This document shows positions 1 through 57,167 of a stretch of DNA of 57,167 bases, in pieces. The position numbers and the translations under genes are program-made. The stretch comes from Longimicrobium sp. (GTDB lineage Bacteria; Gemmatimonadota; Gemmatimonadetes; Longimicrobiales; Longimicrobiaceae), in NCBI GenBank assembly GCA_036387335.1, contig DASVTZ010000025.1:1-57167 (forward strand). The letters run 5' to 3'. The notes beneath the pieces are model-generated. The model made no database searches and was not told the DNA's origin. It saw only the letters and a program-made list of their open reading frames with translations. How positions within the stretch are numbered: position 1 is the stretch's first letter; each line of letters opens with the position of its first letter.

Positions 1-417
1 TATCTGGCGGATCAGGGTGGACGAAACGTGCGCGTGCATCGGGTCAGCCGGCAGGATCACCGTCTCCAGGGTGGGGAGAAGGCGGCGGTTCATCACGGCC
101 ATCTGCGACTCGTATTCCCAATCGACCGCGCCGCGCACGCCGCGCACAACCAGCGATGCTCCCCGGAGGCGCGCGAAGTCCACCAGGAGCCCCTGGAACG
201 CGGCGGCCTCCACGCGCCGCTCGTCCTGGAACGCCTCCCGGATCATCTCCACGCGCTCGTCCACGGTGAACATCCCCTGCTTGGCCGTGGTGGGCGAGTG
301 CGAGACGGCCACCACCACGCGGTCGGCGAAGGAGAGCGCCCGGCGCACGACGTCCTCGTGGCCGAGTGTCAGCGGATCAAACGATCCGGGGCACAGCGCG
401 ATGCGCGGGTCGCTCAT
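1..417 (-). CDS. coaD: Phosphopantetheine adenylyltransferase (partial, 3' end cut by window)
   Basis: Transfers an adenylyl group from ATP to 4'-phosphopantetheine, the penultimate step of coenzyme A synthesis in the cytoplasm. Reading leftwards from the ATG at 417, the protein begins MSDPRIALCPGSFDPLTLGH, which carries the nucleotidyltransferase-fold GSFDPxTxGH signature. Around residue 90 it has VVRGVRG, and the visible end HVSSTLIRQI matches the family's conserved SSTxIR segment. The frame is open to base 1, so 139 codons are seen and roughly 20-25 residues are missing. Its ATG overlaps the stop of rsmD by 4 bp (ATGA). An rsmD-coaD order is a common bacterial pairing and supports the call. 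Confidence 0.93.
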   Translation of the reverse strand, partial: MSDPRIALCPGSFDPLTLGHEDVVRRALSFADRVVVAVSHSPTTAKQGMFTVDERVEMIREAFQDERRVEAAAFQGLLVDFARLRGASLVVRGVRGAVDWEYESQMAVMNRRLLPTLETVILPADPMHAHVSSTLIRQI

Positions 418-941
418 TCGGGGGCGGGGATGAAGGTGAGCGCGGTGTCGCCATAGCGGCGGGTTCGGGCGCCGGGGAGTTCCGGGATCTCGTCGTTGCG
501 CCCGTGCTCGATGCAGAGCAGCCCCGCGAATGGCACGGCCGCGAACGCCTCCGCCAGCGCCGCGGCGAATCCCTGAGCGTAGGGCGGGTCGGCGAATGCC
601 ACGTCGAAGGCGGCCGCCTGCAGCCCGGCGACGTACTTGATCGCATCGGCACGTACGACCTCGGTGCGGGCGGCGGCGCCCAGGGCGGTGAGGTTGGCGC
701 GCAGGCTCTGGAGCGCGGACGGTGCGTGCTCCACGAACGTCGCGTGCGCGGCGCCGCGGGAGAGCGCTTCCAGGCCGAGCGCGCCGCTTCCCGCGAAGAG
801 GTCGAGCACGCGCGCCCCGTCCAGGTGCGGGTCGACGGCGCTCATCCACGCCTCGCGAACGCGGTCGGTGGTCGGCCGTGTGGCGCGTCCCGGCGGCGCC
901 ACGAGGCGGCGGCCGCCCCATTCTCCAGCGACGATTCTCAT
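414..941 (-). CDS. rsmD: 16S rRNA (guanine(966)-N2)-methyltransferase
   Basis: SAM-dependent enzyme that methylates G966 of 16S rRNA during small-subunit assembly. From the ATG at 941 the 175-aa protein starts MRIVAGEWGGRRL, the usual RsmD N-terminus. It has a SAM-binding VLDLFAGSGALGLEALSRGA at about 45-64 and the catalytic DPPY at 118-121. The frame continues upstream to about 1001, but that extension is Arg/Ala-rich and unlike the family, so the internal ATG was chosen. It is translationally coupled to coaD by an ATGA overlap. Upstream, before recJ, lies a repeat-filled spacer. Confidence 0.93.
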   Translation of the reverse strand: MRIVAGEWGGRRLVAPPGRATRPTTDRVREAWMSAVDPHLDGARVLDLFAGSGALGLEALSRGAAHATFVEHAPSALQSLRANLTALGAAARTEVVRADAIKYVAGLQAAAFDVAFADPPYAQGFAAALAEAFAAVPFAGLLCIEHGRNDEIPELPGARTRRYGDTALTFIPAPE

Positions 942-984
942 GCGTGCGGGGCGGAGCGCGTGGAACCGGGCGGCGGAGCGGCGG

Positions 985-1126
985 CGGGCACGGGCGGCCA
1001 CATGGGGCCGCCCCTACGGGGTTGCGGTTCGCACCCTGGCGTTTGCGCGTCGGCGTGCACGCGCAGTTCTCCCCCTCCCCCACGCTCCCCCGCTTGCGGG
1101 GGAGGGGGCCGGGGGGTGGGGGCCCT
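985..1126. repeat. Composite of repeat families E and C 3' of recJ
   Basis: The spacer between rsmD and recJ holds two hairpin units. At about 985-1022 is a family E unit, a GGGCGGCCACATGGGGCCGCCC palindrome split by its centre and followed by the constant CCTACGG. At about 1068-1126 is a family C unit of C-runs and G-runs around CCCCGCTTGCGGGG. Nearly the same C unit, including the flanking GTTCTCCCCCTC, recurs at 54991-55060 beside the M1 peptidase gene. Both copies abut the stop codon of a minus-strand gene, so a role at transcript ends is possible. Confidence 0.75.
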
Positions 1127-2850
1127 CACGACGCCGGCCGCAGGTCGACCAGCTTCGCCTGGGGCGTGGTGCGGCCGTTGTACGTGTTCTCCTCCAGCTT
1201 GAACGCCACGTCCAGGGGGCCGTCGAAGAAGCCGGGCTCCTCCAGGCGCTCCGCCATCCCGAAGCCGATGGCGTCCAGCGTGTGGCCGAATGCGCCCAGG
1301 GTGAGCTTCAGGTGTCCCTTGCCCACTGACTTGGGCGGGGCCGCAAGGCGGACGCCGCGCACGGCGAAGATGGGCGTCGCGTTCCCCATCCCGAACGGGC
1401 CGGCGTGGCGGATCAGGCGCGCCAGCTCCTCGTTCGCCTGGTGTAGCTCCAACTCCAGGTCCACGCGCACCTGCGGAACCAGGTGGTCGTCTTCCAGGAG
1501 GGAGCGGGCGCGGCCGTCGAAGGCTTCGCGGAAGGCGTCGACCCGTTCGGGGCGGATGGAGCACCCGGCCGCCATCCGGTGACCACCGAAGCGCGTCAGG
1601 TGCTCCGAACAGTCGCGCATCGCGTCGTACAGGTGGAAGCCGGGGATGGAGCGCGCGCTTCCCTTCCCATCGTTCCCCCCATCCAGCGCGATCATCACGG
1701 TGGGGCGGTGGATGCGCTCCACCACGCGCGACGCCACGATGCCAATTACGCCGGGATGCCAGCCGTCGGCCGCCAGCACGACGCCGCGGTCTCGGTCGGG
1801 ATCGAACTGCGTTTCGAGCTGCAGGAGGGCGGCGCGCAGGGTGTCGCCATCGACCGTCTGGCGCCAGCGGTTCTCCTCTTCCAGCGTCGCCGCGATCCGG
1901 TCCGCCTCGCGCTCGTCGTCGGTCAGCAGGAGGCGGACGCCGCGGAGCGCCTCGCCCATGCGGCCTACGGCGTTGAGGCGCGGGGCGAGGACGAATCCCA
2001 CCTGCGTCGCCGTGATCTCCTTGTCGGCCAGCCCGGTGACGCGCAGCAGGGCGCGGAGGCCTGGGTTGGGCGTCTGTGGAAGGATCTTGAGGCCCCAGCG
2101 CACCAGCGCCCGGTTCTCCCCCACCAGCGGCGCCAGGTCCGCGATGGTAGCGACGGCCACCAGGTCCAGAAACGAGTGCAGGCGCTCCTCAGGGAAGCCG
2201 AGCTCGGCGGCGAGCGCACAGCACACCTTGTACGCCACCCCGACTCCGGCCAGTCCCTTTTCAGGATACTCGCAATCGCCCCGGTTGGGATTCACCACCG
2301 CGGCGGCGGCGGGAAGGGTGGGGCCGGCGGTGTGGTGGTCGGTGACGATGACGTCGATGCCGGCGGCGGTGGCGCGCTCCACGGCATCGTGCGCCACGAT
2401 CCCGCAGTCGCCGGTCAGGATCAGCGTGGCGCCCCATTTCCTCGCCTCCGCGATCCCCGCGTCGGACAGGTCGTAGCCGTCCACCAGCCGGTGCGGGACG
2501 AAGGGGATGGCGCGCAGCCCCATCATCCCCAGCGCGCGGGTGAAGAGCGCGGTGGAGCAGATCCCGTCCACGTCGTAGTCGCCGTGCACCAGCACCGCCT
2601 CGTTGCGCTCGCGCGCGCGGCGCAGGCGGGCCACGGCGTCGCCCATCCCCGCCAGCAGCGAGGGCGCGTGGAGCTGCCCCGCGTGCGGACGCAGGAAGCC
2701 GCGCGCGGCCAGCGGCTCCGCCATCCCGCGCTGCGCCAGCAGGCCGCAGAGGACGGGAGGGAGCCGCAGCTCCTGGCAGAGGCGGTTGACGGCGGCGGAG
2801 TCGGGTGGCTGGGGGAAGACCCAGCGGCGGGGCGCGACGGCGGTGAGCAT
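1126..2850 (-). CDS. recJ: Single-stranded-DNA-specific exonuclease RecJ
   Basis: 5'-to-3' single-strand DNA exonuclease of the DHH phosphoesterase superfamily, used in recombination and mismatch or base-excision repair. The 574-aa protein has the metal-binding DYDVDG motif at 91-96, the DHHTAG motif at about 171-176, and a DHHA1-type nucleic-acid-binding region with ADGWHPGVIGIVASR. A C-terminal OB-like part ends the protein, as is usual for RecJ. I chose the ATG at 2850 over the TTG two codons upstream. No strong ribosome-binding site is visible for either. Its stop codon lies at the edge of the family C repeat. Confidence 0.95.
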   Translation of the reverse strand: MLTAVAPRRWVFPQPPDSAAVNRLCQELRLPPVLCGLLAQRGMAEPLAARGFLRPHAGQLHAPSLLAGMGDAVARLRRARERNEAVLVHGDYDVDGICSTALFTRALGMMGLRAIPFVPHRLVDGYDLSDAGIAEARKWGATLILTGDCGIVAHDAVERATAAGIDVIVTDHHTAGPTLPAAAAVVNPNRGDCEYPEKGLAGVGVAYKVCCALAAELGFPEERLHSFLDLVAVATIADLAPLVGENRALVRWGLKILPQTPNPGLRALLRVTGLADKEITATQVGFVLAPRLNAVGRMGEALRGVRLLLTDDEREADRIAATLEEENRWRQTVDGDTLRAALLQLETQFDPDRDRGVVLAADGWHPGVIGIVASRVVERIHRPTVMIALDGGNDGKGSARSIPGFHLYDAMRDCSEHLTRFGGHRMAAGCSIRPERVDAFREAFDGRARSLLEDDHLVPQVRVDLELELHQANEELARLIRHAGPFGMGNATPIFAVRGVRLAAPPKSVGKGHLKLTLGAFGHTLDAIGFGMAERLEEPGFFDGPLDVAFKLEENTYNGRTTPQAKLVDLRPAS

Positions 2851-2928
2851 GCCCAAGTGTAGCCACGCCCCGCCGGATCGGGCAAGCCGTTCCGGCGGGG
2901 CGTGCGCGGGGTGGCGCGTACCGCCCGC

Positions 2929-3096
2929 TTAGAAGCCGAAGACCCAGAGCAGCGAAAAGAGCGCGATCAGCACGCAGACGCCGATCACCACGTACTGCAT
3001 GGCGCCGCGGCCAGGGCTGGGGACGCTCTCCTTCACCTGGGGCACGGGCTCCGACCCGCCGTCGAAGGGGAGGTCCTTGTGGTCGTCGGGGCTCAT
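2929..3096 (-). CDS. Small single-pass membrane protein, unknown function
   Basis: A 55-aa protein from the ATG at 3096. It has a charged, Pro-rich N-terminal half (MSPDDHKDLPFDGGSEP) and one hydrophobic helix at about 34-52 (YVVIGVCVLIALFSLLWVF) that ends almost at the C-terminus. The layout suggests a tail-anchored inner-membrane peptide. The open frame extends further upstream, but that part is Arg-rich and lacks a plausible start. It sits alone between recJ and a divergent acetyltransferase gene. I recognise no family. The clear helix and clean start make it more likely real than not. Confidence 0.6.
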   Translation of the reverse strand: MSPDDHKDLPFDGGSEPVPQVKESVPSPGRGAMQYVVIGVCVLIALFSLLWVFGF

Positions 3097-3236
3097 GGCG
3101 TGCTCCAGCTTGCGGGTGTGTGGGCATCGTGATTCGAGGCGCGGTGGAGAGCAACCCGCATGCCGCTTCCCCCGGCGGCGCCCGTTCCCTACCTTGGCGG
3201 GGTCACGCGCTCCCCACCGCCTTCCCTCGCCCAACG

Positions 3237-3812
3237 ATGCCCACCCTTCGCGAGCCTCCGGTGCTGACCACCGCGCGCCTGACGCTGCGCCTGGCCGAGC
3301 CCGGCGACGCCGAGGCTATCGCGCGCTACTTCGTGGAGAACCACGACCACCTGGCGAGCACCCGCCCGCGGATGGAGGCCGAGTTCTTTACGGCGGAGTT
3401 CTGGCGCTCGCAGGCGCAGGCGAGCCGCTCCGAGTTCCGCGGCGACCGCTCGCTGCGCCTCTTCATGTGGGAGCACGCGAACCCCGGCCGCGTGATCGGC
3501 AACGCCAACTTCACCCAGTTCGTGCGCGGCGCGGCGCACTACTGCGTCCTCGGCTACGGCATCGCCGCCGACCGCGAGGGGCACGGGCTGATGCGCGAGG
3601 GGCTGGAGGCGGCGATCCAATACGTGTTCCGCGAGCTGAACATGCACCGCGTGATGGCGAACTTCTTTCCGTGGAACCGGCGCAGTGGGGGGCTGCTGCG
3701 GAGGCTCGGGTTCGTGGTGGAGGGGTACGCGCGGGACTACCTGTACCTCGACGGCGAGTGGCAGGACCACGTGCTGACGAGCTTGACGAACGCGGAGTGG
3801 CGGGCGGGGTGA
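3237..3812 (+). CDS. GNAT-family N-acetyltransferase, RimJ/RimL-like
   Basis: Predicted acetyl-CoA-dependent N-acetyltransferase of the ribosomal-protein-alanine (RimJ) group, 191 aa. It begins MPTLREPPVLTTARLTLRLA, the typical LxTxRLxLR opening, then has the conserved region GYGIAADREGHGLMREGLEA (acetyl-CoA site, about 115-134). Further on are ELNMHRVMANFFPWNRRS and a GFVVEGYARDYLYLDGEWQD tail, both characteristic of RimJ-type proteins. The ATG at 3237 was chosen because the frame upstream is low-complexity. The substrate cannot be told from sequence: it may be a ribosomal protein N-terminus or another amine. Confidence 0.88.
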   Translation: MPTLREPPVLTTARLTLRLAEPGDAEAIARYFVENHDHLASTRPRMEAEFFTAEFWRSQAQASRSEFRGDRSLRLFMWEHANPGRVIGNANFTQFVRGAAHYCVLGYGIAADREGHGLMREGLEAAIQYVFRELNMHRVMANFFPWNRRSGGLLRRLGFVVEGYARDYLYLDGEWQDHVLTSLTNAEWRAG

Positions 3813-3834
3813 GGTTTGGGGGCTGAGCGGGGGC

Positions 3835-4080
3835 CGGCGGTTGAAACCGCTGCAACAACGGCGGGAAGCCTGCCTTCGCAGGCTGGTCGGGGGCGTGTCG
3901 GTGCCGGATCGGCGGCGCCCGGAACGCCGGGGGCGGGGTCGCCGGCGGGGCATCGCCGGGGGCTAAAGCCCCCGGCTGGGACCACGCGAAGGCGGCTGAA
4001 GCCGGCTTGAGGAACGCAGATCTCGCCCGGGAGTCCGCGAAGGCGGACTTTGTGCTGTTGTTGCCGCGAGTTCACTCGCC
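3835..4080 (+). repeat. Family A modular hairpin array (copy A1, longest)
   Basis: Intergenic string of short hairpins. In order: GGCGGTTGAAACCGCC-like (loop TGAA), GCCTGCCTTCGCAGGC (loop CTTC), GGGGGCTAAAGCCCCC (loop TAAA) followed by the linker GGCTGGGACCACGCGAAG, GGCGGCTGAAGCCGGC, TCCGCGAAGGCGGA, and CGAGTTCACTCG at the right end. Related arrays lie at 11643-11764, 17203-17256, 21115-21239, 25184-25342 and 44287-44471. Stem bases differ between copies but stay paired. No open frame in it looks coding. Confidence 0.85.
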
Positions 4081-4119
4081 AGGGGCGGGATCCCGGCTGG
4101 GGACCCCGCCTCTTTCGCA

Positions 4120-5055
4120 TCACTGCCGCGGCGGCGGGATGCTGATCGTTTCGCGCGGCATGGATGGCTGCGGGTTGGAGGGCGGCGCGGGCTGCGGGTA
4201 CTCCTGCGGTGCGGGCGGGCCCTGGGTCGGCGCGGGGTTCTGCGTCGGCGGCGGTGGGCGGCGCACCGGGGGACGCGGGCGCGGGGTGGCGGCCGGCGGC
4301 ACCTGCGCAGGCGGGCGGGCGGCGCCCGGCTGCTGCACGGGCGGGCGCGCCACTCCCGGCTGCTGCACTGGAGCACCCGGTACCGCGCCCGGCACCGCAG
4401 GCTGCACCCCGCCCGGAGGCACGGCACCCGGCGCGACGCTCGCGCGCTGGATCGAATCCATACGGATCGAGTCCAGGCGGATCGAGTCGCGGCGGATGGA
4501 GTCGAGCTCCTCCGGGGTGGGCGGGACGATGATGGGGGCGCCGCCCAGGAGCCGCGTAAAGGGCGCGCCGCGGGGACGCCGCACGAAGGCGGCGCGGGTG
4601 CGCGGCGGCCAGCGCTCCACCGAGAGCACGTTGGTGAGCTCCAGCCAGAGCGTGTCGTTCACCACGCGGCCCGCCACGAACTGCTGCACCCCCTCCCCCG
4701 GAAAGGCCACCAGGGCGAAGACGCCGTCCTTGCGCACCTCGCCGGTGAAGGGGATCACGAAGCTGCCCGGCACCCCGTACTGACCCGCAACCGAGTCCAG
4801 CCGCTGCGTCAGGAAGCGGAACTCGCCCGGCGGCGTGAGCTGGTAGTCGCTGTTCGCCATCGACGCGCTGTCGCGCGGCGCGATCTCGAAGCCGGCGAAG
4901 AGCCACCGCCCCCGCACCTCCGGCAAGCCCGCCCTCCGCTCCGCGCTGGGCCGCTGCAACGGTGGCAGCGGCTCCACCTCGTCGGGCCCGCATCCCGCCG
5001 CGAAGGCCAGCAGCGCCAGCCCCGCCCAGATCGCTCTTCCCCGTCGTCCGGCCAC
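4120..5055 (-). CDS. Predicted lipoprotein with DSIR-type repeats and a Pro/Gln-rich tail
   Basis: About 311 aa from a GTG at 5055, preceded by a GGGAGAGAG ribosome-binding site. The N-terminus VAGRRGRAIWAGLALLAFAAGC is a type II signal with a lipobox cysteine, so the protein is probably lipid-anchored in the envelope. The globular part (about 25-190) has no family I recognise. Around 195-215 comes a heptad-like run (LDSIRRDSIRLDSIRMDSI). The last third is almost entirely Pro, Ala, Gln, Val and Arg (PVQQPGAARPP repeated), as in proteins that span periplasm or bind peptidoglycan. It stands alone, divergent from the PerR-like gene. Confidence 0.7.
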   Translation of the reverse strand: MAGRRGRAIWAGLALLAFAAGCGPDEVEPLPPLQRPSAERRAGLPEVRGRWLFAGFEIAPRDSASMANSDYQLTPPGEFRFLTQRLDSVAGQYGVPGSFVIPFTGEVRKDGVFALVAFPGEGVQQFVAGRVVNDTLWLELTNVLSVERWPPRTRAAFVRRPRGAPFTRLLGGAPIIVPPTPEELDSIRRDSIRLDSIRMDSIQRASVAPGAVPPGGVQPAVPGAVPGAPVQQPGVARPPVQQPGAARPPAQVPPAATPRPRPPVRRPPPPTQNPAPTQGPPAPQEYPQPAPPSNPQPSMPRETISIPPPRQ

Positions 5056-5154
5056 GCCTCTCTCCCTGTTGGGTTTGGATCGCACGGCGCCCGCCCGCGC
5101 ATCGTCCGTGCCGGGGCGGCGGCGAGTGCGGCTACGTGCGCGCGGGCGCTGGAG

Positions 5155-5183
5155 TTGACACCCTCCGGAACCCGCCCTAGCTT
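5155..5183 (+). promoter_or_regulatory. Sigma-70-type promoter for the PerR-like gene
   Basis: TTGACA at 5155-5160, a 17-bp spacer, then TAGCTT at 5178-5183. The -35 box is a perfect match. The -10 box is weaker but correctly spaced. It lies 21 bp ahead of the first possible start codon of the Fur/PerR gene, in the divergent spacer with the lipoprotein gene. Confidence 0.55.
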
Positions 5184-5203
5184 GGAAACGCCGGTGCTCC
5201 GCG

Positions 5204-5686
5204 ATGGAGCCCGCCCGACTCCCAGGCCGCCCCCTGATTCCGATGGTCACCACCGCGAACCCGCGCCCCGAAGAGGTGGACGCCGTCCTCCGCGAAGCGC
5301 TGGAGGCGAACGGCCAGCGGTTCACCGAGCAGCGCGCCGCCGTCTACCGCTTCCTCCGCGGCACCGACGAGCACCCCACCGCCGACGAGGTGTTCACCGT
5401 CGTGCGCGGCGAGATCTCGGACATCTCGCTGGCCACGGTGTACAAGGCGCTGGAGACGCTGGTGAGCTGCGGGCTGGCCGCCAAGCTCTCGTACGGCGAC
5501 GGCTCGGCCCGCTACGACGCGCGCACCGACGAGCACTACCACTCCCGCTGCCTGGGCTGCGGCGTGGTTCGCGACGTGCACGCCACCGAGCCCGCGTACC
5601 GCCCCCAGGTGCGCGTGGGCGACGGCTTCCGCGTCGAAGGGTTCCGCGTGGAGGTGGTGGGCTACTGCGGAAGCTGCGGCGGCTGA
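5204..5686 (+). CDS. Fur-family peroxide-response regulator, PerR-like
   Basis: Metal-dependent DNA-binding repressor; PerR proteins sense peroxide through iron-catalysed histidine oxidation. Of 160 aa, the winged helix covers about 35-100 (RFTEQRAAVYRFL, LATVYKALETL). Regulatory-site ligands align with Bacillus PerR: His57, Asp105, His111, His113 and Asp124. Asp at the last position is the PerR-type residue, where Fur has Glu. Structural zinc cysteines are present as CLGC (116-119) and CGSC (155-158). An internal ATG at 5243 would give a 147-aa protein starting closer to family norms. Neither start has a clear ribosome-binding site. A strong terminator follows the gene. Confidence 0.9.
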   Translation: MEPARLPGRPLIPMVTTANPRPEEVDAVLREALEANGQRFTEQRAAVYRFLRGTDEHPTADEVFTVVRGEISDISLATVYKALETLVSCGLAAKLSYGDGSARYDARTDEHYHSRCLGCGVVRDVHATEPAYRPQVRVGDGFRVEGFRVEVVGYCGSCGG

Positions 5687-5708
5687 CCCACCGCGCCTCC
5701 CCCTCCTG

Positions 5709-5733
5709 ACGCTCCCCGCGGGGAGCGTTTTTC
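5709..5733 (+). terminator. Rho-independent terminator after the PerR-like gene
   Basis: A perfect 20-nt palindrome, ACGCTCCCCGCGGGGAGCGT, followed by TTTT and then CGTTT. It separates the regulator from the downstream FAD-dehydrogenase gene. Confidence 0.85.
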
Positions 5734-5757
5734 GTTTCCGCCTCCAAGCGCGCCACG

Positions 5758-7326
5758 ATGCACCCCGCCTCCCCTCCCTGTCAACCCGCCGCTCCGCGCG
5801 CCGCGCCTTCGATCCCCGGCTTCCGGGGCGAGGTGCTGGGTGACGAGGCGCGCTGCACCCCCTTCGGCGAGGCATCGGGGATCTTTCGCGCGCTCCCCGA
5901 CGCCGTCGCCGTGCCTGTCGATGCCGGCGACGTGGCCGCGCTGGTGGCGTGGGCCGCCTCGACGCGGACCGCGCTCGTCCCCCGCGGCGCCGGAACGGGG
6001 ATGCCGGGTGGCAACGTGGGGCGCGGCATGGCGGTGGACCTGGTCTCCGGCTTTCACGCGATCCTTTCGGTGGATGGAGATGCGCGGCGCGCCCGCATCC
6101 TCCCCGGCTGCACGCTGGCGGAGCTCAACGCCGCCGCCGCGCCGCACGGCCTCCAATTCCCCGTGGACCCGTCCAGCGCCGCGCGCGCCACGCTGGGTGG
6201 GATGATCGCCAACAACTCGGGCGGCGTGCACACGGTGAAGCACGGCTCCACGCGCCGCTGGGTCCATGCGCTGGAGGTCGTCCTCGCCGACGGCACGCGC
6301 GCTCACGTGGAGCGCGGCGCCCCGCCCGAGCACCCGCGCCTGCGCGAGATCCTCGCCGAGGTCGACGCCGCCATCGAGCCGCATCGCGCCGCCATCGAGG
6401 CGCGGTGGCCGCGCGTGCGAAAGAACTCGTCCGGCTACGCCCTGCGCGAGTACCTGGAGAGCGGCGACGCCATGGACCTGCTGGTGGGGAGCGAGGGGAC
6501 GCTGGCGCTGCTGACGACCGCGGAGGTGCGCCTGGAGCCGGTCGCCGCCGCGCGCGCGCTGGCGCTGCTGGAGTTCACCGACTTGTCCGCCGCCGCGGCC
6601 GCGGTGCAGCGCATCCTGGCGCTGGAGCCCGCCGGGTGCGAGATGATCGACCGCACCTTTATCGACCTGGTGCGCGGCGGCGGCGAGGACCCCGGCTACC
6701 CCCTGCGCCCCGGCCTGGAGGCGATCCTCTTCGTGGAGATGGAGGGCGCCTCGGTGGATGAGGTCGCCGGGTCGCTGGAGCGGGTGCGGGAGGCTTTGGG
6801 CAGGGTGGCGGACCGGATCAGCATCGCGATCGATCCGGAGGAGCAGGAGCGCTTCTGGCACGTGCGCCACGCCGCGAGCCCCCTGATCGCGAAGCTGGCC
6901 GGCGGGCGGATTTCGATGCAGTTCATCGAGGACGGCGTCGTTCCCGTCGATCGCCTCGCCGACTACGTCCACCTCCTGCGGCGCGTGCTGGCGGCCAACG
7001 ATCTCCCCGCCGTCATCTTCGGCCACGCGGGCGACGGCAACCTGCACGTCAACCCGCTGGTTGACGTGGACGCGCCGGGGTGGAAGGCGCGTGTGGAGGC
7101 CATCGTGTACGAGGTGGCGGAGGGCGTCGCGTCGCTCGGCGGCACCATGGCCGGCGAGCACGGCGACGGCCGACTGCGCGCGCCGCTCATCGAGATCATC
7201 TGGGGCGCCGAGATCGTGGAGTGCTTCCGCGCCGTGAAGCGTGCCTTCGACCCGCTCGGCATCCTCAACCCCGGCGTGATCCTCCCCCTCCCCGGCCAGC
7301 GCCCGCTCGACGCGATCCGCTACTGA
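5758..7326 (+). CDS. FAD-linked oxidoreductase, GlcD/D-lactate dehydrogenase type
   Basis: Predicted flavoprotein of the FAD-binding PCMH (VAO) superfamily that oxidises a 2-hydroxy acid such as glycolate or D-lactate. The 522-aa protein has the FAD pyrophosphate-binding stretch PRGAGTGMPGGNVGRG at 75-90, the conserved GGMIANNSGG region near 143-152, and the FAD-oxidase C-domain signature GHAGDGNLHVNP near 422. It ends with a GEHGDG motif and LFNPG-like GILNPGV. No Fe-S or cysteine-rich domain is fused and none is encoded next to it, so electron delivery is unclear. Its ATG at 5758 lies just behind the terminator of the regulator gene, so it needs its own promoter. Confidence 0.88.
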   Translation: MHPASPPCQPAAPRAAPSIPGFRGEVLGDEARCTPFGEASGIFRALPDAVAVPVDAGDVAALVAWAASTRTALVPRGAGTGMPGGNVGRGMAVDLVSGFHAILSVDGDARRARILPGCTLAELNAAAAPHGLQFPVDPSSAARATLGGMIANNSGGVHTVKHGSTRRWVHALEVVLADGTRAHVERGAPPEHPRLREILAEVDAAIEPHRAAIEARWPRVRKNSSGYALREYLESGDAMDLLVGSEGTLALLTTAEVRLEPVAAARALALLEFTDLSAAAAAVQRILALEPAGCEMIDRTFIDLVRGGGEDPGYPLRPGLEAILFVEMEGASVDEVAGSLERVREALGRVADRISIAIDPEEQERFWHVRHAASPLIAKLAGGRISMQFIEDGVVPVDRLADYVHLLRRVLAANDLPAVIFGHAGDGNLHVNPLVDVDAPGWKARVEAIVYEVAEGVASLGGTMAGEHGDGRLRAPLIEIIWGAEIVECFRAVKRAFDPLGILNPGVILPLPGQRPLDAIRY

Positions 7327-7350
7327 AGCCGCGCTCCTGAGGTTGCGCGA

Positions 7351-7857
7351 CTAGCCTGCGCGGACGATGCGGCTCAGCGTGACGATCTGCCCCGTGTGCC
7401 GCTGCGCGTGCTCGGCGGCGTGGAAGATCAGGCCCATCACCGTGCTCGGAAGCTGGAGCCGCCCCACGCCACGCGGGAGCAGGAGATCCGCCTCAGGCGT
7501 GGCGCGGATCTGCGCGAGTGCGCGCGCGATCGCCTCGTCCACGCCGCGCAGCAGGTCGTCGGCGGTGGGCGCGGGATCGCCGGGGTCGGGCTCGGCCCGG
7601 AGGTAGGCGAGCTGCGCGTCCGTCAGCGGCTCGCCGCGGGCGTAGGTGAGAAGGCGGTCGAGGATGCCAGGGATGTGGCGCAGGTGGAAGCCGACCGACG
7701 CCACGCCGCCGGGACGCGCCCACAGCTGCTCCACCGTGAGCCCCGCGGCGACGCGCGCGACGTCCTCGCCTGCGCCGGCCAGGGCGTGCGCGGCGGGCAT
7801 CAGCAGCGGCGGCACGCCGGGCATCGGGCCGCGCAGCCAGACCTCGGGCTCACTCAT
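7351..7857 (-). CDS. DinB-family protein (putative metal-dependent enzyme)
   Basis: Four-helix-bundle protein of the DinB/YfiT-like superfamily, 168 aa from the ATG at 7857. Members are thiol-S-transferase-like or DNA-damage-inducible and usually bind a metal through three histidines. Here the candidates are His in GFHLRHIPGILD (about residue 60) and the pair in FHAAEHAQRHTGQI near the C-terminus. Its start overlaps the end of the upstream zinc-ribbon protein gene by 8 bp, so the two are probably co-translated. It converges on the FAD-oxidoreductase gene, with no clear terminator between them. Confidence 0.8.
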   Translation of the reverse strand: MSEPEVWLRGPMPGVPPLLMPAAHALAGAGEDVARVAAGLTVEQLWARPGGVASVGFHLRHIPGILDRLLTYARGEPLTDAQLAYLRAEPDPGDPAPTADDLLRGVDEAIARALAQIRATPEADLLLPRGVGRLQLPSTVMGLIFHAAEHAQRHTGQIVTLSRIVRAG

Positions 7858-8797
7858 CGTTCGCTCCACGGGACGCGATGGCCAGACCATCCGCGATGGC
7901 GGCGATCTCCTCCGCCTCGCGCCAGGCGGCTTCCAGCGTGCGCAGCTCGCCCTCCATCGCGCGCCTCTCCTGCTCCTCGTGCAGCGCCATCTCCAGCGCG
8001 AGCCGGTCTACGTAGCGGATTTGGGAGAGCCCGCCTGCACGGCACGCAGCATCGAGCACCGCAGTGGGACCGCCGCTCCGCTCCAGGCTCTCCACGGCCG
8101 AGCGCACGAAGCTGGGGCTCGCGCCGATCTGGTTGCTGCGCGCGCACGCCACCGAGGCCAGCGTCTGCGCCGCGGCTCCGGTGAGCTCGGCGCGCCCCGC
8201 ATCGCTGTCGGTGACGACGCGCATCCCCGCGTCCTCCAGGCGCACGTCCCGCAGGTGGCGCACACGGATCGGCGAGCCCTCGGCGGTAAGCCCCACCACC
8301 CGCCGGAGCTGCGACCTGGACCACGCGACCGCGCTGCCCACGAACACCAGCGGAGCCGCGGCGACGGCCGCGAACCCCGCAGTCCCAAACGTGGCGACCC
8401 CCGCTGCCAGCACGCCGAGGGGGCTCGCCGCGATGAGCCCTCCTCCCAGCAGGTCGTTGCGCCGCCGCCGCTCGAGCTGCGGGGCGTAGCGCCACGCGGC
8501 GAACTCCGGCCGCATCGGGCGCCCCACGCGGATGAGCACCGGCCCCTCGGCGGGCCGCGCCATCCCGATGTTCTCCGTGGTAGTGCGGCGGGGCGTGTCG
8601 CGGAAGAGGCGCTCGCATTCTTCCAGCGCTTCCCACCTCTCCTCCACCGGACTCAGGTTCCACCGCGCGCACGCGCGGCAGACCGCCCACAGCCGCCCGC
8701 GCTCCGGGTCGAAGGCCAGGCGCTCGCCCACGGGGAAGGCCTCCACGCGGGTGTTGGCGCCCAGGGGCCGGTGGCAGTAGAGGCAGGTGGAGTACAT
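7850..8797 (-). CDS. Zinc-ribbon-like membrane protein, unknown function
   Basis: 315 aa. The N-terminus has two Cys pairs, CLYC (5-8) and CRAC (about 40-43), forming a likely zinc ribbon. A basic segment (LERRRRND) precedes two hydrophobic stretches at about 117-158 (LLGGGLIAASPLGVLAAGVA and FAAVAAAPLVFVGSAVAW). The C-terminal half is soluble and ends in a charged predicted coiled coil (LHEEQERRAMEGELRTLEAA). It follows the CCA-adding enzyme gene by 3 bp and overlaps the DinB gene, so the three look like one operon. I do not recognise the family. The long antisense frame over this region is a high-GC shadow. Confidence 0.75.
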   Translation of the reverse strand: MYSTCLYCHRPLGANTRVEAFPVGERLAFDPERGRLWAVCRACARWNLSPVEERWEALEECERLFRDTPRRTTTENIGMARPAEGPVLIRVGRPMRPEFAAWRYAPQLERRRRNDLLGGGLIAASPLGVLAAGVATFGTAGFAAVAAAPLVFVGSAVAWSRSQLRRVVGLTAEGSPIRVRHLRDVRLEDAGMRVVTDSDAGRAELTGAAAQTLASVACARSNQIGASPSFVRSAVESLERSGGPTAVLDAACRAGGLSQIRYVDRLALEMALHEEQERRAMEGELRTLEAAWREAEEIAAIADGLAIASRGANDE

Positions 8798-8800
8798 GGC

Positions 8801-10153
8801 TCAACCGGGGCTGGAGAGTCGGGCCCGGACGATCTCCGTGAGAGCCTCGGGAGTGTTGAGCGACGGATTGTCGGTCACGCGCTCCAGCAGGTCGCGGAGG
8901 ATCTCGCCCATTACCGGGCCCGCGGGGATGCCGAGCGTGCGCAGCTCCGCGCCGCCGATGGCCAGGTCGCCCAGCGTGAGCGCGGGCGCCGAGGCCATGA
9001 TCCTCCCTACGCGCCGGCGCAGGGCCGCGGTTTCACGCAGGCGCGGGTCGCCCGGGCCCGCGCCGCGCGCCCGCACGTCCGCCACGCGCAGGCGCAGCAC
9101 GTCGCGCACGTAGCCGGCGCCGACCAGCCGCAACCAGCGCCGCAGATCGGCCTCAGGCGCATCGGAGGCGGGGATGGCGCTGTGCTGCGCCACCAGGTGA
9201 ACCACGCGGTCCGTCTCCGCGTTGGAGAACTTGAGGCGCCGCAGCATCCCGAACGCCGCCGCCGCGCCCGCCGCCGCGTGGTCGGCGAACCCCGCATCCG
9301 CCGTGCGCGCCTTGCCGACGTCGTGGACGAGCGCGGGAAGGCGAAGCGCGGCGTGGTGGCGCGGCAGTGCGTCGGCCGTCTTCAGCAGGTGGCTCCACAC
9401 GTCGTCCGCGCCGTCCGGCACGCCGACGCACGCCTGCAGCTCGGGGTAGAGGGTGGCGAGCGCGCCGCATCCCTCGTACAGCCGCAGCGCGACGGACGGG
9501 CGCTCCGTCTCGCGCAGCACCTTGAGGAGCTCCTCGCGGACCCGCTCGGCGGAGAGCTTCGGAAGCTCCGGGGCGGACTCGCGCGCGGCGGCCCAAGTGG
9601 CGTCGTCGATGCGCAGCCCGAAGCGCGCGGCGAAGCGCAGGGCGCGCAGCACGCGCAGCCGGTCCTCGCGGAAGCGCTCGCGCGGATCGCCCACCGTACG
9701 CAGGACGCCTTCGCGCAGATCGGGCACGCCGCCGTGCGGGTCGCGCAGCTCCCGGGTGAGCGCGTGCCAGGCGACGGCGTTGATGGTGAAGTCGCGCCGC
9801 TGAAGGTCCTCCTCCACCGAGTCCGCGAAGCGAACCACCGCGTGCCGCCCGTCCGTCTCCACGTCGCGGCGAAAGGTGGTCACCTCGTACATCCGCCCGT
9901 CCTTGCCCAGCACCCCCACCGTGCCGTGCGCCACGCCGACCGGGACGGTGCGGCGGAAGATGCGCTGCACGTCGCGGGGGCGGGCGGCGGTGGCGAGGTC
10001 CCAGTCGCCGGGCGTGCGGCCGGCCAGGGCGTCGCGCACGGCGCCGCCCACCGTCCACGTCTCGAACCCCGCATCCCGCAGGACGCGGGTGATGCGGACG
10101 ACCTCATCCGGGGCGCGCAGCTCCGCGCTGGTAACCGTCACCTCTGCCATCAT
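8801..10153 (-). CDS. cca: CCA tRNA nucleotidyltransferase
   Basis: Adds or repairs the 3'-CCA end of tRNA. This 450-aa protein of the class II poly(A)-polymerase/CCA superfamily has GGAVRD at 36-41 and the catalytic DWD at 50-52. It also has the conserved RRDFTINAVA (about 117-126) and the tRNA-binding head region. An HD domain follows with LVHDVGKA near 265, so the enzyme may carry phosphohydrolase activity, as in E. coli. Two adjacent ATG codons (10153, 10150) are possible starts. It is the first gene of the apparent operon with the zinc-ribbon and DinB genes, divergent from the 10274 gene. Confidence 0.93.
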   Translation of the reverse strand: MMAEVTVTSAELRAPDEVVRITRVLRDAGFETWTVGGAVRDALAGRTPGDWDLATAARPRDVQRIFRRTVPVGVAHGTVGVLGKDGRMYEVTTFRRDVETDGRHAVVRFADSVEEDLQRRDFTINAVAWHALTRELRDPHGGVPDLREGVLRTVGDPRERFREDRLRVLRALRFAARFGLRIDDATWAAARESAPELPKLSAERVREELLKVLRETERPSVALRLYEGCGALATLYPELQACVGVPDGADDVWSHLLKTADALPRHHAALRLPALVHDVGKARTADAGFADHAAAGAAAAFGMLRRLKFSNAETDRVVHLVAQHSAIPASDAPEADLRRWLRLVGAGYVRDVLRLRVADVRARGAGPGDPRLRETAALRRRVGRIMASAPALTLGDLAIGGAELRTLGIPAGPVMGEILRDLLERVTDNPSLNTPEALTEIVRARLSSPG

Positions 10154-10204
10154 CCCCCGTCAGGCCCCGTCCGTTCCGAATGCAAGCACATTTGCGGCAA
10201 CGGC

Positions 10205-10233
10205 TTGGCGGATCGGCCACTCTTAATTATCTT
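10205..10233 (+). promoter_or_regulatory. Candidate promoter for the 10274 gene
   Basis: TTGGCG at 10205-10210, a 17-bp spacer, then TATCTT at 10228-10233. It lies in an unusually AT-rich pocket (TCTTAATTATCTTGTAAT) of the divergent spacer with cca, about 40 bp before the start codon. Confidence 0.5.
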
Positions 10234-10273
10234 GTAATCGCGAACCGCTCCCTCCACCCCTACCGCGCGAGTG

Positions 10274-10741
10274 ATGACCACCCAAGATCTCCTCCTCCAG
10301 GCTCCCGCCAGCGACGCCTTCCGCGCGGCATTCCGCTCCTTTCGCAGCAGCGGCCGTCCCAACGAACGGATCTCTTTCGACCGGCTCTCGCCCCCCGTCA
10401 AGGTGGAGCGGACGCTGACCAAGGCGCTGTTAGAATATCCCGACCTCGCCATCGAATCAATCGAAGTCCGCGGGTCGAGCGGGTGCGAGTTCTATCGTGG
10501 GACCCTCATCGTGCGCACGGCGACGGAAGAGCGGCACGTCCGCTTCCACTGGGACTGCAAGTGGAGGGCGGAGCAGGAGGGGTGGGCGGACTACTTCGGC
10601 TTTCCGGACCAGGCGCGCGCGGCCCGCGAGTTCGGCCACGACTGCTTCCGCTCCTGGGTGGAGGAGCGCATCGTGCCGCTGGAGCCGATGCTGATCGTCG
10701 AGGTCATCGACCGCCAGGAGATGCCGGCGATCCTCGCCTGA
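10274..10741 (+). CDS. Conserved-looking hypothetical protein
   Basis: 155 aa from the ATG at 10274; a GTG lies one codon upstream. It is soluble, with no signal peptide or membrane segment. Visible features are an N-terminal helical part and a central VEVRGSSGCEFYRGTLIV-like beta region (IESIEVRGSSGC, FYRGTLIVRT). Aromatic residues are frequent in the second half (RFHWDCKW, GWADYFGF, HDCFRSWVEE). I know no function. Its own promoter upstream and a hairpin terminator directly downstream mark it as a monocistronic gene, which supports it being real. Confidence 0.7.
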   Translation: MTTQDLLLQAPASDAFRAAFRSFRSSGRPNERISFDRLSPPVKVERTLTKALLEYPDLAIESIEVRGSSGCEFYRGTLIVRTATEERHVRFHWDCKWRAEQEGWADYFGFPDQARAAREFGHDCFRSWVEERIVPLEPMLIVEVIDRQEMPAILA

Positions 10742-10766
10742 GGACGAGTCGAGTTCAGATCACAGA

Positions 10767-10797
10767 AGGGCCGCCCTGACATCGGGGCGGCCCTTTC
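10767..10797 (+). terminator. Hairpin terminator after the 10274 gene
   Basis: A 10-bp perfect stem, AGGGCCGCCC (10767-10776) paired with GGGCGGCCCT (10785-10794), with an 8-nt loop. Only a short T run (CCCTTTCG) follows, so termination may be incomplete. Confidence 0.65.
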
Positions 10798-10822
10798 GCA
10801 TTCGATCTGCGCGTCCAACGCA

Positions 10823-10921
10823 GAACGGCAACTGCATGGCCTCACGCGGAGACGCGGAGGGCGCGGAGGGAACTTCGCGTCCTCCTCAGCGCCTCCGCGC
10901 CTCCGCGTGAGATTGCTGTTC
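10823..10921. repeat. Family B palindromic element (copy B1)
   Basis: About 100 bp with inverted ends: GAACGGCAACTGCATGGC at the left and TTGCTGTTC at the right. The inner arms are TCACGCGGAGACGCGGAG and CCTCCGCGCCTCCGCGTGAG. Related copies lie at 37877-37970, 48029-48128, 49972-50050 (one arm doubled) and 53083-53162 (degenerate). Confidence 0.85.
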
Positions 10922-11072
10922 GCCCGCTGGCTCGCGAGTCCTGCAAGACGGTTGAGAGGCTTGGACGCCGGGACGGTGCACGAGCTCGCCTGAGCGCGCC
11001 CTTGCAGCGGAGGACGGCAACCGGCACCTTCCCTGGCGCCCGCGCCCTTCGCCGCCCCGTCGACCAGATACA

Positions 11073-11597
11073 ATGACTCATAGCATTCACCTGTCGCACG
11101 ACGAGCTGTCGCGGCTGGTCGTAGAAGCCGCCGTGAACGCGGCCGAGCAGGGCTACTGGTCCGGCCCGGGCACCGCGGCCGAGAACGCCGTCGCGCACCT
11201 GACCCGCTTCCTCGGCGTGCTCGCCGGCGGCGACGACGACCTCAACGAGCACGAGCTGGAGCTCTTCGGTGAGGTGTTCCGCGCCGCCACGGGCGAGCAC
11301 CCCAGCGACGACGTCCTGCGCCGCTCCGTTGCCGAGAGCGTGCAGCTGGCCGACGACCCGGACGCGCTTCACGACTACCTGATGTCCACCCCCGCTTACC
11401 TGGAGTCCATCCTGGCGATGGACCGGGAGCGCGGCACCGAGAACTCGCGCCAGGTGGTCACCGCTCTCAGCGGCCTCGCGCTCGCCATGCTCGCCGCCGA
11501 CGGCCGCGCCGAGCCGGAGGAGGACTCCGTGTTCACCACCCACCTCGGCCACCTGCGCGCGCGGATGGAGGCGCTGGGCGGGGATTCGGAGGGTTGA
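11073..11597 (+). CDS. TerB-like tellurite-resistance-domain protein
   Basis: 174 aa, all-helical and acidic. The C-terminal half carries ALAMLAADGRAEPEEDSVF (about 137-155), which resembles the TerB/DjlA-type helical domain with its hydrophobic-helix then DGxxxxEE metal-binding turn. A second such turn, LAGGDDDLNEHELELF, lies near 51-66, suggesting two related halves. In other bacteria TerB-like domains link to membrane stress and tellurite resistance. No ter-cluster partner genes are next to it, so a role in resistance is not supported. It stands alone between a B repeat and an A repeat. Confidence 0.6.
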   Translation: MTHSIHLSHDELSRLVVEAAVNAAEQGYWSGPGTAAENAVAHLTRFLGVLAGGDDDLNEHELELFGEVFRAATGEHPSDDVLRRSVAESVQLADDPDALHDYLMSTPAYLESILAMDRERGTENSRQVVTALSGLALAMLAADGRAEPEEDSVFTTHLGHLRARMEALGGDSEG

Positions 11598-11642
11598 TGT
11601 GGGTGGCCGGGGCGCCGGGGACGCGCGCCGGGGACGCGCACA

Positions 11643-11764
11643 GGGGGCTAAAGCCCCCGGCTGGAACCACGCGAAGCCCACTGAAGTGGGCTCGAGTAGC
11701 ACGGCATTGGCCCCGAGTCCGCGAAGGCGGACTTTGTGCTGTTGTTGCAGCGAGTTTACTCGCC
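11643..11764 (+). repeat. Family A hairpin array (copy A2)
   Basis: In order: GGGGGCTAAAGCCCCC, linker GGCTGGAACCACGCGAAG, GCCCACTGAAGTGGGC, a variable spacer, GTCCGCGAAGGCGGAC, TTTGTGCTGTTGTTGC, and GCGAGTTTACTCGC. This is the cleanest full-length copy in plus orientation. It sits between the TerB-like gene and the shared terminator. Confidence 0.88.
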
Positions 11765-11775
11765 TGGGGCTAGAA

Positions 11776-11820
11776 AGGCAGAGAGGCACGGAGATCACCG
11801 ATCTCCGTGCCTCTCTGCTT
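11776..11820. terminator. Long bidirectional hairpin terminator
   Basis: A 19-bp perfect stem (11778-11796 with 11800-11818) and a 3-nt loop, flanked by AAA on the left and TTTT on the right. It can therefore end transcription from both the TerB-like gene and the glutamine synthetase gene. The arm motif GAGAGGCACGGAG resembles the inner arms of family B repeats. Confidence 0.85.
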
Positions 11821-11834
11821 TTCCTCCAAATCCG

Positions 11835-14027
11835 CTACTTGACGAACAGCATGTCGCGGTACGTGGGCAGCGGCCACATGTCGTCGGGGACGATCTTCTC
11901 CAGGCGATCCACGGCTGAGCGCACGGCGAGCATCGCGGGGACGATGTTGTCGCGCATGTGGTAGGCCTTGGAGTGCACGTCGTCGCCGCCCAGTTCGGCG
12001 TTGTGGGTGCGCAGGGTGTCGAGGGCGTCGCGCAGCTCGTCGATGAGGCCGTTCAGCTCGCGCAGCGTGGAGTGCAGGCCGCGCGCGTCCAGCTTGATGT
12101 CCGCGGCGCGCTCGGCGGCGGCGAGGAGGTCGTTCATGTAGCGGAACGCCGCCGGCAGCACCATCGTGGCCGCCACGTCCGCGGTGGTCTCGCCCTCGAT
12201 GTTGATCGTCTTGAAGTAGGTCTCCAGCGCGATCTCGTGGCGCGACTCCAGCTCGCGGGCCGAGAGCACGCCGTATTTCTCGAAGAGCGCCGTGTTCTTG
12301 TCGCTCACCATCGTCTCCAGCGCGTCCAGTGTGGTGCGCAGGTTCAGCAGGCCGCGGCGCTCCGCCTCCTCCTGCCAGTCGTCGCTGTAGCCGTCGCCGT
12401 TGAAGACGATGCGCTTCACGCGGCGGATCTCCGAAGCGATCAGCTGCTGCAGGGCGTCCTCGAAGGAAGTGCCCTTCTCCACCTCCGCTTCGAGCGCCGC
12501 GCACAGCTCGTCGATCGACTCGGCCATGACGGTGTTGAGCACCGTAGCAGGCCAGGAGACGGACTGCGATGCGCCCAGCGCGCGGAACTCGAACTTGTTC
12601 CCGGTGAAAGCAAAGGGCGAGGTGCGGTTGCGGTCGCCCGCGTGCTGCGGGATGTGCGGCAGCACGTGCGTCCCTAGCCCCATCAGCCCGCCCTGCTTGC
12701 TGGACGTGGCCGTGCCGCTCTGCTCGATCTGGTCGAACACGTCCGCGAGCTGCGTCCCCAGGAAGACGGAGATGATGGCGGGCGGCGCCTCGTTGGCCCC
12801 CAGCCGGTGGTCGTTGCCCGCGAAGGCGACGGCTGAGCGCAGCAGGTCCTGGTGCCGCTCCACCGCGCGCAACACGGCGGTGCAGAAGAAGAGGAACTGC
12901 ATGTTCTGGTGCGGCGTGTCGCCCGGCTCCAGCAGGTTGGCGCTCTCGGTGCCCAGCGACCAGTTGAGGTGCTTGCCGCTCCCGTTGACGCCCGCGAAGG
13001 GCTTCTCGTGGAGAAGGCAGGCCAGTCCGTACTTCCGCGCCACCTTGCGCAGCGTGATCATCACCAGCTGCTGATGGTCGGCCGCCAGGTTGGCGTTCTC
13101 GTAGATGGGGGCCATCTCGAACTGGCCCGGCGCCACCTCGTTGTGCCGCGTGCGCAGCGGCACGCCCAGCTTGTACAGCTCGCGCTCCACCTCGGTCATG
13201 AAGGCCAGGACGCGGTCCGGGATCGAACCGAAGTAGTGGTCCTCCAGCTCCTGCCCGCGCGGCGGCTTGGCGCCGAACAGCGTGCGGCCGGTCGTCACCA
13301 GGTCGGGGCGGCGGTAAAAGAACTCCTGATCGATCAGAAAGAACTCCTGCTCCGGCCCGCAGGTGGCCACCACCCGCTCCGCCGTGTCGCCGAAGAGCGC
13401 GAGCGCGCGGCGCGTCTGCGTCTCCAGCGCGGCGATGGAGCGCAGGAGCGGGATCTTGACGTCCAGCGCCTCGCCCGTCCACGACGCGAACGCCGTGGGG
13501 ATGGAGAGGTAGCAGCCGGCCGGCGTGTCCACGATGAACGCGGGCGAGGTAGGGTCCCACGCCGTGTAGCCGCGGGCCTCAAAGGTTGCGCGCAGGCCGC
13601 CCGAAGGGAACGACGACGCATCAGGCTCGCCCTGGATCAGCTCCTTGCCGCTGAACTCGGCGACGGCGCCCCCGCCCACGTTGGGGGTGATGAAGGAGTC
13701 GTGCTTCTCTGCCGTGGAGCCGGTGAGCGGCTGGAACCAGTGCGTGAAGTGCGACGCGCCGCGCTCGGTGGCCCACTCCTTCATGGCGAGCGCCACCGCG
13801 TCGGCCACGCTGGCGTCCAGCGCCTCGCCGCGGTCCACGGTGTTCATCAGCGCCTTGAACACCTGCTTGGGAAGGCGCGCGCGCATCTCCGCCAGGCCAA
13901 AGGTGTTCTTGCCAAAGATTCCTTCGATGTCCATGGGGCCGCGTGCGGCGCTATCTCCGTTCCGGCTCTCGTCTGCTTCCCAGGTGGCGGCGGCCAGGGT
14001 GTCGAAGCGGGCGGCGGTCTTGGGCAT
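11835..14027 (-). CDS. glnN: Glutamine synthetase type III
   Basis: ATP-dependent ligation of ammonia to glutamate. At 730 aa it has the length of GSIII rather than GSI (about 470). GSIII hallmarks are visible: [38 protein letters not shown] and [16 protein letters not shown] in the N-terminal third. The ATP/Mg-binding [15 protein letters not shown] comes next, then [10 protein letters not shown] and the GSIII-specific C-terminal helical region. The ATG at 14027 has a strong GGAAGGAG site. It lies 45 bp downstream of an Lrp-type regulator gene on the same strand, which suggests amino-acid-responsive control of nitrogen assimilation. Confidence 0.95.
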
Positions 14028-14072
14028 TGGAGCTCCTTCCTTTTGCTCGGGTTGAAGGGCGTTGTGGTCTTG

Positions 14073-14549
14073 CTACCGCTCCGCCTGCACGCGCGGCCGG
14101 AGGCCGAGCACAGCGGTTTCCTTGATGGTCGACAGGACGATGCTGGTGTTCGTCCACTGCACTCCCGGCCAGCTCTGGATCTCGGCGAGGAGCCCCTCCA
14201 GCCCGGAGGTCGTATCCGTGCGCACCTTGAGCAGGTGCGAGCCCTGGCCGGTGATCGAGTGGCACTCCAGCACCTCGGGGTGCGCCAGCACGCGCGCCCT
14301 GAACTCCTCGTAGAAGCTCGATCCCGCGATCCCCACCGCCAGGAACGCGGTGACGTCGCGCCCCAGCAGCTTGGGATCGAGCACGGCGGCGAAGCGGCGG
14401 ATGATCCCGCGCTCCTCCAGCTTCCGCAGCCTTTCCCCCACCGCCGGCGACGAGAGCCCCACCGCCACCGCCAGGTCGTGCTGCGAGGTCCTCCCGTTCT
14501 CCTGCAGCATCTCCAGGAGCCGGGTGTCCACATCATCGAGACGAGTCAC
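14073..14549 (-). CDS. Lrp/AsnC-family transcriptional regulator
   Basis: 158 aa. Winged-helix domain at 1-60 (LDDVDTRLLEMLQENGRTSQ, then the recognition helix in VGLSSPAVGERLRKLEERGII). The ligand-binding RAM domain covers about 65-150 (LECHSITGQGSHLLKVRTDT). Family members form octamers and respond to amino acids. The gene starts with GTG at 14549. A perfect ACTTAA-N5-TTAAGT inverted repeat covers that start codon, so autoregulation is likely. It precedes glnN on the same strand, so glutamine synthetase III is the natural target. Confidence 0.92.
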   Translation of the reverse strand: MTRLDDVDTRLLEMLQENGRTSQHDLAVAVGLSSPAVGERLRKLEERGIIRRFAAVLDPKLLGRDVTAFLAVGIAGSSFYEEFRARVLAHPEVLECHSITGQGSHLLKVRTDTTSGLEGLLAEIQSWPGVQWTNTSIVLSTIKETAVLGLRPRVQAER

Positions 14550-14564
14550 TTAACTTTCTTAAGT
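14548..14564. promoter_or_regulatory. Palindromic operator at the start of the Lrp-type gene
   Basis: ACTTAA-CTTTC-TTAAGT: perfect 6-bp half-sites, 5-bp spacer and 17 bp overall, close in size and AT content to Lrp/AsnC sites. It overlaps the GTG start codon, so binding could block transcription or early elongation. It is conspicuously AT-rich for this genome. Confidence 0.6.
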
Positions 14565-14639
14565 CATGTGGTCGATGCACCAAACTTTCGCAAATGATAC
14601 GCTGGCTCCGCTGCGTATGCAAGAGGTATGCGTCAAAGA

Positions 14640-14975
14640 CGAAAACGGGCCGGGCGTCGTGTGACGGCCGGCCCTCACCCCCGCTCGTTCCTCGCTGCCC
14701 CCTCTCCCGATAACAGGAGAGGGCTGCGCCCTCGCCGTTATCGAGAGAGGGGGCTACACACCCCGCGTACCCCAGTTCTCGGCACGGGCGCAATTCATCG
14801 CGCCCGTGCTCGACGCTGCTCCGCCGCCTGCGACGCGCACAGATCCCGTAGGGGCAGACCTGCGTGTCTGCCCTCCCCTGCGCTATCTCGACCTTTGCCT
14901 TTCCGCACCGATCCCCGTAGGGGCAGCCCCACGTGGCTGCCCGCGCCATGTCAGGCGCCGCCTTCCGCTCCCACA
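14640..14975. repeat. Intergenic block of family C and E hairpins
   Basis: This gene-free stretch is filled by repeats. A family C unit at about 14660-14755 has CCCTCACCCCCGCTCG, then CCCTCTCCCGATAACAGGAG and a paired ATCGAGAGAGGG. Family E units run from about 14785 to 14950: GGGCGCAATTCATCGCGCCC, GGCAGACCTGCGTGTCTGCC and GGCAGCCCCACGTGGCTGCC, the last two preceded by CCGTAGGGG. No credible coding frame is seen. The block is 3' of the phosphoesterase gene. Confidence 0.75.
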
Positions 14976-14981
14976 CCCGAA

Positions 14982-17024
14982 TCACCCCGCCACGTCGAAC
15001 CCCATCACCACGTCCGAAAACGTCGCGGCGTACACGGACCGCCCGCCCGCCGCCGGGGATGCGAGGAAGTGCCCCGCCGGCAACCGATGCTGCGCCACCA
15101 TCCGCCCATCATCGGCAGACAGGAGGTGCAGCGTGCCGTTCACCGAGCCGATCGCCACACGGCCGTCGCTGACCGCGGGGGAGGAGTCGTAGATCTCGCC
15201 GCCCGTTTCCGTCATCCACAGCTCGCGGCCGTCGGCGGCGGAGACGCAGCGCACCTGGCCCTTGTCGCCCAGGCAGCCGATGTAGATGCGGTCGCCGACG
15301 AGGGTGGGCGAGGAGTAGCCGAACTTGTCGCCGGGCGCCGTGGCCTGCCAGAGCGGGGCGCCGGTCGCGGCATCGAAGGCGTGAAGGACGTTGTCGTTGG
15401 ATGGCACGTACACCCGCCCTCCTCCCACTGCCGGCCCGCCGATGGCCGGCGAGTACGCGAACGACTTGTCCGTGCACTGCCGCCGCCACACCTCGCGCCC
15501 CGTGGCAACGTCGAGCGCGTACAGGTTGCGGTCCCAGGCGCCGACGTAGAAGCGCTCGCCGTCGGTCGCGGCGGGGCTCTGCGCGAACGCGGTGTCGCCC
15601 GTGGGGAGGGCGAAGCGCCAGCGTACGGCACCGGTGCGCGCATCCAGCCCGTACACCGTCCCGTCGCCCGAGCCGATGGCGGCGATCCCCCCCGCCACGG
15701 CGGCAGATGCGTACACCGGCCCGCCCGTGGCGTGTTTCCACAGGCGCCGCCCGGTGCGCGCGTCGAAAGCGTACACCCCGCCATCCGCGCTCCCCACGAT
15801 CACCCGCCCCGCATCCACCCTGGGCGACGAGTGGCAGTAGCCCTCCGTGCGCGCCGTCCAGAGCTGCGTCCCATCGCTGGCACGAAGCGCGGTGATGGAG
15901 CCGTCCATCGCGCTGGCGAAGAGCACACCCTCCGCGAGCCGCAGGTGCGACATGACGCCGCCGGTGAGGCGCCGCTCCCAGCGGGGTCGAAGCGCGGCAT
16001 CGGTGCGGGTCACGCGTACGGGGAAGGCGCGCTGCGCACCGCCATCGCGCGCGCGCAGCGAGAGGAGGTGAGAGCCCGGCCGCAACCCGATCGTGGGGGC
16101 GCCCGCGAGCGGGAGCGGGGCCCACGCCCCCTCATCCCAACGGAACTCGCGCGCGCCCTCCGCCCGCGTGGGAACGGCAGTGCCCGCACCCACCAGCGAC
16201 ACGCCCACGGCCCACAGCGGGCGCGCATCGCGACGGGGGGCGAGCGGCACCCTCAGGAGCGGACGAAGCTCGGGCGCCTCCGTCGTGCGGCGGGAGAGGC
16301 GCACCTCGCCTGCGTTCCAGTCCACGTCCACGCGCTGGTACGAGCCCTGGTACAGCCCCTTGTTCATCGTCCCGGCGACGCCGTTCCAGTGCCAGAGGAG
16401 GTCCTGGTGCCCGTGGCCGTTGAAGACGAGCTTCACGTTGTACGGCTCCAGCACGCGCAGGAGCTCGTTCTCGTTGTCCACCATCACGCGGTCGCGCCCC
16501 ACCCAGTGGTGGGTGAAGACGAAGACCGGCGTCTCGCGCCCCACCCTGCGCAGCTCGCGCTCTGCCCAGCGAAGCTGCCCGCTCTCGAAGTGTCCCCAGT
16601 GCGACAGGGGCACCGAGCTGTCCAGGAGGACGAAGCGGCATCCCTTGTGTTCAAAGGATCGGAACGGCTCGCCACAGTACTTCGCGAAGATCTGCGGCCC
16701 CAGCGGCGACCAGCGCACGTCGTGGTTGCCGGGGATGTGGTGCACGGGAAAGCTCATCCCCGCCAGCACGCGCGCGTACCCGTCGTACTCGCCGCGCCAC
16801 CCGTAATCGGTCACGTCGCCGCCGTTGATCGCGAAATCGGGCCGGATGCCGCTCGCGATCTCCTCCATCATCGCCCTGCACTCGCGCTCGTTGCGCCCCA
16901 GCGCCACGTGCGTATCCGAAAAGAACGCGAACGAAAACGCGCGCGGCGGCATCGCGAACGACGCCCCCGGCGTGAGCGCGGCTGCGATGCCGGTCTTCAG
17001 GAAGTCGCGGCGGGTGAGGATCAA
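14982..17024 (-). CDS. Tat-exported metallophosphoesterase fused to a PQQ-like beta-propeller
   Basis: Around 680 aa. From the TTG at 17024 the protein starts with LTRRDFLKTGIAAALTPGAS, a twin-arginine signal, so it is exported folded. A calcineurin-type phosphoesterase domain (about 30-270) has all metal motifs: SDTHVA, GGDVTD, GNHD, THHW and GHGH. A beta-sandwich linker (about 275-370) follows. The C-terminal half is a PQQ/WD-like propeller of about seven blades with the repeated G-x-VYALDAxTGxxxW pattern. The open frame extends to 17099, but that start would bury the Tat motif. The fusion suggests a surface or periplasmic phosphodiesterase with a recognition propeller. The substrate is unknown. 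Confidence 0.85.
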   Translation of the reverse strand: MILTRRDFLKTGIAAALTPGASFAMPPRAFSFAFFSDTHVALGRNERECRAMMEEIASGIRPDFAINGGDVTDYGWRGEYDGYARVLAGMSFPVHHIPGNHDVRWSPLGPQIFAKYCGEPFRSFEHKGCRFVLLDSSVPLSHWGHFESGQLRWAERELRRVGRETPVFVFTHHWVGRDRVMVDNENELLRVLEPYNVKLVFNGHGHQDLLWHWNGVAGTMNKGLYQGSYQRVDVDWNAGEVRLSRRTTEAPELRPLLRVPLAPRRDARPLWAVGVSLVGAGTAVPTRAEGAREFRWDEGAWAPLPLAGAPTIGLRPGSHLLSLRARDGGAQRAFPVRVTRTDAALRPRWERRLTGGVMSHLRLAEGVLFASAMDGSITALRASDGTQLWTARTEGYCHSSPRVDAGRVIVGSADGGVYAFDARTGRRLWKHATGGPVYASAAVAGGIAAIGSGDGTVYGLDARTGAVRWRFALPTGDTAFAQSPAATDGERFYVGAWDRNLYALDVATGREVWRRQCTDKSFAYSPAIGGPAVGGGRVYVPSNDNVLHAFDAATGAPLWQATAPGDKFGYSSPTLVGDRIYIGCLGDKGQVRCVSAADGRELWMTETGGEIYDSSPAVSDGRVAIGSVNGTLHLLSADDGRMVAQHRLPAGHFLASPAAGGRSVYAATFSDVVMGFDVAG

Positions 17025-17104
17025 GGGCCTGCGGAGTTGGATGTGTGGGTGAACGAACAGCGCAAAGTCCCCCTGCTCGTCACGCCAGCCCCGCGGCACG
17101 CACA

Positions 17105-17256
17105 GTAGATCCTTCGCTCCGCGCCCGAGTATGGAGCCGAGGATAGGACGGAGCGGCGCGTCGCTCAGGATGACAAACGGGGACTGATGCTCGCGGTTGT
17201 CGAGCCGGCTTCAGCCGCCTTCGCGTGGTTCCAGCCGGGGGATTCATCCCCCGGCG
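17105..17256. repeat. Family D unit followed by an inverted family A array (D1-A3)
   Basis: D1 (17107-17175) begins AGATCCTTCGCT and ends GTCGCTCAGGATGACA. A unit of the same 69-bp length at 25087-25155 shares both ends. After about 28 bp comes A3, in minus orientation: GGCTTCAGCC, linker CTTCGCGTGGTTCCAGCC, then GGGGGATTCATCCCCC. The same D-then-inverted-A order is seen at 25081-25342. Confidence 0.8.
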
Positions 17257-17277
17257 ATGTGCCTGGGACACCCGCCC

Positions 17278-17703
17278 TCAGCCGCCCCCACGCCGCGTGA
17301 TGATCTCGATGGCGCCGTTCGGGTGCCCGTCGCCGAAGCGCTGCTGGGCACCGGAGGCGGTGTAGTGGCGGATCATCTCGACGTCATCCACGGGGATCGA
17401 GCGGAGCGACTCGACGGTGCCCAGGCGCTGGCCGTCGAGGTAGGCGAGCACGTCGTCCGGGCCCGAGTACGAGACGCGCGCGCGGCGCAGCGTCGAGGTG
17501 TTGCTGCGCTTGCGAAGCCACTCGGGCCGTAGCGCCTGCACCAGCTCCAGCGCGTTGGCGCGGCGCGAGGAGCGGATCTCGTCAGTGGTGATCTTGGTGG
17601 CATCGCGGGCGGCCAGGGCGCCGCCGCCGGACTGCGACGCCGAGATGCACGCGCTCGAAGCCAGCAGCAGGGCGAAAGTGGCCGCGCGGAGAGGGAGGCG
17701 CAT
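17278..17703 (-). CDS. Short lipoprotein with a TonB-plug-like domain
   Basis: 141 aa. The signal MRLPLRAATFALLLASSAC ends in a lipobox cysteine, so it is probably an outer- or inner-membrane lipoprotein. The C-terminal part VLAYLDGQRLGTVESLRSIP, then VDDVEMIRHYTASGAQQRFG and GAIEIITRRG, reads like the end of a TonB-dependent receptor plug (YxDGxxL, IExI, GxxG-AIxIxTK/R). No barrel follows: the frame ends at once. It is not an obvious truncation, because the signal, start and stop are intact. Free-standing plug proteins could gate or bind a receptor in trans. That role is inference. Confidence 0.7.
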   Translation of the reverse strand: MRLPLRAATFALLLASSACISASQSGGGALAARDATKITTDEIRSSRRANALELVQALRPEWLRKRSNTSTLRRARVSYSGPDDVLAYLDGQRLGTVESLRSIPVDDVEMIRHYTASGAQQRFGDGHPNGAIEIITRRGGG

Positions 17704-17803
17704 ACCGGATCTCCGGGATGGGGTGCGGAAGGCCGGGCATGGCGCCAGGCCGGAGGGGCGATGTTCGCAATACTCACCCGCGCCCGCGCGGGGCGCAAGG
17801 ACC

Positions 17804-18808
17804 TCAGGGGGCGTAGCGGCCCGCCTCCACCACCTCGCGCACGCGGGCCAGGTCGCCGCCGTACGTGCCCAGCGCCAGCATCAGCTCGATGCGCGACTGC
17901 TGCCCCGTCATGTGGTCCGCGAAGATGGCCCCCATCTCCCGCAGCTCGTGGCCGCCGCCCGGATACGCGTACGTGTCCAGCACCCGCCCCCTTGCCGAGC
18001 GCGACGCCACCACCACCGGCCGCCCCGCCTCCACCCAGCGGCGCACGCCGGGGACCACCGCGGGCGGCACGTTCCCCCGCCCCATCGCCTCCAGCACGAT
18101 GCCGTGCGCGCCGCTGTCCAGCGACGCCTCCACTAGCCGCGAGTCCATCCCGGCCACCACCTTCACCAGGTCCACCAGGGTGACGGGCGACTCCGGCTCC
18201 AGCGGCGGCTTGCGGCGGCTCTCGCGGTAGAAGAGGACGCGCCCCTTGTCCGTGATCCCCAGCGGACCCCAGTTGGGCGAGCGAAAGGTGCCCGCCGCCT
18301 CGGTGTGCGTCTTCACCACCTCCGCTCCCTGCACGATCTCCTCGTCCATCACCACCATGGTGCCGCGACCGCGCGCCTCGGGGCTGGCGGCCACCTCCAC
18401 CGCGCTCATCAGGTTGGCGGGGCCGTCCCACGAGAGCTCGCTGGAGTTCCTCATTGCGCCGGTGATGACCACCGGCACCCCGGCCGGCATGGAGCGGTCG
18501 AGGAGGTACGCCGTTTCCTCGATGGTGTCGGTGCCGTGCATCACCACCACGCCGTCCACCCCGCCCTCCGCGATGGCGGCGAGGATGGCGCGCCGCAGCT
18601 CCCACATCCGCTCGATGGTCATGTGCGGACCGGGGTAGCGCCCGAACTCGCGCACCTCCAGCCGCGCCACCTGGTCCACGCCGGGGACGGCCTCCAGGAT
18701 CTCCGCGCCCGTGAGCCGCGGGACGGCGCCGCCGCTCTCCGCGTCGATCTTCATGGAGATGGTGCCGCCCGTGGCGATCAGCACCACCCTCGGGAGCGCG
18801 TCAGCCAC
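17804..18808 (-). CDS. L-asparaginase
   Basis: Hydrolyses L-asparagine to aspartate and ammonia. 334 aa from a GTG at 18808. Both catalytic-threonine signatures are present: ATGGTISM at 12-19 and VVMHGTDTIEETAYLL at about 87-102, followed by the GAMRNSSELSWDGPANL region. No signal peptide is visible, so it is probably cytoplasmic and type-I-like, although the length also fits type II. The start overlaps the stop of the SDR gene by 8 bp, so the two are co-translated. Its physiological link to the SDR and ferritin-like proteins is unknown. Confidence 0.92.
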   Translation of the reverse strand: MADALPRVVLIATGGTISMKIDAESGGAVPRLTGAEILEAVPGVDQVARLEVREFGRYPGPHMTIERMWELRRAILAAIAEGGVDGVVVMHGTDTIEETAYLLDRSMPAGVPVVITGAMRNSSELSWDGPANLMSAVEVAASPEARGRGTMVVMDEEIVQGAEVVKTHTEAAGTFRSPNWGPLGITDKGRVLFYRESRRKPPLEPESPVTLVDLVKVVAGMDSRLVEASLDSGAHGIVLEAMGRGNVPPAVVPGVRRWVEAGRPVVVASRSARGRVLDTYAYPGGGHELREMGAIFADHMTGQQSRIELMLALGTYGGDLARVREVVEAGRYAP

Positions 18809-19571
18809 AGAGCACGCTCCCGCCGTTCACGTTCAGGATCTCGCCCGTCAGGTGCCGGGCCAGCGGCGAGCAGAGGAAGAGGATCGGCCCCGCGATGTCG
18901 TCGGCGGAGGCGATGCGGCGCAGGGGGATGGCGGCTTCGATGCGCGCGCGCCCCTCTCCGGCCATCGGCCCGGCGACCATCTCGGTGTCGATCCACCCCG
19001 GCGCCACACAGTTCACGGTGACGCCCCGCGGGCCGAGCTCCACCGCCACCGACTTGGTGAGGGAGATGACGGCGCCCTTGCTGGCCGCGTAGTCCGCGTG
19101 GCCCGCCTCGCCGCGCTGGCCCGCGGTGGAGGCCACCAGCACGATGCGCCCGCCGTCGCCGATGCGCGTGGCGGCGAGACGCACGCAGTGGAAGATGGAG
19201 TCGAGGTTGGCTCGCATCGTGTGCGCCCACTGTTCCTCCGCCATCTCCGCGATCGGCACGTCGTCCGGCGGCCACACCCCCGCATTGCCCACGAAGATGT
19301 CGACCCCGCCCAGCTCCTCCTGGCAGCGGTCGAAGAGGACGCGCGCCCCCTCCGCCGTCCCCACGTCCGCCGACGCGGCGAAGGCGCGCACACCGAGCGC
19401 CCGCAGCTCGGCGACGACGGCTTCGGCTTCGGCGGTACGGCTAAGGTATCCGATCCCCACGTCGGCGCCGGCGCGGGCCAGGAGAAGCGCCGTCGCCCTC
19501 CCCACGCCGCGCGAGCCGCCGGTGACGAGCGCGCGCCGCCCGCGCAGGTCGATGCTCAGGCCGGCGTCCAT
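18801..19571 (-). CDS. Short-chain dehydrogenase/reductase, FabG-like
   Basis: 256 aa from the ATG at 19571. NAD(P)-binding ALVTGGSRGVGRATALLLA near 14-32, NAG in FVGNAGVW, a catalytic Ser in VLVASTAGQ, YAASK near 154-158, and the C-terminal GEILNVNGGSVL typical of 3-oxoacyl-ACP reductase-like SDRs. The Rossmann motif GGSRGVG with following acidic residues does not settle NADH versus NADPH. It overlaps the ferritin-like gene upstream by 16 bp and asparaginase downstream by 8 bp. Annotation as FabG would go beyond the evidence, since no fatty-acid genes are nearby. Confidence 0.88.
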   Translation of the reverse strand: MDAGLSIDLRGRRALVTGGSRGVGRATALLLARAGADVGIGYLSRTAEAEAVVAELRALGVRAFAASADVGTAEGARVLFDRCQEELGGVDIFVGNAGVWPPDDVPIAEMAEEQWAHTMRANLDSIFHCVRLAATRIGDGGRIVLVASTAGQRGEAGHADYAASKGAVISLTKSVAVELGPRGVTVNCVAPGWIDTEMVAGPMAGEGRARIEAAIPLRRIASADDIAGPILFLCSPLARHLTGEILNVNGGSVLCG

Positions 19572-19960
19572 TTTCCCCCCAGCTCTTCGGCGTGGTGCCG
19601 CTCCGTGTCCAGGATCTCGCGGAGCAGCGCGTCGGTCTTGGGATCGAGCGGTTCGGCCAGGAGCGCCTCGTAGCGATGCACCTCGGCCTCCTCGCGCAAG
19701 CGCGCGGCGGGCTCCCATCCGTCCATCCCGACGAGCTCGCCCTTCATCTCGCCCAGCTCCACGAGCGGCGCGCCCATCTCCATCAGCCGCACCGAGAGCC
19801 GCGAGAGGTGGTGCTGCTCGTCCGCGTGCAGGTCGTTGAAACGTTCGGCGAGCGCCGCGGCGCCGCGCTCCCCCGCCTCCGCTGCGAGGGCGCGGTAGAA
19901 GAGCGCCTGCGCCTTCTCGGCGGCGCGGGCCTCGGCCAGCAGCTTCAGGATGTCGGGCAT
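19556..19960 (-). CDS. Ferritin-like diiron-domain protein
   Basis: 134 aa, four-helix bundle. Two ExxH motifs are visible (E48-H51 in DEQHH and E120-H123 in ERHHAEE), plus E15 and an acidic helix EEAEVHRYE (90-98) in positions expected for a rubrerythrin-type diiron site. There is no rubredoxin domain. Proteins of this type handle iron or peroxide, or act on membrane lipids. It is the first gene of a tight operon with the SDR and asparaginase genes, overlapping the SDR gene by 16 bp. Confidence 0.8.
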   Translation of the reverse strand: MPDILKLLAEARAAEKAQALFYRALAAEAGERGAAALAERFNDLHADEQHHLSRLSVRLMEMGAPLVELGEMKGELVGMDGWEPAARLREEAEVHRYEALLAEPLDPKTDALLREILDTERHHAEELGGKWTPA

Positions 19961-19986
19961 TGGAAGTCGGTTCGGGTGCCGGAACG

Positions 19987-20511
19987 CTACTGCTTTGCAG
20001 CGCCGGACGACGGGCACTCGCGCCGCACGGCCTTGAAGAAGCCGACCAGCGTCCCAGCCGCGTTCGGCACCCGCCCCACGCGTCCGTCCGGATGCGTCGT
20101 GGGCTTCACGTCCGTGGTGACCGTTTCCGCCTCGTAGCGGCCGGACACGACGCCGTCGCGCACGGCGTCGATGGTGAGCTTGCCGCCGCGCACGTGGATC
20201 GCGAGGCGTTCGGCATCGGGGTCCGGGTAGGCGTCCAGGGCCGCGTCCACCTTGAAGCCGCCCGGCTGCGGCTGCATCCCGAGCAGCCAGGCGCCGGGCG
20301 TGAGCGAGCCGGGCGCCCCGGTGAAGGAGATCGCCGATTTGCGCCGCTCGTCCTCCATCGTCAACTGGACGCCGCCGGGGCTTTCGCAGTACCACGATGT
20401 CCCGGCGAGGGGCCCTTCGATGGTGCCGCCCACGCGCCCGTTGAAGTCGCCGCCCTCCTTGCCGCACCCGGCCAGAACCAGCGCCGCGGCGGCTAGCGCG
20501 CGCGCCCTCAC
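19987..20511 (-). CDS. Predicted lipoprotein
   Basis: 174 aa from the GTG at 20511, which overlaps the stop of the upstream lipoprotein gene (GTGA). Signal VRARALAAAALVLAGCG with a lipobox cysteine. The mature part has a short Gly-rich linker, then a compact beta-rich domain (SWYCESPGGVQLTMEDERRK, GGFKVDAALDAYPDPDAERL) and a terminal Cys near the end (RRECPSSG) that may pair with the SWYC cysteine. No family is recognised. Coupling to the neighbouring lipoprotein suggests the two act together in the envelope. Confidence 0.7.
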   Translation of the reverse strand: MRARALAAAALVLAGCGKEGGDFNGRVGGTIEGPLAGTSWYCESPGGVQLTMEDERRKSAISFTGAPGSLTPGAWLLGMQPQPGGFKVDAALDAYPDPDAERLAIHVRGGKLTIDAVRDGVVSGRYEAETVTTDVKPTTHPDGRVGRVPNAAGTLVGFFKAVRRECPSSGAAKQ

Positions 20512-21092
20512 CCGCACTTCTCCACCCACGCCACTTCGGGCATGCGCCCGGCACGATAGCTGGTCACGGCCTTGCCATCCGTCTCGAAGATGATGCGGTA
20601 CCCGCTGTCCGCGGGGGTGACCACGAGGTAGTGCCCGTCGGTGTACTTGCGCGGCTCCTGTCTCACGCGGCCCGCGTAGATCTGCCGGATGCGCTCCTCG
20701 GGGTCGCCGATGCGCGCGCCCTCCAGCGTCGCCACCCGTCCGGAGTCGACGTCGATGCGCGCCACCTCCCCCTTCGTGGCCAGCACCCCCACCCCGGCGG
20801 GGAGCCGGCCGGACCTCACGTACGCGCACGCCTGCGTGGCGCCCGGCGCGTCCGCGAGCGTCACGTTGAGCCCCAGTGCGTCGCGCGCATTCGACCCCAC
20901 CTTCACCGACCCGATCCCGCGCGGTGTGACCGACCACGCCGTGTCCGCGCGCGAAAACTTGCTCGCGCTCGCGGGCGGCGCGACGCTGATGATGGGCGAC
21001 TCGCCGGCCCCCGGCTTCGGCTCCTCCTTCGCCCCGCCTCCGCACGCCGCGAGCGCGAGGCACCCGCACACGATCCACCGGTTCATCGCCAT
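20508..21092 (-). CDS. Predicted lipoprotein
   Basis: About 194 aa from the ATG at 21092, with a GGGAGGGAG ribosome-binding site; a second ATG two codons on is also possible. Signal MNRWIVCGCLALAACGGG with a lipobox. A low-complexity linker (KEEPKPGAGES) is followed by a domain with TPRGIGSVKVGSNARDAL, a pattern seen in secreted proteins that carry a GIGPVRLGMT-like opening. It ends in a Cys (EVAWVEKCG). It is co-translated with the next lipoprotein gene by a GTGA overlap. Function unknown. Confidence 0.75.
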   Translation of the reverse strand: MAMNRWIVCGCLALAACGGGAKEEPKPGAGESPIISVAPPASASKFSRADTAWSVTPRGIGSVKVGSNARDALGLNVTLADAPGATQACAYVRSGRLPAGVGVLATKGEVARIDVDSGRVATLEGARIGDPEERIRQIYAGRVRQEPRKYTDGHYLVVTPADSGYRIIFETDGKAVTSYRAGRMPEVAWVEKCG

Positions 21093-21114
21093 CCACTCCC
21101 TCCCGAGGTACCAG

Positions 21115-21239
21115 GCGAGTAAACTCGCGGCTACAACAGCACAAAGTCCGCCTGCGCGGACTCCAGGCCCAATTTCCGCGCTCCTCCAGCCCACTTCAGT
21201 GGGCTTCGCGTGGTTCCAGCCGGGGGCTTCAGCCCCCGA
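21115..21239 (-). repeat. Family A hairpin array (copy A4, minus orientation)
   Basis: Reads, on the plus strand, GCGAGTAAACTCGC, then GCAACAACAGCACAAAG-like text, GTCCGCCTGCGCGGAC, AGCCCACTTCAGTGGGCT, the linker CTTCGCGTGGTTCCAGCC, and GGGGGCTTCAGCCCCC. It is the reverse complement of A2 module by module. Confidence 0.88.
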
Positions 21240-21269
21240 TGCCGATCCCCCGGTGTTCGGCCCCGGTGT

Positions 21270-21574
21270 TCATCCCTCCGCCAGCGCCCCGATCCTCCCC
21301 GCCCCGCCCCACACCTCCGCGAATTCCCGCACCGCGTCCGCATCCATCTCCGCGCGGGCTTCGAGGGCGTGGGTGAGGAGCGCGTCGGCGGCCAGGAGCG
21401 GGAGCGCATCCTCCCGCCCGCCCGTGCCGCGCAGGACCTGCTCGTACAGCGACATCGCCCCCGCCGCGAGCGCATCCGGCACCTCACCCTCGGGCGGAAG
21501 CGCGGCGACCATCCGCTCCAGCAGCGACGGCGGCGCGTCGGGGAGGCGGGCGCGCAGCCAGTCCGCTGCGGCGC

Positions 21575-21578
<4 letters not shown>
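21270..21578 (-). CDS. Small protein translationally coupled to alaS, unknown
   Basis: 102 aa from a GTG at 21578 that overlaps the alaS stop as GTGA. Predominantly helical and acidic (LLERMVAALPPEGEVPDALA, ALLTHALEARAEMDADAVRE), with no signal, cysteines or membrane helix. The next feature downstream is an A repeat. I do not recognise it. Coupling to alanyl-tRNA synthetase suggests a translation-linked job, but that rests on position alone. Confidence 0.65.
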
Positions 21579-24211
<2,633 letters not shown>

Positions 24212-24314
24212 GTATGAAGACCGGGATAGGGATCGATCGAAGCGAACGCGCAACTTAACGCACCGCAGGGGCGCGGTTCAAGGCGCGCCGAGAGATCCCC
24301 GCGATCGACTCGGA

Positions 24315-24527
24315 TCACGGACGCTCCGGCTCGCTCGCATCGGCTACGGGCGGATCAATGCGGAACGGGCCTGAACCGCGGACCGGCACCCGCCGAGCAA
24401 CGGCCAGGGCACGGGCGAGATCCTCCTCGGAAATCGGTGGGAACTCCGTATCCGCGGCCGCAATCACCTCGATCTCGGCCTCAGTCCACGTCCGACGAGG
24501 GTGCTTTCCGGATGTACGCTCAGCCAT
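24315..24527 (-). CDS. BrnA-type antitoxin
   Basis: 70 aa from the ATG at 24527, whose first codons overlap the last 8 bp of the BrnT-like toxin gene. It begins MAERTSGKHPRRTWTEAEIE and contains FPPISEEDLARALAVARRVP. The acidic 'PPIxEEDL' segment is like the toxin-binding part of BrnA antitoxins. The usual C-terminal ribbon-helix-helix is short or degenerate here, so DNA binding is uncertain. The gene order (toxin first, antitoxin second, overlapping) is the normal brnTA order. Confidence 0.7.
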   Translation of the reverse strand: MAERTSGKHPRRTWTEAEIEVIAAADTEFPPISEEDLARALAVARRVPVRGSGPFRIDPPVADASEPERP

Positions 24528-24828
24528 TGTCCACTCCATTGAACTCGTTGAACGCGCGGCGCTCTCCTCGCCGGGCGGGTCGCACCCAGATCAGGCGCCT
24601 CACACCTTCGCGCACGGTAAATACGACCGCAACGATCAAGCCCCAAGGCAGTCGTCCGATAACGACACGGCGCATCTCGCCGTTATGCTCCCGCTCTCCG
24701 AGATCGAGATAGGGGTAACGCTTGTCTTCGAACAGCTCAACGAGATCGAAAAACGAGAAGCCGTACTCGCGCTCGCAGCGGCTATTCGTGAATGGGTCCC
24801 AGTCAAACCCCGGAGGTGGCGTCGTCAA
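24520..24828 (-). CDS. BrnT-type toxin (RelE-like ribonuclease fold)
   Basis: 102 aa from a TTG at 24828 with a GAAGGGACGAG site upstream. BrnT features are FDWDPFTNSRCEREYGFSFF (normally FxWDxxKxxxNxxKHGVSF), a central LDLGEREHNGEMRRVVIGRL, and the C-terminal RLIWVRPARRGERRAF with the conserved Arg residues. BrnT cleaves RNA and halts growth until neutralised by BrnA. Base composition is visibly lower in GC than its neighbours, in line with horizontal transfer. The frame extends upstream to about 24966, but that part is Cys/Trp-rich and unlike the family. Confidence 0.78.
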   Translation of the reverse strand: MTTPPPGFDWDPFTNSRCEREYGFSFFDLVELFEDKRYPYLDLGEREHNGEMRRVVIGRLPWGLIVAVVFTVREGVRRLIWVRPARRGERRAFNEFNGVDNG

Positions 24829-24893
24829 CGAACTCGTCCCTTCATACAGTGGCGAAGGTGTCGCGGTCCATTTGAAGCCGCGCTGAACACCAT

Positions 24894-24921
24894 CGTATAT
24901 GGATACCGTCCGCTGGTTCAA
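24894..24921 (-). promoter_or_regulatory. Candidate promoter for the brnTA-like pair
   Basis: On the minus strand, TTGAAC (24921-24916), a 16-bp spacer, then TATACG (24899-24894), about 65 bp upstream of the TTG start. The AT-rich pocket stands out from the GC-rich surroundings. I see no clean palindrome for BrnA binding. Confidence 0.4.
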
Positions 24922-25080
24922 CCCCGCACCACAACACCGCCACCCGCAACACACGTCGGCCGTCACGAGGCACAGAAGAAACGGCGAGAACTCGATGAGT
25001 TCTCGCCGCGTTGCGAGCCGCCGAAGGATTTGGCCGGAAGCCGGGCCGGGGTTCGCACGTCACTCGGGCCTCGCGCAACG

Positions 25081-25342
25081 CGCACTAGATCCTTCGCTTC
25101 GCGCCGGAGATCCGAGACAAGGCAAGGACTGAGCGGCGCGTCGCTCAGGATGACAGAGGAGGGGGTCCGATGCCGCGTTTCTCGAGCCCACTTCAGTGGG
25201 CTTCGCGTAGTTCCAGCCGGGGGCTTCAGCCCCCGGCGCTCGCGACACCCGCCGACACCCGCCGTCACACGCCCACCCCCGGCCCCGAGCCTGCGAAGGC
25301 AGGCTTCCCGCGGTTGTTGCAGCGGTTTCAACCGCCGGCCCC
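25081..25342. repeat. Family D unit followed by an inverted family A array (D2-A5)
   Basis: D2 (25087-25155) matches D1 at 17107-17175 in length and at both ends. A5 follows in minus orientation: AGCCCACTTCAGTGGGCT, linker CTTCGCGTAGTTCCAGCC, GGGGGCTTCAGCCCCC, a variable GC-rich spacer, GCCTGCGAAGGCAGGC, then GCGGTTTCAACCGC. Between brnT and this block (24922-25080) nothing is recognisable. Confidence 0.82.
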
Positions 25343-25373
25343 TGGCACCGCTACCGGCCCATCACCATCCGTT

Positions 25374-26741
25374 TCACCCACCGGCCCCATCCACCGCCAC
25401 CGGCTCCCTCACCGGCACCGGGTGGTACAACCGCACGCACTTCACTCGGCGCTCCTCCACCTCTTCCACGCGCAGCTCCCACTCGCCCTCCGCGCCGGGC
25501 ACGGCCACGACGTCGCCCGCCACCGGGACGCGGCCCAGGGTGCCGAAGACGTAGCCGCCCAGCGTATCGAAGTCGTCCACCGGGAGGTGCAGGAGGAAGC
25601 GGTCGTTCACCTCGGAGAGCGAGACGGCGCCGTCGATCAGGGTGTCGCCCTCGGGAGTGGGCTCGAACTCGGGCTCGGCCACGTCGAACTCGTCGTTGAT
25701 CTCGCCGACGATCTCCTCCAGGATGTCCTCCATCGTCACCAGGCCGTACGTGCCGCCGAACTCGTCCAGCACGATGGCCAGGTGCACGCTCTGCTGGCGC
25801 AGCTCGGCCAGGATGTCGCTCACCGGCTTGGTCTCGGGGACGAAGTACGGGGGACGCATCACGGCGCGCATGTCGAACCCGGCGCGCCGCTCGGCATCGC
25901 GCAGCAGGGGGAAGAGGTCCTTGATGAGGATCACGCCCACGATGGTGTCGATCGTCCCCTCGAAGACGGGGAGGCGCGAGTGGCCCTCCTCGAAGAAGAC
26001 GTCCAGCATCTCCTCGAAGGAAGCGCCCACCGGGATGGCGGCCATGGCGGTGCGCGGCGTCATCACCTCGCGCGCCACCGTGTCCGAGAAGCCGAAGACG
26101 CCGCGGATCATCTCGCGCTCGTCCTCCTCGATCTCGGTGGGGTCGGCGCCGGCGGCCACCAGCATGCGCAGCTCCTCGTCCGGCTCGGTGAGGTGCGCGA
26201 AGCCGGCGCCGCCCAGCCCGAACGGCCGCAGCGCCAGCCGCACGCACCACTCCAGCGGCTTGAGCACGGGCCAGAACACCACCCACAGAGCGCGCAGCAC
26301 GGGATAGCCCAGCACCGCCGCCACCGGCTCCGCGCGGTGCACGGCCACCAGCTTGGGAACCTGCTGCCCCAGCGTAGCGTGCAGAACGACAACGACCGCG
26401 ATGGCGATGACGTCCGCGACCGCGGCCGTCGAGCCGAAGACGGGGAGCGCGCGGACGGGACCCAGCAGCGGCACGAGGTGCGCGCGCGAGGCCGCGAGGG
26501 CGTAGGTGCCCAGGAGGATGGATACGAGGCTGCGGCCGACCTGGCCGGCGAAGAGCAGCTCCTCCAGCTGGCCGAGCGCCGGAAGGACGCGGGCCGCGCG
26601 GGTGTCGCCCTGGCGGACGTGCTGCTCGATTCGGGTGCGGCGAACGGAGAGGAGGGCGAACTCGGCGGCCACCAGGAAGGCGTTGACCAGCACGAGGCCC
26701 AGCACTGCGAGGATGCTTAGACCGCCAGGTTCAGGATCCAT
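25374..26741 (-). CDS. HlyC/CorC-family membrane protein (DUF21 + CBS + CorC_HlyC)
   Basis: 455 aa from the ATG at 26741. The N-terminal DUF21 transmembrane domain (about 1-180) starts ILAVLGLVLVNAFLVAAEFA and contains the family's NAFLVAAEFALLSVRRTRIE. A CBS pair (about 205-330) has VMTPRTAMAAIPVGASFEEM and HLAIVLDEFGGTYGLVTMED, the latter a typical CorC signature. A C-terminal CorC_HlyC FAD-like domain follows (DTLGGYVFGTLGRVPVAGDV). Family members are implicated in Mg2+ or Co2+ efflux. True transport specificity is not evident from sequence. Confidence 0.92.
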   Translation of the reverse strand: MDPEPGGLSILAVLGLVLVNAFLVAAEFALLSVRRTRIEQHVRQGDTRAARVLPALGQLEELLFAGQVGRSLVSILLGTYALAASRAHLVPLLGPVRALPVFGSTAAVADVIAIAVVVVLHATLGQQVPKLVAVHRAEPVAAVLGYPVLRALWVVFWPVLKPLEWCVRLALRPFGLGGAGFAHLTEPDEELRMLVAAGADPTEIEEDEREMIRGVFGFSDTVAREVMTPRTAMAAIPVGASFEEMLDVFFEEGHSRLPVFEGTIDTIVGVILIKDLFPLLRDAERRAGFDMRAVMRPPYFVPETKPVSDILAELRQQSVHLAIVLDEFGGTYGLVTMEDILEEIVGEINDEFDVAEPEFEPTPEGDTLIDGAVSLSEVNDRFLLHLPVDDFDTLGGYVFGTLGRVPVAGDVVAVPGAEGEWELRVEEVEERRVKCVRLYHPVPVREPVAVDGAGG

Positions 26742-26854
26742 GCGAGGTGTACGTAGGAAGGGAGCCCGGCCCACCCGGGCTCCCCGAATCGCGCGGAGCG
26801 GCCGGCGCGCCGAACCCTCTCGGCGCTATCCCGGCCCTCCGTGCGGCCGCCGCG

Positions 26855-27196
26855 TCAGGCCGCGGCGGTCTCGGTCTCTGTCTCGGCTTCGGCTTCCGCC
26901 TCGAAGCTGACGGCTTCGGCTTCCGCTTCAACCTCGACGGGCGAGTTGGCGATCACCGGGCGGCAGAAGCGCAGCCCGATCCCAGCCAGCTCGTCCAGCT
27001 CTTCGCGGGTCAGCGCCGGATAGCGCTCGCCCATGAAGTCCACCGTATCCTTCATCCACTCCTCCTGCTGCTCAGCTTCGGCGCGAAGCACGCCGCAGCG
27101 GTGGATGTGGCTGAACAGCTCGTTCCGAGCCTCTTCCAGCGCCGAGGGCGCGGAGGAACGCTGCGGCTTCCGATCACGATCGCGGTTTCTGCTCAA
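26855..27196 (-). CDS. Small acidic-tailed protein behind a possible attenuator, unknown
   Basis: 113 aa from a TTG at 27196, chosen because GGAGG lies 5 nt upstream; the frame continues to 27256 but has no ribosome-binding site there. Basic N-terminus (SRNRDRDRKPQRSS), then a helical core with HIHRCGVLRAEAEQQEEWMK and YPALTREELDELAGIGLRFC, then a Glu-rich tail (EAEAEAVSFEAEAEAETETE). There is no signal peptide. The function is unknown. A promoter and an intrinsic-terminator-like hairpin lie in its leader, suggesting regulated read-through. Confidence 0.7.
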   Translation of the reverse strand: MSRNRDRDRKPQRSSAPSALEEARNELFSHIHRCGVLRAEAEQQEEWMKDTVDFMGERYPALTREELDELAGIGLRFCRPVIANSPVEVEAEAEAVSFEAEAEAETETETAAA

Positions 27197-27212
27197 AAGG
27201 CCTCCAAGTCGC

Positions 27213-27239
27213 GAAAAAAGAACCCCTCGCGCGGAGGGG
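27213..27239 (-). terminator. Terminator-like hairpin in the leader (candidate attenuator)
   Basis: On the minus strand, CCCCTC (27239-27234), loop CGCGC, then GAGGGG (27228-27223) and TTCTTTTTT. It lies about 35 nt downstream of the likely transcription start and about 15 nt before the ribosome-binding site of the 27196 gene. No minus-strand gene lies upstream that would need terminating. Confidence 0.65.
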
Positions 27240-27265
27240 AGAGTGGTGCGTTGCAAATGTATGGT

Positions 27266-27294
27266 AATATAGCACTTTTTCGGCGTTTTGGAAA
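27266..27294 (-). promoter_or_regulatory. Promoter of the 27196 gene
   Basis: Minus strand: TTTCCA (27294-27289), a 17-bp spacer, then TATATT (27271-27266). The -10 box is strong and lies in an AT-rich pocket (GTATGGTAATATAGCAC on the plus strand). Confidence 0.65.
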
Positions 27295-27371
27295 CTCCGG
27301 GGTCCGTCCTTTGCTACCCCCGGCGCGTAAGGAGGTTGCGGCCTCGTGGAAGGAACGTCCGGCGGAGGGGG

Positions 27372-28217
27372 ATGATGGCGCGCGGGGGGATCGAGCGGGG
27401 CCCGGTTCGGGAGCGGTGGAGGTGGCCGGTGGCGCGTGCGTGGTGGCACACGCTCGGCCTGCGCGCGTCGTCCGCGGACGTCGGCCCCTACCGCGTGCAC
27501 TGGGTGGAAGCCGGCGATGCGACCGCCGAGACGCTGGTGCTGATCCACGGCCTGAGCGGATCGTCGCGCTGGTGGCAGCGCAACATCCCGGCGCTGTCGG
27601 CGCGCTACCGCGTGGTGGTGCCGGACCTGATCGGCTTCGGGCGCAGCCGCTGCCCCGGGCCGCTGCCCGCCATGCCGGACGTGGCCTCCGTCTTCGCGAA
27701 GTGGATGGACGTCGCGCGGACGGGTCCCGTGCACCTGGTGGGGCACTCGATGGGCGGACACCTGGCCGTGCACGTGGCCGCGCGCCACCCGGAGCGCATC
27801 CGCCGGCTGGTGCTGGCCGATGCCGCCGGGCTCCCGCGGCCTGTCACCATCAGCTCGGTGGTGCGCTTCGTCTACGAGCTCGCCCCGCCCAAGCAGTGGG
27901 GCGACCCGGCCTTCCTCCCCGTCATCTGGGGCGACGCGCTCTCCGCCGGTCCGTTCGCGGTGGCGCAGGGGCTCCGCAACATCCTGCGCGACGACGTGCG
28001 CCCGCTGCTCCCCGTGCTCACCCAGCCGACGCTGGTGATCTGGGGCGCGGGCGACGCCGTCATCCCGCTGGAGAACGCGCACGTCTTCCGCGCCACCATC
28101 CCCGGCGCGCGGCTGGCGGTGATCCCGCACGCCTTCCACAACCCCATGGTGGACCAGCCGGAAGCCTTCAACCGGCTGGTGCTCGGCTTCCTCGCGGGCG
28201 AGCAGGTGGGGGAGTGA
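27372..28217 (+). CDS. Alpha/beta-fold hydrolase
   Basis: 281 aa from the ATG at 27372 (a second ATG follows at once), with GGAGGGGG upstream. Oxyanion-hole region LVLIHGLSGSSRWW, nucleophile elbow GHSMGG, catalytic acid in WGAGDAVIP and catalytic His in HAFHNPM, in the usual order. It has an N-terminal segment with no predicted signal, so it is probably cytoplasmic. The substrate cannot be told. A downstream paralogue starts within its stop codon (GTGA), so the two are co-translated. Confidence 0.88.
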   Translation: MMARGGIERGPVRERWRWPVARAWWHTLGLRASSADVGPYRVHWVEAGDATAETLVLIHGLSGSSRWWQRNIPALSARYRVVVPDLIGFGRSRCPGPLPAMPDVASVFAKWMDVARTGPVHLVGHSMGGHLAVHVAARHPERIRRLVLADAAGLPRPVTISSVVRFVYELAPPKQWGDPAFLPVIWGDALSAGPFAVAQGLRNILRDDVRPLLPVLTQPTLVIWGAGDAVIPLENAHVFRATIPGARLAVIPHAFHNPMVDQPEAFNRLVLGFLAGEQVGE

Positions 28218-29041
28218 CGCGTCCCGGCGAGGCGCTGGGCCGCGCCGCCGCGGAGTGGATCGTGACGCGGCGGGTGGAGGTGAACGGGATCGCCGTGCGC
28301 TACCGTGAGGCGGGGAGCGGGCCCGCTCTGGTCCTCGTGCACGGCCTCGGCTGCTCGGCGGACTACTGGGTGCGCAACGGCCCGCCGCTCGCCGCCGCCG
28401 GCCTGCGCGTCCTCGCCCCCGACCTCCCCGGCTTCGGCCGCACCGACGGCCCCTGGCGCGGCCTGGACATCGACGAGCAGGCGGCGGCCCTCGCGGACTG
28501 GGCGGACGCGATGGGGCTGCCGCCGGCCGCGTACGTGGGCCACTCGCTCTCCTGCCAGACCGTCGTGGACCTCGCCGCCGACCATCCCGGCCGCGCCGTC
28601 GCCCTCCTCCTCGCCGCCCCCACCGGCGACCGCAGCGAGAAGCGCCGCATCCGCGAGATCATCGGCTTCGCGCGCGACATGTTCCGCGAGCCTCTGTCGC
28701 TCGTCCCCTGGATCGCGGAGGCGTACCTGCGCGCGGGCCTGGTGCGGTGGTTCCTGACCTGGTGGAAGGCGAAGCACCACGACCTCTTCGGCACCGCCGC
28801 GCGCGTCAGGGTCCCCGCGCGCGTGGTGGTGGGCGAGCGCGACCCGGTGGTCCCGGTATGGTTCGCCGAATCCGTGGCAGCGGCGCTCCCCGGCGCGCGT
28901 TGCGACGTGATCCCCCGCGCCGCCCACGCCGTCATCTTCGACGCCGCCGAGCAATTCAACACTGCCATCCTCGACTTCCTCCGCGACACCGGCCACGCCG
29001 ACCCCGGCCCGCTGCCGAACACGGCGCTGCGGGGGAGGTGA
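28214..29041 (+). CDS. Alpha/beta-fold hydrolase, paralogue of the upstream gene
   Basis: 275 aa from the GTG at 28214, overlapping the previous stop. LVLVHGLGCSADYW, nucleophile elbow GHSLSC (Gly at the +2 position is replaced by Cys, which is unusual for GxSxG), acid in VGERDPVVP and His in AAHAVIF. The length, motif spacing and coupling point to an old tandem duplication followed by divergence. The altered elbow may change or reduce activity. The open frame continues far upstream on the same strand, but only as an overlap shadow of other genes. Confidence 0.85.
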   Translation: MTRPGEALGRAAAEWIVTRRVEVNGIAVRYREAGSGPALVLVHGLGCSADYWVRNGPPLAAAGLRVLAPDLPGFGRTDGPWRGLDIDEQAAALADWADAMGLPPAAYVGHSLSCQTVVDLAADHPGRAVALLLAAPTGDRSEKRRIREIIGFARDMFREPLSLVPWIAEAYLRAGLVRWFLTWWKAKHHDLFGTAARVRVPARVVVGERDPVVPVWFAESVAAALPGARCDVIPRAAHAVIFDAAEQFNTAILDFLRDTGHADPGPLPNTALRGR

Positions 29042-29092
29042 GGGGTGCCTGCGGAGGCAGACTTCCTCGGACCTCTCCACCGACCAGTCGCA

Positions 29093-29551
29093 TTAGTTCG
29101 TCTTGCACGCCCGCTTGCAGCGGCTGACGCAGTTACGGGTGCATTTGACTGACCCTTCGTCGTTGCTGGCATAAGATTCACCATATTCCTGCTGCCACAG
29201 TTCGGATGTGTAGCGGAACGTGGCAGCGAGTACTGGCGCTTCCTCGGGCTCACTACCGAAACCGCCATCGTGATCGATAATCTCCCCGAAGCTCGACATG
29301 CAGTCGTGATAGTAAGCAACCGGATGAAGCATGTGCAGATGCCACATCTCGTCGATATCCCGCGTCGGCGCGATGATAGCTTCCGGATACCTCTGGATGA
29401 GCGTCAGGAACTTCTTATACCGGTCGGCAGACTCTACAATCTCACGCGGGCTGCAGCCTGAAAAAAACCCATCCTCCACTCTGCGGGATGCGACAACTAG
29501 ATCCACGGAGATAGTGACGGGGCGAGTATGGTTGATGGCGCCCGTGCTCAT
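29093..29551 (-). CDS. GRDP/DUF1399-like protein with a cysteine-repeat tail
   Basis: 152 aa from the ATG at 29551, preceded by GGAGG at a 9-nt spacing. The core RYKKFLTLIQRYPEAIIAPT and DIDEMWHLHMLHPVAYYHDC match the 'glycine-rich domain-containing' (DUF1399) signature, with its conserved D-I-D, W-H, H and HP positions. The extreme C-terminus CTRNCVSRCKRACKTN has four cysteines at exact i+4 spacing (CxxxCxxxCxxxC) in a basic context, so they would line one face of a helix. It is the first gene of a lower-GC block. Function unknown; metal binding or post-translational modification of the tail is inference. Confidence 0.75.
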   Translation of the reverse strand: MSTGAINHTRPVTISVDLVVASRRVEDGFFSGCSPREIVESADRYKKFLTLIQRYPEAIIAPTRDIDEMWHLHMLHPVAYYHDCMSSFGEIIDHDGGFGSEPEEAPVLAATFRYTSELWQQEYGESYASNDEGSVKCTRNCVSRCKRACKTN

Positions 29552-29739
29552 CGGGGAATACCTCCAAAAGTAAATCGAGTGAGTGAAGCGACCTGGCGAA
29601 CGCCCTCAGGCACAGTTGCACAGGACCGAAATGCGCACAACGCGCGCAGAGCCCGCTCCCGCTGTCCATTTCTGCGGCGGAAGAATGCCCGGCCAACTGA
29701 TGCCTGCAGCACTTCCGTTAAGTAGCGAAGGGGGCAACC

Positions 29740-30087
29740 TTACGTCTCATAAACCTCAGAAACCCAGGGCGCGATCGTGTCCGCAATGCCCTTAATCGCC
29801 GCACCCCGGTTCTTTGCTCTGGTGACTATCCAGCCGACAACCCCGGATACGGCAGCGAGGATTTCCTTCCAGGGCAGCTTGCTGAGGTCGATGCCACCAC
29901 TCATTGCACCGAAGCCCTCGGCATTCTGGATGGTAGAAATTGGAGAATTCTTCCCCCGTTCAGCGTCGTAAATTTCTTCCGCGATCTGATTCCGAGCAGC
30001 GAGGTACCCTGTTCCCTCGTCCTTGAGCTGCTTCGCCCTGATCTGGACAAGGCGGCGCATTGTAGCAGTGTCTGTCGGTGTACTCAT
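29740..30087 (-). CDS. Small protein with one amphipathic/hydrophobic helix, unknown
   Basis: 115 aa from the ATG at 30087. The N-terminal half is charged and helical (MRRLVQIRAKQLKDEGTGYL, NQIAEEIYDAERGK). The second half has LPWKEILAAVSGVVGWIVTR, a hydrophobic stretch followed by basic residues, which could insert in or lie on a membrane. No family is recognised. A good promoter lies 45-70 bp upstream. It is followed, after 188 bp without visible features, by the GRDP-like gene on the same strand. Confidence 0.6.
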   Translation of the reverse strand: MSTPTDTATMRRLVQIRAKQLKDEGTGYLAARNQIAEEIYDAERGKNSPISTIQNAEGFGAMSGGIDLSKLPWKEILAAVSGVVGWIVTRAKNRGAAIKGIADTIAPWVSEVYET

Positions 30088-30129
30088 GGGAAGGCTGCCT
30101 TATAGTGAGGGCGGTTGCGTCACCCGTCT

Positions 30130-30158
30130 AATGTATCCGGACAGCCGTATTAGGGCAA
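30130..30158 (-). promoter_or_regulatory. Promoter of the 30087 gene
   Basis: Minus strand: TTGCCC (30158-30153), a 17-bp spacer, then TACATT (30135-30130), about 43 bp ahead of the start codon. The rest of the 30088-30278 spacer holds nothing I can name. Confidence 0.5.
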
Positions 30159-30278
30159 TTTCTGCCAACGTCACTGAGAGCTGTGTGCCTCATGTGGAAG
30201 CTGAGGTGGTGAGAGAGCGAACCGAGGCGGAGATCTTCCTGATGGGCCCGTACCCGGCGGGACCGCTCCACCAGCTGC

Positions 30279-31094
30279 TCACGTGTGGTCCCAGCCTGAA
30301 GGATCCGCAGCCCGGGAGAGAAGGAAGATGGCGGGTTGGTCACGAAGACCGTACAGCCCTCTGCTACTGCGGCCGCGAGTTACAGCGCGTCGGGAGTTCT
30401 CGCGCCGCTCTCCGCGTGGAGCTGCGGGGACGATTGGCACATCATTGAGCGACTGCCGGGCGTCGGTCGAACGCACCTCCGCGCAACCACCTCCCCCCTG
30501 CCGGATGATCAAAGCCGATGCAGTGCGAAACGCCTCGGCGACGCTGAGCTGCAGCACTCGATTTGAGAGGGTGTCCGAGAAGCTGCGGGAGGCGTCACGC
30601 GAGCTGACGAAGTACTCGAGGCCTCCCGTGGCGCTCACCGTCCGCCGGGGACCCTGGAGGCTGACCTCCGTCTCCCACCGCGCTGTCTCCTCTTCGGAGA
30701 GCCTGCGTGCCCGGTACGCCTGGATGCCGTCGAGCACGCGAACCCGTACCCGGTACTCAGTGCTTCCACCGTTGATCCTGCGGGTCAGTTCCGCGCGGAT
30801 TATCTGCCGCAGATCCTCCGACAGCGCGGGTCTGATGGTATCGCGCTGTCGGCCTGTCGAGAAGGTAGGAATCCGGATCGCACGATCGGAGACGCTGTCC
30901 CGCGCATCCTCGATCTCGATCGCGGTCACGACCCCGCAGAGCCGCGCCCCCTCCAGTGCGCCCATGCGATTCTGGAGGGGCTGTAGCGTCGTGCCCTTCA
31001 TGGCACACGCCGCCAGTAAGACAACAGGCCCGAGCCCCAGGAAAATTCGATATCTCACTGGCCGGTAACTGGAGAGTGAAAGGTCACCCAACAT
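30279..31094 (-). CDS. Predicted lipoprotein, unknown function
   Basis: 271 aa from the ATG at 31094. The N-terminus MLGDLSLSSYRPVRYRIFLG leads into LGLGPVVLLAACAMKG, a lipobox, so the mature protein is probably lipid-anchored. The mature domain mixes beta strands and charged helices (VVTAIEIEDARDSVSDRAIR, EDLRQIIRAELTRRINGGS, YRVRVRVLDGIQAYRARRLS). That pattern recalls lipoproteins of the DUF4410/YajG kind, but I cannot assign it. The C-terminal 60 residues are Arg/Ser-rich and may be outside the folded domain. The start was moved inward from about 31370 because of the signal. Confidence 0.6.
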   Translation of the reverse strand: MLGDLSLSSYRPVRYRIFLGLGPVVLLAACAMKGTTLQPLQNRMGALEGARLCGVVTAIEIEDARDSVSDRAIRIPTFSTGRQRDTIRPALSEDLRQIIRAELTRRINGGSTEYRVRVRVLDGIQAYRARRLSEEETARWETEVSLQGPRRTVSATGGLEYFVSSRDASRSFSDTLSNRVLQLSVAEAFRTASALIIRQGGGGCAEVRSTDARQSLNDVPIVPAAPRGERRENSRRAVTRGRSSRGLYGLRDQPAIFLLSRAADPSGWDHT

Positions 31095-31251
31095 CACGGT
31101 TAAGCCGCATGCCGCGCCCCGGAAGGCTTCGGCCGCAGAAGGGTGAGGAGCCGCATGTCCCAATTTGGAGGAATCCGGCGGCGCAGTCCAGCAGGCGTAG
31201 GTCAGCGTGTCGAGCACGGAACCCACGGACCGTGACGGCGCCGGCTGAGCA

Positions 31252-31644
31252 TCAGTCGTGCGGGCCGACGAGGATGCCGGACTCCCAGAACACACGCGGC
31301 GGCTTGTCCTTGGGGCTGTCGCGCCGGAGGGAACGCCTCTCAGGCCCCAGCGCGTTAAGGGTGGTCTCATCCAGAGAAGCCGCCCGCTGAATCAAGCCAT
31401 CGGCCTCGGCCGCCGTGATCGGCAGGAGCGTCCAGTACTGCGGGTCCTCGCCATCAGTCCAGTCAATCGTCTCGGTGAAGATGGAGACGTACCGCTGCGC
31501 ACAGCGAGGGCAGGTGAGGAGCGAGACGATGAAATGGGATTCGCCGATCAGCGTTCTCACACGCCTGAGGCCCGCGCGAGCCTCCCACGCCGCGCGTGCT
31601 TCCGCGGGCCAGCAATGTTCACAACCGAACGTCTGCGTCTGCAT
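31252..31644 (-). CDS. CxxC-pair protein, unknown function
   Basis: 130 aa from the ATG at 31644 (MQTQTFGCEHCWPAEARAAW). It has two Cys pairs, CEHC (8-11) and CPRC (about 45-48), spaced as in a zinc ribbon, followed by an aromatic, acidic stretch (FTETIDWTDGEDPQYWTLLP) that looks like a folded beta domain. It is soluble. It lies between a lipoprotein gene and the HAD hydrolase gene on the same strand. I know of no function. Confidence 0.65.
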   Translation of the reverse strand: MQTQTFGCEHCWPAEARAAWEARAGLRRVRTLIGESHFIVSLLTCPRCAQRYVSIFTETIDWTDGEDPQYWTLLPITAAEADGLIQRAASLDETTLNALGPERRSLRRDSPKDKPPRVFWESGILVGPHD

Positions 31645-31689
31645 ATCCGCTACCTGGCCAGCGTCGTCGCGAGTCCTTCCACGGACACA

Positions 31690-32298
31690 TCATACACACA
31701 AGCTGCGCATGATGCCGGGTGAGCTCTCTCTCGTCCAATGAAGCGCCTGCCATCCCGCCCTCAACGCGGCCTCGACATTTCGGCTGTCGTCGTCGATGAG
31801 CAGCATTTCATCTCCATGCAGCCCCACGGCCGCCTGGACCTTTGCAAAGAACTCCATGTCCGGTTTCTTTGCTCCGAGGCGCGCGGAGTAGAAGATGCCG
31901 TCCACATGCTCCGCCAAACCGAGCTTCTCCATCAGATAGGCGGCTCTCAGGTGTTCTTGATTGGTCGCCAGATACACCCGGATTCCCGCGGAGCGAACCA
32001 GCGAGATCTCAGGCAACAATGCTGCGGCCAAACGCGAATCCTTTTCGAACCAGTACGACACGAACTCAGCCGGACTTACATGCGGAGCGATCCTCAGAAG
32101 TGCGGTCGTCAGATGCTCCATCAAGCCGGCCCGACCGAGGACGATGTTCGCCCAGGAAGGGGCAAAGAACACCTCATTCAGCATCTCAGAGGTGAGTCCA
32201 AGATCCTCTTCGAGCGACGCCTGCCAGTGACGCCCGTCTTCCGGCCGCCCGTCGACTAGAACGCCGTCGACATCTACCATCAGTGCCTTGATCGGCAA
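31690..32298 (-). CDS. HAD-superfamily hydrolase
   Basis: About 202 aa from a TTG at 32298 preceded by GGGGGGAG. HAD motif I DVDGVLVDG (nucleophile Asp and acid Asp) lies at about 9-17, a helical cap follows, motif II is the Thr in ATNQEH, motif III the Lys in GAKKPD, and motif IV LLIDDDSRN. The layout resembles small phosphatases such as beta-phosphoglucomutase-like or acid-sugar phosphatases. The substrate is unknown. The frame continues to 32352 without a good ribosome-binding site. Confidence 0.85.
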   Translation of the reverse strand: MPIKALMVDVDGVLVDGRPEDGRHWQASLEEDLGLTSEMLNEVFFAPSWANIVLGRAGLMEHLTTALLRIAPHVSPAEFVSYWFEKDSRLAAALLPEISLVRSAGIRVYLATNQEHLRAAYLMEKLGLAEHVDGIFYSARLGAKKPDMEFFAKVQAAVGLHGDEMLLIDDDSRNVEAALRAGWQALHWTRESSPGIMRSLCV

Positions 32299-32454
32299 GG
32301 CTCCCCCCTCATCGACGCGAGTGCTCGTTGATAAGAAGGCGAGTACTCCCACGCGTGCGTCCAGAACTCTGGTGACGATGAACGCATGCTGTCTGAGCCG
32401 GCCCAGGATACTTGGGTCGATATGCGCGCGAGACAGGCCTCCGGTTGCTCAGGC

Positions 32455-32487
32455 GTGGTCACTAACCTGGAGGATTCGCAGCCCAGG
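32455..32487. repeat. Imperfect direct repeat of 30285-30315
   Basis: GTGGTC, a short variable part, then GGAGGATTCGCAGCCCAGGG. The partner at 30285-30315 reads GTGGTC...GAAGGATCCGCAGCCCGGG. Similarity continues about 15-20 bp further to the left (GTTGCTCA versus GCTGCTCA). On the minus strand both copies can encode PGLRILQ, so they may be remnants of one decayed gene. Confidence 0.4.
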
Positions 32488-32512
32488 GATGTACATCGCG
32501 ACGGTCTGTCGT

Positions 32513-33142
32513 TCAGTTCGCGTGGACAACCGTCGACCGGCCAACCACCCTCCAGGAGCGCTCACAAGGCGAGAGGTAATAGTCGTACACCGCCCAACTG
32601 CGGCGCTGAGTAGGATGGACTGCATATTCAACTGCCCGGACCCGCCACGGCCCCATTATCCCGACGAGTCCCGTCGGTTTGAGGTTGGATTCAGTTCGGG
32701 TCGGCAGCTCAACCGCCAATCCGGAGTACGGCGCCCATTCTGGACACCCCTCGCGCACGCGCTCGCGCTCGGCAGGCGTTTCCAACCCACTCAGGACGCA
32801 GCCGAGCGCGCGCTCGAGCGAGTCCTCCGGCACCCCGAGAGATGCGAGGTGCGCGCGGCGCTTCCGTAGCAGCTGTTCATCCGTTGATCCTAAACCTGTT
32901 CGCCTTGTCGCTGCGGCCGCACCGAGATGAACGGGTGGGGCAGGATCGATGCGAACCGGCCCGGTGTGCTGCTGGAGAAAGCGCGCCACCACCAGAGAAA
33001 ACGCGGCGGAGTCCGCCAGCTCCTCCGTTCTCCCGTTCGGTGGAGGATTGAAATCGAAAGCCGCGGCCCAGGCAGTTCCCGCCGTCAATATGACCGCCGC
33101 GAGCGTGGCCCGGATCGGCGACCTCATCAAAGTCCCGAGCAT
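32513..33142 (-). CDS. Predicted secreted protein, unknown function
   Basis: About 209 aa from the ATG at 33142; an ATG five codons on is also possible. Signal MRSPIRATLAAVILTAGTAW then AAAFDF, a likely signal-peptidase I site. The mature part has two Cys pairs in the middle and C-terminal region (LGCVLSG, REGCPEW, SPCERSW) that may form disulfides. The C-terminal part LVGIMGPWRVRAVEYAVHPT and WAVYDYYLSPCERSWRVVGR looks beta-rich. No family is recognised. It belongs to the lower-GC block. Confidence 0.65.
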   Translation of the reverse strand: MLGTLMRSPIRATLAAVILTAGTAWAAAFDFNPPPNGRTEELADSAAFSLVVARFLQQHTGPVRIDPAPPVHLGAAAATRRTGLGSTDEQLLRKRRAHLASLGVPEDSLERALGCVLSGLETPAERERVREGCPEWAPYSGLAVELPTRTESNLKPTGLVGIMGPWRVRAVEYAVHPTQRRSWAVYDYYLSPCERSWRVVGRSTVVHAN

Positions 33143-33289
33143 TCTCTGTCCAGCGGGTTGAGTGCGCCTGACTAAGCCATCAGCAGGGTACATCTCGCGG
33201 TATAGTTCGTCGGTCGACGCCATCGCGGATGGGGTACCGGGGCCACCATCCGGGTAACTCCGGATGCGAGACAGAACCGGATCGGCTCC

Positions 33290-33396
33290 GTCGGCGGGTG
33301 CTGGTGGATGACCTCCGCTCGGAGCACCGGTGCAGCATGTAGGGGGTGCCCCGGTGGTGCGGCTGGATGAAGAGCGAGAACTCCGGGAGCGCCAGG
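33290..33396 (-). pseudogene. Frameshifted fragment of a deoxyhypusine-synthase-like gene
   Basis: About 107 bp that align with 34585-34698 inside the intact gene 34251-35246. Shared runs on the plus strand include GGTGCTGGTGGATGA and GAGCGAGA. Conceptually translated on the minus strand, one frame gives LPEFSLFIQPHHRGTPYMLH (intact gene: YPDLSLLLQSHRLGIPYTLH) and the next frame continues LRAEVIHQHPPTEP (intact: LGAEIIHQHPAADG). A one-base frameshift therefore separates the halves. No start or other part of the gene is left. Confidence 0.8.
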
Positions 33397-33406
33397 GATG
33401 ATGCGG

Positions 33407-33817
33407 CTATGGTAGAATATCGAATGCGTGCATTCCGTTGATCCGATACGCACGGAAGTGCCGGTCGACGGTGAAAATGCGGCGCAGGCTCAACCGTTCG
33501 GCGGCCGAAACCAGAGAAGCATCGGCCAGATCCATCGGCGTATCGTGGTACTGCCGCATCAGCACCCGGATGCGGTCCTGCTCCGCTTCGTCGGGTGGAT
33601 GCAGCATGACCAGATTGTCACTCACATAGCCCCAGAGCACATCCTGCGCAGGGAAGCCGCCGGCACGGCCCAGCAGGTACATGGCTTCAGTGAAGCAGGG
33701 CCAGGTGGTGAGCAACGGGCCAGGAGGCAACTTCCCGAGCAGGGCCACACACCGAGAATGGTGGGCATCATCGCGGTCGATGAGCGCCACCAGCGGCCCG
33801 GCGTCGCAGAGAGTCAC
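33407..33817 (-). CDS. PIN-domain toxin, VapC-like
   Basis: 136 aa. The PIN-fold acidic residues are in place: Asp5 (TLCDAGPLVAL), Glu44 (FTEAMYLL), Asp96 and Asp99 (PMDLADASLV) and Asp118 (IFTVDRHF). Such proteins are Mg2+-dependent ribonucleases that cut tRNA or rRNA. The start ATG overlaps the stop of the antitoxin gene by 4 bp. It lies exactly between the decayed DHS-like fragment and the intact DHS-like gene, so it may mark an insertion or recombination point. Confidence 0.9.
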   Translation of the reverse strand: MTLCDAGPLVALIDRDDAHHSRCVALLGKLPPGPLLTTWPCFTEAMYLLGRAGGFPAQDVLWGYVSDNLVMLHPPDEAEQDRIRVLMRQYHDTPMDLADASLVSAAERLSLRRIFTVDRHFRAYRINGMHAFDILP

Positions 33818-34083
33818 AGGTGACCTGCGCGCCGCTTCGCCTCCAGGTGCTCCACGAAGGCCTCGCCCGCGCCTTCAGACAGCGGTTCCCGCCCTCCACT
33901 CGCGATCTGGCCCACGCGGCCGGCGAACAACTCAGCGAGTGTTCGAGCCGTTGGCCCGGACCCGGGCTCGGTGGGCGCGCCCACCTGTGCGGCGATCCAC
34001 GCTGCCGGGCTAACGCCGCTGGCTTCGGCGGCATCGCGCAACGCCTCGTACACGGGTTCGGGCAGTTCGATGATTCGGCTCAT
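33814..34083 (-). CDS. VapB-type antitoxin
   Basis: 89 aa from the ATG at 34083. The N-terminus MSRIIELPEPVYEALRDAAE reads as a ribbon-helix-helix or CopG-like DNA-binding unit (beta strand, then two helices through SGVSPAAWIAAQV). The C-terminal half has FAGRVGQIASGGREPLSEGA, often seen in antitoxins of PIN toxins, and ends in a charged helix. It overlaps the toxin gene by ATGA, upstream of it, as expected for vapBC. Confidence 0.82.
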   Translation of the reverse strand: MSRIIELPEPVYEALRDAAEASGVSPAAWIAAQVGAPTEPGSGPTARTLAELFAGRVGQIASGGREPLSEGAGEAFVEHLEAKRRAGHL

Positions 34084-34250
34084 GCCGTAAACCTATGGTG
34101 TAGATGCACTGCATTCGTGCGCAGCGGCTAAGGCAAGCCGCCGAACCGCCCAGTAAGTAGACGGCATTCGGCTACGTGCGCAAGTGTCCATTCCGCTACG
34201 GGATACCGGTTCGTGGTATCGGGCTCATACGGCGTTGCTACGCGGAACCG

Positions 34251-35246
34251 CTACAACCGTTCCACCACCGCCCACGCCAGCAGCGGCACCATGATCTCGT
34301 GGTGGCCGGTGATGTGGAAGCCGCGGCCGCCGCTGTGGCGCGTGGGGCGCTCCACGACGTTGACGCGCGTGCGGTAGTGCGCCTGCATGTCCAGATTGCA
34401 GGCGGTGAACCGGCCCGGCTTTCCCGCGTGGAGGTTGCGCGCGACGGTCAGCGCCTTGAGGAAGACCTCCGGCATCACCACGGCGGAGCCCACGTTGATC
34501 ACCACGCCTCCTTCATCCAGGCGCGGGAGGGCGCCGGCGAGGCGGCGGAAGTCATGGTGGCCGGTGGCGCCGATGGCGGCGCCGTCCGCGGCGGGGTGCT
34601 GGTGGATGATCTCGGCGCCGAGGGCGGGGTGCAGCGTGTAGGGGATGCCCAGGCGGTGCGACTGGAGGAGGAGCGAGAGATCCGGGTACGCCAGATCCTT
34701 GCGCTCGTCCAGGTCGCGGGCCAGCGCCTCGCCCATCCCCCACCCCGCGCCCATCCCGCGAGTCAGGGCCGCGTTCATGTCGCGCCCCGTCTCCTCCGCC
34801 ATCCCGAACGAGCCGTCCGCCAGCCCCGCCTCCACGTCCTCGCTGGTGCCGCCCCAGCGCGCCATCTCGTAGTCGTGGATCCCCGCGGAGCCGTTTGAGG
34901 CCAGGTGCGACACGGCGCCGCGCCGCATCAGGTCGATGAGGAGCGGCGCGAGGCCCGTCTTCACCACGTGGCCACCCAGCATCCACACCACCGCGCGCTC
35001 GCGACGAACGGCGTCCGCGATGGCGTCGGCGACGGCGAGGAACGACTCGGCCTGGAGGATGTGGGGGAGCGAGGTGAGGAAGGCGGAGAAGGTGCGCTGC
35101 GCCGGCTCGGCGGGGACGGGAGCGGCGAACTGCTCCGCGAGCACCTTGTTGGGGCGCCCGGCCACCGGGACGGTGCGCACCAGCGAAAGGTCCGCCTCGG
35201 GCGCGGGGCCTGGGGCGGACCTGAATGGAGTGGAGTCGTCGGTCAC
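34251..35246 (-). CDS. Deoxyhypusine-synthase-family protein
   Basis: 331 aa from the GTG at 35246. NAD-dependent fold of the deoxyhypusine/homospermidine synthase family: VVWMLGGHVVKTGLAPLLID (about 86-105), HLASNGSAGIHDYEMARWGG (114-133), TSEDVEAGLADGSFGMAEET, then HPALGAEIIHQHPAADGAAIG and DEGGVVINVGSAVVMPEVFL. No GWGKI-type segment with the eukaryotic active-site lysine is visible. Bacteria lack eIF5A hypusine, so the product is more likely a polyamine derivative or an unknown modification. The gene sits 19 bp behind the DUF3108 gene at the tail of an envelope operon. A broken copy lies 0.9 kb away. Confidence 0.82.
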   Translation of the reverse strand: MTDDSTPFRSAPGPAPEADLSLVRTVPVAGRPNKVLAEQFAAPVPAEPAQRTFSAFLTSLPHILQAESFLAVADAIADAVRRERAVVWMLGGHVVKTGLAPLLIDLMRRGAVSHLASNGSAGIHDYEMARWGGTSEDVEAGLADGSFGMAEETGRDMNAALTRGMGAGWGMGEALARDLDERKDLAYPDLSLLLQSHRLGIPYTLHPALGAEIIHQHPAADGAAIGATGHHDFRRLAGALPRLDEGGVVINVGSAVVMPEVFLKALTVARNLHAGKPGRFTACNLDMQAHYRTRVNVVERPTRHSGGRGFHITGHHEIMVPLLAWAVVERL

Positions 35247-35265
35247 GTGGAGGGCAGGGTGCGGG

Positions 35266-36021
35266 TCAGCGCGCGGGCTGGTAGCGTTCCAGGTGCATCG
35301 TAAGCGAGCCCACCACCGGCACCCGGCTGCGGATGAGGACCACCACGCGGCGCGCGTCGTCGGTGAAGTGCACCTCCGCCTGTCCGCCCTCGCTGAAGAG
35401 GCCGCTGGTCCGGATGCTGGGGCGAACCACGATGGTGCGGAAGCGGCCGGCGGGGACCTCCACCGTCTCTCGGCGCACCACGCGCAGGACGACGGGGTTG
35501 CCGTCTTCCTTGAAGTAGTCGCGCAGCGTGTACGTCTTCCCCACTTCCAGCGGCAGCGTACGCACGTGGTACAGGAACGACAGGTCGTCCAGCGGCCGGC
35601 TGGTGGGGAGCGTGCCCGTGTCGCCGTTGTCGCGGCGCCAGGTGCGGCGCTCCGGGTTGAAGTCGTAGGTGCGGTCGCGCCGGTAGCGGACCTCCTGCAG
35701 CTTCTGGTGGAAGCGGCGCGAGTAGCCCCCCGCCGTGTCGATCCAGGTCTCGTACAGGTCGTTCACGCGCGCGCCGGGCACGCCGCCCTGCACCGTCATC
35801 CGCGCGTGGTACGCGGGGCGGCCGTTGACGTTCTGCACCGTCAGCATCTCCAGCGACCCGCGGCCCACGCCGACGCCGGCCAGCCGCACCCGGTACTCCG
35901 CCCGCTCGCCGGGGCCGTACAGCCGCTGCGGGTCGGACGCGCGCCCCGCCGCGGCGAGGATCGCCACGCCGAGCACGGCCAGCGCCGCCCTGCCCATCCC
36001 GCCTATCGAAAAGAAGTGCAT
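35266..36021 (-). CDS. DUF3108-domain secreted protein
   Basis: 251 aa. Signal peptide at 1-28 (AALAVLGVAILAAAGRASDP). The mature part follows the DUF3108 plan: GERAEYRVRLAGVGVGRGSL, a middle DLYETWIDTAGGYSRRFHQK, then the characteristic DDLSFLYHVRTLPLEVGKTY and VEVPAGRFRTIVVRPSIRTS. DUF3108 proteins are periplasmic beta-rich proteins of unclear role that often accompany envelope-biogenesis genes. It lies 16 bp downstream of the GT2 gene, consistent with one transcript from lpxL onward. Confidence 0.88.
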   Translation of the reverse strand: MHFFSIGGMGRAALAVLGVAILAAAGRASDPQRLYGPGERAEYRVRLAGVGVGRGSLEMLTVQNVNGRPAYHARMTVQGGVPGARVNDLYETWIDTAGGYSRRFHQKLQEVRYRRDRTYDFNPERRTWRRDNGDTGTLPTSRPLDDLSFLYHVRTLPLEVGKTYTLRDYFKEDGNPVVLRVVRRETVEVPAGRFRTIVVRPSIRTSGLFSEGGQAEVHFTDDARRVVVLIRSRVPVVGSLTMHLERYQPAR

Positions 36022-36036
36022 CCCTCTATCGTCGTT

Positions 36037-36879
36037 TTATTCCGGCTTCGCAGCTCCGGATTCGTTGGTTCCGCGCGGGCCCCTGCGCGACGGGCGCGCA
36101 CCCTCCGTGGGCGCCGCCCTGGCTGGTTCGGCCTCCACCGGCGCAGGACCGCGGCGGGGTGTGCGGCGCGCCAGGTTCCACACCTCCTTCACCGTGCCCC
36201 ACGTGCGGAAGCGGGTCTCGCGCTCGCGGCGCGCGTAGCGCAGCGACACCTCCGCGGCGTCCGCCCGGCGCACGTGCGGCGCGACGGCCGCGAGCAGCTC
36301 CACGTTGGCGGCGAGCCCCGGGCGCGAAAGGAGTGGCTTCCCCTCGCTTGCGGCCAGCGCCCGCTTGAGCACGGCGACGCGGTACGCGCGGAAGCCGGAG
36401 AGCGGGTCGCGGATCTCGCGCGGCAGGGCGCGTCCCGAGAGGAGCCACGGCAGCCCGCGGCGCGCCCAGCGCTCGGCGCGCGGCAGCTCGCGATCCGTCG
36501 CGGCGACCACCGTCCCCACCACGTCCGCCCCGCCCTCCACCTTGCGAACCAGCGCGGGGACGTCGTCCGGCGATTCGGTGAAGTCGCCCTGGAGCAACAC
36601 GGCCACGTCGCGTTTGGGGTGCGTGGAGCGGGCCACGGCCTCGCGAAGGAGGCGCTCGACCGCCGCCGGGTAGCCCATCGTGCGCTCATTGCGGAGCACG
36701 GTCAGCGGCAGGACGCGGGCATACGGCTCCAGCACTTCCTGCGTGTGGTCGGTCGACCCGTCGTCCACCACGATCAGGTGGAAGTCGCGCCCGAACTCCG
36801 CCATCACCTGGCGGACCTTCCACAGGAGCACGCCCACGGTGGGCGCTTCGTCCAGCGCGGGAATGCAGATGTAGATCAC
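36037..36879 (-). CDS. Family 2 glycosyltransferase
   Basis: 280 aa from a GTG at 36879 that overlaps the acyltransferase stop (GTGA). GT-A fold: IYICIPALDEAPTVGVLLWK at the start, the nucleotide-sugar DD pair at 39-40 (LIVVDDGSTDH), LLQGDFTESPDD near 94-106, and the conserved DPLSGFRAYRVAVL loop near 180-193. It resembles dolichol-phosphate mannose synthase-like or undecaprenyl-phosphate GTs. The C-terminal 45 residues are Pro/Arg-rich and disordered. No membrane helix is seen, so the donor may be a soluble nucleotide sugar. Confidence 0.88.
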   Translation of the reverse strand: MIYICIPALDEAPTVGVLLWKVRQVMAEFGRDFHLIVVDDGSTDHTQEVLEPYARVLPLTVLRNERTMGYPAAVERLLREAVARSTHPKRDVAVLLQGDFTESPDDVPALVRKVEGGADVVGTVVAATDRELPRAERWARRGLPWLLSGRALPREIRDPLSGFRAYRVAVLKRALAASEGKPLLSRPGLAANVELLAAVAPHVRRADAAEVSLRYARRERETRFRTWGTVKEVWNLARRTPRRGPAPVEAEPARAAPTEGARPSRRGPRGTNESGAAKPE

Positions 36880-37862
36880 GCCTCGTCCTCGTCCGGTGCC
36901 GCGCGCTCGGCGCTTTGTGTCGTGTGGGTACCCTGCTCGGCAGGGGCGGGTTCCGGCGGCGGCTTGCTCTTCCAGCGCCGGTGGAACCAGAAGTACTGCT
37001 CCGGCGCCTCCCTGACCTCTGCCTCCAGCCGCGCCGCCAGCGCCGCCGTCAGCGTGCGGACGTCCGTCTCCAGCTCGCCGGTGCGCTCCGTGACGATCTG
37101 CTGGCCGGCCACGACGTAGCGCACCGCGCCGCCGGGGAGCCGCCGCGCCACGCACGCGAAGACGGGCGCGCGCAGCTTGAGCGCAAAGAGCGCGGGGCCG
37201 CGGTGCGTGCTCGCCGGGCGGCCGAAGAAGGGGACGAAAACGCCCGATCGCCGCGCGTCCTGGTCGCCCACGATCCCCACGATGCCGCCCTTGCGCAGCA
37301 CGCGGGGCACGCGCGACGGCGCCTCACTCTGGTAGATCGTCTCCACGCCCAGCTTGCGGCGCAGGGCGTCCAGCCGCTCGTCCACCAGCCGGTTCCCCTG
37401 GCGCCGAACGATCGCCGCGATGGGGACTCCTCGCGCCGCTACCGCCGCGGCGGCGATTTCCCAGTTGCCGTAGTGGCCCGTCACCAGGAGCACGCCGCGT
37501 CCTTCGCCCAGTGCTGCCTGCAGCTTGGGCCAGTCCTCGGTCACGTCCGTTCGCTCGATGACCGCTTGCGGGTCCAGCTTGGAGAGGCGCAGGATGGCGG
37601 CGGCTTCGCGGCCCAGGTGCTCGTAGCTGGCGCGGACGGTGCGCTCGATCCCCGCCTCGTCGGCCTGCGGGAAGGCGAGGCGCAGGTTGGACTCGACCAC
37701 CTTCCGCCGGATCCCCATCCCGTGCACGATGCGCCCCACGCGCCGCCCCACCGCGTCCGCCGCGCCCTCCGGCAGCGTGGCGACAGCGGTTTCCAGCGTC
37801 CGTGCGAGGGCGTACTCCACCCGGTGCGTGGCGGTGTGGCGGGGCTCAAGCTTCTCGGTCAT
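36876..37862 (-). CDS. lpxL: Lipid A late acyltransferase, LpxL/HtrB family
   Basis: 328 aa. Transfers a secondary acyl chain to Kdo-lipid A or an analogous acceptor at the inner membrane. The catalytic HX4E motif is GHYGNWE (His130, Glu135), followed by IVRRQGNRLVDERLDALRRK and GGIVGIVGDQDARRSGVFVP and the FFGRPASTHRGPALFALKLR region, all typical of LpxL/LpxM. The N-terminus has no clear transmembrane helix, and the last 25 residues are disordered. It is coupled to a GT2 gene and lies beside the GT9 genes, supporting an LPS role. LpxL versus LpxM or a mycolate/PIM-type acyltransferase cannot be fixed by eye. Confidence 0.85.
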   Translation of the reverse strand: MTEKLEPRHTATHRVEYALARTLETAVATLPEGAADAVGRRVGRIVHGMGIRRKVVESNLRLAFPQADEAGIERTVRASYEHLGREAAAILRLSKLDPQAVIERTDVTEDWPKLQAALGEGRGVLLVTGHYGNWEIAAAAVAARGVPIAAIVRRQGNRLVDERLDALRRKLGVETIYQSEAPSRVPRVLRKGGIVGIVGDQDARRSGVFVPFFGRPASTHRGPALFALKLRAPVFACVARRLPGGAVRYVVAGQQIVTERTGELETDVRTLTAALAARLEAEVREAPEQYFWFHRRWKSKPPPEPAPAEQGTHTTQSAERAAPDEDEA

Positions 37863-37876
37863 CCTTATAGATCCCT

Positions 37877-37970
37877 AACAGCATCTCACGCGGAGACGCA
37901 GAGACGCAGAGGAGAGGCGCGGATTTTTTCTCTCCCGCGTCTCCGCGCCTCCGCGTGAGGCAAGTGGATG
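37877..37970. repeat. Family B palindromic element (copy B2)
   Basis: AACAGCA at the left, then TCTCACGCGGAGACGCAGAG, a central GATTTTTTCTC, then CGCGTCTCCGCGCCTCCGCG and TGAGGCAAG. It fills the spacer upstream of lpxL and downstream of the GT9 gene start region. Confidence 0.82.
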
Positions 37971-38000
37971 CAAGGGAACGAACTGGGGAGGAGGCGCAGT

Positions 38001-39059
38001 TTAGCACGTGCCGGGGGGTTCGTCTACGCGCGGCCGAGGCGTGCCACCGGCAGAGTAGCGGCCGATGGCGCGCTGGACGCGCTCCAATACGTCCTCGATG
38101 GTGATCTGCTCCATGCGGCCGTGGCGTGGATCCCAGTGCGATGGATCGGGCGTGGCGCCGGGCTCCGTGTAGCGGTCGATCCACAGGTCCTCAAAGGCGC
38201 GGTACGGGCCCACGCGCCAGGGATTCGTGTGGCCGTACAGCCCGATGACGGGCACCCCGAACGCGCGGGCGATGTGCACCGGCCCTGTGTCCGGCGCGAT
38301 CACAAGACTGCAACCGGCCAGCGTCCACATCAGGCGGCGGATGCCATCGCCCATCGCCCACACGGGTGGGACGGCGGCGCGCTCGGCGATCTCGCGTGCG
38401 AGGGCGTTCTCGCGCTCGCCGGGCCCCCCCACCAGCATCGCGCGAAAGCCGAAGTCGCGCTCGAGGGCGTCCGCGACGGCGGCGTAGCGCTCCGGTAGCC
38501 AGTCCTTTTTGCGGTTGGCCGATGCGGGGACCAGCGCGGCGACGGGGCGCCCGTCGAGGGCGCCAAAGAACTCGGCCTGCGCGCGGATTTCCTCGTCCGT
38601 GAAGGGGATGCGCCACTCCAGCGGCTCCAGACGCGCCACGCCGAGCACGTCCAGGAACTGGAGGAACATCTCCTGGGTGTGCGCGCGCGGCGTCGGCGGA
38701 AGGTGGCGGTTGGAGGCGAGCCAGACGCCCTCGAACGAGCGCGCGCGGTCGAAGCCGATGCGCAACGGGGCGCGCGAAAGGAGCGTGGGCCACACGCTTT
38801 TCGTGTACACGTTGAGGTTCAGCGTGACGTCAAAGCGGCGCGCCGATAGCGCCCGCGCAAGCTCCGCCACGCCGCGCACCCCATCCTTTTTCCGGTAGAC
38901 CACCACCTCGTCGATCGACGGATGGGGATGGAGGACGGGCGCGGGCATCGGCTCCACGATCCAGGTGATGCTGTGGCCCTGATCCCGGAGCGCGTTGGCC
39001 AGTGGGAGCCCGTGGATGACGTCGCCCAGACCGGTGAGGAGGACGATACAGATGCGCAT
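38001..39059 (-). CDS. Family 9 glycosyltransferase (heptosyltransferase-like)
   Basis: 352 aa. GT-B fold. The N-terminal domain opens with ICIVLLTGLGDVIHGLPLAN, the GDxxxxLP motif of ADP-heptose:LPS heptosyltransferases. The C-terminal domain carries the donor-binding CSLVIAPDTGPVHIARAFGV and GLYGHTNPWRVGPYRAFEDL. It likely adds a sugar, often heptose, to the LPS core at the inner leaflet. A second GT9 lies at 48814-49887. It follows the asparagine-synthase-like gene by 3 bp. Confidence 0.9.
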   Translation of the reverse strand: MRICIVLLTGLGDVIHGLPLANALRDQGHSITWIVEPMPAPVLHPHPSIDEVVVYRKKDGVRGVAELARALSARRFDVTLNLNVYTKSVWPTLLSRAPLRIGFDRARSFEGVWLASNRHLPPTPRAHTQEMFLQFLDVLGVARLEPLEWRIPFTDEEIRAQAEFFGALDGRPVAALVPASANRKKDWLPERYAAVADALERDFGFRAMLVGGPGERENALAREIAERAAVPPVWAMGDGIRRLMWTLAGCSLVIAPDTGPVHIARAFGVPVIGLYGHTNPWRVGPYRAFEDLWIDRYTEPGATPDPSHWDPRHGRMEQITIEDVLERVQRAIGRYSAGGTPRPRVDEPPGTC

Positions 39060-39062
39060 CGC

Positions 39063-40781
39063 CTACTCCCCGCGGGTGAGGTAGGAGAGCTGGAGGAGCA
39101 GGAGCTGCCTGAGCGGATGCCAATGCGCCACCGCCCGCTCCACATCTTCCTCGCGTGTCGCGTTGAAGGCGGCGGCGATCGGGGTGGCGGTGACGGGATA
39201 GGCGCGCCGCTTCTCCGCCATCATCGGCGACTCTACGACGCTCCGCCACTTGGGCCAGGGCCCCTGCCGCGCGCGCACCTCACCGGTCACAACGGCGCGC
39301 ACCCCACGGGCCACCCGCAGCCCAACGGTCAGCGGGAGGTTGGCGGCGCGACCGAAGTACGGATAGCGCCAGCGCGAGTGCGGCACGTGCCAGGACGGCG
39401 CGAAGAGCGGCTTCATCGCTTGGTGGAAGAGCGCCCTCCCCTGCTTCCAGCGGAGCGGGACCGCGCCCGCCAGCGCCACGATCGCGACCGAGTGGTACGG
39501 CTCGTGGCTCGCGAAGAGCCGCCGGTTGCCGTGGAAGTTCGCCGAGTGCTTGCGCTGCGTGAACGGGTACAGCTTCTCCCACTCCTGCGCCGTCGTCGGG
39601 CGGAACTCCTCCAGCCAGCGGCGGAAGACGGTGCGCCGCTCCGCCACCGCCTGCAGGAGATCCGCTCGCATCTCCGGGGCGTCTGGAACCGGAAACGGGG
39701 CGCCGGGCGCCGACGCGGGAGGCGCGTGCTCGCCCTTGAGGAACGAGTCCGAGGAGAGGCCGCCGAGCACGATGGGTAGCTCGCGCAGCCCGAGCGACTC
39801 GTGGAAGCCGTAGCCGTGCACGTCCATGAAGAGCTGTCCGCTCCCCAGCAGCGCGGCCACCGTCTCAAGCCCGTTGAGGTAGTGGTCCGGCCGGCGCGCG
39901 CCAAAGGTCAGCTTCGCGCCGTACGCCCGCGCGGCGTCGCGAGCTACGCGCACCTCACGGTTCTCCCAGTCCGCGTACACGAATGCGCGCACCTCCGGCC
40001 CGCGCGGCACGGCGCCGAGCACCGCCCGCGCATCCTCGCCGCCACTGAGGAGGATGCCGGCGACGGGGAGCTCGCCGCACGACTCGCGCAGGTTCTCCAC
40101 CAGCGCCTCGCGCAGAGCCGTGGCCGCATCGGTGCGCGAGGCGTACGGGTTGTCCTCGGTGGGTCGCCAGTAAGTGTGCGCGTCCTCCATCCACGCGCCA
40201 CTCGGGTCGAAGCTGCGCGCGGTCGCTGGCGGGAACTGCTCGACGCCGCGGAAGAGGGTGTGCGGAAAGGTGCTGCTGAAGTTGAGCAGGAGACCCGCGG
40301 CGGAGACCTCGTCGATGTCGCGGTGGCGTCCGGCCGCGCGCGCGACCGCGTCCGGGTGCGTCCCGATCACGCCATCGGCGAAGAAGACGGGTACGAAGGA
40401 GGCGATGTCCGTCACCACCATCCCGCCGCCGCGCTCGGTGTCGACCCGCAGCGCCGCGAACCCGCTGTCGAGCCGTTCGTGCCACGGAAGCGCCGGCCCG
40501 TTCGCCAGAACCTCATGCACCACCCCGCGCCGCGGCCCCTTTGACGCCAGACCCGGCGCATGTGGCGCAATCCGAGCGATGGGCAGGCCGACGAGGACCG
40601 AGATCGAGCGCTCGTCCTCTACCACGACATCGCCATCGTGTGGCGCACGGACGACCGCTAGCGAGCCCCACGCGCCATGGTGCTCCACGATCTCCGCGGC
40701 GACGGCGCCCAGGTAGCGGTGGAGCACGCCGCGGAGCTCGCCGGGCGCACGGCGGCGCGCGGCGAAGAGGAAGTCGCTCAT
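39063..40781 (-). CDS. Asparagine-synthase-like protein lacking the glutaminase cysteine
   Basis: 572 aa. It has an N-terminal Ntn-like region and a C-terminal ATP-pyrophosphatase domain with LLSGGEDARAVLGAVP at 245-260. The PP-loop is SGGED rather than SGGxDS, so the usual Ser is Ala. The protein begins MSDFLFAARR and therefore lacks the catalytic Cys directly after Met of AsnB. Glutamine hydrolysis at that site is not expected; ammonia or another amine may be the nitrogen source. It sits between GT4 and GT9 genes with an ATGA overlap, so it most probably modifies a sugar or peptide group in a surface glycan. This is inference from context. Confidence 0.8.
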   Translation of the reverse strand: MSDFLFAARRRAPGELRGVLHRYLGAVAAEIVEHHGAWGSLAVVRAPHDGDVVVEDERSISVLVGLPIARIAPHAPGLASKGPRRGVVHEVLANGPALPWHERLDSGFAALRVDTERGGGMVVTDIASFVPVFFADGVIGTHPDAVARAAGRHRDIDEVSAAGLLLNFSSTFPHTLFRGVEQFPPATARSFDPSGAWMEDAHTYWRPTEDNPYASRTDAATALREALVENLRESCGELPVAGILLSGGEDARAVLGAVPRGPEVRAFVYADWENREVRVARDAARAYGAKLTFGARRPDHYLNGLETVAALLGSGQLFMDVHGYGFHESLGLRELPIVLGGLSSDSFLKGEHAPPASAPGAPFPVPDAPEMRADLLQAVAERRTVFRRWLEEFRPTTAQEWEKLYPFTQRKHSANFHGNRRLFASHEPYHSVAIVALAGAVPLRWKQGRALFHQAMKPLFAPSWHVPHSRWRYPYFGRAANLPLTVGLRVARGVRAVVTGEVRARQGPWPKWRSVVESPMMAEKRRAYPVTATPIAAAFNATREEDVERAVAHWHPLRQLLLLQLSYLTRGE

Positions 40782-41881
40782 CGAGAGGGCTCCGGGTTCA
40801 GCGCCGCCTCCACGCTATCGACCATGCGCTCCACGCTGAACCACTCGCGCACGCGCCGCCGCGCCTCCTCCGTGCGCGCCGTGACGGTGGTGGGATCGGC
40901 ATCCAGCGTCGCGAGAAGCTCGTCGAGCGCGCGGGCCAGCGCATCCGCGTCGCGCACGGGGACGATCCAGCCGGCTGGCGGCGCGTCATCGGCGGCACCC
41001 AGCGCGAGCGGCACGCCCCCGGCGGCGGTCGCGACGACGGGAATGCCGAGCGCCATCGCCTCCAGCATCACGTTCGCTAGGCTGTCCTTGCGGCTGGCCA
41101 GCACGAACACGTCCGCGGAGGCGATCACCTCCGGCATGTCGCGCCTCTGGCCGAGGAACCGCACGCGCTCGCCGATCCCGAGCGCATCGGCCTTTGTGCG
41201 CAGTGGGTCCGCATCCGGCCCGGTCCCGGCGATGGCGAGCCAGGCGCGGCGGTCGCGCAGCCGCGCAAAGGCCTCGAGGAGGAGGTCGAAGCCCTTGCGG
41301 CGCTCCAGCCCGCCCGCGCTCACCACAAGCCGCGTATCGGACGGCACGCCCAGCTCCTGGCGCAGCGGGGCCGCACTCGGGAGCACGGGCTCCACGGCGT
41401 TGAGCACCAGGTGCACGCGGTCGTGGCGGAACCAGGGCGCGGAGGCGAGGAAACGATCGCGCACGTCGGGCGAGTTGACGATCAGGGCGTCGATCCAGTG
41501 GCGAAAGGCGAGCCGGAAGTCGCGCCGCGCGGGGATCGGGCGCGGAATGCCGAGGCGCAGCACCACCTTAGGCACCCTCGCAGCGCGCCCGGCGAGCGCG
41601 GCGGTCGGGATGCGCCTCCACGTGGTCAGCAGGAGCGCGTCGGGCCGCTCGCGCCGCAGCCAGAGCACGAAGCGCGCGAAGTTCCAGGGGTCGAAGTCGC
41701 CGCGAGGGCGCACGGCGGCGGTACGCACGTTCTTTCGGGCGAGCGCCTGGCGAAAGGGTGCGCGCGGGTCGCACGACACGACCACCTCATGCCCGCGCCG
41801 CGCCAGCTCGGTGGCGATGAGGAGCGCCTGCCGCTCACTTCCGCGCAGCTCCGTAGCCGCGCTGTGGATGACGACCTTCAC
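40778..41881 (-). CDS. Family 4 glycosyltransferase
   Basis: 367 aa from a GTG at 41881. GT-B fold. The N-terminal domain has IHSAATELRGSERQALLIAT, and the C-terminal donor site has VVSAGGLERRKGFDLLLEAF and SADVFVLASRKDSLANVMLE (the EX7E-type segment). It overlaps the previous gene (GTGA) and the next one (ATGA), and is part of the four-gene chain DegT, GT4, GT4, AsnB-like. Acceptor and linkage are unknown. Confidence 0.92.
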   Translation of the reverse strand: MKVVIHSAATELRGSERQALLIATELARRGHEVVVSCDPRAPFRQALARKNVRTAAVRPRGDFDPWNFARFVLWLRRERPDALLLTTWRRIPTAALAGRAARVPKVVLRLGIPRPIPARRDFRLAFRHWIDALIVNSPDVRDRFLASAPWFRHDRVHLVLNAVEPVLPSAAPLRQELGVPSDTRLVVSAGGLERRKGFDLLLEAFARLRDRRAWLAIAGTGPDADPLRTKADALGIGERVRFLGQRRDMPEVIASADVFVLASRKDSLANVMLEAMALGIPVVATAAGGVPLALGAADDAPPAGWIVPVRDADALARALDELLATLDADPTTVTARTEEARRRVREWFSVERMVDSVEAALNPEPSR

Positions 41882-42951
41882 GCCGCGTCCGCGCGCAGCA
41901 CGCGCTCCCAGCGGTCCAGCATCCCCGCGACTCCGAAGCGCTCCTCCGCCCTCTCACGCGCCGCCTCGCCCATGCGCGCACGCATCTCCGAATCGTCCAG
42001 GATGGGGCGGATGGCGGCGGCCAATTCCTCCGGCTCCCACCCTGCGACCGTGCCCGGACGGCGGCCGTCGGGGAGCGGCTCCAGTGCGTCTTCGGCGCCG
42101 CTCACGGGCGTGCTCACGACGGTGACTCCACAAGCCAGCGCTTCCAGCATCGCGTTGCTCAGGCCCTCGGAGTCGGACGCGGTGACGAAGACGTCGAGCG
42201 TCGCCAGCACAGTGCCGGTGTCGTCGCGATGCCCCACGAAGTGCACGCGCGCGCCGATCCCCAGCTCATTCGCCAGGGTGCGCAACCGCTCCAGGCGCCC
42301 GCCGCTGCCGGCCACCACGCAGTGCGTCTCCGGCGGCAGGAGCGCGACGGTGTGGAGGAGCCGGTCGATCCGCTTCTGCCGCGCCAACCGCGCCACCGTT
42401 CCCACCACCGGCGCACCCGGGGGTATGCACAGTTCCGCTCGCATCGACCCTGCACCCGCGGGCGCGGTGACGCCGTTGTGGATCACGGGCACGCGCGCAT
42501 CGCTCCACCCTGGGAGCGCGGCGAACGCGGGGCGCATCCGCGAGGCGTTGACCACCACGGCATCCACCCAGCGCGCCAGCACGAAGCGGTACTTGGCGCT
42601 GCGCGGCGTATCCGACTCCAGCCCCACGCGCGCCACCACCCGCCGCACCCCGCCCAGCCGCGCCGCCAGCGATGCGAGGAAGAGCTTGCGGAACGTCCCC
42701 ACGATGAACGCGTCGGGCCGGAGCGCGCGCAGGCGGCGGCCCATCGCGGCCGCGTGGTGGAGCGCCGCGTCGCCACCTAGCCGCGCGATCTCGGTGGGCA
42801 CGCCCAGCTCCTCCGCCCGCCGCGCCACTTCCGCCTCGTTGCAGAGGAGGAGAACGCGATGGCCCCGCTCCCGCAGCCCCGCCAGGAGGAGGGCCGTTGC
42901 GCGCTCCGCTCCGCCCCAGATGGGGGCTCCGTTGTGGGCGACGATGAACAT
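41878..42951 (-). CDS. Family 4 glycosyltransferase
   Basis: About 357 aa from the ATG at 42951 (MFIVAHNGAPIWGGAERATA). The longer frame to 43038 is discarded because it runs through the family C hairpin. The donor-site region is VVGTVARLARQKRIDRLLHT, and the EX7E segment is FVTASDSEGLSNAMLEALAC. The next gene's GTG overlaps its stop codon. Together with its neighbour it probably adds consecutive sugars to an O-antigen- or capsule-like chain. Confidence 0.92.
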   Translation of the reverse strand: MFIVAHNGAPIWGGAERATALLLAGLRERGHRVLLLCNEAEVARRAEELGVPTEIARLGGDAALHHAAAMGRRLRALRPDAFIVGTFRKLFLASLAARLGGVRRVVARVGLESDTPRSAKYRFVLARWVDAVVVNASRMRPAFAALPGWSDARVPVIHNGVTAPAGAGSMRAELCIPPGAPVVGTVARLARQKRIDRLLHTVALLPPETHCVVAGSGGRLERLRTLANELGIGARVHFVGHRDDTGTVLATLDVFVTASDSEGLSNAMLEALACGVTVVSTPVSGAEDALEPLPDGRRPGTVAGWEPEELAAAIRPILDDSEMRARMGEAARERAEERFGVAGMLDRWERVLRADAA

Positions 42952-42994
42952 TGTGCGTTGGTATGGGCCCCACCCCCAGCGTCGCTCCGCGACG

Positions 42995-43085
42995 CATCCC
43001 CCTCCCCCAAAACTGCCTGGGGGAGGGGGTGCTTGCATGGATCTACGTGCGTCGCCCTGCTACACCCGGGGATTTATCCCCGGTG
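42995..43085. repeat. Family C hairpin and partial A hairpin in the GT4 leader
   Basis: At 42995-43033, GCATCCCCCTCCCCC, loop AAAACTGCC, then TGGGGGAGGGGGTGC: a very stable hairpin just upstream of the GT4 start. At 43067-43085, CCGGGGATTTATCCCCGG, a stand-alone A module with a TTTA loop. The DegT stop codon follows immediately. Confidence 0.75.
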
Positions 43086-44210
43086 CTACGCCCCCGCGAA
43101 CGCCCGCACCGAATCCGCGACGTAGGCGAGCTGGGCCTCGGTGAGCTCCGGGAAGACGGGGAGCGAGAGGACTTCGCGGCTCGCGCGCTCCGATTCGGGG
43201 AACTGGCCGGGGCGGTAGCCCAGGTACTCGAAGCACTCCTGGCGGTCCAGGGGGATCGGGTAGTACACGGAGCTGCCGACGCCGCGCGCCTTGAGGAAGT
43301 CCTGCAGCGCGTCGCGGCGGCCGTCCGTCACCCGGATCGTGTACTGGTTCACGATCGATTCGTTGCCGGGGCGCACTACCGGGAGCACGATGCCGTCGAG
43401 TCCCGCGAGCGCTTCGTCGTAGAAGGCGGCGTTGCGGCGGCGGGCGGCGCTCCAGCCGTCCAGGTACGGCAGCTTGGCGGAAAGGACGGCCGCCTGGAGC
43501 GCGTCGAGGCGCGAGTTGTAGCCGACCTCCTCGTGGTGGTACATCTGCCGGCCGCCGTGCACGCGCAGCTTGCGCAGGCGCTCGGCGACCGCGTCGTCGT
43601 TCGCCACCAGCATCCCGGCGTCGCCGAATGCGCCGAGGTTCTTGGTGGGGAAGAAGGAGAAGCAGCAGACGTCGCCCAGCGTGCCGGTCGTGAGCCACCC
43701 CTCCCCGTCGCGCTGGCGGGCGCCGATGGCCTGCGCGGCGTCTTCGATGACGGGCACGCCGCGGCGGTCGCCAAGGGAGCGGAAGGCGCGCATGTCCGCC
43801 ATCTGGCCGAAGAGGTGCACCGGCATGACGGCGCGCGTGCGCTCGGTCATGGCGGCTTCGGCGGCGGCGGGGTCGAGGTTGAAGGTGTCGGCCTCGATGT
43901 CCGCGAAGACGGGGCGCGCGCCGGCGTTGTGGATGGCGCCCGCCGTGGCGAAGAAGGTGAACGGGCTCGTCACCACCTCCTCGCCGCGCTCCACGCCCAG
44001 CGCGCGCACGGCCAGGAGGATGGCGTCCGTCCCGCTGGCGCAGCCGATGGCGTGCGGCACGCCCAGCTTCGCCGCCATCTCCGCTTCCAGCTTCTCCACC
44101 ACTGGCCCCAGGATGAAGCGCTGATCCTCCACCACGCCGCGCAGCGCCTCCATCACCTCGTCCGCTACCTGGCGATACTGGAGCGACAGGTCCAACAGGG
44201 GTACTTGCAT
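43086..44210 (-). CDS. DegT/DnrJ/EryC1/StrS-family sugar aminotransferase
   Basis: 374 aa, PLP-dependent fold type I. The pyridoxal lysine is K190 in FSFFPTKNLGAFGDAG; Asp157 in VIEDAAQAIGA pairs with the cofactor nitrogen. The N-terminus has the typical MQVPLLDLSLQYRQVADEVM, and HLFGQMADM is well conserved. Such enzymes make amino-sugars (for example 4-amino-4-deoxy or 3-amino sugars) for surface glycans or natural products. Its position ahead of two GT4 genes suggests it makes the nucleotide amino-sugar they transfer. Confidence 0.92.
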   Translation of the reverse strand: MQVPLLDLSLQYRQVADEVMEALRGVVEDQRFILGPVVEKLEAEMAAKLGVPHAIGCASGTDAILLAVRALGVERGEEVVTSPFTFFATAGAIHNAGARPVFADIEADTFNLDPAAAEAAMTERTRAVMPVHLFGQMADMRAFRSLGDRRGVPVIEDAAQAIGARQRDGEGWLTTGTLGDVCCFSFFPTKNLGAFGDAGMLVANDDAVAERLRKLRVHGGRQMYHHEEVGYNSRLDALQAAVLSAKLPYLDGWSAARRRNAAFYDEALAGLDGIVLPVVRPGNESIVNQYTIRVTDGRRDALQDFLKARGVGSSVYYPIPLDRQECFEYLGYRPGQFPESERASREVLSLPVFPELTEAQLAYVADSVRAFAGA

Positions 44211-44286
44211 CTATGGATTGCTCGTTTGGATTCGGATGTTGAACACCGGCACTGGGGCCCGCCTCACGGTTGCCGGTGCCGCGCCC

Positions 44287-44544
44287 GCCGGGGGCTAAAG
44301 CCCCCGGCTGGAACCACGCGAAGCCCACTGAAGTGGGCTGCGGGCCGCATCGCTCTCAATCTGGCATCCCTGAGCGGCGCGGTACGACCGTGGCGTGGGT
44401 CCAATGCCGGCGTGTACGGGACGGCTTCAGCCGTCTTCGCGTCGTTCCAGCCGGGGGATTCATCCCCCGGCGACGCGGGATCGTTGCGCCGGGCGAACGG
44501 TTGTCCGCGGCGAACGGTGGGCGTGATGAATCACGCCCCTACGC
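44287..44544. repeat. Two opposed family A arrays and a family E unit (A6, A7, E3)
   Basis: A6 (44287-44340, plus): GGGGGCTAAAGCCCCC, the linker, and GCCCACTGAAGTGGGC. A7 (44419-44471, minus): GACGGCTTCAGCCGTC, a linker variant, GGGGGATTCATCCCCC. E3 (about 44518-44544): GGGCGTGATGAATCACGCCC then CTACGCC. E3 runs into the 3' end of the MsbA-like gene and supplies its last codons and stop. The rest of the 44211-44530 spacer shows nothing else. Confidence 0.82.
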
Positions 44545-46378
44545 CGGTCGCCTCGGCGCCGCCGAACTGCATCTCGTACAGGCGGCGGTAGGTGCCGCCG
44601 CGGGCGAGGAGCTCGTCGTGGGTGCCGCGCTGCACGATGCGGCCGTTTTCGAGGACGACGATCTGGTCGGCGCGGCGCACGGTGGAGAGGCGGTGGGCGA
44701 TCACGAGGACGGTGCGCCCTGCCATCACCTCGTCGATCGCCTGCTGCACGAGGCGCTCGCTCTCCGTGTCGAGCGCGGAGGTGGCCTCGTCCAGGATCAG
44801 GATCGGCGGGTTGCGGAAGAGGGCGCGCGCGATCGCGATCCGCTGGCGCTGTCCGCCCGAAAGGCGCGTTCCCTTTTCGCCAAGCACCGTGTCGTAGCCG
44901 TCCGGGAGCGACGCGATGAACTCGTGCGCGTTCGCCGCGCGCGCCGCCGCCTCCACACGCTCCCGCGGCGCGTCGGGGACGCCGTAGGCGATGTTGGCGC
45001 GCACGGTGTCGTGGAAGAGGATGGTCTCCTGCGTGACGATCCCCAGCAGCCCGCGCAGGGGAGCCAGCCGCAGCTCGCGCAGGTCGGCGCCGTCGAGGGT
45101 GATGCGGCCCTCGGTGACGTCGTGGAAGCGGGGGAGGAGGTCGGCGAGCGTGCTCTTCCCCGCCCCGCTCGGGCCGACGAGCGCCACCACCTCGCCCGGG
45201 CGGATGCGCAGGTCGATGCCGGAGAGGACCGGGACGCCCGGCGCGTAGGCGAAGCCGGCGTCCTCGAAGCGGATCTCGTCGCGGAAGCCGGTCACCGGGA
45301 GCGCGCCGGAGGCGTCGTTGACCTCAACGGGCGCATCCATCAGCTCGAAGGCGCGCTCCGCGGCGGCGAGGCCGGGCTGCACCACCGAGGGGAACTGGGC
45401 GATGAACTTCACCGGCGACATCAGCTTGCCGGCCAGTGTGAGGAAGCCGAGGAAGGCGGTCGCCGTGAGCGACCGCTCCTCCAGCACCAGGTAGCTCCCG
45501 TACCAGAGCAGCACCAGGATACAGGTGGCGGTGATCATCTCGGTGGCCGGCGGAAAGAACTTGCGCCAGCGTTCGTTCTTCACCCACGCCTTGTACTGCC
45601 CGCGCGTGAGCGCCCGAAAGCGCTGCCCCTCCCACTCCTCCGCGCCCGACGCCTTCACCAGCCGGATCCCGCTCACCGTCTCCTGCACCTGCGACGCGAC
45701 CTCGCCGGTGGCGTTGAGCACCCGCAGCACGCCGCGCCGCAAACGCTTCCGCAGGCGTGCCCACAAGCCCAGCATCGGCGGCATGAACAGGGCGGAAACC
45801 AGCGTGAGCTTCCAGGAGAGGAGCATCATGAAGGTGAGCGCGAACACCGCCTGGAACACCTGCGAGATCAGCTTGGAGATGCTGCCGACCACGATCCCGC
45901 GCATCTGCTCCACGTCGTTGGTGACGCGGGAGATCACCTGCCCGGCGCGGGTTTGCTGGAAGAAGGGGAAGCCCAGGTACAGCAGGTGGCCGTAGATGTC
46001 GTTGCGCACGTCGCGCGTGACGCGCCCCTCCACCACCGAGATGCAGATCTGGTAGACGTAGAGGGCGATGTTCTTCACCAGGAACACGACGAAGAGGAAG
46101 CCGACCACGTTGCGCAGCCCCTCCATTGGCGGGCGCCCCTGCACCAGCCACCCCACCGACCAGCGGAGCAGGTCACCGACCGCGCCGCCGCCCATGAAGA
46201 CGGAGCCCACCGCCCCGCCGGGCACCACGTCGCCCCCGAACAGCAGGTTGAGGAAGGGGATGAGCAGCGTGAACGAGAATGCGTCGAGCGCGGCGAACGC
46301 GCACATCGCCACGATCGCCCAGCAAAAGAGCGCGATGTGGGGACGGACGTAGCGAAGGATGCGGAGGTAGAGCTTCAT
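44531..46378 (-). CDS. msbA: MsbA-like lipid A/glycolipid ABC exporter
   Basis: 615 aa from the ATG at 46378. The N-terminal half has six hydrophobic stretches (for example FCWAIVAMCAFAALDAFSFT, FLFVVFLVKNIALYVYQICI, AVFALTFMMLLSWKLTLVSA). The C-terminal nucleotide-binding domain has Walker A GPSGAGKST, the signature LSGGQRQR, Walker B ILILDEAT and the H-loop IAHRLST. Half-transporters of this layout flip lipid A-core or other lipid-linked glycans. The start overlaps the stop of the PorX-like gene (ATGA), so the two are made together. Confidence 0.92.
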   Translation of the reverse strand: MKLYLRILRYVRPHIALFCWAIVAMCAFAALDAFSFTLLIPFLNLLFGGDVVPGGAVGSVFMGGGAVGDLLRWSVGWLVQGRPPMEGLRNVVGFLFVVFLVKNIALYVYQICISVVEGRVTRDVRNDIYGHLLYLGFPFFQQTRAGQVISRVTNDVEQMRGIVVGSISKLISQVFQAVFALTFMMLLSWKLTLVSALFMPPMLGLWARLRKRLRRGVLRVLNATGEVASQVQETVSGIRLVKASGAEEWEGQRFRALTRGQYKAWVKNERWRKFFPPATEMITATCILVLLWYGSYLVLEERSLTATAFLGFLTLAGKLMSPVKFIAQFPSVVQPGLAAAERAFELMDAPVEVNDASGALPVTGFRDEIRFEDAGFAYAPGVPVLSGIDLRIRPGEVVALVGPSGAGKSTLADLLPRFHDVTEGRITLDGADLRELRLAPLRGLLGIVTQETILFHDTVRANIAYGVPDAPRERVEAAARAANAHEFIASLPDGYDTVLGEKGTRLSGGQRQRIAIARALFRNPPILILDEATSALDTESERLVQQAIDEVMAGRTVLVIAHRLSTVRRADQIVVLENGRIVQRGTHDELLARGGTYRRLYEMQFGGAEATGVGA

Positions 46379-47934
46379 CTCGGGGTCAGCAGCGCCACTG
46401 GAAGGATCATCTCTTCCGGTGATACCCCGCCGTGGAGGAAGGAGCCCCGGTAGCGCGCCTGGTACTGCCGCAGCTTGGTGGGATAGACGAAGAAGACGTC
46501 TTCCAGCGCGATCAGGTAGTTGGTCGCCGCCTTCCCCGGCGGGAAGCGCAGCGCCTTCTCGTCCTTGATGGTCATCGCCAGCGTGCGGTCCTCGGCGCGC
46601 AGGTCCGCGCCGAACTTGTAGCGCAGGTTCTGCGTGGTGTCGCGCTTGGCGAAGACGGTGGCCGGGCGGTGGCAGTGGATGGAGCCGTGGTCGGTGGTAA
46701 CCAGCACCGGCACGCCCATGCGCAGCGCCTCGCGGATTGCCGTCAGCGCCTCCGACCGCTCGAACCACTGCCGCGTGAGGGCCCGCAGCGCTTCCTTGTC
46801 GCGCGCCACTTCGAGCAGCACGGTGCTCTCGGTGCGGCCGTGCGTCAGCAGGTCCACGAAGTTGAAGACGACCGCGGTCACCCCCGGCTGCGCCAGGTGC
46901 GCGGGAAGGCGGCGCAGCATCGCCTCGCCGTCGCCCGCGTCGAACACCTTGTCGTAGTGCACGGGCATGCTGAGCCCCGTGAGCCGCTTGAGCTGCTCGC
47001 GAAAGAGCTCCGCCTCGAACGAGTTGAGGCTCCCCTCGCCCTCCCACCCCCACCACCCCGGCACCCGCTCGGACACGCCGTCAGGGTACATCCCGCTGAA
47101 GATGGCGTTGCGGGAGAAGGGGGTCGCGGTGGGGAGGATGGAGTAGTAGAGCGCCTCCTCCACCTGCGCCAGCGGCTCCAGGATGGGGAGAAGGGCGCGC
47201 CACTGGTCCAGCCGCAGGCAGTCGATCACCACGAAGAGCACGGCGCGGTCCTTTCCCACCAGCGGCGCCAGGAACTGCGGCACGATGTCCACCGAGAGCG
47301 GCGGCGCGCCGGAGCCCCCTTCGGTCCACTTGGGGTACACCTCGGCGATGTAACGGCAGAACTCGCGGCGGAAGTCGTCCAGCAGCGTCTCCAGCGCGGC
47401 GAGCAGGCCCGTCTCGCCGGCTTCGCGAAGGCGCAGCTCCCAGTCCACCAGCTCCGAGTAGTCGTCGGCCCACTCGCGCCAGTCGCGCGGCTCGGCGCGG
47501 CGGGCGTTGAGCTCGCGGAACCGCCCCGCGAAGTCGCGCGCCACCACCTGCTGCTGGATCGCCTCGCCTTCCAGGAGGCGCGTGACGACGGAGAGGACCT
47601 GGCGGGGCGAGGTGGGCTTCACGAGGTAGTCGGCCACGCGCCGGCCGATCGCCTCGGTCATGGTCCGGTCCTCCTCGCTCTTGGTGATCATCACCACGGG
47701 AACGCGGGGGTCCAGCCTGCGCAGCTCGTCCAGCACCTCCATCCCCGAGCGGCCGGGCATCTGCTCGTCCAGCAGGATCAGGTCGTACGGGTGCAGGCGG
47801 AGGAGCTCCAGCGCGTCGTCGCCGTTGGAGACGGCGTCCACGTGGTAGCCGCGCCCCTGCAGAAAGAGCAGGTGCGGGCGCAGGAGATCGATCTCGTCGT
47901 CTACCCAGAGGAGGCGTTTGACCGGTGCTGGCAT
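46375..47934 (-). CDS. porX: PorX-type response regulator with PglZ/alkaline-phosphatase-like domain
   Basis: 519 aa. An N-terminal CheY-like receiver (about 6-120) opens with RLLWVDDEIDLLRP, has the phospho-acceptor Asp56 (LILLDEQMPG) and ends with DYLVKPTSP. A helical linker leads to a C-terminal PglZ-type domain (about 225-510) with VVIDCLRLDQW, SILPTATPFSR (Thr271 at the nucleophile position), NFVDLLTHGR and VTTDHGS as likely metal ligands. This matches PorX of Bacteroidota, the two-component regulator tied to type IX secretion. No PorY kinase is in view. It is coupled to msbA by ATGA, so the regulator may act on envelope assembly here. Confidence 0.85.
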   Translation of the reverse strand: MPAPVKRLLWVDDEIDLLRPHLLFLQGRGYHVDAVSNGDDALELLRLHPYDLILLDEQMPGRSGMEVLDELRRLDPRVPVVMITKSEEDRTMTEAIGRRVADYLVKPTSPRQVLSVVTRLLEGEAIQQQVVARDFAGRFRELNARRAEPRDWREWADDYSELVDWELRLREAGETGLLAALETLLDDFRREFCRYIAEVYPKWTEGGSGAPPLSVDIVPQFLAPLVGKDRAVLFVVIDCLRLDQWRALLPILEPLAQVEEALYYSILPTATPFSRNAIFSGMYPDGVSERVPGWWGWEGEGSLNSFEAELFREQLKRLTGLSMPVHYDKVFDAGDGEAMLRRLPAHLAQPGVTAVVFNFVDLLTHGRTESTVLLEVARDKEALRALTRQWFERSEALTAIREALRMGVPVLVTTDHGSIHCHRPATVFAKRDTTQNLRYKFGADLRAEDRTLAMTIKDEKALRFPPGKAATNYLIALEDVFFVYPTKLRQYQARYRGSFLHGGVSPEEMILPVALLTPR

Positions 47935-48028
47935 GGTGTGGAAAGCTAGGCGCCCGAGGGGTGCGGGTCAACGCGACCGGCCCGTTTGACAGCGCGGCTT
48001 GCGATCCTCACCTTCTCGTTATGGGCAA

Positions 48029-48128
48029 GAACAGCAACTGCATGGCTCACGCGGAGACGCGGAGACGCAGAGAGAGACCTCCCCGTCTTTCCTCTGCGCC
48101 TCCGCGCCTCCGCGTGAGATCGCCGTTG
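48029..48128. repeat. Family B palindromic element (copy B3)
   Basis: GAACAGCAACTGCATGGC, then TCACGCGGAGACGCGGAG, a centre of AGAGAGACCTCCCCGTC, then CGCCTCCGCGCCTCCGCG and TGAGATCGCCGTT. It lies just upstream of the Kdo-kinase-like gene. The open frame of that gene runs back through the element, but the element is not coding. Confidence 0.85.
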
Positions 48129-48139
48129 GGGTGGGCTGG

Positions 48140-48844
48140 ATGATGGGCTTCACTCGCGTTTCGGTCGGAAGTGCCCGCCTCCTCATCCGCGATGGGTACG
48201 AGGGGATGGCGGGGGTGCTGGTGGATGCGTGGGAGGGGCGCGCGGAGGAGTGGATCGAGGGGGGACGGGCGCCGCATCCGGTGGTCGTGCTGCCGGATGG
48301 CGGAAAGGCGGTGGTGAGGCGCTACATGCGCGGCGGGATGGTGCGGCACGTGAACCGTGACCGCTACTTCGGCGGGGATAGAGCCGCGCACGAGCTGCGC
48401 GCGACGGAAGTGGCGCGAGCGGGCGGGGTGCACGCGCCCGAGGTGATCGCGGCCGGACGGATCGCCGCGTTCCCCGGCTACCGCGCGATGATCGCGACGC
48501 GGCTGATTCCCGGGGTCAAGGACGCCGCCACCGCGCTGCTCGGCGGGAGGGACTTGAACGAGGTCCTTTTCGAGGCGGGACAGCAGATCGGGCGGATGCA
48601 CGCGGCGGGGGTGGGGCACCCGGACCTCAACCTGCGCAACCTGCTGGTGGGGAAGCTGGGCGAGCTCTGGATAATCGACTTCGACCGCGCCCTCGTGGTG
48701 GAGGGCGTGGTGCCGCGCGCCCGTCGGCAGCGAGACCTGTCGCGGCTGGTGCGCTCCTTCGCGAAACTGGGCATGCCGTTGAGCGAGGTGCGCCGTGGCG
48801 GGCTGGAGGTCGGCTACCTCTCCGAGAGGCCGGACCTGGAGTAG
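48140..48844 (+). CDS. Kdo-kinase-like LPS core kinase (KdkA family)
   Basis: 234 aa from the ATG at 48140. Protein-kinase-like fold. N-lobe: AVVRRYMRGGMVRHVNRDRY (about 57-76), the conserved R-R-Y-x-R-G-G segment of KdkA. C-lobe: catalytic loop HPDLNLRN at 160-167 and the metal-binding DFD at 180-182 (IIDFDRA). KdkA phosphorylates the Kdo of LPS at the inner membrane. Together with two GT9 enzymes, lpxL and msbA it completes an LPS-core set. It converges on the next gene and its 3' end overlaps that gene by 31 bp, both in coding sequence. Confidence 0.85.
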   Translation: MMGFTRVSVGSARLLIRDGYEGMAGVLVDAWEGRAEEWIEGGRAPHPVVVLPDGGKAVVRRYMRGGMVRHVNRDRYFGGDRAAHELRATEVARAGGVHAPEVIAAGRIAAFPGYRAMIATRLIPGVKDAATALLGGRDLNEVLFEAGQQIGRMHAAGVGHPDLNLRNLLVGKLGELWIIDFDRALVVEGVVPRARRQRDLSRLVRSFAKLGMPLSEVRRGGLEVGYLSERPDLE

Positions 48845-49887
48845 CGCTCCAGGGCCAGCGCGACCTTGTCCGCCACCTCGTCCACCGTGATGCGCTCCAT
48901 GCGGCCGGGGCGGTACTCGGCGCTGACGGGGTAGTCTTCGCCCGGGTCGCCGTACGCGTCGATCATCAGGTCGTGGAAGCGGCGGTAGGGGCCCACGCGC
49001 TTGGGGTTGGTGTAGCCCATCAGCGACACGGTGGGCGTGCCCAGCGCCACGCCGATGTGCAGCGGCCCCGTGTCCGGGCTCACGAGCACGTCCACGCGGT
49101 CCAGCAGGTACACGAGCTTGCGCAGGTCCCACTCCAGCAGGTTCAGCGGCGGATACTGCGCCTTCGCGCGGATCGCCTCCGCCGCCGCCATCTCGCGCGT
49201 CGAGCGGCCGCCCACCAGCACCGTCCTCATCCCCACGAAGGCGAGGCGGTCCGCGAGGGCGGCGTAGCGCTCGGCGGGCCACTCCTTCGCCGGCTTGCTC
49301 GTCCCCACCACGAAAGCCACGGTCGGCCGCTCGTCGCGCGGAAGGATGCCCTCGTAGCGGGTGCGCTCCGCTGCGGTGGGCCCCAGCCGCCATTCCAGGA
49401 GAGGCGGGACGCCCAGGTGCTCCAGGAACTCGAAGTACTGGTCCTGCACGTGGCGCTGCCCGCGCGGCGGAATGCGCTCCGTGGTGAAGAGCCAGTTCGC
49501 GTCGCGCGCGCGAGCCCGGTCGAACCCCAGCTTGCGCGGCGAGCGAAGGACCCGCGTCACCAGCCCGGCCTTGAGGTACACCTGCAGCGCGATCACCAGG
49601 TCGAAGCTGCGCCCCTCCGTGGCGCGCGCCACGTCGCGGTACGCGCGCCACCCGCGCTTTCGGTCGAAGAGGATGAACTCGTCCACCGCCGGGTGCCCCG
49701 CCACCAGCGCGTGCGGGGCCGGCTGAATGACCCAGGTCAGCCTGCAATCCGGCGCCGCCGCGCGCAGCGAATTCAACACCGGCAGCGTGTGCACGGCGTC
49801 GCCGATCGCGCTCATCATCACGATGGCGATGCGTGCGCCGGACAGGTCGGATGCGTGCAACCGCGCGTCATTCTTTGGGTTCAGCAT
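48814..49887 (-). CDS. Family 9 glycosyltransferase (heptosyltransferase-like)
   Basis: 357 aa from the ATG at 49887 (MLNPKNDARLHASDLSGARI). The N-terminal domain begins IAIVMMSAIGDAVHTLPVLN, with the GDxxxxLP motif. The C-terminal donor site is DVLVSPDTGPLHIGVALGTP and LMGYTNPKRVGPYRRFHDLM. It resembles the other GT9 (38001-39059) in layout but differs in most positions, so the two probably act on different acceptors. It converges with the Kdo-kinase-like gene, overlapping tail to tail. Confidence 0.9.
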   Translation of the reverse strand: MLNPKNDARLHASDLSGARIAIVMMSAIGDAVHTLPVLNSLRAAAPDCRLTWVIQPAPHALVAGHPAVDEFILFDRKRGWRAYRDVARATEGRSFDLVIALQVYLKAGLVTRVLRSPRKLGFDRARARDANWLFTTERIPPRGQRHVQDQYFEFLEHLGVPPLLEWRLGPTAAERTRYEGILPRDERPTVAFVVGTSKPAKEWPAERYAALADRLAFVGMRTVLVGGRSTREMAAAEAIRAKAQYPPLNLLEWDLRKLVYLLDRVDVLVSPDTGPLHIGVALGTPTVSLMGYTNPKRVGPYRRFHDLMIDAYGDPGEDYPVSAEYRPGRMERITVDEVADKVALALERYSRSGLSER

Positions 49888-49971
49888 GGCGGCCCAAGCT
49901 ATCCGCAACCAGTAAGGGCGTCAACGAAATTCACCGTGAAGCCGCCGCAGCACCGTTCTCGCTCCGGCTTT

Positions 49972-50050
49972 TCTCTCTGTGGCTCTGTGTCTCCGTGTGA
50001 GCCCGCTCCTCCTTCGCGTCTCCGCGTCTCCGCGTGAGGCCATGCTGTTC
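49972..50050. repeat. Family B element (copy B4, right arm doubled)
   Basis: TCTCTGTGGCTCTGTGTCTC, then CGTGTGAGCC, then CGCGTCTCCGCGTCTCCG and CGTGAGGCCATGCTGTTC. The left, GAACAGCA end is missing and two right-arm-like pieces follow one another. It lies upstream of the amidohydrolase gene. Confidence 0.75.
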
Positions 50051-50126
50051 CTGCCGCCTTGCGGCACGCATCCGCTTGGAGCACCTTGTTCCGCACCCTG
50101 ATCCCAGCCTTCGAGAGACCGCCACG

Positions 50127-51890
50127 ATGACCCGAACCATCGTCCGCACCGCCGCGCTCGCGGCGCCGCTGGCCTTCGCCGCCGGCTGCGCCCGCACGCT
50201 CCCGCAGCCCGTCCCCACGATGCCGCGGAGCGAGGCGGCTCCCGTCCTGACACGCCCAAACCCCGCGGCGCCGGCGGACATGGTGCTGGTCAACGGCAAG
50301 ATCTTCGTGGGCGACAGCGCGGGGACGATCGTGGAGGCGATGGCCGTGCGGGGCGGCCGCGTTGTGTACGCCGGCCCGCGGGTGGGGGTCGATTCGCTGG
50401 TGGGCCTGAACACGGCGCAGCACAACCTCGAAGGCCGCCTGGTGACGCCCGGCTTCAACGACGCGCACATCCACTTCGCCGCGGGCGGGGCGTCGCTGCT
50501 GGCGGTGGACCTCGGTGGCACGCGGTCGCTGGCCGAGATCGAGCGCCGAGTGGCCGCCGCAGCCGCCCGCGCGCAGCCCGGCGAGTGGATCACGGGTCGC
50601 GGATGGGACCACACGCGCCTCCCCGCCAGCGAGCTCGGCCCGGGCGGCTGGCCGACCAACGAGATCCTGAACCGCGCCGCCCCCCGCAACCCCGTGCTCC
50701 TCTCGCGCGTGGACGGGCACACCTCGTGGGCGAACCGCGAGGCGCTGCGCATCGCGGGGGTCACGCGCGCCACCCGCGCCCCCGCCGGAGGCGAGATCGT
50801 GCGCACCCCCGCGGGCGAGCCGACCGGCATCCTCAAGGAGTCCGCCGAGGGGCTGGTGGGGCGCGTCGTCCCCGATCCCACCCCGGCGCAGGTGAGGCGC
50901 GGCATCCGCGCGGCGCTGGAGATGGCGGCCCGCACCGGCGTCACCAGCGTTCAGAGCGACGTCTCCCCCGCCGACGTGGAGGTGTACCGCGCCCTCGCCG
51001 CCGCCGACTCGCTGACGGTGCGCGTCTACGGCTGGCTGCCGCTCACCGAGCGCACCATCCGCGAGCTGCAGGCGCGCGGCGTCACCGCCCCCACCGGCGA
51101 CGAGTGGGTGCGGCTGGGGATGGTGAAGGGGTACACGGACGGCACGCTCGGCTCGCGCACGGCGGCCATGCTGGAGCCCTTCGCGGACGACCATTCCACC
51201 CGCGGACTTCCACAGTACACGCAGGCGCAGCTCGACTCGCTGGTCGGCATGGCGGACCGCGCGGGGCTCCAGGTGATCCTGCACGCCATCGGCGACGCGG
51301 CAAACCGGCAGGCGCTGGACGCGTTCGAGCGCGTGATCCGGGTCAACCCCGCCCACCCGCGCCGCCACCGCATCGAGCACGCGCAGGTGCTGGACCGGCG
51401 CGACATCCCGCGCTTCCGGCAGCTCGGCGTGATCGCGTCCATGCAGCCCACGCACGCCACCAGCGACATGCGCTGGGCCGAGACGCGCATCGGCCACGAG
51501 CGCGCGGCGGAGGGCGCCTACGCCTGGCGCACGCTCCTCGACTCGGGCGCGGTGGTCATCTTTGGAACCGACTTCGCCGTGGAGCCGATGGCGCCGGTGG
51601 AGGGCATCTACTCCGCCGTCACGCGCCAGAGCCGCGAGGAGCCGGGGGTGCCGCCGGGCGGCTGGCTCCCCGAGCAGCGCCTGACCCGCGCCGAGGCGAT
51701 CCGCCTCTACACCGCCGCGTCCGCGTACGGCGAGTGGGAAGAGGCGCGCAAAGGCACGCTGCGCCCGGGCATGTTCGCCGACTTCGTCGTCTGGTCCGCC
51801 GACCTGCTGACCATCCCCGAGGCGGAGATCCTCAAGGCCGAGCCCACGATGACGGTGGTGGGCGGCCGCACCGTCTTCCGGCGCCCGTGA
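50127..51890 (+). CDS. Lipoprotein amidohydrolase (YtcJ-like, Amidohydro_3)
   Basis: 587 aa from the ATG at 50127. Signal MTRTIVRTAALAAPLAFAAG then C, a lipobox, so it is probably periplasmic and lipid-anchored. Amidohydrolase fold: GRLVTPGFNDAHIHFAAGG gives the metal-binding HxH, then GRGWDHTRLP, VILHAIGDAANRQ, RRHRIEHAQVL and the catalytic Asp in FGTDFAVEP. The family splits amides such as formamides or N-acyl groups; the substrate is unknown. Its stop overlaps the start of the patatin gene (GTGA), so the two are co-translated. Confidence 0.9.
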   Translation: MTRTIVRTAALAAPLAFAAGCARTLPQPVPTMPRSEAAPVLTRPNPAAPADMVLVNGKIFVGDSAGTIVEAMAVRGGRVVYAGPRVGVDSLVGLNTAQHNLEGRLVTPGFNDAHIHFAAGGASLLAVDLGGTRSLAEIERRVAAAAARAQPGEWITGRGWDHTRLPASELGPGGWPTNEILNRAAPRNPVLLSRVDGHTSWANREALRIAGVTRATRAPAGGEIVRTPAGEPTGILKESAEGLVGRVVPDPTPAQVRRGIRAALEMAARTGVTSVQSDVSPADVEVYRALAAADSLTVRVYGWLPLTERTIRELQARGVTAPTGDEWVRLGMVKGYTDGTLGSRTAAMLEPFADDHSTRGLPQYTQAQLDSLVGMADRAGLQVILHAIGDAANRQALDAFERVIRVNPAHPRRHRIEHAQVLDRRDIPRFRQLGVIASMQPTHATSDMRWAETRIGHERAAEGAYAWRTLLDSGAVVIFGTDFAVEPMAPVEGIYSAVTRQSREEPGVPPGGWLPEQRLTRAEAIRLYTAASAYGEWEEARKGTLRPGMFADFVVWSADLLTIPEAEILKAEPTMTVVGGRTVFRRP

Positions 51891-53074
51891 AGAAGCCGGC
51901 GGAGAAGACGCCCGCGCCCCGGAAGCGCGGCACCACTGACCACGGCGACCTCGGGCTCGTCCTGACCGGCGGGGGCGCGCGCGGTGCGTACCAGGTGGGC
52001 TTCCTCCGCTACCTGGCGAAGGCGTATCCGGAGCTGCACATCCCTATCCTGACGGGGGTGTCCGCGGGCGCCATCAACGTCGCCCTGCTGGCTCAGCACC
52101 ACGGCACCTTTCTCCAGGCCGCCGACGAGCTCGCCGCGCTCTGGGGCGAGCTGACGCCCGAGCGAATCTTCCACGTGGACACCGGCGCCCTCCTCGGCAA
52201 CATGGGGCGCTGGGGGATGCGGTTCGCGCGGGCGTCACGCGGCGAGTCGCGGGTGCGCGGCGTGGTGGACACGGAGCCGCTGCGCTCCTTCCTCGAAGAA
52301 GCGCTCTGCCCCGTGAACGGCGAGCTGACCGGCATCGACTACAACCTGCACCGCGGCACGCTGCGGGCGGCGGCCATCGGCACCACCAGCTACACGACGG
52401 GCCAGTCGGTGATCTGGCTGCAGGGGCGCGCCATCGAGACGTGGGAGCGGCCGCAGCGGCGCAGCGTCAATACGAGGCTACGGGTGGAGCACGTGATGGC
52501 TTCCGCCGCGCTCCCCCTCTTCTTCCCCGCGGTCCAGATTGGCGACCACTGGTACGGCGACGGCAACGTGCGGCTGACGGCCCCGCTCTCCCCCGCGCTG
52601 CACCTGGGTGCGCACAAGATCATCGCGGTTTCCACGCGCTACGGCCGCAACTTCGACGAGGCGGCCAAGCCCCAGGTGCACGGCTATCCGCCGCCCGCGC
52701 AGGTGATGGGCGTCCTCTTCGACGCCGTCTTCCTGGACCTGATCGACCAGGACGCGCTGCGCATGCAGAAGATGAACGAGGTCCTCAACCGCGTCCCCAA
52801 GACGCGGCGCGACGGGATGCGCGTCGTCGACCTGCTGGTGGTGCGCCCCTCGCGCGACCTGGCCCGCATCGCCGCCGAGTACGAGCCGCGCCTCCCGCGC
52901 CCCATCCGCCTCCTCACCCGTGGCCTCGGCACGCGCGAGACCGCCGCCCCGGACGTCCTCAGCATGCTGATGTTCCAGGACGACTACGTGAAGCGCCTCA
53001 TCGCCCTCGGCGAGGAAGACGCCGAGCGCCGCTCCAAGGAGATCGACCGTTTCATGCGCGGCAGCGGGGACTGA
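51887..53074 (+). CDS. Patatin-like phospholipase
   Basis: 395 aa from a GTG at 51887. Oxyanion hole GGGARG at 28-33, nucleophile Ser59 in GVSAG, and the catalytic Asp225 in YGDGNVRLTAP complete the Ser-Asp dyad. No signal peptide is seen after the basic start VKKPAEKTPAPRKR. The C-terminal part has MGVLFDAVFLDLIDQDALRM, found in bacterial patatins near RssA/YchK-like proteins. It probably hydrolyses membrane phospholipids. It is coupled to the lipoprotein amidohydrolase gene; a joint role in lipid or amide turnover is inference. Confidence 0.9.
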   Translation: MKKPAEKTPAPRKRGTTDHGDLGLVLTGGGARGAYQVGFLRYLAKAYPELHIPILTGVSAGAINVALLAQHHGTFLQAADELAALWGELTPERIFHVDTGALLGNMGRWGMRFARASRGESRVRGVVDTEPLRSFLEEALCPVNGELTGIDYNLHRGTLRAAAIGTTSYTTGQSVIWLQGRAIETWERPQRRSVNTRLRVEHVMASAALPLFFPAVQIGDHWYGDGNVRLTAPLSPALHLGAHKIIAVSTRYGRNFDEAAKPQVHGYPPPAQVMGVLFDAVFLDLIDQDALRMQKMNEVLNRVPKTRRDGMRVVDLLVVRPSRDLARIAAEYEPRLPRPIRLLTRGLGTRETAAPDVLSMLMFQDDYVKRLIALGEEDAERRSKEIDRFMRGSGD

Positions 53075-53082
53075 AACGGCGC

Positions 53083-53162
53083 GTCACACAGAGGGCACAG
53101 AGAGAGAACCGTAAGGCGCGAAGAAGCATTTCTCCGCGCCTCCGCGTCTCCCGGTGAGCCAT
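53083..53162. repeat. Degenerate family B element (copy B5)
   Basis: TCACACAGAGGGCACAGAGA at the left and CTCCGCGCCTCCGCGTCTCC then GGTGAGCC at the right. The arms no longer pair well. It separates the converging patatin and Nudix genes. Confidence 0.65.
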
Positions 53163-53171
53163 GGTTTGCGA

Positions 53172-53669
53172 TCAGGCGATGACCGTCTGCCCCGCGAGGT
53201 AGTTGCGCAGCATGACGTCGGTGCCGAGCGCCATGTGCTGGAACGGGACCTCGGCGGGCGCGAACGCGTGGATCTCGCTGATCTCAAGCGGGTCGCTGAT
53301 GCTGGCCGTCCCGCGCACCTCCGCCGCCACGAGGATCGTCACCGAGTGCCCTCGCGGATCGCGCCCCGGTGCCGAGTAGACGCCGACGAGCCGCCCCATC
53401 CGCGCCACCTCCATCCCGGTCTCCTCCTCCAGCTCGCGGCGGGCGGCCTCCTCCACCGTCTCGCCCCAGTCGAGCAGCCCACCCGGCAGCACCCAGCGAT
53501 CCGAGTCCACCCTGCGCGCCAGCACGATGCGCCCATCCTCGCGCACGGGCACCACGGTCACGCTCACGAGCGGGTGCCGCAGCACGAGACGCATCGCAGT
53601 CCGCAGGTGCCGCCAGAGCTGCCCGCCCTTTCGCGACCGCGCCCGCCGGTCTTTCAATCGCACGCCCAT
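53172..53669 (-). CDS. Nudix hydrolase
   Basis: 165 aa. The complete Nudix box lies at 64-86: GLLDWGETVEEAARRELEEE followed by TGM, fitting GX5EX7REUXEEXGU. The core fold (LVSVTVVPVREDGRIVLARR before it, HSVTILVAAEVRG after it) suggests an NDP-sugar, ADP-ribose or CoA pyrophosphohydrolase. The N-terminus is basic (MGVRLKDRRARSRKGG). Substrate unknown. It converges with the patatin gene, and a strong hairpin lies upstream of its start, between it and the lipoprotein gene. Confidence 0.92.
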   Translation of the reverse strand: MGVRLKDRRARSRKGGQLWRHLRTAMRLVLRHPLVSVTVVPVREDGRIVLARRVDSDRWVLPGGLLDWGETVEEAARRELEEETGMEVARMGRLVGVYSAPGRDPRGHSVTILVAAEVRGTASISDPLEISEIHAFAPAEVPFQHMALGTDVMLRNYLAGQTVIA

Positions 53670-53750
53670 GGAGTCTCGCTAGAACGATTTCGCCCGTGGC
53701 CACCGCTCGCCGAGACGCGAGTCGCGGGCCGCAAACCTGGCGACGACGAA

Positions 53751-53784
53751 ACGAGCCCGACACCGCATCCGGTGTCGGGCTCGT
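53751..53784 (-). terminator. Strong hairpin downstream of the 54130 lipoprotein gene
   Basis: 14-bp perfect stem (53751-53764 with 53771-53784) and a 6-nt loop. Read on the minus strand it is followed by TTCGTCG, a short U-run, so it probably ends the lipoprotein transcript ahead of the Nudix gene. Confidence 0.6.
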
Positions 53785-53803
53785 CGCTTCCTGCCGCCGG
53801 GCC

Positions 53804-54130
53804 TCAGGGAGGCGTCGGGGCGGGCGCCTGAGTTCCCGGAGCGGCGCCGCCGCCGGCGGGGCTCCCGGTCACCGTGTCAGGGTTGTGATGGAGCAGCTCG
53901 GTGTCGGCGGTGCCCTGGGCGTTCACCGCCCCGCCCTCACCGTTCGAAGGCGGCTGGCTCCCCGCCGCCGCGCCGCCGCCGGCCGGGCTGCCGGTCGCCG
54001 GATCGGGGTTGTGCTGGAGGGTCTCCGTGTCCGCTGTCCCCTTCTCGTCCACCCCGCCTCCGTCGCCGCACGCCAGCGCACCCGTCACCGCGGCGACCGC
54101 CGCCACGAGAACCACCGATCTCCTCCACAT
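53804..54130 (-). CDS. Small lipoprotein with an internal duplicated unit
   Basis: 108 aa from the ATG at 54130. Signal MWRRSVVLVAAVAAVTGALA then C, a lipobox. After a GDGGGVDEK linker the same unit of about 42 residues appears twice: GTADTETLQHNPDPATGSPA and GTADTELLHHNPDTVTGSPA, each followed by GGGAA. The first unit ends in GSQPPSNGEGG and the second in the Pro-rich C-terminus. No family is recognised. The low-complexity sequence and intact signal suggest a surface-exposed, structurally simple lipoprotein. Confidence 0.7.
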   Translation of the reverse strand: MWRRSVVLVAAVAAVTGALACGDGGGVDEKGTADTETLQHNPDPATGSPAGGGAAAGSQPPSNGEGGAVNAQGTADTELLHHNPDTVTGSPAGGGAAPGTQAPAPTPP

Positions 54131-54504
54131 AGCCAACCCCCTGTCTCGAGGAATCGCGGCACACCGCCCTCCCACGGGCGCGGAACCCATCCATTCCGCC
54201 GCTCGTGACCAGCCCAACGCAACCACCCTGCCACCATCGGAGCAGCGTGGTCCCCCGTGGCGCGTCCAGCACAACGAGGATGACGAGCAACGCTTCGTGA
54301 CGAGCTAACGACCCGCAGAAGAGCGCTCCCGCCCGCATCGCGCCACGGCCCTAACCTGCTTTCCCCCAAGCACTTCGACCAAGTTGACAAACGCCATCTC
54401 GGCAGGCAAGTTGGCGGCGACGTGCATCCCAGAGCTGTCGCCGGTGGACGCGCAAGCGGTGCCAACGAAGTCCCAGGGCTATCGGACGATCGGAGGAGTT
54501 GCCT
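54131..54504. other. Gene-free spacer
   Basis: This 374-bp stretch holds no convincing coding frame or repeat. A TTGACA hexamer at about 54384 has no good -10 box at the right distance. The two short frames seen here are GC-rich shadows. Confidence 0.6.
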
Positions 54505-54675
54505 ATGCAGCAGGAGAAGCGGGAGCGACTGGAGAGCGCGGGCTGGCGCGTAGGAACGGTGCAGGAGTTCCTGAACCTCTCCGACGATGAGGTGGTGCTC
54601 GTGGAGCGGAAACTCAGCGTTCACAACGCGCTGAAGGCCGTCGAAACGCGCGGGGCCTCACGCGGGCCGAACTAG
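54505..54675 (+). CDS. 56-aa protein resembling the N-terminus of a small XRE-type regulator
   Basis: Small gene with a clear GGAGGAG site 7 nt before the ATG. It begins MQQEKRERLESAGWRVGTVQ, continues EFLNLSDDEVVLVERKLSVH and ends ETRGASRGPN. The phrases KRERLExAGWRVG and EFLxLSxDE are those of small helix-turn-helix proteins (about 90-100 aa) found in many bacteria, often beside toxin-like genes. This copy stops before the helix-turn-helix part. It may be a truncated relic or a genuine short version. No partner gene lies next to it. Confidence 0.65.
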   Translation: MQQEKRERLESAGWRVGTVQEFLNLSDDEVVLVERKLSVHNALKAVETRGASRGPN

Positions 54676-54794
54676 CCAGGCGTCAGGGGTCGAGCCAGTC
54701 GCGAATCACGAAGATGGACGACGGCGACCCGTTGCAAGAACACACATGCGCCGCTGACGAGCCGCGCCCGCCGTTGGAATTCCCCGGCGGTGGT

Positions 54795-55060
54795 GCCACC
54801 CGGAGGTCGGGCAGACACACAGGTCTGCCCCTACGGGTATCGGTCCCGGCGAGACGATGGTCGAGGTATGGAAAGGGCGGGCGCGATAAATCGCGCCCCT
54901 ACGGAATGGGTGCGAGTTGGCGGGCGACGGTGCGGCATCGGCCACGGGCGCGATAAATCGCGCCCCTACCGGATCTGTGCGGCGCGCGCGGAGTTCTCCC
55001 CCTCTCCCGCCCTGCGCCCCCGTAGGCGGGGGAGGGGGCCGGGGGGAGGGGGCCCTCCGC
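54795..55060. repeat. Composite of family E and C hairpins 3' of the M1 gene
   Basis: Family E at 54795-54970: GGTCGGGCAGACACACAGGT then CTGCCCCTACGG, followed by GGGCGCGATAAATCGCGCCC twice (about 54882 and 54949), each followed by CTAC-GG. Family C at 54991-55060: CCCCCTCTCCCGCCCTGC and GGCGGGGGAGGGGGCCGGGG, matching the copy beside recJ. The stop codon of the M1/ABC gene lies at its right edge. Confidence 0.8.
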
Positions 55061-55061
55061 C

Positions 55062-57167
55062 CTACCCCTCCACCTCCCGCACGTTGTCCTCGATCCCCCG
55101 GTCGATCAGCTTGTGGAGCGGGTCGATGCCGGCGCGCTCCGGCATCTCCTTCACGATCACGCGCACCGTCTGCACGCCGGAGCGGATGCGGTGCTTGGCG
55201 AGGTAGAGCGGCACCTCCCTGCCGGCGCCGAAGACGCCGATCTCGATGCGGTCATCCAGCGGCACCTCCGTCTCGTTGCCGAGCGAATCGGCGCGCACCT
55301 TTCGCGCGCGGACGCGGACGTCCACCTGGTAGCGGCCGTCGGGGAGGCGGCGGGAGGTGGCGCGCTCCGCAGCGTTGTCGTACAGCGTGACGCGCTGGAA
55401 GAGGTCGTCGATCAGGTAGCCGAGCGAGTCCGGGGTGGCGGCGCGCAGGTGCATCAGAAGGTCGCGCGAGGTGGGGTACGGGGGGCCGCGGAACTTCCAC
55501 TCGTCCAGGAAGTTCTTGAGCGCGGCGTTCACCCGCGCCTCGCCGATGTAGTCGCGCAGGGCGTACATCGCCAGCGCGCCCTTGTTGTAGTGGATGTACT
55601 GCTGGTTCTCGACGAGGGACAGCGGCATCTCGGCGCGTCCCTCGCTGCCGCGGCCGCGGAGGTACTGGTCCAGCTCGTAGCGCAGGAAGCGGCCGATGTG
55701 GGCGCGCCCGAACTCGCGCTCCATCACCATCAGCGCGCTGTACTCGGCCAGCGTCTCGCTCAGCATGGCGGCGCCCTGCACGTCCGCGCCCACCAGCTGG
55801 TGCCCCCACCACTGGTGCGCCACCTCGTGCGCGGTCACAAAGAAGGGGTAGTCGATGTCCTCCTTCCCCACCTGCGCGATGAAGCCGATCCCCTCGGAGT
55901 ACGGGATGGTGTTTGCGAACGACTGCGCGAACTCGGCGTAGCGCGGAAACTCCAGGATGCGCACCTGCCGGTGCTGGTACGGGCCGAACTCCGCCGTGTA
56001 GTAGTCCAGCGACTTCTTCACCGCCCCGATCATCCGCTCCACGTTCCGGTCGTGCGGCGGATGGTGGTAGACCTCGATCGCCACGTTGCGCCAGCGATCG
56101 CGGCGCACGGCGTAGCGGCCGGAGAGGAAGGCGTAGAAGTTCAGGATCGGCGCGTCCATCCGGTAGTGGAAGTGGCGCCGCCCGCGCTCCAGCCAGCTCG
56201 GCCGAACCAGGTAGCCGGGCGCGACCGCCGTCTGGTCCGCGTCGGTGACGATGGTCGCCTCGAAGCTCACCCAGTCCGCGTCGCGCGAGATGAAGTTGAG
56301 GTTGCGGGCGCGCAGATCGCTGATCGGCGCGATGCGGGGGCGCGTCGCGAGGCCGTAGTGCTCGCGGTCGCCCTCTCCGGTGATCTCGCCCTCCGGGTTG
56401 TAGCCGATGCGCGGCAGCACCTCGTTGTTCACGAAGGTGCCGTTCTCAACCACCGGCCCGTAGTGCGGCTCGTCGGTGAAGCCGGGGGTGAGGTGCGCGA
56501 CGTCGAAGCGGAATTCGGCAGAGTCGCCGGGCATGAGCGGACGCGCCAGGCGGTAGACGTAGTACCCACCCGCCGAATCGCTCACCACCTTCGTCGCCGG
56601 CCGGTCGAAGGTGAACGAGTGGATCTTCATGCTGCTGGAGATGTCCACGTGCACCGAGTCGATGCGCGACCGCGTGCGGTTGTGGAGGCGGTACGTGCCG
56701 CGCGCCCGCAGCTCCTGCGCGCGTGGAAAGAGCTCCATCCGCAGCTTCACCCCGGTGATCCTGGGCTGCGGCGCCCACTCGAAGCGCTTGTACTCGCGCT
56801 CGTAGCGAAGCTGAACCTGCTCCGAATCGCTCTCGCTCGTCCACGGGTTGAGGATCGCCGTGTTGTAGACGATGAAGCCGCCCGTCCCCAGCACCAGCAG
56901 CCCCGCCAGACCCGCGGCGACCAGGACTGGACTCGTGGCCCTGGCGCGGGCGAGCCGCGTGCGCCACCCGCCGCCCTGCTCCTCGCCGCGGCGCCAGACG
57001 AGATTGGAGACGATCGCCAGCAGCACCGCCACCCCGCCCCAGAAGAGCGCGTACCACGTCCACGACCCTTCGGCGCCGTTCCACCCGTTCCTGTCCGAGT
57101 ACTGGAGCGACGGCGTCGATGCATACACGAGCAGGTTGTGGCTCACCCCGAGCGCGTAGATCGTCGG
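55062..57167 (-). CDS. ABC-permease/M1 metallopeptidase fusion (partial, 5' end cut by window)
   Basis: Frame open to the window end; about 701 codons are seen and the N-terminal permease part is missing. Two membrane segments remain near the cut (YALFWGGVAVLLAIVSNLVW and SPVLVAAGLAGLLVLGTGGF). A periplasmic M1-peptidase-like region follows, with zinc motif HEVAHQWWG and glutamate ligand in LSETLAEYSAL. The spacing between the HExxH His and that Glu is 19 residues, one more than the usual 18, which I recall as a variant in this fusion family. A basic Pro-poor C-terminal domain ends it. Such ABC-2 permease/M1 fusions occur in Bacteroidota, Acidobacteriota and Gemmatimonadota. The substrate is unknown. 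Confidence 0.87.
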   Translation of the reverse strand, partial: PTIYALGVSHNLLVYASTPSLQYSDRNGWNGAEGSWTWYALFWGGVAVLLAIVSNLVWRRGEEQGGGWRTRLARARATSPVLVAAGLAGLLVLGTGGFIVYNTAILNPWTSESDSEQVQLRYEREYKRFEWAPQPRITGVKLRMELFPRAQELRARGTYRLHNRTRSRIDSVHVDISSSMKIHSFTFDRPATKVVSDSAGGYYVYRLARPLMPGDSAEFRFDVAHLTPGFTDEPHYGPVVENGTFVNNEVLPRIGYNPEGEITGEGDREHYGLATRPRIAPISDLRARNLNFISRDADWVSFEATIVTDADQTAVAPGYLVRPSWLERGRRHFHYRMDAPILNFYAFLSGRYAVRRDRWRNVAIEVYHHPPHDRNVERMIGAVKKSLDYYTAEFGPYQHRQVRILEFPRYAEFAQSFANTIPYSEGIGFIAQVGKEDIDYPFFVTAHEVAHQWWGHQLVGADVQGAAMLSETLAEYSALMVMEREFGRAHIGRFLRYELDQYLRGRGSEGRAEMPLSLVENQQYIHYNKGALAMYALRDYIGEARVNAALKNFLDEWKFRGPPYPTSRDLLMHLRAATPDSLGYLIDDLFQRVTLYDNAAERATSRRLPDGRYQVDVRVRARKVRADSLGNETEVPLDDRIEIGVFGAGREVPLYLAKHRIRSGVQTVRVIVKEMPERAGIDPLHKLIDRGIEDNVREVEG

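Follow-up and report, generated by a model that had tools for sequence, protein, structure and literature searches.

A bacterial GRDP-like protein with a conserved four-cysteine tail, and the association of related tails with TauD-family oxygenases

Our analysis showed that the window (the whole 57,167-nucleotide stretch of Longimicrobium sp. DNA that was analysed) encodes a GRDP-like protein ending in a CxxxCxxxCxxxC (C4) tail. The four cysteines are present with identical spacing in all 16 C4-tail loci found, the window and 15 others. In the 13 loci whose tail reads CWHDCxxRCW[HN]AC, a gene for a TauD-family 2-oxoglutarate/Fe oxygenase is always adjacent or fused. We tentatively read the GRDP protein as a folded carrier or leader domain with a C-terminal substrate tail, similar to a RiPP precursor, and hold the chances of this reading to be slightly short of even. 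The features of the window gene are listed in Table 1.

Table 1. Features of the GRDP-like gene in the window
Feature	Position	Strand	Basis
GRDP-like (PF07173) gene, 152 aa, with C-terminal C4 tail	29093..29551	(-)	Translation; Pfam E = 7.5e-14; homologues
GRDP-like domain, about residues 14-127, APTRDIDEMWHLHMLHPVAYYHDC...DHDGGFG block, predicted all-helical	29171..29512	(-)	Invariant alignment columns; AlphaFold
Tail CTRNCVSRCKRACKTN, residues 137-152, CxxxCxxxCxxxC, without the WH pairs of relatives	29096..29143	(-)	Translation; same spacing in 15 other loci; disordered in model
GGAGG, likely ribosome-binding site	29561..29565	(-)	Read directly from sequence

The window gene reads from an ATG at 29551 to a stop at 29095-29093, the GGAGG lies nine bases 5′ of this ATG, and a promoter and terminator scan found nothing. 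An earlier note on this DNA had called the core DUF1399-like. This was borne out by the match to PF07173 (GRDP-like, formerly DUF1399), which scored 53.1 bits against a cutoff of 22.7 and aligned residues 38-83 of the protein with positions 94-143 of the profile. The protein of L014, a locus from the same genus, scored 55.4 bits. In the alignment, the invariant residues are grouped in an IDEMWHxHM..P..Y..DC block and a DH..GFG block, and from these residues we infer a putative metal site within the conserved blocks. AlphaFold, given an eight-row alignment, returned an all-helical domain with pLDDT mostly 83-95 over residues 11-130, falling to 69 around the loop at 91-100. Searches of the PDB gave nothing credible by sequence for the window protein and no match below E = 2 by fold for the domain model. 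The window protein was also unmatched by PADLOC.

The domain had been described as mostly known from eukaryotic proteins. This is true of the literature that we found but not of its occurrence, as some bacteria often carry PF07173: in the Massilia family it was found in 157 of 343 genomes. DUF1399 matches in the literature were mostly plant papers, and our search found no description of bacterial PF07173 members, no bacterial glycine-rich domain protein with repeats, and no biochemical role for the domain. Plant GRDPs, such as Arabidopsis GRDP2, belong to the same family as the window protein by the curated Pfam cutoff. However, they carry a glycine-rich region, whereas the window protein has no such region and consists of one domain followed by a C4 tail. 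PF07173 is a family present in plants and frequent in some bacteria, yet one for which neither a role nor a matching solved structure was found.

The window tail reads CTRN-CVSR-CKRA-CKTN. Its cysteines are at residues 137, 141, 145 and 149, at exact i+4 spacing within the last 16 residues, as the earlier note had stated. The same note placed them within a basic helix; the stretch is indeed rich in Lys and Arg, but the helix is weak. AlphaFold pLDDT is about 30-40 over residues 130-152, where the one helix, at 141-149, is short and of low confidence, and the tail is thus predicted to be disordered behind a confident helical domain. The 15 other C4 loci come from Gemmatimonadota, Myxococcota, Massilia and one contig from a planctomycete group. 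All four cysteines are kept, with unchanged spacing, in L014, which is 64% identical to the window protein, and in the Myxococcota and Massilia homologues at 45-51% identity, which argues that the C4 tail is not due to chance. An Arg directly precedes the third Cys in 15 of the 16 loci, replaced by Tyr in L089. Thirteen of the 15 others carry CWHDCxxRCW[HN]AC, an internal duplication with CWHxC occurring twice. Both WH pairs together are lacking from three loci: the window (CTRNC, CKRAC), where Arg/Lys-containing pairs stand at the positions of the Trp-His of relatives, L014 (CKRDC, CWHAC) and L089 (CWHRC, CKRAC). Viral contigs gave nothing with either the alignment query or a CWHDC..RCWHAC DNA pattern, and phages gave only one weak match.

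Of the 13 loci with both WH pairs, ten have the TauD gene directly adjacent (L001, L002, L003, L005, L084-L088 and L119), and three encode it fused in frame as TauD-GRDP-tail (L090, L091 and L092). TauD is absent beside all three C4 loci without both pairs. Fisher's exact test on WH pairs and TauD over the 16 loci gave P 0.0018, a value uncorrected for shared ancestry and counting both L003 and L005, which are near-identical. L119 is a short contig of genome G1300, for which mis-binning is possible. Pfam named PF02668 for the TauDs of L001, L002, L003 and L119, and the others were recognised through BLAST with those enzymes. The HxD...H iron triad is kept in all 13. TauD is the sole neighbour conserved across these loci; the surroundings of the C4 loci share no protease, exporter or second modifying enzyme. 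The two genes are co-directional with a 4-base overlap in L084, convergent in L001 and fused in others; these three arrangements make hitch-hiking unlikely. The fused proteins lie in a different GRDP clade, about 34% identical to the window protein, but end in the same tail, which means that the linkage goes with the tail and not with the domain. The tree, several of whose internal supports are low, places the fused proteins in another GRDP clade and the TauD-less loci at two positions. The case for independence of the association comes from the three arrangements together with this placement.

With the L084 TauD as the query, nothing was found in G000 or G001, and one match (4e-7) was found in G898, the genome of L089, on another contig. 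The curated models nearest to the partner TauDs are TmpA, the butyrobetaine and trimethyllysine dioxygenases, and clavaminate synthase. TmpA, butyrobetaine dioxygenase and clavaminate synthase are of the same TauD family, whose iron triad is kept in the partners, but the partners score far below every named equivalog cutoff and are linked or fused to a GRDP-tail protein. We know of no named TauD-family equivalog that is so linked or fused. A different oxygenase association was seen in Candidatus Sulfopaludibacter (L007/L122), where a GRDP gene without a C4 tail is near genes for a semialdehyde dehydrogenase, a PhyH-type oxygenase and an AMP-binding protein.

We propose that the GRDP-like domain would serve as a domain-sized leader presenting a flexible C-terminal tail, in a layout like that of a RiPP precursor. 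In most relatives, a dedicated TauD-type 2-oxoglutarate/Fe(II) oxygenase, adjacent or fused, would oxidise both CWHxC units (CWHDC-xxR-CWHAC), with Trp, His or Cys as the probable target residue. Once modified, the Cys-rich tail, which may be released from the domain, would be the functional part, as a thiol or metal-binding product or as a protein-bound cofactor. The layout predicted by AlphaFold fits a leader and core, although no conserved protease was found at C4 loci. A candidate modifying enzyme, TauD, stands at 13 of the 16 C4 loci and none at the window. The earlier suggestion of a modified peptide gains from the linkage of an oxygenase with the tail. This enzyme, however, resembles TauD and is neither a radical SAM enzyme, a protease nor a known thiol-modifying enzyme, and it is absent beside the window gene. 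The window copy has kept the four cysteines, and no partner oxygenase is recognisable nearby or elsewhere in its genome. As it has neither WH pairs nor such a partner, its tail is probably not modified by a TauD of this kind. It may retain a residual thiol or metal role, or an enzyme may serve it in trans.

Tandem, species-variable repeats behind the GRDP domain of other relatives, a multi-core-like layout, count in favour of a substrate tail. Against it, the core hardly varies from phylum to phylum, in contrast to most cores of natural products, although invariance is seen in cofactor-type RiPPs. The substrates for which the TauD family is best known are small molecules, and the persistence of four cysteines without TauD implies a role for them that needs no TauD. 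The lack of a partner enzyme at the window also counts against a substrate tail, and less can be said about the function of an orphan copy itself.

Several other explanations of the tail were considered. It could be a metal site (four Cys, with two His in relatives, binding Fe, Zn or Cu), in which case the GRDP protein would act as a metallochaperone or regulatory subunit, supplying TauD with iron or sensing iron on its behalf. We regard this as a serious rival, if a somewhat unlikely one; the invariance of Cys spacing over 16 loci, the Cys and His of the motif, the retention of the cysteines without the oxygenase, and a partner which is itself an iron enzyme, fused to the GRDP protein at some loci, all agree with it, and the conserved His, Asp and Cys of the GRDP block could themselves bind metal. 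It leaves the invariant Trp of the WH pairs unexplained, and Ser replaces Cys at equivalent repeats in the tails of other GRDP relatives. For most 2OG oxygenases, no need for a metallochaperone is known. Short conserved C-terminal motifs often dock partners, and the covariation of WH pairs with TauD would be expected of a docking motif no less than of a substrate. A tail that is itself unmodified, either a redox or disulfide-forming element or a docking tail bringing the oxygenase to an unrelated small molecule, is nonetheless quite improbable: the motif is kept in the fused proteins, where docking in trans is needless, and a duplication like that of CWHxC is seen more typically where a substrate or ligand unit is repeated.

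Some sactipeptides, such as thuricin CD, use i+4 Cys spacing, and a domain with a tail resembles a precursor in layout. Thioether formation at the cysteines of the CxxxC tail by a radical SAM enzyme, as in a sactipeptide- or ranthipeptide-like RiPP, is scarcely credible here. A motif scan found CxxxCxxC in no called gene of the window, and TauD is the only gene conserved beside C4 loci; the protease, radical SAM or thiol-modifying enzyme that the earlier note had proposed to look for nearby was not among the conserved neighbours. Nor did its idea of a leader-like core hold in the typical sense, the domain being a conserved, folded module of about 115 residues and not a short leader. Lipidation likewise found no support, as the N-terminus MSTGAINHTRPVTISVDLV, read by eye, has no signal peptide or lipobox of a bacterial lipoprotein, and the cysteines are C-terminal. 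Finally, the missing partner TauD, the absent WH pairs and the island-like lower G+C would suit a decaying orphan whose functionless tail retains its cysteines by recent descent. This is very improbable given the open frame with a good ribosome-binding site, and given that the four cysteines are kept relative to L014 at a dN of about 0.29, with silent sites so saturated that no dS was estimated.

Returning to the substrate-tail reading, known systems offer partial parallels. In the plant burpitide cyclase pathway, a 2OG/iron enzyme is known to carry out a later oxidation (PMC12871766). The BURP-domain precursors likewise combine a conserved domain with short aromatic-containing cores, in the same chain or in a separate precursor. 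But burpitide cyclases act by copper-dependent autocatalysis, no homology with GRDP has been shown, and there is no sign of a catalytic GRDP domain. In the MNIO (DUF692)-modified cysteine RiPPs (thiooxazole metallophores), a nonheme iron enzyme oxidises peptides to metal-binding products (PMC12668002), much as might happen to the GRDP tail. The enzyme family and the precursor are different, and the C4 loci have no MNIO gene among their conserved neighbours. Modification of the tail, if it occurs, would be TauD-type oxidation of an encoded Cys/Trp/His peptide on a carrier domain unrecognised as a RiPP leader, for which a limited literature search found no precedent; titles and abstracts on TauD together with RiPPs held nothing on point. 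The GRDP tail and its oxygenase, including the in-frame fusion, form a directly testable two-gene system.

The relatives were gathered by one genome scan and whole-genome searches. Close relatives are sporadic, this type being found in 2 of 298 genomes of the phylum, those of the window and of L014, and the neighbours of these two genes have none in common. G+C is 56-60% at the window gene and its upstream neighbour, against 70-78% over 25000-29000 (with one dip to 63%) and 71-73% beyond 34200, and is intermediate from 30200 to about 34000. The lower G+C fits horizontal acquisition of the gene but is no proof of it. The window copy is probably a horizontally acquired orphan.

The upstream neighbour in the same low-G+C patch is a 115-aa ORF (29740-30087, minus strand) with no Pfam or PADLOC match and no significant NCBIfam match, possibly a passenger of the same transfer. 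The 136-aa member of an overlapping ORF pair on the minus strand at 33407-34083 has a weak, sub-cutoff match to the VapC-type TIGR00028; the two may be a toxin-antitoxin pair bordering the stretch of lower G+C. Around the GRDP genes of L014 and L015, short recurring stretches translating like SADESLARRPRTP suggest a dispersed repeat in the genus of the window. PADLOC also identified neighbours of single relatives, a SIR2-like PDC-S25 protein at L003 and a type I specificity subunit at L001.

The earlier note had proposed to see whether homologues keep the cysteines and their spacing. This holds within the C4 type; the wider family differs. L007 has a GRDP protein without such a tail, and other Gemmatimonadota relatives (L013, L024-L030) have Gly/Cys-rich tails. 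Long tandem repeats follow the same domain in proteins of Cupriavidus and Variovorax replicons and of Oxalobacteraceae. The aromatic-Cys or aromatic-Ser repeats of the more distant relatives (AYCARVA, AWCGRAP, AFCGSPEKQAN, AYSGRAVQ, AFSSAPVK) vary between species, and their Cys can be Ser. A CHASE or dCache sensor-related gene lies within 420 bp of, or overlaps, the GRDP-repeat gene in all 22 betaproteobacterial loci, which are best-scoring matches of one search and not a random sample (20 Massilia-family regions, L093-L112, and one Cupriavidus and one Variovorax replicon, L017 and L019). The sensor is a CHASE relative in 21 and dCache only in L097, with Pfam confirmation on a subset of the 22, and the sensors are coupled to outputs such as histidine kinase, GGDEF and EAL domains. 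In 11 of the CHASE kinases, mean identity is 44% over the CHASE region and 67% over the kinase region; greater divergence of the sensor region is usual for sensors. The GRDP-repeat gene may possibly be a multi-copy peptide-signal precursor with an adjacent receptor. A broader generalisation, which we consider unlikely, would make the bacterial GRDP-like domain a widespread, undescribed class of peptide precursors with a folded leader and aromatic-Cys/Ser cores, in which either a CWHxC pair is modified by a dedicated or fused TauD, or tandem cores stand beside CHASE/dCache sensors as peptide signals with their receptors, the window gene being an orphan member.

Further Cys-rich tails were observed. 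Brevibacillus dissolubilis has two GRDP paralogues (L004:9968-10666 and L006:9974-10669) with different tandem Cys repeats (AMIKCLYRKADSNP and AQAKICLGTPE); an early idea of RiPP enzymes at these loci failed, none being recognised by eye near either gene. A GRDP protein of a gammaproteobacterial group (L120:8023-8517, minus strand) ends in another Cys-rich tail, CQDHACHAPTSCACRTPGACK.
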